A DNA stretch of 12,460 nucleotides from an uncultured Planctomycetota bacterium (GTDB lineage: Bacteria; Planctomycetota; Planctomycetia; Pirellulales; UBA1268). How positions within the stretch are numbered: position 1 is the first letter of the stretch; every line of letters begins with the position of its first letter. The position numbers and the translations under genes are program-made. Of this stretch, positions 1-12,460 are shown one piece after another. Under the pieces are notes generated by a model. That model saw only the letters and a list, made by a program, of their open reading frames with translations, was not told the DNA's origin and ran no database searches. The stretch is taken from NCBI GenBank assembly GCA_905477565.1, contig CAJQGO010000255.1:1-12460 (forward strand), written 5' to 3'.

Positions 1-1637
1 AATTCAAAACGGGTGATCCCATAGCCATCAGCACGTTTCTTTTCGTCGTTTCGGTCTTCAGGATTTGCATAAGCGGCCATAGTAATTTTATTCCCAAGGC
101 CATCTTCATAGTCTCCGGTCCAGGGCAGTGGACTCTCTGGGATTGGATTGGGGCCGGCTTGTTCGTCTTCAGGATGCCACCAGCGTCCATAGATTGTGTT
201 CACAAGAGCCGGTGATGTAAAAGACCATGGACCATCACGGAATTCATCGATGCCATGCTGGACAACAACAGCAAGATGTTGATCGCCACACAGGTGAACA
301 GCTCCGGCCTCTTTCAAAAGACGCAGGGCCTTGTTGCGACCTTTCTGTGGCCATCCGTTGCAATCAAGATCAGCAAGAAGTCGATTATCCGGATTCCCGT
401 GAAGATGGACAGCACCACAAAAGGCCGTCTGAGAAAGAGCTGCTTTGGATCGAACACCCTTCCAGTCATGAGCCCATGTCTTCAAGAAAGCCAGTTGACG
501 ATCACCCAGTAATTTCAGCTCTGGAAGATCAATAGCACTCCGATCATACGACGGGTCATTAATATGATCAGGCCGAGGACCCATTTTTGGAATGGTGCCA
601 TTGGGGCCGGTTTTAAATTTGCGATCTTCTAGAATTGCAAAGTCGACGCCACCAACAATAAGTCGCGTGAAGTACACACCGATATCACCTTTTACTGGTG
701 CGGGATCGACAGGATCGGGAAGATGCGACGTCTGCTGCCGCTGTACCATGTTGACGTAGGACGTGGGATAGAAGTAGCCACCGGTATCTCCAGCGGAAGT
801 ACGTGCCTTGCCACCCCCGGCGCCCCAGAGGTTGCCTTGGCCGACATCATGGTCATCAGGAATTGTCACTGCGGGACGATCCCGAATGATGTCGCGAAAC
901 TGGAGGCCAAACTCAAGCCAGCCGATCGTGTGTTCTGTGTGGCGATACGTTTGATCACCTGCAAAGAATAAAAGATCAGGATCTGCCTCCTTGAGGCCAT
1001 TGATCAGTGCTTCTCGCTGTCCGGGAGTTCGTGATGAATTACAGGACATGACAGCCACACTGATTTCATTTTTCTCAGCAGGGTCCGGCCTAATAACTCC
1101 AGCGAACTCAGCTCGCTCTCCATGCCGAACACGATAGGGTACAGACGTGGTTGCATCCCACTTGGGAATGCGGAACGAAGCATCCCAGCCAGGATAATTG
1201 ACTGTTGCCGCGCCGATTTCTGTCCAGCCGGCTCCGCGATCAACTTCAAGTCGAACCTGATTTGATTCACCTGGTTTGAGTGGAAAGAGTTGGGCTGAAA
1301 GTTTGAGTATTGAGTCAGTTGGTTTGCTGGGGGGGACTGTTACTGTGTAGATCGCAAATGCAATGACTTCATCACGAGGTGCGTTAATCTGAAATGGAAC
1401 AGGCGGACGTCGACGTTTCTTTTTTTTCCCAGTAGCTGGCTGTGTTACCTCATCACCTTGTGCGGAAGGTTTTGTCCACCACTGGCCAGTTGCCCATCCA
1501 TCGAGTGATGGGAATTCATCACCAAACGGCGTCGGATCAAGATGCTGTGGAACAACGTTGTCATCTCCATGGCACAACGAAATGGAACAACTCATTCCAA
1601 GCAGGAGCAAAACAAGATTTTTCGTTGTGGGCAACAT
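1..1637 (-). CDS. PhoD-like secreted metallophosphatase (3' end beyond window)
   Basis: An open frame of 545 codons runs from an ATG at 1637 down through base 1 with no stop, so the C-terminus is missing. Residues 1-24 form a signal peptide (Lys6, then a Leu/Val-rich core), giving an exported enzyme. Residues 80-185 form a beta-rich N-terminal domain, and the metallophosphatase domain starts near 190. It shows SCNSSR with Cys199, AGDQTY with Asp228 and Tyr231, DDHD at 261-264, and CGDQH with Asp452 and His454. Cys199, Asp228 and Tyr231 match the Cys/Asp/Tyr metal ligands known for Bacillus PhoD (Fe3+/Ca2+ phosphodiesterase/phosphatase), so the predicted role is extracytoplasmic phosphoester hydrolysis. 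A Lys/Arg-rich patch lies at 71-77. No in-frame ATG occurs just upstream and the ribosome site is weak. It is divergent from the sulfatase operon. The family call is firm; the substrate is unknown. Confidence 0.9.
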   Translation of the reverse strand, partial: MLPTTKNLVLLLLGMSCSISLCHGDDNVVPQHLDPTPFGDEFPSLDGWATGQWWTKPSAQGDEVTQPATGKKKKRRRPPVPFQINAPRDEVIAFAIYTVTVPPSKPTDSILKLSAQLFPLKPGESNQVRLEVDRGAGWTEIGAATVNYPGWDASFRIPKWDATTSVPYRVRHGERAEFAGVIRPDPAEKNEISVAVMSCNSSRTPGQREALINGLKEADPDLLFFAGDQTYRHTEHTIGWLEFGLQFRDIIRDRPAVTIPDDHDVGQGNLWGAGGGKARTSAGDTGGYFYPTSYVNMVQRQQTSHLPDPVDPAPVKGDIGVYFTRLIVGGVDFAILEDRKFKTGPNGTIPKMGPRPDHINDPSYDRSAIDLPELKLLGDRQLAFLKTWAHDWKGVRSKAALSQTAFCGAVHLHGNPDNRLLADLDCNGWPQKGRNKALRLLKEAGAVHLCGDQHLAVVVQHGIDEFRDGPWSFTSPALVNTIYGRWWHPEDEQAGPNPIPESPLPWTGDYEDGLGNKITMAAYANPEDRNDEKKRADGYGITRFE

Positions 1638-1813
1638 GATCGGCTTTCTTTTCAGAGATGTAATAGAACGGAATTGCGAACATTCATGCAGCCATAAGGT
1701 GCTTCTGTGTGACACTGGATGCAATGACATTTCTTTTCGTTATAAAGGATGTTGCGAATGGGTGCTTACAGAAATTTATTCGTACTCGTTTTTCTTATGG
1801 GGTGTTTTCAGAC
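1638..1813. promoter_or_regulatory. Divergent intergenic region between phosphatase and sulfatase operon
   Basis: These 176 bases lie between the start codons of the two divergent genes and must hold at least part of both promoters. The heptamer TTGCGAA occurs twice, at 1674-1680 and 1752-1758. A weak sigma70-like pair for the plus strand is TTGCGA at 1752-1757 and TTTATT at 1775-1780, 17 bases apart. A TATAAA stands at 1741-1746 without a good partner. No strong promoter, operator palindrome or riboswitch is visible. If the longer GTG start at 1709 is used for the sulfatase, the gap shrinks to 71 bases. Confidence 0.4.
1696..1711 (+). promoter_or_regulatory. Shine-Dalgarno-like AAGGTG before alternative GTG start
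   Basis: AAGGTG at 1696-1701 sits seven bases before a GTG at 1709 that is in frame with the sulfatase-propeller gene and would add 35 residues. This is a better ribosome site than anything before the ATGs at 1814/1817, where only GGGGTG lies, about 11 bases upstream. The longer form would place about 50 mixed residues before the hydrophobic core of the signal peptide, so the shorter start was preferred. The choice is uncertain. Confidence 0.3.
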
Positions 1814-4543
1814 ATGATGGATTACGTGCGAAGAAAATCAAAATATCATTGGAAACGTCACTCACTATCCAGTGTGTTTCTTGGATTTTTCCTTCTGTGT
1901 GTCGCTTTGGCAGCTCAAGCAGAATCAGCACCACCAAATGTGGTGCTGATTCTCTCCGATGATCAGCATTGGCGGGATTATGGCTTTATGGGCCATGAAC
2001 ATCTTGAGACACCAGCTCTCGATCGGCTCGCGTCTGAAAGCCTTGTCTATCCACGAGGATATGTCCCTACAAGTCTCTGTTGTCCAAGTCTCGCATCATT
2101 GATCACAGGTCGTTATCCGCATGAGCATCTGATCGTGGGAAACGATCCTCCGGAAACCCAAGGCATTTCTCGTCGTTCACCTGAAGGTCAAAAACTTTTC
2201 AAAGCAGGACGAGAAAAGATGACCAAAAGGTTTTCCAAGTGGCCGACACTTCCAAAACTTCTGGGTGAGCACGGCTATCGAAGTCTCCAGACGGGCAAAT
2301 GGTGGCAGGGGCATTTTTCACAAGGTGGTTTCGATGAAGGAATGACCAAAGGGTCGCGTCACGGTGATGAAGGCCTGGCGATCGGAAGAAAAACCATGCA
2401 ACCAGTCTTCGATTTCATTGATCGTTGCAGTGACGCCGAGCAACCGTTCTTTGTCTGGTATGCGCCAATGCTGCCACATTCGCCACATGATCCAGAGAAG
2501 TCTTTAGTCCAACACTATGAATCGAAAACCAACAGCATTCATATTGCGAAGTACTGGGGTAATGTTGAGCGGTTTGATACGACTGTAGGCAATCTTGTCG
2601 ATCACTTGGACGCCAAAGGTTTGTCAGAAAATACGCTTGTCCTTTACGTGTGTGACAACGGTTGGATTACGAATCCTGAGAATGGAAAGTATGCAGGGAA
2701 ATCAAAGCGAGCACCCTACGACGGTGGACTGAGAACACCGATCATGCTTCGACAGCCTGGCACGATACAGCCGGGCACAAGCGACTCACTTGCCAGCTCC
2801 CTCGATCTTGTTCCGACTGTATTGGCATGTTGTCAGGTTGCAGCGCCACAGGGTCTGCCAGGAATCAATCTTCTCGATAAAGAAGCTGTTCGTTCCAGAA
2901 AACAGCTCTTTGGTGCCTGCTACGTCCATACACTCGCCGACATTGAAAAGCCGGGAAGAAATCTTCTGTGGAGATGGACAGTCAAAGATATTCCAAATGG
3001 AGACGTCTGGAAACTTATCGAACCAGTCACCCACGGTGTGTCTGGCACCCATGTATTACCACCTGGGGAATCCAGAGTCATTGATCAGGTTTCAAAGGAT
3101 TGCTTTGAACAAGGTATCGTTGAACTGTTTGATATCACCGATGATCCTGATGAAGAAAAAAATGTTGCAACTGCCAACCCCAAGGTCGTCAAGCAACTGC
3201 AGCACGATCTGAATAATTGGTGGCAGCCACAATCGGCATCAGTAGTTCTTGAGCCGGTAGTAACAGCAACCAAAAAACTTCGGGTACTGCCGGTGAAAGA
3301 ACGGCGAAAATCATCCGATCGTTCTGTCTGGCCAAATTGGCGAGGACCCACACTCGATGGTGTTTCATCGGGTAGTGGATACGCAACATCCTGGAGTCAG
3401 GAAAACAATATCAGGTGGCGAGTCCCGCTTCCTGGCCTTGGTGCGAGCACGCCCGCTGTATGGGGAGACACAATCGTGCTGACCTGTGACATCGAAGGCC
3501 ATGACGGAATTTTGTGTGTCGATCGATCTGGAAAAGAATGTTGGCGACAGCAACTTGGTGACATTCGACCGGGTAAACATAAAAAAGCGACAGGGTGTAA
3601 TTCCTCACCAGTCACAGATGGTAACCATGTCTGGGTGTACTTTAAGAGCGGGGAACTGGCGTGCCTGTCACTCACTGATGGTGCCATCGTGTGGAGAACA
3701 AATCTCCAGGAACAGTTTGGTGAGGATACGTTGTGGTGGGATCTCGGGACATCCCCAGTGCTGACAAAGCAGGCAGTTGTTGTTGCTGTCATGCAGACAG
3801 GCCCAAGTTATCTCGTTGCATTTGATCGGCAAACAGGTGACGTTCTCTGGAAACATGATCGCATACTGGATGCTCCAGAGGAGGCAGCACAAAGCTATTC
3901 AACACCCGTTGTTGTTGCTGGGAACGCCGACTGGAATGAGCCAGCTGAGATGCTCATCGTGCTCGGTGCAGATCATGTCACGGCTCATGACGCTGCTGAT
4001 GGACAAGAAATCTGGCGAGTCGGTGGCCTTAATCCTGAGGGTAATACATTCTTTCGTTCCATAGCGTCACCAGTTGTCTCTGGTGAATATGTGATTGCAC
4101 CGTACGCACGCGGGAAGACCGTGACTGCAATACGGCGAGGTGGATCAGGAGATGTGACGGCAAGCCATATTGCCTGGAAGCGTGAGCCGTTGGGTACAGA
4201 TGTGCCAACACCGGCTATTCACGATGGTCGACTGATGATCTGTGGAGATAAAGGGCTGATGTCGTGCCTGGATTTAAAAACAGGTGAAACCATTTGGGAG
4301 GATAGCCTCCCAAAGAATCGAAACAAATTTAGTTCGTCACCAATTATTGTTGATAATCATGTCCTGCTGACTCGTGAAGATGGCCATTCATGGTGTATTG
4401 CATGGCCGGGCGAAAAGGGCGACGCACTCACAATTCTTGGCGAAGGCATGCTTGAAGAAATGACAGTGGCTACGCCTGTCTGTGTTGATGGTGAGATATT
4501 CCTGCGAACACATGATTCACTGTGGTGTATTCAATCCCAATAA
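1814..4543 (+). CDS. Secreted sulfatase fused to PQQ-like beta-propeller
   Basis: The product has 909 residues from the ATG at 1814; ATG 1817 and GTG 1709 are alternatives. Residues 1-36 are a signal peptide with a basic n-region, a core near 18-34 and a likely cut after AAQA. The sulfatase domain (about 39-475) opens with PPNVVLILSDDQ, with metal ligands Asp49-Asp50 and Asp281-Asn282, and a typical YDGGLRTP segment at 302-309. The formylglycine site reads CCPSL (Cys89), so the Arg of the CxPxR motif is Leu. GKWH is replaced by GKWW at 161-164. After a basic linker (484-503), WPNWRGP at 506-512 begins an eight-repeat PQQ-like propeller reaching the C-terminus. The predicted role is sulfate-ester hydrolysis on an exported carbohydrate, with the propeller as a possible binding or scaffold module. 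Hydrolytic activity is less certain because of the two substitutions. It is the first gene of the operon, 33 bases before the ThuA-like gene. Confidence 0.92.
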   Translation: MMDYVRRKSKYHWKRHSLSSVFLGFFLLCVALAAQAESAPPNVVLILSDDQHWRDYGFMGHEHLETPALDRLASESLVYPRGYVPTSLCCPSLASLITGRYPHEHLIVGNDPPETQGISRRSPEGQKLFKAGREKMTKRFSKWPTLPKLLGEHGYRSLQTGKWWQGHFSQGGFDEGMTKGSRHGDEGLAIGRKTMQPVFDFIDRCSDAEQPFFVWYAPMLPHSPHDPEKSLVQHYESKTNSIHIAKYWGNVERFDTTVGNLVDHLDAKGLSENTLVLYVCDNGWITNPENGKYAGKSKRAPYDGGLRTPIMLRQPGTIQPGTSDSLASSLDLVPTVLACCQVAAPQGLPGINLLDKEAVRSRKQLFGACYVHTLADIEKPGRNLLWRWTVKDIPNGDVWKLIEPVTHGVSGTHVLPPGESRVIDQVSKDCFEQGIVELFDITDDPDEEKNVATANPKVVKQLQHDLNNWWQPQSASVVLEPVVTATKKLRVLPVKERRKSSDRSVWPNWRGPTLDGVSSGSGYATSWSQENNIRWRVPLPGLGASTPAVWGDTIVLTCDIEGHDGILCVDRSGKECWRQQLGDIRPGKHKKATGCNSSPVTDGNHVWVYFKSGELACLSLTDGAIVWRTNLQEQFGEDTLWWDLGTSPVLTKQAVVVAVMQTGPSYLVAFDRQTGDVLWKHDRILDAPEEAAQSYSTPVVVAGNADWNEPAEMLIVLGADHVTAHDAADGQEIWRVGGLNPEGNTFFRSIASPVVSGEYVIAPYARGKTVTAIRRGGSGDVTASHIAWKREPLGTDVPTPAIHDGRLMICGDKGLMSCLDLKTGETIWEDSLPKNRNKFSSSPIIVDNHVLLTREDGHSWCIAWPGEKGDALTILGEGMLEEMTVATPVCVDGEIFLRTHDSLWCIQSQ
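3404..4534 (+). repeat. Eight-repeat PQQ-like beta-propeller domain
   Basis: Residues about 531-907 of the sulfatase fusion hold eight degenerate repeats of the pattern [STAP]-[ST]-P-[AVI]-x(n)-hydrophobic strand-x-L-D-x-x-[ST]-G-x-x-x-W. They begin near residues 545, 597, 646, 696, 751, 799, 841 and 886. Clear blade ends include CVDRSGKECW, SLTDGAIVW, FDRQTGDVLW, HDAADGQEIW and LDLKTGETIW. The strand IRWRVPLPG at 533-541 precedes the first blade and could close the ring with the last one. The Trp-containing pattern is that of the PQQ-binding-like/YVTN propeller group. Binding of PQQ itself is not implied. Confidence 0.8.
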
Positions 4544-4576
4544 GTCTCTGAGTCTCCAATAGCTAAGGTAATAAAT

Positions 4577-5722
4577 ATGAATACTCGATGTCTGAGATGG
4601 TCTTTCCTTGCCTGCTTGTTCTTCTTTGGTGTGCGCGATGTACGGGCGGCTGAACAGGGAGGACCAGCACGACTTCTCGTTGTGACAGTTACAAAGGGTT
4701 TTCGTCACGGCTCAATTGAAACAGCTGAACCGGTCCTGGAAAAACTCGGCCGTGAGAAGGGTCTTTTCCATGTTGATTTCCTCCGAATGCCTCCGAATCG
4801 ACCACCGCAACCAAGGCGACCTCGACGAGGGAAAAATGTCACAGACGAAAAATGGGCGCAGATTGAGTCGCAGTTCAAAGAACAACAAAAAGTTTTTCAA
4901 AAAGCTGACCAGCCATGGCAACAAGTTTTGCAACAGAAGTTCGCGGTTGCTTTTTCACCTGAATCACTTGCCCAGTTCGACGGGGTTGTCTTTGTCAGTA
5001 CAACTGGTGAGTTACCAATTCCAGACCTTGGAGCCTTCCTCAAATGGATTCAAGACGGCCATGCCTTTATTGGTATTCATGCAGCGAGCGACACACTAAA
5101 AAGTTCAGATGCGTATGTTGAGATGATAGGAGGTCATTTTGCTGGACATCCGTGGACGGCCAAAGGGGAGCATGGATTTGTGAATCATGACCCTACGCAT
5201 CCAGTTGTGAAAATGTTTCCAGAACGATTCCGGTGGAAGGATGAAATCTATCAATATGGTCCACGATATAAACCCGAGAATGTTCGCGTGTTGCTTTCAA
5301 TAGATATGGCCGCCAGTACGCCAAAAAATCCTTGGCATGTACCGGTCTCATGGGTTCGTGACTATGGCCGAGGTCGTGTCTTTTATACAAACCTCGGGCA
5401 TAACGATGAGACCTGGAGCGATGATGCGTTTCAGAAGCACCTGACTGAAGGGACTGCGTGGGCGCTTGGCAGGTTTGATGCACCAAGTAAGGCCAATCCA
5501 TCGATTCAAGCAGCTGAATATCTTCGGAGTGTTGTCGCTGCGGCTGGGGAATTAGACGGCATTGAACACGATGCACTCCGGGCACAAGTGGATGCAAAGA
5601 TAGCGGCTGACCCATCTTGGGCTGTTCAGATGAGGCCGCAAGTTGTTGCGTTGCGGGCACTCAATGGGGAAAAACTGACAACATCACTGAAGAAATTTGT
5701 TGAAGACATCCAACAGGATTGA
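4577..5722 (+). CDS. Secreted ThuA-like domain protein
   Basis: The product has 381 residues. AAGGTA at 4565-4570 lies six bases before the ATG. Residues 1-24 are a signal peptide (Arg4, Arg7, hydrophobic 8-18, likely cut after VRA). The ThuA fold, related to class I glutamine amidotransferases, spans about 30-302. It shows LLVVTVTKGFRH (33-44), FIGIHAASD (164-172), GGHFAGHPW (185-193), DEIYQY (222-227) and PVSWVRDYGRGRVFYTNLGH (256-275), all typical of ThuA proteins. ThuA-like proteins are linked to trehalose and 3-keto-glycoside metabolism, but their chemistry is poorly settled, so a role in handling released sugars is inference. Two additions stand out: a Pro/Arg-rich then Gln/Lys-rich insert at about 71-125, and a helical tail of about 75 residues (305-381) that I do not recognise. 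It lies between two sulfatase genes in the same direction. Confidence 0.92.
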   Translation: MNTRCLRWSFLACLFFFGVRDVRAAEQGGPARLLVVTVTKGFRHGSIETAEPVLEKLGREKGLFHVDFLRMPPNRPPQPRRPRRGKNVTDEKWAQIESQFKEQQKVFQKADQPWQQVLQQKFAVAFSPESLAQFDGVVFVSTTGELPIPDLGAFLKWIQDGHAFIGIHAASDTLKSSDAYVEMIGGHFAGHPWTAKGEHGFVNHDPTHPVVKMFPERFRWKDEIYQYGPRYKPENVRVLLSIDMAASTPKNPWHVPVSWVRDYGRGRVFYTNLGHNDETWSDDAFQKHLTEGTAWALGRFDAPSKANPSIQAAEYLRSVVAAAGELDGIEHDALRAQVDAKIAADPSWAVQMRPQVVALRALNGEKLTTSLKKFVEDIQQD

Positions 5723-5794
5723 TCTGTTATTCACAACAAGGCGGCGTGAGTTCTTTTCTGGATTCATACCCTGTTTTTACATTATGGAGAAACC

Positions 5795-8700
5795 ATGAAG
5801 CGGCTTCGTCAATCAATTATCTGGATAGGAGTGACATGTTTGATCGTGGCAGGCATGACACAACGAATATGGGCGGCCCCGCCAAATGTGGTCGTCATAC
5901 TGGCTGATGATATGGGGTTTTCCGACCTTGGGTGTTACGGAAGTGAAATAGAAACGCCGAACTTTGATCGACTTGCTCATGGCGGGCTGCGGTTCACGCA
6001 AGGCTACAACACCGCCCGATGTTGGCCGACCCGCGGTGCATTACTCACCGGCTATTACGCCCAGTCAATTCGGCGAGACAAAATGCCTGGGGTGACTGGA
6101 GGAAATCGTGGTGGTCGACCAGAGTGGGCCCACTTGCTACCGGAGCGCCTCGAAGCGGCTGGGTACCGTTCCTATCACAGTGGCAAGTGGCATGTTGATG
6201 GTGACCCCCTTGAACAAGGCTTTGCACACTCTCTACGAATTGAGGGTGGTCAAAATGATTTCTTTGATCCCACCGGTATCACTGTTGATGGCAAGCCTGT
6301 CGAAGAAACAGATCAATTCTATGTGACCACAGCAGTTGGTGAGCATGCAGCGGCGTGTCTGCGTGAACATGCAGAACACCACGGAGATAAACCATTCTTT
6401 AGTTATGTTGCGTTCACGTCACCGCACTTTCCTTTACATGCACCGCAAGACATTATTGAAAAATATACGGCCCGGTATCAGGCAGGGTGGAATGTCATGC
6501 AGCAGGCTCGATATAAGCGGCTTGTGCAAAGTGGCATCATTCATGCGCCCCTTGCGGCAATGGAAGAAGACCTCGGTCCTCCGTATGATTTTCCAGAAGC
6601 ACTTAAAAAACTTGGCCCCGGCGAAGTTAATCGCCCACTTCCGTGGCAGAATCTCACACCAGAGCAGCAGATATTTCAAGCGACCAAGATGGCAATACAT
6701 GCTGCCATGATTGATGCGATGGACCAGGCTGTTGGTGATGTCATGCACCAACTCAAAGCAATGGATGCACTGGAGAACACACTGATTCTCTGCCTCAGTG
6801 ATAATGGCGGGTCAGCTGAAATAATGGTTCGTGGGAAAGGTCATGACCCACACCTTCCAGCTGGTTCTGCAGGGACGTATCTCTGTCTTGGGCCAGGGTG
6901 GTCAAGTTGTGCGAATACACCTTTTCGACGCCATAAAACCTGGGTTCATGAAGGAGGCATTTCGACCAGCTGGATCGTACATTGGCCAGCAGGAATTCCG
7001 TCAAAGAGCGCCTTGCGGGAACAGCCAGTCCATGTTATTGACATCGTGCCAACGGTGCTTGAGTTGGCGGGTGTGAACGAGTCAGAGGAGCGCGCAGATG
7101 AGTCTGAGCCACCGCTGCAAGGTCGAAGTTTTGTGGAATGCCTTACGAACCCTGTCGCACCACCGCCGCACGAAACATTGTGGTGGTGTCACGACGGCCA
7201 TCGGGCAGTTCGACAGAACAACTGGAAACTTGTTGCTGCACGAGATGAGCCGTGGGAACTCTATGATTTGTCGTCAGATCGAACAGAGCAAAACAACTTG
7301 GCACTATCCCATCCTGAGCAGGTCAAACAGCTTGAAAAAGATTGGAATGACCTTGCAACGCAAAACCAACGGCTTGCAGATCTGGATGGCAAGAATAAAC
7401 CTCAGGGAAAGCCGAAAAAGAAAAAGCCAGTAGCAAAAAAACCTGCTGCAAAAAAACAGGCAGTGAGTCAAACTGGTAAGAAGCGGGATGTGCAGAAGGA
7501 CTCACCTCGTCAGTCCCCACCAAATGTTGTGATCGTCTTTACCGATGACATGGGCTATGCCGACCCGGCTTGTTATGGAGGAACGTACGCCCCGACGCCA
7601 AATATCGACAGATTAGCGCGGGAAGGCATCAAACTCACAGATTTTCATGTTGCCCAACCCGTCTGTTCGGCATCCCGAGCAGCGCTACTCACCGGATGCT
7701 ATCCCAATCGTATCGGGATTCATGGCGCGTTGAGTCCGAGAGTGACACATGGTCTTTCGGGTGAAGAAACGACGCTGGCTGAGTTGCTGCGTTCTCGAGG
7801 GTATCGCACAAGCATGGTCGGCAAGTGGCACCTTGGCCATCATCGTCAGTTTCTTCCAACACGGCATGGCTTTGATGAATATTTTGGACTGCCATATTCC
7901 AACGATATGTGGCCGTACCATCCAAGTGCAAAGCCAGGTACGTATCCACCTCTCCCACTTTTTGAAAATGAGAAAGTTATTGATAAGGAAGTCAGTCCCG
8001 AAGATCAGACAACGCTAACTAAGCGATATGCTCAACGCGCTGTCGATTTTCTCAAACGTGCCGGCACGCAAAAAGATGGCCGCCCCTTCTTTCTCTATCT
8101 GGCGCATTCAATGCCGCATGTACCACTTTTTGCAAGTAAAGGCTTTCAAGGAAAAGCGGCCGGTGGTCTGTATGGTGACGTCGTTGCAGAGATTGATGCA
8201 TCTGTTGGATCGGTTCTTAGGTCTCTTGAAGAAACCGGACATCTTGATGACACCCTTGTGCTTTTCACGAGTGACAACGGACCCTGGCTTTCCTATGGCA
8301 ACCACGCTGGTTCTGCCGGGTCCTTCCGCGAAGGGAAGGGGACAACATTTGAGGGTGGGGTACGTGTACCGTGCGTTGCTCGGCTCCCTGGGGTTATCCC
8401 GGCAGGGACAGTCAGTGATGAATCACTGATGACAATAGATCTGTTGCCATCAATTGCCCATCTCACCGGCCAACCATTGAAAACAGATGCTGAGGGTCAT
8501 TGCATCCTGCGTGGGAAAAAGATTGACGGGCATGATCACCTCGATCTTTTTTGTGGTGGAACACGAGCTGCTGATGCGCCTGACACCTATCATTTTTATT
8601 ATAAAAAAAATGAGCTTCAAGCAGTCCGAAAGGGAGACTGGAAACTCTTCTTTCCGCATAGCTACAGAACAATGCAAGGGCAGGAACTAGGTCAGGACGG

Positions 8701-11245
8701 CAAACCTGGAAGATACACCCAGCATAAAATTGGTGAGGAACTCTTTGATCTTTCAACTGATCCAAATGAGACAAAAGATGTTGCCAAGCAGTATCCCAAG
8801 GTTGTCGAACAACTGCGAGCCATTGCTGAAAAATCCAGAGACGACCTTGGTGACAGCCTTCTGAAGCGAACAGGAACCGGCACGAGGCCATCAGGACAGC
8901 TATCAAAAGAAAATGATTCAAAGGCTAACCCATCAAAATCTGCAGGGAAACAAAAGACAATACCCGCTCGATTGGTTTCACACACATCAACACTCTCTGG
9001 ACGTCGCCCAAATATCATTTATGTCATGACAGACGATCAGGGGTACGGTGACATTGCCAGCCATGGCAATCCGGTGTTGAAGACGCCGTTTCTTGACCGG
9101 ATGCGAAAACAGAGTGTGTGTTTAACGGAATATCATGTCAGTCCGACGTGTGCTCCAACTCGAGCAGCACTCATGACCGGTCGCCATGAATTTCATTCCG
9201 GTGTCACACATACCATCCACGAACGAGAGCGGATGGCGCTTTCACAAACAACACTTCCGGAACTCTTGAAAACAGCCGGATACACAACGGGCATTTTTGG
9301 TAAGTGGCATCTTGGTGATGAAGATGCTTACCAGCCGGACAGCCGAGGATTTGACCGAGTCTTCATCCACGGTGGTGGTGGGATTGGACAGAGTTTTTCA
9401 GGGAGTTGTGGTGATGCCCCGGGTAATACATATTTCGCGCCTATGATTCGAAGCGATGGCAGATTTGTCCAGACCCGTGGGTACTGCACCGATATCTTCT
9501 TTCGTGCAGCCGAAACGTGGATGACAGCATGCAAGGAAAAAAACACTCCTTTTTTCTGCTATCTATCGACCAATGCACCACATGGTCCGCTGATCCCTCC
9601 AGCATCTGGTGATGAACAGTATCGGACAGCGCTTAAGGAAGCTGGAATAGAAAACGTAAAACAAATTGATCGCGTCGCACCGTTCTATGCGATGGTGGAA
9701 AACATCGATACGAATATGGGGCGACTGCTTCGCATGATTGAATCACTTGGGATTGCAGAAAATACATTGATTGTTTTCTCAACAGATAATGGTTCAGCAG
9801 CGGGAAGTAGCTTTTTCAATGCGGAAATGCGTGGGGCAAAGAACTCGCCGTATCGGGGTGGAACACGCGTCCCGTCATTCTGGAAATGGAAAAGTGTTCT
9901 GCCAGAAGGCATTGATGTCTCACACGTCACAGCACACATCGATGTGTTGCCGACACTCTGTGAGCTCGCAGGAGTAGACGTACCAGAAGCAGTCGAGAAG
10001 AAAATTGAAGGTCGCAGCTTGGTGCCATTGCTGATCAACCAAAAAGCTGACTGGCCAGACCGCCCCTTGGTTACCCATCAGGGTCGATGGAAACGTGGTA
10101 AAGCTGCTGAAAATGCCTACAACAATTGTCGCATCCGAGAAGGTAGATGGAGCTTGGTCAATACAAAAAACAAACCAGACGCATGGGAGCTCTATGACAT
10201 CGATTCTGACCCAAGTGAAGAGCATGATATTGCTTCAGAGCATCAAGATGTTGTTCACCGCCTAGCGACTACCTATGAGAAATGGTGGGAAAGTGTCCAG
10301 CCAGACCTCGTCAATGAAGACGTTGACGGGCCCCCAGAGAACCCATTTAAAACAGCCTACTGGAAGCAGTTTGGACCACGGCCAACACATGAAGACGTGA
10401 GTTACGGTAAGCACCCAAAACAAAAGCTTCATTTTTGGAAAGCACCCTCAGCCACTGCAGAGAATCCTGCACCGCTTCTCTTTTACATTCATGGTGGAGG
10501 ATGGACTGGTGGAAACCGCTTGAGTGGTTTATCGCAGAATCTAAAACCGGCACTTGAAGCCGGGATATCAGTCGCATCAATTGAGTACCGTTTTGTAGAC
10601 GAAGCTGAAGGAATGGAGCCTCCTGTCAAAGCACCTCTTACTGACGCTGCACGGGCACTCCAGTTTGTTCGCAGAAAAGCATCAGCATGGCATCTTGATC
10701 CGAATCGGATTGTCGCAGCTGGTGGATCGGCTGGAGCGTGTACAAGCCTATGGCTTGCGTTTCACGATGAGATGGCAGACCCCACAAGTGATGATCCCAT
10801 TGCTCGTGAATCAACTCGGTTGACTGCTGTTGCTGTCAGTGGTGCACAAACATCACTGGACCCAAAGCAGATGAAGGAGTGGACTCCAAATAGCCACTAC
10901 GGAGGCCATGCATTCGGTATTCCCATTCTTGTATCAGAGAGTGACCGACGGACTGGTCGTTTTACGAGATTTTTTGAATCGCGAGAGTCGCTTTTACCAT
11001 GGATTCAGGAATACTCTCCGTATGCACTTGTGACGGCGGATGACCCTCCTGTGTACATGATTTACAACAACAAGCCAGCACTTGGGCACGATGCAAAAGA
11101 CCCGACTCATACAGCTAACTTCGGGGTCAAATTAAAAGAACGACTTGATGCGGCACAGGTACCCTGTGAATTAGTCTATCCAGATGCACCTCATGTGCAT
11201 CATGCGACTATGCCAGAGGCTGTGATTGATTTTCTCGTCCCATAA
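5795..11245 (+). CDS. Triple-sulfatase/esterase polyprotein
   Basis: This is one uninterrupted frame of 1816 codons, with GGAGA at 5786-5790 just before the ATG. A single signal peptide (residues 1-27, cut after IWA) exports the whole chain. Sulfatase A (28-530) has metal Asp38-Asp39 and Asp336-Asn337, formylglycine site CWPTR (Cys76) and KWH at 131-133. A Lys/Ala/Pro-rich linker (533-570) leads to sulfatase B (575-1020), with Asp584-Asp585, Asp827-Asn828, site CSASR (Cys624) and GKWHLG. A polar linker (1021-1070) leads to sulfatase C (1071-1528), with Asp1080-Asp1081, Asp1331-Asn1332, site CAPTR (Cys1119) and GKWHLG. The C-terminal alpha/beta-hydrolase (1530-1816) has HGGGW (1566-1570), nucleophile Ser1645 in GGSAG, probable Asp1750 and a His among 1800-1803. 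It resembles carbohydrate acetyl/feruloyl-type esterases. The predicted role is stepwise desulfation and deacylation of a sulfated polysaccharide outside the cytoplasm. Usual sulfatases have one domain of 450-600 residues. Each domain looks complete. Substrates are unknown. Confidence 0.95.
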   Translation: MKRLRQSIIWIGVTCLIVAGMTQRIWAAPPNVVVILADDMGFSDLGCYGSEIETPNFDRLAHGGLRFTQGYNTARCWPTRGALLTGYYAQSIRRDKMPGVTGGNRGGRPEWAHLLPERLEAAGYRSYHSGKWHVDGDPLEQGFAHSLRIEGGQNDFFDPTGITVDGKPVEETDQFYVTTAVGEHAAACLREHAEHHGDKPFFSYVAFTSPHFPLHAPQDIIEKYTARYQAGWNVMQQARYKRLVQSGIIHAPLAAMEEDLGPPYDFPEALKKLGPGEVNRPLPWQNLTPEQQIFQATKMAIHAAMIDAMDQAVGDVMHQLKAMDALENTLILCLSDNGGSAEIMVRGKGHDPHLPAGSAGTYLCLGPGWSSCANTPFRRHKTWVHEGGISTSWIVHWPAGIPSKSALREQPVHVIDIVPTVLELAGVNESEERADESEPPLQGRSFVECLTNPVAPPPHETLWWCHDGHRAVRQNNWKLVAARDEPWELYDLSSDRTEQNNLALSHPEQVKQLEKDWNDLATQNQRLADLDGKNKPQGKPKKKKPVAKKPAAKKQAVSQTGKKRDVQKDSPRQSPPNVVIVFTDDMGYADPACYGGTYAPTPNIDRLAREGIKLTDFHVAQPVCSASRAALLTGCYPNRIGIHGALSPRVTHGLSGEETTLAELLRSRGYRTSMVGKWHLGHHRQFLPTRHGFDEYFGLPYSNDMWPYHPSAKPGTYPPLPLFENEKVIDKEVSPEDQTTLTKRYAQRAVDFLKRAGTQKDGRPFFLYLAHSMPHVPLFASKGFQGKAAGGLYGDVVAEIDASVGSVLRSLEETGHLDDTLVLFTSDNGPWLSYGNHAGSAGSFREGKGTTFEGGVRVPCVARLPGVIPAGTVSDESLMTIDLLPSIAHLTGQPLKTDAEGHCILRGKKIDGHDHLDLFCGGTRAADAPDTYHFYYKKNELQAVRKGDWKLFFPHSYRTMQGQELGQDGKPGRYTQHKIGEELFDLSTDPNETKDVAKQYPKVVEQLRAIAEKSRDDLGDSLLKRTGTGTRPSGQLSKENDSKANPSKSAGKQKTIPARLVSHTSTLSGRRPNIIYVMTDDQGYGDIASHGNPVLKTPFLDRMRKQSVCLTEYHVSPTCAPTRAALMTGRHEFHSGVTHTIHERERMALSQTTLPELLKTAGYTTGIFGKWHLGDEDAYQPDSRGFDRVFIHGGGGIGQSFSGSCGDAPGNTYFAPMIRSDGRFVQTRGYCTDIFFRAAETWMTACKEKNTPFFCYLSTNAPHGPLIPPASGDEQYRTALKEAGIENVKQIDRVAPFYAMVENIDTNMGRLLRMIESLGIAENTLIVFSTDNGSAAGSSFFNAEMRGAKNSPYRGGTRVPSFWKWKSVLPEGIDVSHVTAHIDVLPTLCELAGVDVPEAVEKKIEGRSLVPLLINQKADWPDRPLVTHQGRWKRGKAAENAYNNCRIREGRWSLVNTKNKPDAWELYDIDSDPSEEHDIASEHQDVVHRLATTYEKWWESVQPDLVNEDVDGPPENPFKTAYWKQFGPRPTHEDVSYGKHPKQKLHFWKAPSATAENPAPLLFYIHGGGWTGGNRLSGLSQNLKPALEAGISVASIEYRFVDEAEGMEPPVKAPLTDAARALQFVRRKASAWHLDPNRIVAAGGSAGACTSLWLAFHDEMADPTSDDPIARESTRLTAVAVSGAQTSLDPKQMKEWTPNSHYGGHAFGIPILVSESDRRTGRFTRFFESRESLLPWIQEYSPYALVTADDPPVYMIYNNKPALGHDAKDPTHTANFGVKLKERLDAAQVPCELVYPDAPHVHHATMPEAVIDFLVP
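5873..7384 (+). other. Sulfatase domain A of the polyprotein
   Basis: Residues about 27-530 form a complete S1-type arylsulfatase-like unit, from APPNVVVILADD to the usual C-terminal WELYDLSSDRTEQNNL segment. The formylglycine site is RCWPTRGALLTG with Cys76 at bases 6020-6022, a full CxPxR match, so conversion to formylglycine and activity are expected. An insertion at about 225-290 lies between the HFPLH segment and the second metal site. Confidence 0.9.
7385..7516 (+). other. Basic low-complexity linker with two A-heptamers
   Basis: Residues 531-574 are rich in Lys, Pro and Ala and join sulfatases A and B. The bases carry two seven-A runs, 7435-7441 and 7450-7456, both phased as A_AAA_AAA (GCA AAA AAA) in the reading frame. 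A -1 shift at either would reach TAA at 7477-7479, and a +1 shift after the first would reach TGA at 7464-7466. Either would release sulfatase A alone. The phasing is seen directly; actual frameshifting is unproven. Confidence 0.5.
7517..8854 (+). other. Sulfatase domain B of the polyprotein
   Basis: Residues about 575-1020 form a complete arylsulfatase A-like unit beginning SPPNVVIVFTDDMGYAD. The modification site is VCSASRAALLTG with Cys624 at bases 7664-7666. Ala replaces the Pro of CxPxR, a variant known among bacterial sulfatases. The second metal motif is SDNGP (826-830), and the C-terminal ELFDLSTDPNETKD segment is typical. It has no signal peptide of its own and no internal start codon with a ribosome site before it. 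Confidence 0.88.
9005..10378 (+). other. Sulfatase domain C of the polyprotein
   Basis: Residues about 1071-1528 form a complete sulfatase beginning RPNIIYVMTDDQGYGD, with site TCAPTRAALMTG (Cys1119), GKWHLGDEDAYQP and the Gly-rich HGGGGIG. It ends in the YEKWW...VNED...NPFK..YWKQFG tail that closes free-standing members of this sulfatase type. The presence of the native tail shows that the whole enzyme was joined to the esterase, not a fragment. Confidence 0.88.
10382..11242 (+). other. C-terminal alpha/beta-hydrolase (carbohydrate esterase-like) domain
   Basis: Residues about 1530-1816 start with THEDVSYG and KLHFWKAP, the usual N-terminal strands of this esterase group. HGGGW (1566-1570) forms the oxyanion hole and GGSAGA holds nucleophile Ser1645 (bases 10727-10729). 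The acid is probably Asp1750 in TADDPPVYM, and the base is one of His1800, His1802 or His1803 near the C-terminus. A complete catalytic set suggests activity on acyl groups, most plausibly O-acetyl groups on the polysaccharide desulfated by the upstream domains. The acyl group is inferred. Confidence 0.88.
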
Positions 11246-11278
11246 ATATTGCTATATGTATTTAAAAAGGATTCCACG

Positions 11279-12460
11279 ATGACATTGACAGTATGGCGAT
11301 TCGGATTGGCTCTTGTTGCAACACTTTTGTCAGCCCGTGCATTTTCAGAAGAACATAACGCAGACAAACGCCCCAACATTCTTTTTATTATTGTTGATGA
11401 TCAATCACCGTTTGATTTCAAATTCTATAATCCATCTTCAACGCTCAACGCTCCATGCATTGAGAACCTGGCTCGGGAGGGAATGGTATTTGATGCGGCG
11501 TACCACATGGGTTCATTTTCTGGCGCGGTCTGTTCACCGAGTCGTCATATGGTGATGTGTGGACGAACAGTGTGGCATCTGCCGATCGGGCCAAAGAAGG
11601 CACGCCGTGAACAGGGGGAACCACGACAGGCACGTGTTGCACCACATTGTCCGCCAGAACTTGAGTCAAACACACTTGCTGCCGTGTTCAATCGAGCTGG
11701 TTACGACACCATGCGGACATGCAAGCGTGGCAATAGTTATGAAAAAGCGAATCAGCAATTTACAGTCCGAAATGATGCGACCAAGCGGGGCGGTACAGCA
11801 GAAAAAGGGAGTCAATGGCATGGTGATCAGGTCATTGATTTTTTGACAGACCGGGAAAAGTCTGGTGATGAAGATCCTTTTCTTATCTATTTTGGATTGT
11901 CGCATCCTCACGATACACGTGATGGGACACCTGAATATCTGGCTCATTATGGGGCGACAAATCACACGAATAAAAAAGAACTTCCGGCGGCACATGACAA
12001 CCAGCCACCCGTGCCTTCAAACTGGTTGCCACATCATCCATTCGATAACACGCATATGGATGTTCGTGATGAGGTATCGGTCAGCGGTGTCTGGGGAAAT
12101 CGTGACCCACGGACTATTCGCAATGAAATTGGACGTGAATATGCGTGTAGTGAAAACATTGACGCGCAGGTAGAACGGGTTCTCCAGAAACTTACTGCCA
12201 TGGGTGAACTCGAAAATACATGGATTTTCTATACATCTGACCATGGCATTGCGATTGGTCGTCATGGCCTACAAGGAAAACAAAATCTCTATGAGCACAC
12301 CTGGCGGGTGCCACTCATTGTAAAAGGTCCGGGTGTTCGCCCCGGTAGTCGGATGCCCGGCAATACATATCTTGGTGATACGTTAGCAACATTGTGTGCT
12401 ATTACAGGTGTGACTCCACCTCCAACAGATGAGGGGAAAAGTTTTCTTCCCGTTCTCGAA
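11279..12460 (+). CDS. Secreted sulfatase (3' end beyond window)
   Basis: The visible part is 394 codons from ATG 11279, with AAGGA at 11267-11271 seven bases upstream. Residues 1-22 form a signal peptide (hydrophobic 8-18, likely cut after AFS). The S1 sulfatase domain opens RPNILFIIVDDQ with metal Asp40-Asp41. The formylglycine site is CSPSR at 85-89 (Cys85), followed by HMVMCGR, where the usual Thr-Gly-Arg is Cys-Gly-Arg. The second metal motif is TSDHG (Asp321-His322), with LQGKQNLYEHTWRVPLIVKG at 331-350. The Asp-His pair and this segment resemble choline-sulfatase/iduronate-sulfatase-like members rather than the DNG type used by the other four domains. Activity is expected; the substrate is unknown. 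It starts 33 bases after the polyprotein stop with no terminator between, so it is probably co-transcribed. Confidence 0.94.
   Translation, partial: MTLTVWRFGLALVATLLSARAFSEEHNADKRPNILFIIVDDQSPFDFKFYNPSSTLNAPCIENLAREGMVFDAAYHMGSFSGAVCSPSRHMVMCGRTVWHLPIGPKKARREQGEPRQARVAPHCPPELESNTLAAVFNRAGYDTMRTCKRGNSYEKANQQFTVRNDATKRGGTAEKGSQWHGDQVIDFLTDREKSGDEDPFLIYFGLSHPHDTRDGTPEYLAHYGATNHTNKKELPAAHDNQPPVPSNWLPHHPFDNTHMDVRDEVSVSGVWGNRDPRTIRNEIGREYACSENIDAQVERVLQKLTAMGELENTWIFYTSDHGIAIGRHGLQGKQNLYEHTWRVPLIVKGPGVRPGSRMPGNTYLGDTLATLCAITGVTPPPTDEGKSFLPVLE

Follow-up and report, generated by a model that had tools for sequence, protein, structure and literature searches.

Three mutually distant sulfatases and an esterase predicted in one planctomycete chain, within an operon of constant module order and varying gene boundaries

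Bacteria of the PVC superphylum are known for their very numerous sulfatases, and in the Kiritimatiellales a single sulfatase occurs fused with GH10, GH32 or a GH29 fucosidase (PMC6388578). The account of two planctomycetes from Porphyra, P1 and P2, describes a two-sulfatase fusion gene, explained there as the fusion of adjacent genes, together with other multi-domain sulfatase genes carrying esterase/lipase or glycoside hydrolase domains (PMC4807772). In Formosa agariphila, the protein P36 consists of a GH78 rhamnosidase and an S1_25 sulfatase, for which consecutive steps have been demonstrated (PMC8511951; PDB code 6hr5). Given the two-sulfatase and sulfatase-esterase proteins published for P1 and P2, the opinion expressed in the original prediction, that sulfatases are normally single-domain enzymes, is too strong for planctomycetes. 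The gene presented here extends this series, with three mutually distant and apparently intact S1 sulfatases and an esterase sharing one predicted reading frame behind one signal peptide.

The window, i.e., the whole stretch of 12,460 nucleotides that was analysed, is itself a complete contig, C255. The genome to which it belongs is estimated at 62% completeness and consists of 364 contigs with 1.85 Mb in total. The features recognized along the window are collected in Table 1. A Pfam scan of the 1816-aa frame yields three PF00884 stretches and a C-terminal PF20434 BD-FAE domain, and the domain limits used throughout the analysis are residues 28-525 for D1, 570-1045 for D2, 1066-1515 for D3 and 1516-1816 for D4. 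The C-terminal tail of D3 (ENPFKTAYWKQF) extends to about residue 1526 (nt 10372).

Table 1. Coordinates of the features of the window, with the four-domain gene, its parts and its neighbours.
Feature	Position	Strand	Remarks
Divergent PhoD-like gene	3..1730	-	Pfam just below or without cut-off; same position in several relatives
SulfN (atypical sulfatase, CCPSL/GKWWQG) fused to a PQQ/BamB-like beta-propeller	1709..4543	+	separate genes in some relatives
ThuA-like protein	4577..5722	+	PF06283
Four-domain sulfatase-sulfatase-sulfatase-esterase gene	5795..11245	+	1816 aa, ATG start, single frame without stop
N-terminal signal peptide, residues 1-27	5795..5875	+	cleavage site placed by eye
D1, S1 sulfatase	5876..7369	+	formylglycine Cys76 in CWPTR; nearest PDB 7all and Pseudomonas AtsA 1hdh (S1_4)
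Linker A, rich in Lys/Pro/Ala	7370..7501	+	
D2, S1 sulfatase with Sulfatase_C	7502..8929	+	formylglycine Cys624 in CSASR; nearest PDB human ARSA/GALNS
Linker B	8930..8989	+	directly 5' of the D3 start motif RRPNI
D3, S1 sulfatase	8990..10339	+	formylglycine Cys1119 in CAPTR; nearest PDB the S1_19 carrageenan sulfatases
D4 as analysed, BD-FAE-type alpha/beta-hydrolase esterase	10340..11242	+	core from about residue 1527
Sulfatase SulfDn	11279..12460	+	ATG at 11279, runs off the contig end; fused to D1-D2 in L005/L109

Each of the domains D1, D2 and D3 displays the sulfatase fold, the C-x-[PA]-x-R motif and the metal-site residues (Asp-Asp, Asp-Asn, Lys/His). The CSASR motif of D2 contains an Ala where a Pro is usual, a replacement which is permitted by the C-x-[PA]-x-R rule. 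The fourth domain possesses an alpha/beta-hydrolase fold with a Ser-Asp-His triad made of Ser1645, Asp1769 and His1803, an oxyanion motif HGGGW and the sequence GGSAG at residue 1643. Because the three sulfatases share only 25-29% pairwise identity, against about 50-61% between D2 or D3 and stand-alone relatives outside the family, the internal duplication of one sulfatase was ruled out as their origin. The tentative placement of D1 in S1_4, of D2 in S1_1/S1_5 and of D3 in S1_19 follows the nearest solved structure only, and these structures, which include carrageenan and galactose/GalNAc sulfatases, offer too weak a likeness to name the glycan.

The residues of the active sites are almost invariant. 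Conservation was read from rows that cover 80% or more of the domain at an identity of 50% or more, the window being included and the relatives being taken from the best 120 of 459 matches. In these rows, D1 conserves its metal, formylglycine and catalytic residues in 118-119 of 119 cases (118 of 119 for the formylglycine Cys and its Arg), D2 in 62/62 and D3 in 112/112, and the triad of D4 is present in 90/90. Nei-Gojobori dN/dS ratios calculated against L001 and L002, two loci of the same genus, amount to 0.06-0.09 in each of D1-D4; a third relative, L006, was too divergent in most regions. All four domains are thus under purifying selection, and the three sulfatases of the chain, which differ from each other, are apparently active.

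With respect to export, the hydrophobic 19-mers of the chain are strongest at starts 3-9 (the stretch of residues 3-27), the linkers are devoid of any, and the hydrophobicity scan disclosed no internal signal peptide in the 1816-aa chain. Four in-frame starts occur near the linkers, and a simple test for re-initiation inside the gene, which provides weak evidence, detected no Shine-Dalgarno-like stretch in front of them. Several features of the original prediction find support, namely a single uninterrupted frame of 1816 codons, which recurs in many assemblies, three different S1 sulfatases, a Ser-Asp-His esterase and one signal peptide. The need for three formylglycines in one chain also stands, with intact motifs at the three cysteines and a genuine formylglycine-generating enzyme (FGE) encoded in the genome. 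Two PF03781 matches were found in the window genome, one of them clearly an FGE, which matches 6muj and 2q17 at E 9e-77 and has the Cys pair in alignment, and no anaerobic maturase reached the cut-off in this 62% complete genome. The FGE (L107, G000:C351) exhibits, by eye, an apparent N-terminal membrane anchor, which would put the formation of formylglycine outside the cytoplasm, on the outer face of the membrane. As a whole, the window genome contains 62 sulfatase matches in 60 frames, 14 of which measure at least 700 aa.

An architecture search for three sulfatases and an esterase, as proposed with the original prediction, retrieved the order D1-D2-D3-D4 in 35 of the best 120 relatives out of 459 matches, with 54-95% identity per domain; two of the 35, P0029 and P0037, lack part of one domain. 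The same 120 relatives include 52 D1-D3-D4, 16 D1-D2-D3, seven D1-D2 and seven D1-D3 proteins, together with the rarer D1-D2-D4 (2) and D2-D3-D4 (1), these counts considering only the module kinds D1-D4 at 50% identity or more. Two of the proteins, P0001 and P0002, represent clusters of 426 and 91 member sequences, and the frame therefore recurs in other assemblies. Longer chains also occur, P0012 with five sulfatase motifs and P0116 with five sulfatase stretches, and relatives of the genes lying upstream of the four-domain gene in the window are fused on in P0048 (a PQQ-type propeller at the N-terminus) and in P0060 (a ThuA domain). Where relatives are named, it is for instance as Pirellulales or Planctomycetaceae bacterium. 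Within the family of the window, a D1 search (E <=1e-130) gave hits in 61 of 72 genomes, with 64 places in all; of these 64 D1 frames, 53 reach at least 1000 aa, and the remaining 11 comprise seven whole stand-alone D1 genes and four frames that run off contig ends. By comparison of sequences, the predicted four-domain protein is real, under selection and widespread in one planctomycete family, and not unique to the window. A plasmid home is not indicated, all 833 matching records of the plasmid collection being below 60% identity.

Outside the family, relatives of D4 (at 1e-40) were found in at least 123, and relatives of D3 (at 1e-110) in at least 142, of the 296 genomes of the order. Among the matches listed from other families, most frames are of roughly single-gene length, with 300-600 aa in the case of D4 and 450-660 aa in that of D3. 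D3 and D4 are fused in a 931-aa frame of another family of the order (G053), and a D3-like domain is joined to another sulfatase in two genomes of other families (G193 and G228). Separate adjacent genes occur in G119 (D4 then D3) and in G004 (a D3-like gene, 51%, then a D4-like gene, 39%), both outside the family. The D4-type esterase also stands behind a 3-keto-disaccharide hydrolase domain (PF06439), to which it is fused, in another family of the order (L097, 9154-10770, minus strand), and behind a weak match to a beta-galactosidase (GH42, PF02449, E 1.2e-6) in the own family (L102, 6963-9095, G104).

Flanking sequence was retrieved for 62 of the 64 D1 places, i.e., all but the window itself and G257:C271. 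The modules in it were typed by BLAST and bear the name of the best hit with at least 45%, SulfDn and Sctpsr probably belonging to one family. On the D1 strand, 53 of the 62 loci carry at least two kinds of module, the three loci fetched for D4 (L096, L099, L105) being left out of the order counts. A single order, namely SulfN, Scsptr, PQQ, ThuA, Scnpsr, D1, D2, D3, D4, Scapsr, SulfDn, Scvpsr, Sctpsr, D2b, Scspar, GDSL and dehydrogenase, fits 1088 of 1090 ordered module pairs in these 53 own-family loci and all 859 pairs between different genes. The figure of 1088 results from a local search for the best order (1058 with greedy ordering), and 100 gene shuffles, refitted by the same local search, gave a mean of 0.669 and a maximum of 0.714. 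Related genomes are counted repeatedly in these numbers, which are not independent trials, and many loci are cut by contig ends.

The gene boundaries within this order are variable. As neighbours in the 53 loci, SulfN-PQQ are fused in five cases and separate in seven, ThuA-Scnpsr 3/10, Scnpsr-D1 7/9, D3-Scapsr 2/3, D3-Scvpsr 2/4 and D4-Scapsr 1/13. The joints among D1, D2, D3 and D4, namely D1-D2 (25/0), D1-D3 (25/0), D2-D3 (16/0) and D3-D4 (25/0), are fused in 91 of 91 cases, those of D1-D2-D3 never being seen unfused. The question of whether relatives possess separate genes at the linkers, raised along with the original prediction, accordingly has a double answer. No such separation exists among neighbouring modules in the 53 loci, and the modules do occur apart in three genomes. 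In G059, D1 stands alone (a 578-aa frame), D3 together with a Scvpsr-like sulfatase lies ~10 kb off and D4 follows behind another sulfatase ~14 kb beyond the D3 gene, all on one strand; in G082, D3 and a Scnpsr-D1 gene are found on different contigs, and G199 has D3 without D1.

On a D1 tree of 61 rows, built by a quick method and with 19 of 58 inner branches unresolved, D2 and D3 each require at least 7 changes, D4 at least 9, an N-terminal Scnpsr at least 6 and an additional sulfatase at the C-terminus at least 5. The fixed stoichiometry of activities is not supported in the form foreseen, since relatives gain or lose D2, D3 and D4 as well as further sulfatases and only the order is constant. 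Across the loci compared, the order of the modules, as typed from their sequences, remains constant while gene boundaries and module content vary. A verrucomicrobial locus (L012, 8554-27760) contains eleven separate sulfatase genes on one strand according to module matches, with D2-like (53%), D3-like (52%) and Sctpsr-like (66%) members; its genes stand in another order, which gives no ground for taking it as the ancestral cluster.

The way in which such fusions arise can be followed in a few loci. In L005 (the same locus as L109, in G112, a genome of the same genus), D1 and D2 match their counterparts in the window with 91-93% identity, but the third position is taken by SulfDn, with 92% identity to the gene that lies downstream of the four-domain gene in the window. 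By subtraction from the alignment, 2,359 bp present in L001 are absent from L005, and these hold D3, D4 and the start of SulfDn with its signal peptide. The number 2,359 equals 1 modulo 3, which offsets the frame difference between the two genes in L001, and the switch point falls within the codons for RPNI, at a place where CGnCCnAATATT is common to D3 and SulfDn. In G112, D3 was not found at 1e-110 and the best D4 is only 58% identical. The L005-type fusion is not one misassembly, because the corresponding protein clusters, P0040-P0046, have many members, the largest 111 and 52. A further genome of the same genus (L008/L110, G281) has a gene of 1112 aa with D1-D2 alone, after which comes the GDSL-dehydrogenase gene, D3, D4 and SulfDn being missing.

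A comparable case is L116, which compared to L094 lacks about 2.5 kb with D4 and the Sctpsr gene, and where five residues separate the end of D3 from the RPNV motif of Scspar, whose signal peptide is absent. The loss of D4 is the simpler reading, because the nearest rows on the D1 tree carry D4. The sequence GPAENPFKTAYDRQF just before this joint was examined as a remnant of D4 and rejected; it is the C-terminal tail of D3, also found in D3 genes without D4, and therefore gives no direction by itself. The D3 gene of G199 (L165, 8327-9991, minus strand) has a tail that leads into the opening residues of another sulfatase, RPNIVLFLAD, after which the frame is lost, which corresponds to a decayed fusion or a sequencing error.

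More generally, fused sulfatases begin at a conserved [RP]PN motif and lack a signal peptide. Of 99 sulfatase modules that come first in their gene, 88% have a hydrophobic leader in front of them. The same is true of 1 of the 98 internal modules that were scored, modules with no recognisable start motif (50) having been dropped and four linkers being too short for scoring. The predicted fusion points are thus located at the N-terminal [RP]PN motif of the sulfatases, with the inner signal peptide absent, and selection for export and frame would yield the same pattern of joints under any recombination process.

The reading that we favour, with a probability of roughly 0.8, is that the gene arose by fusion within one segment of a planctomycete sulfatase operon that is itself conserved. 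Its product would be exported once, and the domains would jointly strip one glycan. A chain of about 200 kDa would leave the cytoplasm once, through Sec, and FGE would turn its three cysteines into formylglycine. The domains would fold as beads on flexible linkers, D3 and D4 being almost linkerless, and, acting together on one glycan or oligosaccharide that bears multiple decorations, would remove from it an O-acyl group and sulfate esters of several different kinds. The bare sugar would then be handled by the ThuA protein, the beta-propeller and the cytochrome-linked dehydrogenase of the operon. The fusion step itself would consist of a deletion which takes out the stop codon of the upstream gene together with the signal peptide of the gene that follows it. 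Several observations weigh against this reading. Modules are often lost, so that a fixed set of activities is not needed; seven of the 64 D1 places are whole stand-alone genes; and D1 and/or D3 lie apart in G059, G082 and G199.

The neighbouring genes provide some indications as to the pathway. Downstream in L001, a 1708-aa gene (16773-21899) combines a sulfatase, a GDSL esterase, a PVC-type CxxCH dehydrogenase-like part, HEAT, an azurin-like domain and cytochrome c, and its counterpart in L006 is devoid of the sulfatase part; a sodium:solute symporter gene comes next in L001. Hydrolysis of 3-keto sugars has been described for DUF1080/PF06439 proteins (PMC9007349). Taken together, the ThuA and propeller neighbours, the 1708-aa gene, the symporter and the link between D4 and a 3-keto-disaccharide hydrolase suggest that sulfate and acyl groups would be stripped in the periplasm before the oxidation of the sugar. 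No glycoside hydrolase or lyase was detected among the neighbour proteins scanned with Pfam, which also weighs against the favoured reading. SulfN, the N-terminal half of the 1709-4543 gene, is present in 25 of the 53 operon loci, many of them cut by contig ends. Its site reads CCPSL, without the Arg, in 20 of 26 copies (CGPSL in one, the pattern leaving five unparsed), and all 26 copies show GKWWQG where canonical sulfatases carry GKWH; SulfN may be a pseudo-enzyme or a different hydrolase.

Other explanations have been weighed against the fused operon segment. The chain could be a polyprotein, exported once and then cut within the Lys/Pro/Ala-rich linkers into separate enzymes, which would save signal peptides and deliver equal amounts. 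The linkers fit this idea both by composition, K, R, P, A, S, G, Q and T accounting for 81% of linker A and 85% of linker B in the 35 four-domain relatives (among the best 120 of 459), and by their faster evolution, with dN/dS values of 0.32-0.36 for linker A and 0.20-0.89 for linker B against L001 and L002, over short stretches of 22-44 codons. However, hardly any linker exists at the D3-D4 joint, where the tail of D3, which is also kept in D3 genes without D4, nearly abuts the start of the mature D4, and processing into separate enzymes is judged unlikely. As for an assembly or frame artefact, it might be feared from a short contig in a 62% complete metagenome-assembled genome of 364 contigs, but the same four-domain frame in many assemblies and the purifying selection visible at the codon level make it extremely improbable. 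The shorter D3-D4 frames of G219 and G207 (907 and 841 aa) point the same way; they were considered as split genes and rejected, as they run off contig ends.

A more serious competitor, to which we grant a limited but real chance, sees the fusions as mere by-products of deletion in a crowded operon, accumulated by a neutral ratchet, with domains that work alone and a joint that is harmless and brings no gain. Fusion points that vary among relatives, the frequent loss of modules, the separate adjacent genes of G119 and G004 and the L005 deletion, which merely joined whatever stood downstream, all speak in its favour. It accounts less readily for the neighbouring D1-(D2)-D3-(D4) modules, which are never separate genes in the 53 loci, and for the recurrence of the D3-D4 fusion in another family of the order (G053). 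Beside these alternatives, a more ambitious proposal, which we regard as speculative and rather doubtful, holds that selection keeps the order and not the composition, operon and chain forming one ordered line of sulfate- and acyl-removal steps, an extracytoplasmic assembly line. It is with the same reserve that cuts at many joints and dropped steps might be considered as allowed in such a line, and a changed place as forbidden.

Fusion of operon genes, as favoured here, gives these proteins a wider interest. Related sulfatases in one order, encoded separately, joined in twos or threes, or linked in chains of as many as five, form a natural series, which makes the effect of fusing glycan-desulfating enzymes on their activity testable. 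They also indicate one route of origin for such fusions, i.e., deletions that join genes at the shared N-terminal sulfatase motif and drop the inner signal peptide. No description of a triple sulfatase-esterase chain, or of a constant order with fluid boundaries, was found in the open-licence literature.

Characterized enzymes of S1_4, S1_1/S1_5 and S1_19 are not known to contain more than a single sulfatase domain. The SulfAtlas subfamilies S1_4 (AtsA), S1_1/S1_5 (ARSA, GALNS) and S1_19 (carrageenan sulfatases) share the active-site motifs of D1, D2 and D3, respectively, and the last one also the fold of D3. The carbohydrate esterases 6xyc, 6tkx and 6mly (PDB codes), the latter fused to a GH43, are only 18-19% identical to D4. 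Like P36, the window chain would associate desulfation with a second activity of one pathway, but P36, as described, combines one sulfatase with one glycosidase and is biochemically proven, whereas the window chain is known from its sequence. Sulfatase gene fusions within the PVC superphylum are shared with the Kiritimatiellales, the multi-sulfatase chain being found here and not among the fusions described in PMC6388578. The closest resemblance is with the fusion gene of P1 and P2 (PMC4807772), since the window gene also unites two or more unrelated sulfatase domains, probably coming from adjacent genes, and since its operon neighbours are either fused or separate in relatives. In contrast to the two sulfatases described there, three sulfatases (up to five in relatives) are accompanied here by an esterase, within an operon whose order is constant and whose gene boundaries shift, and the P1/P2 account lays stress on the turnover of cluster content where a constant order is observed here. 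Two-sulfatase and sulfatase-esterase fusions of planctomycetes were thus already known, and what appears as new, judging from the predicted proteins, is the triple chain and the constancy of an order whose gene boundaries are fluid.
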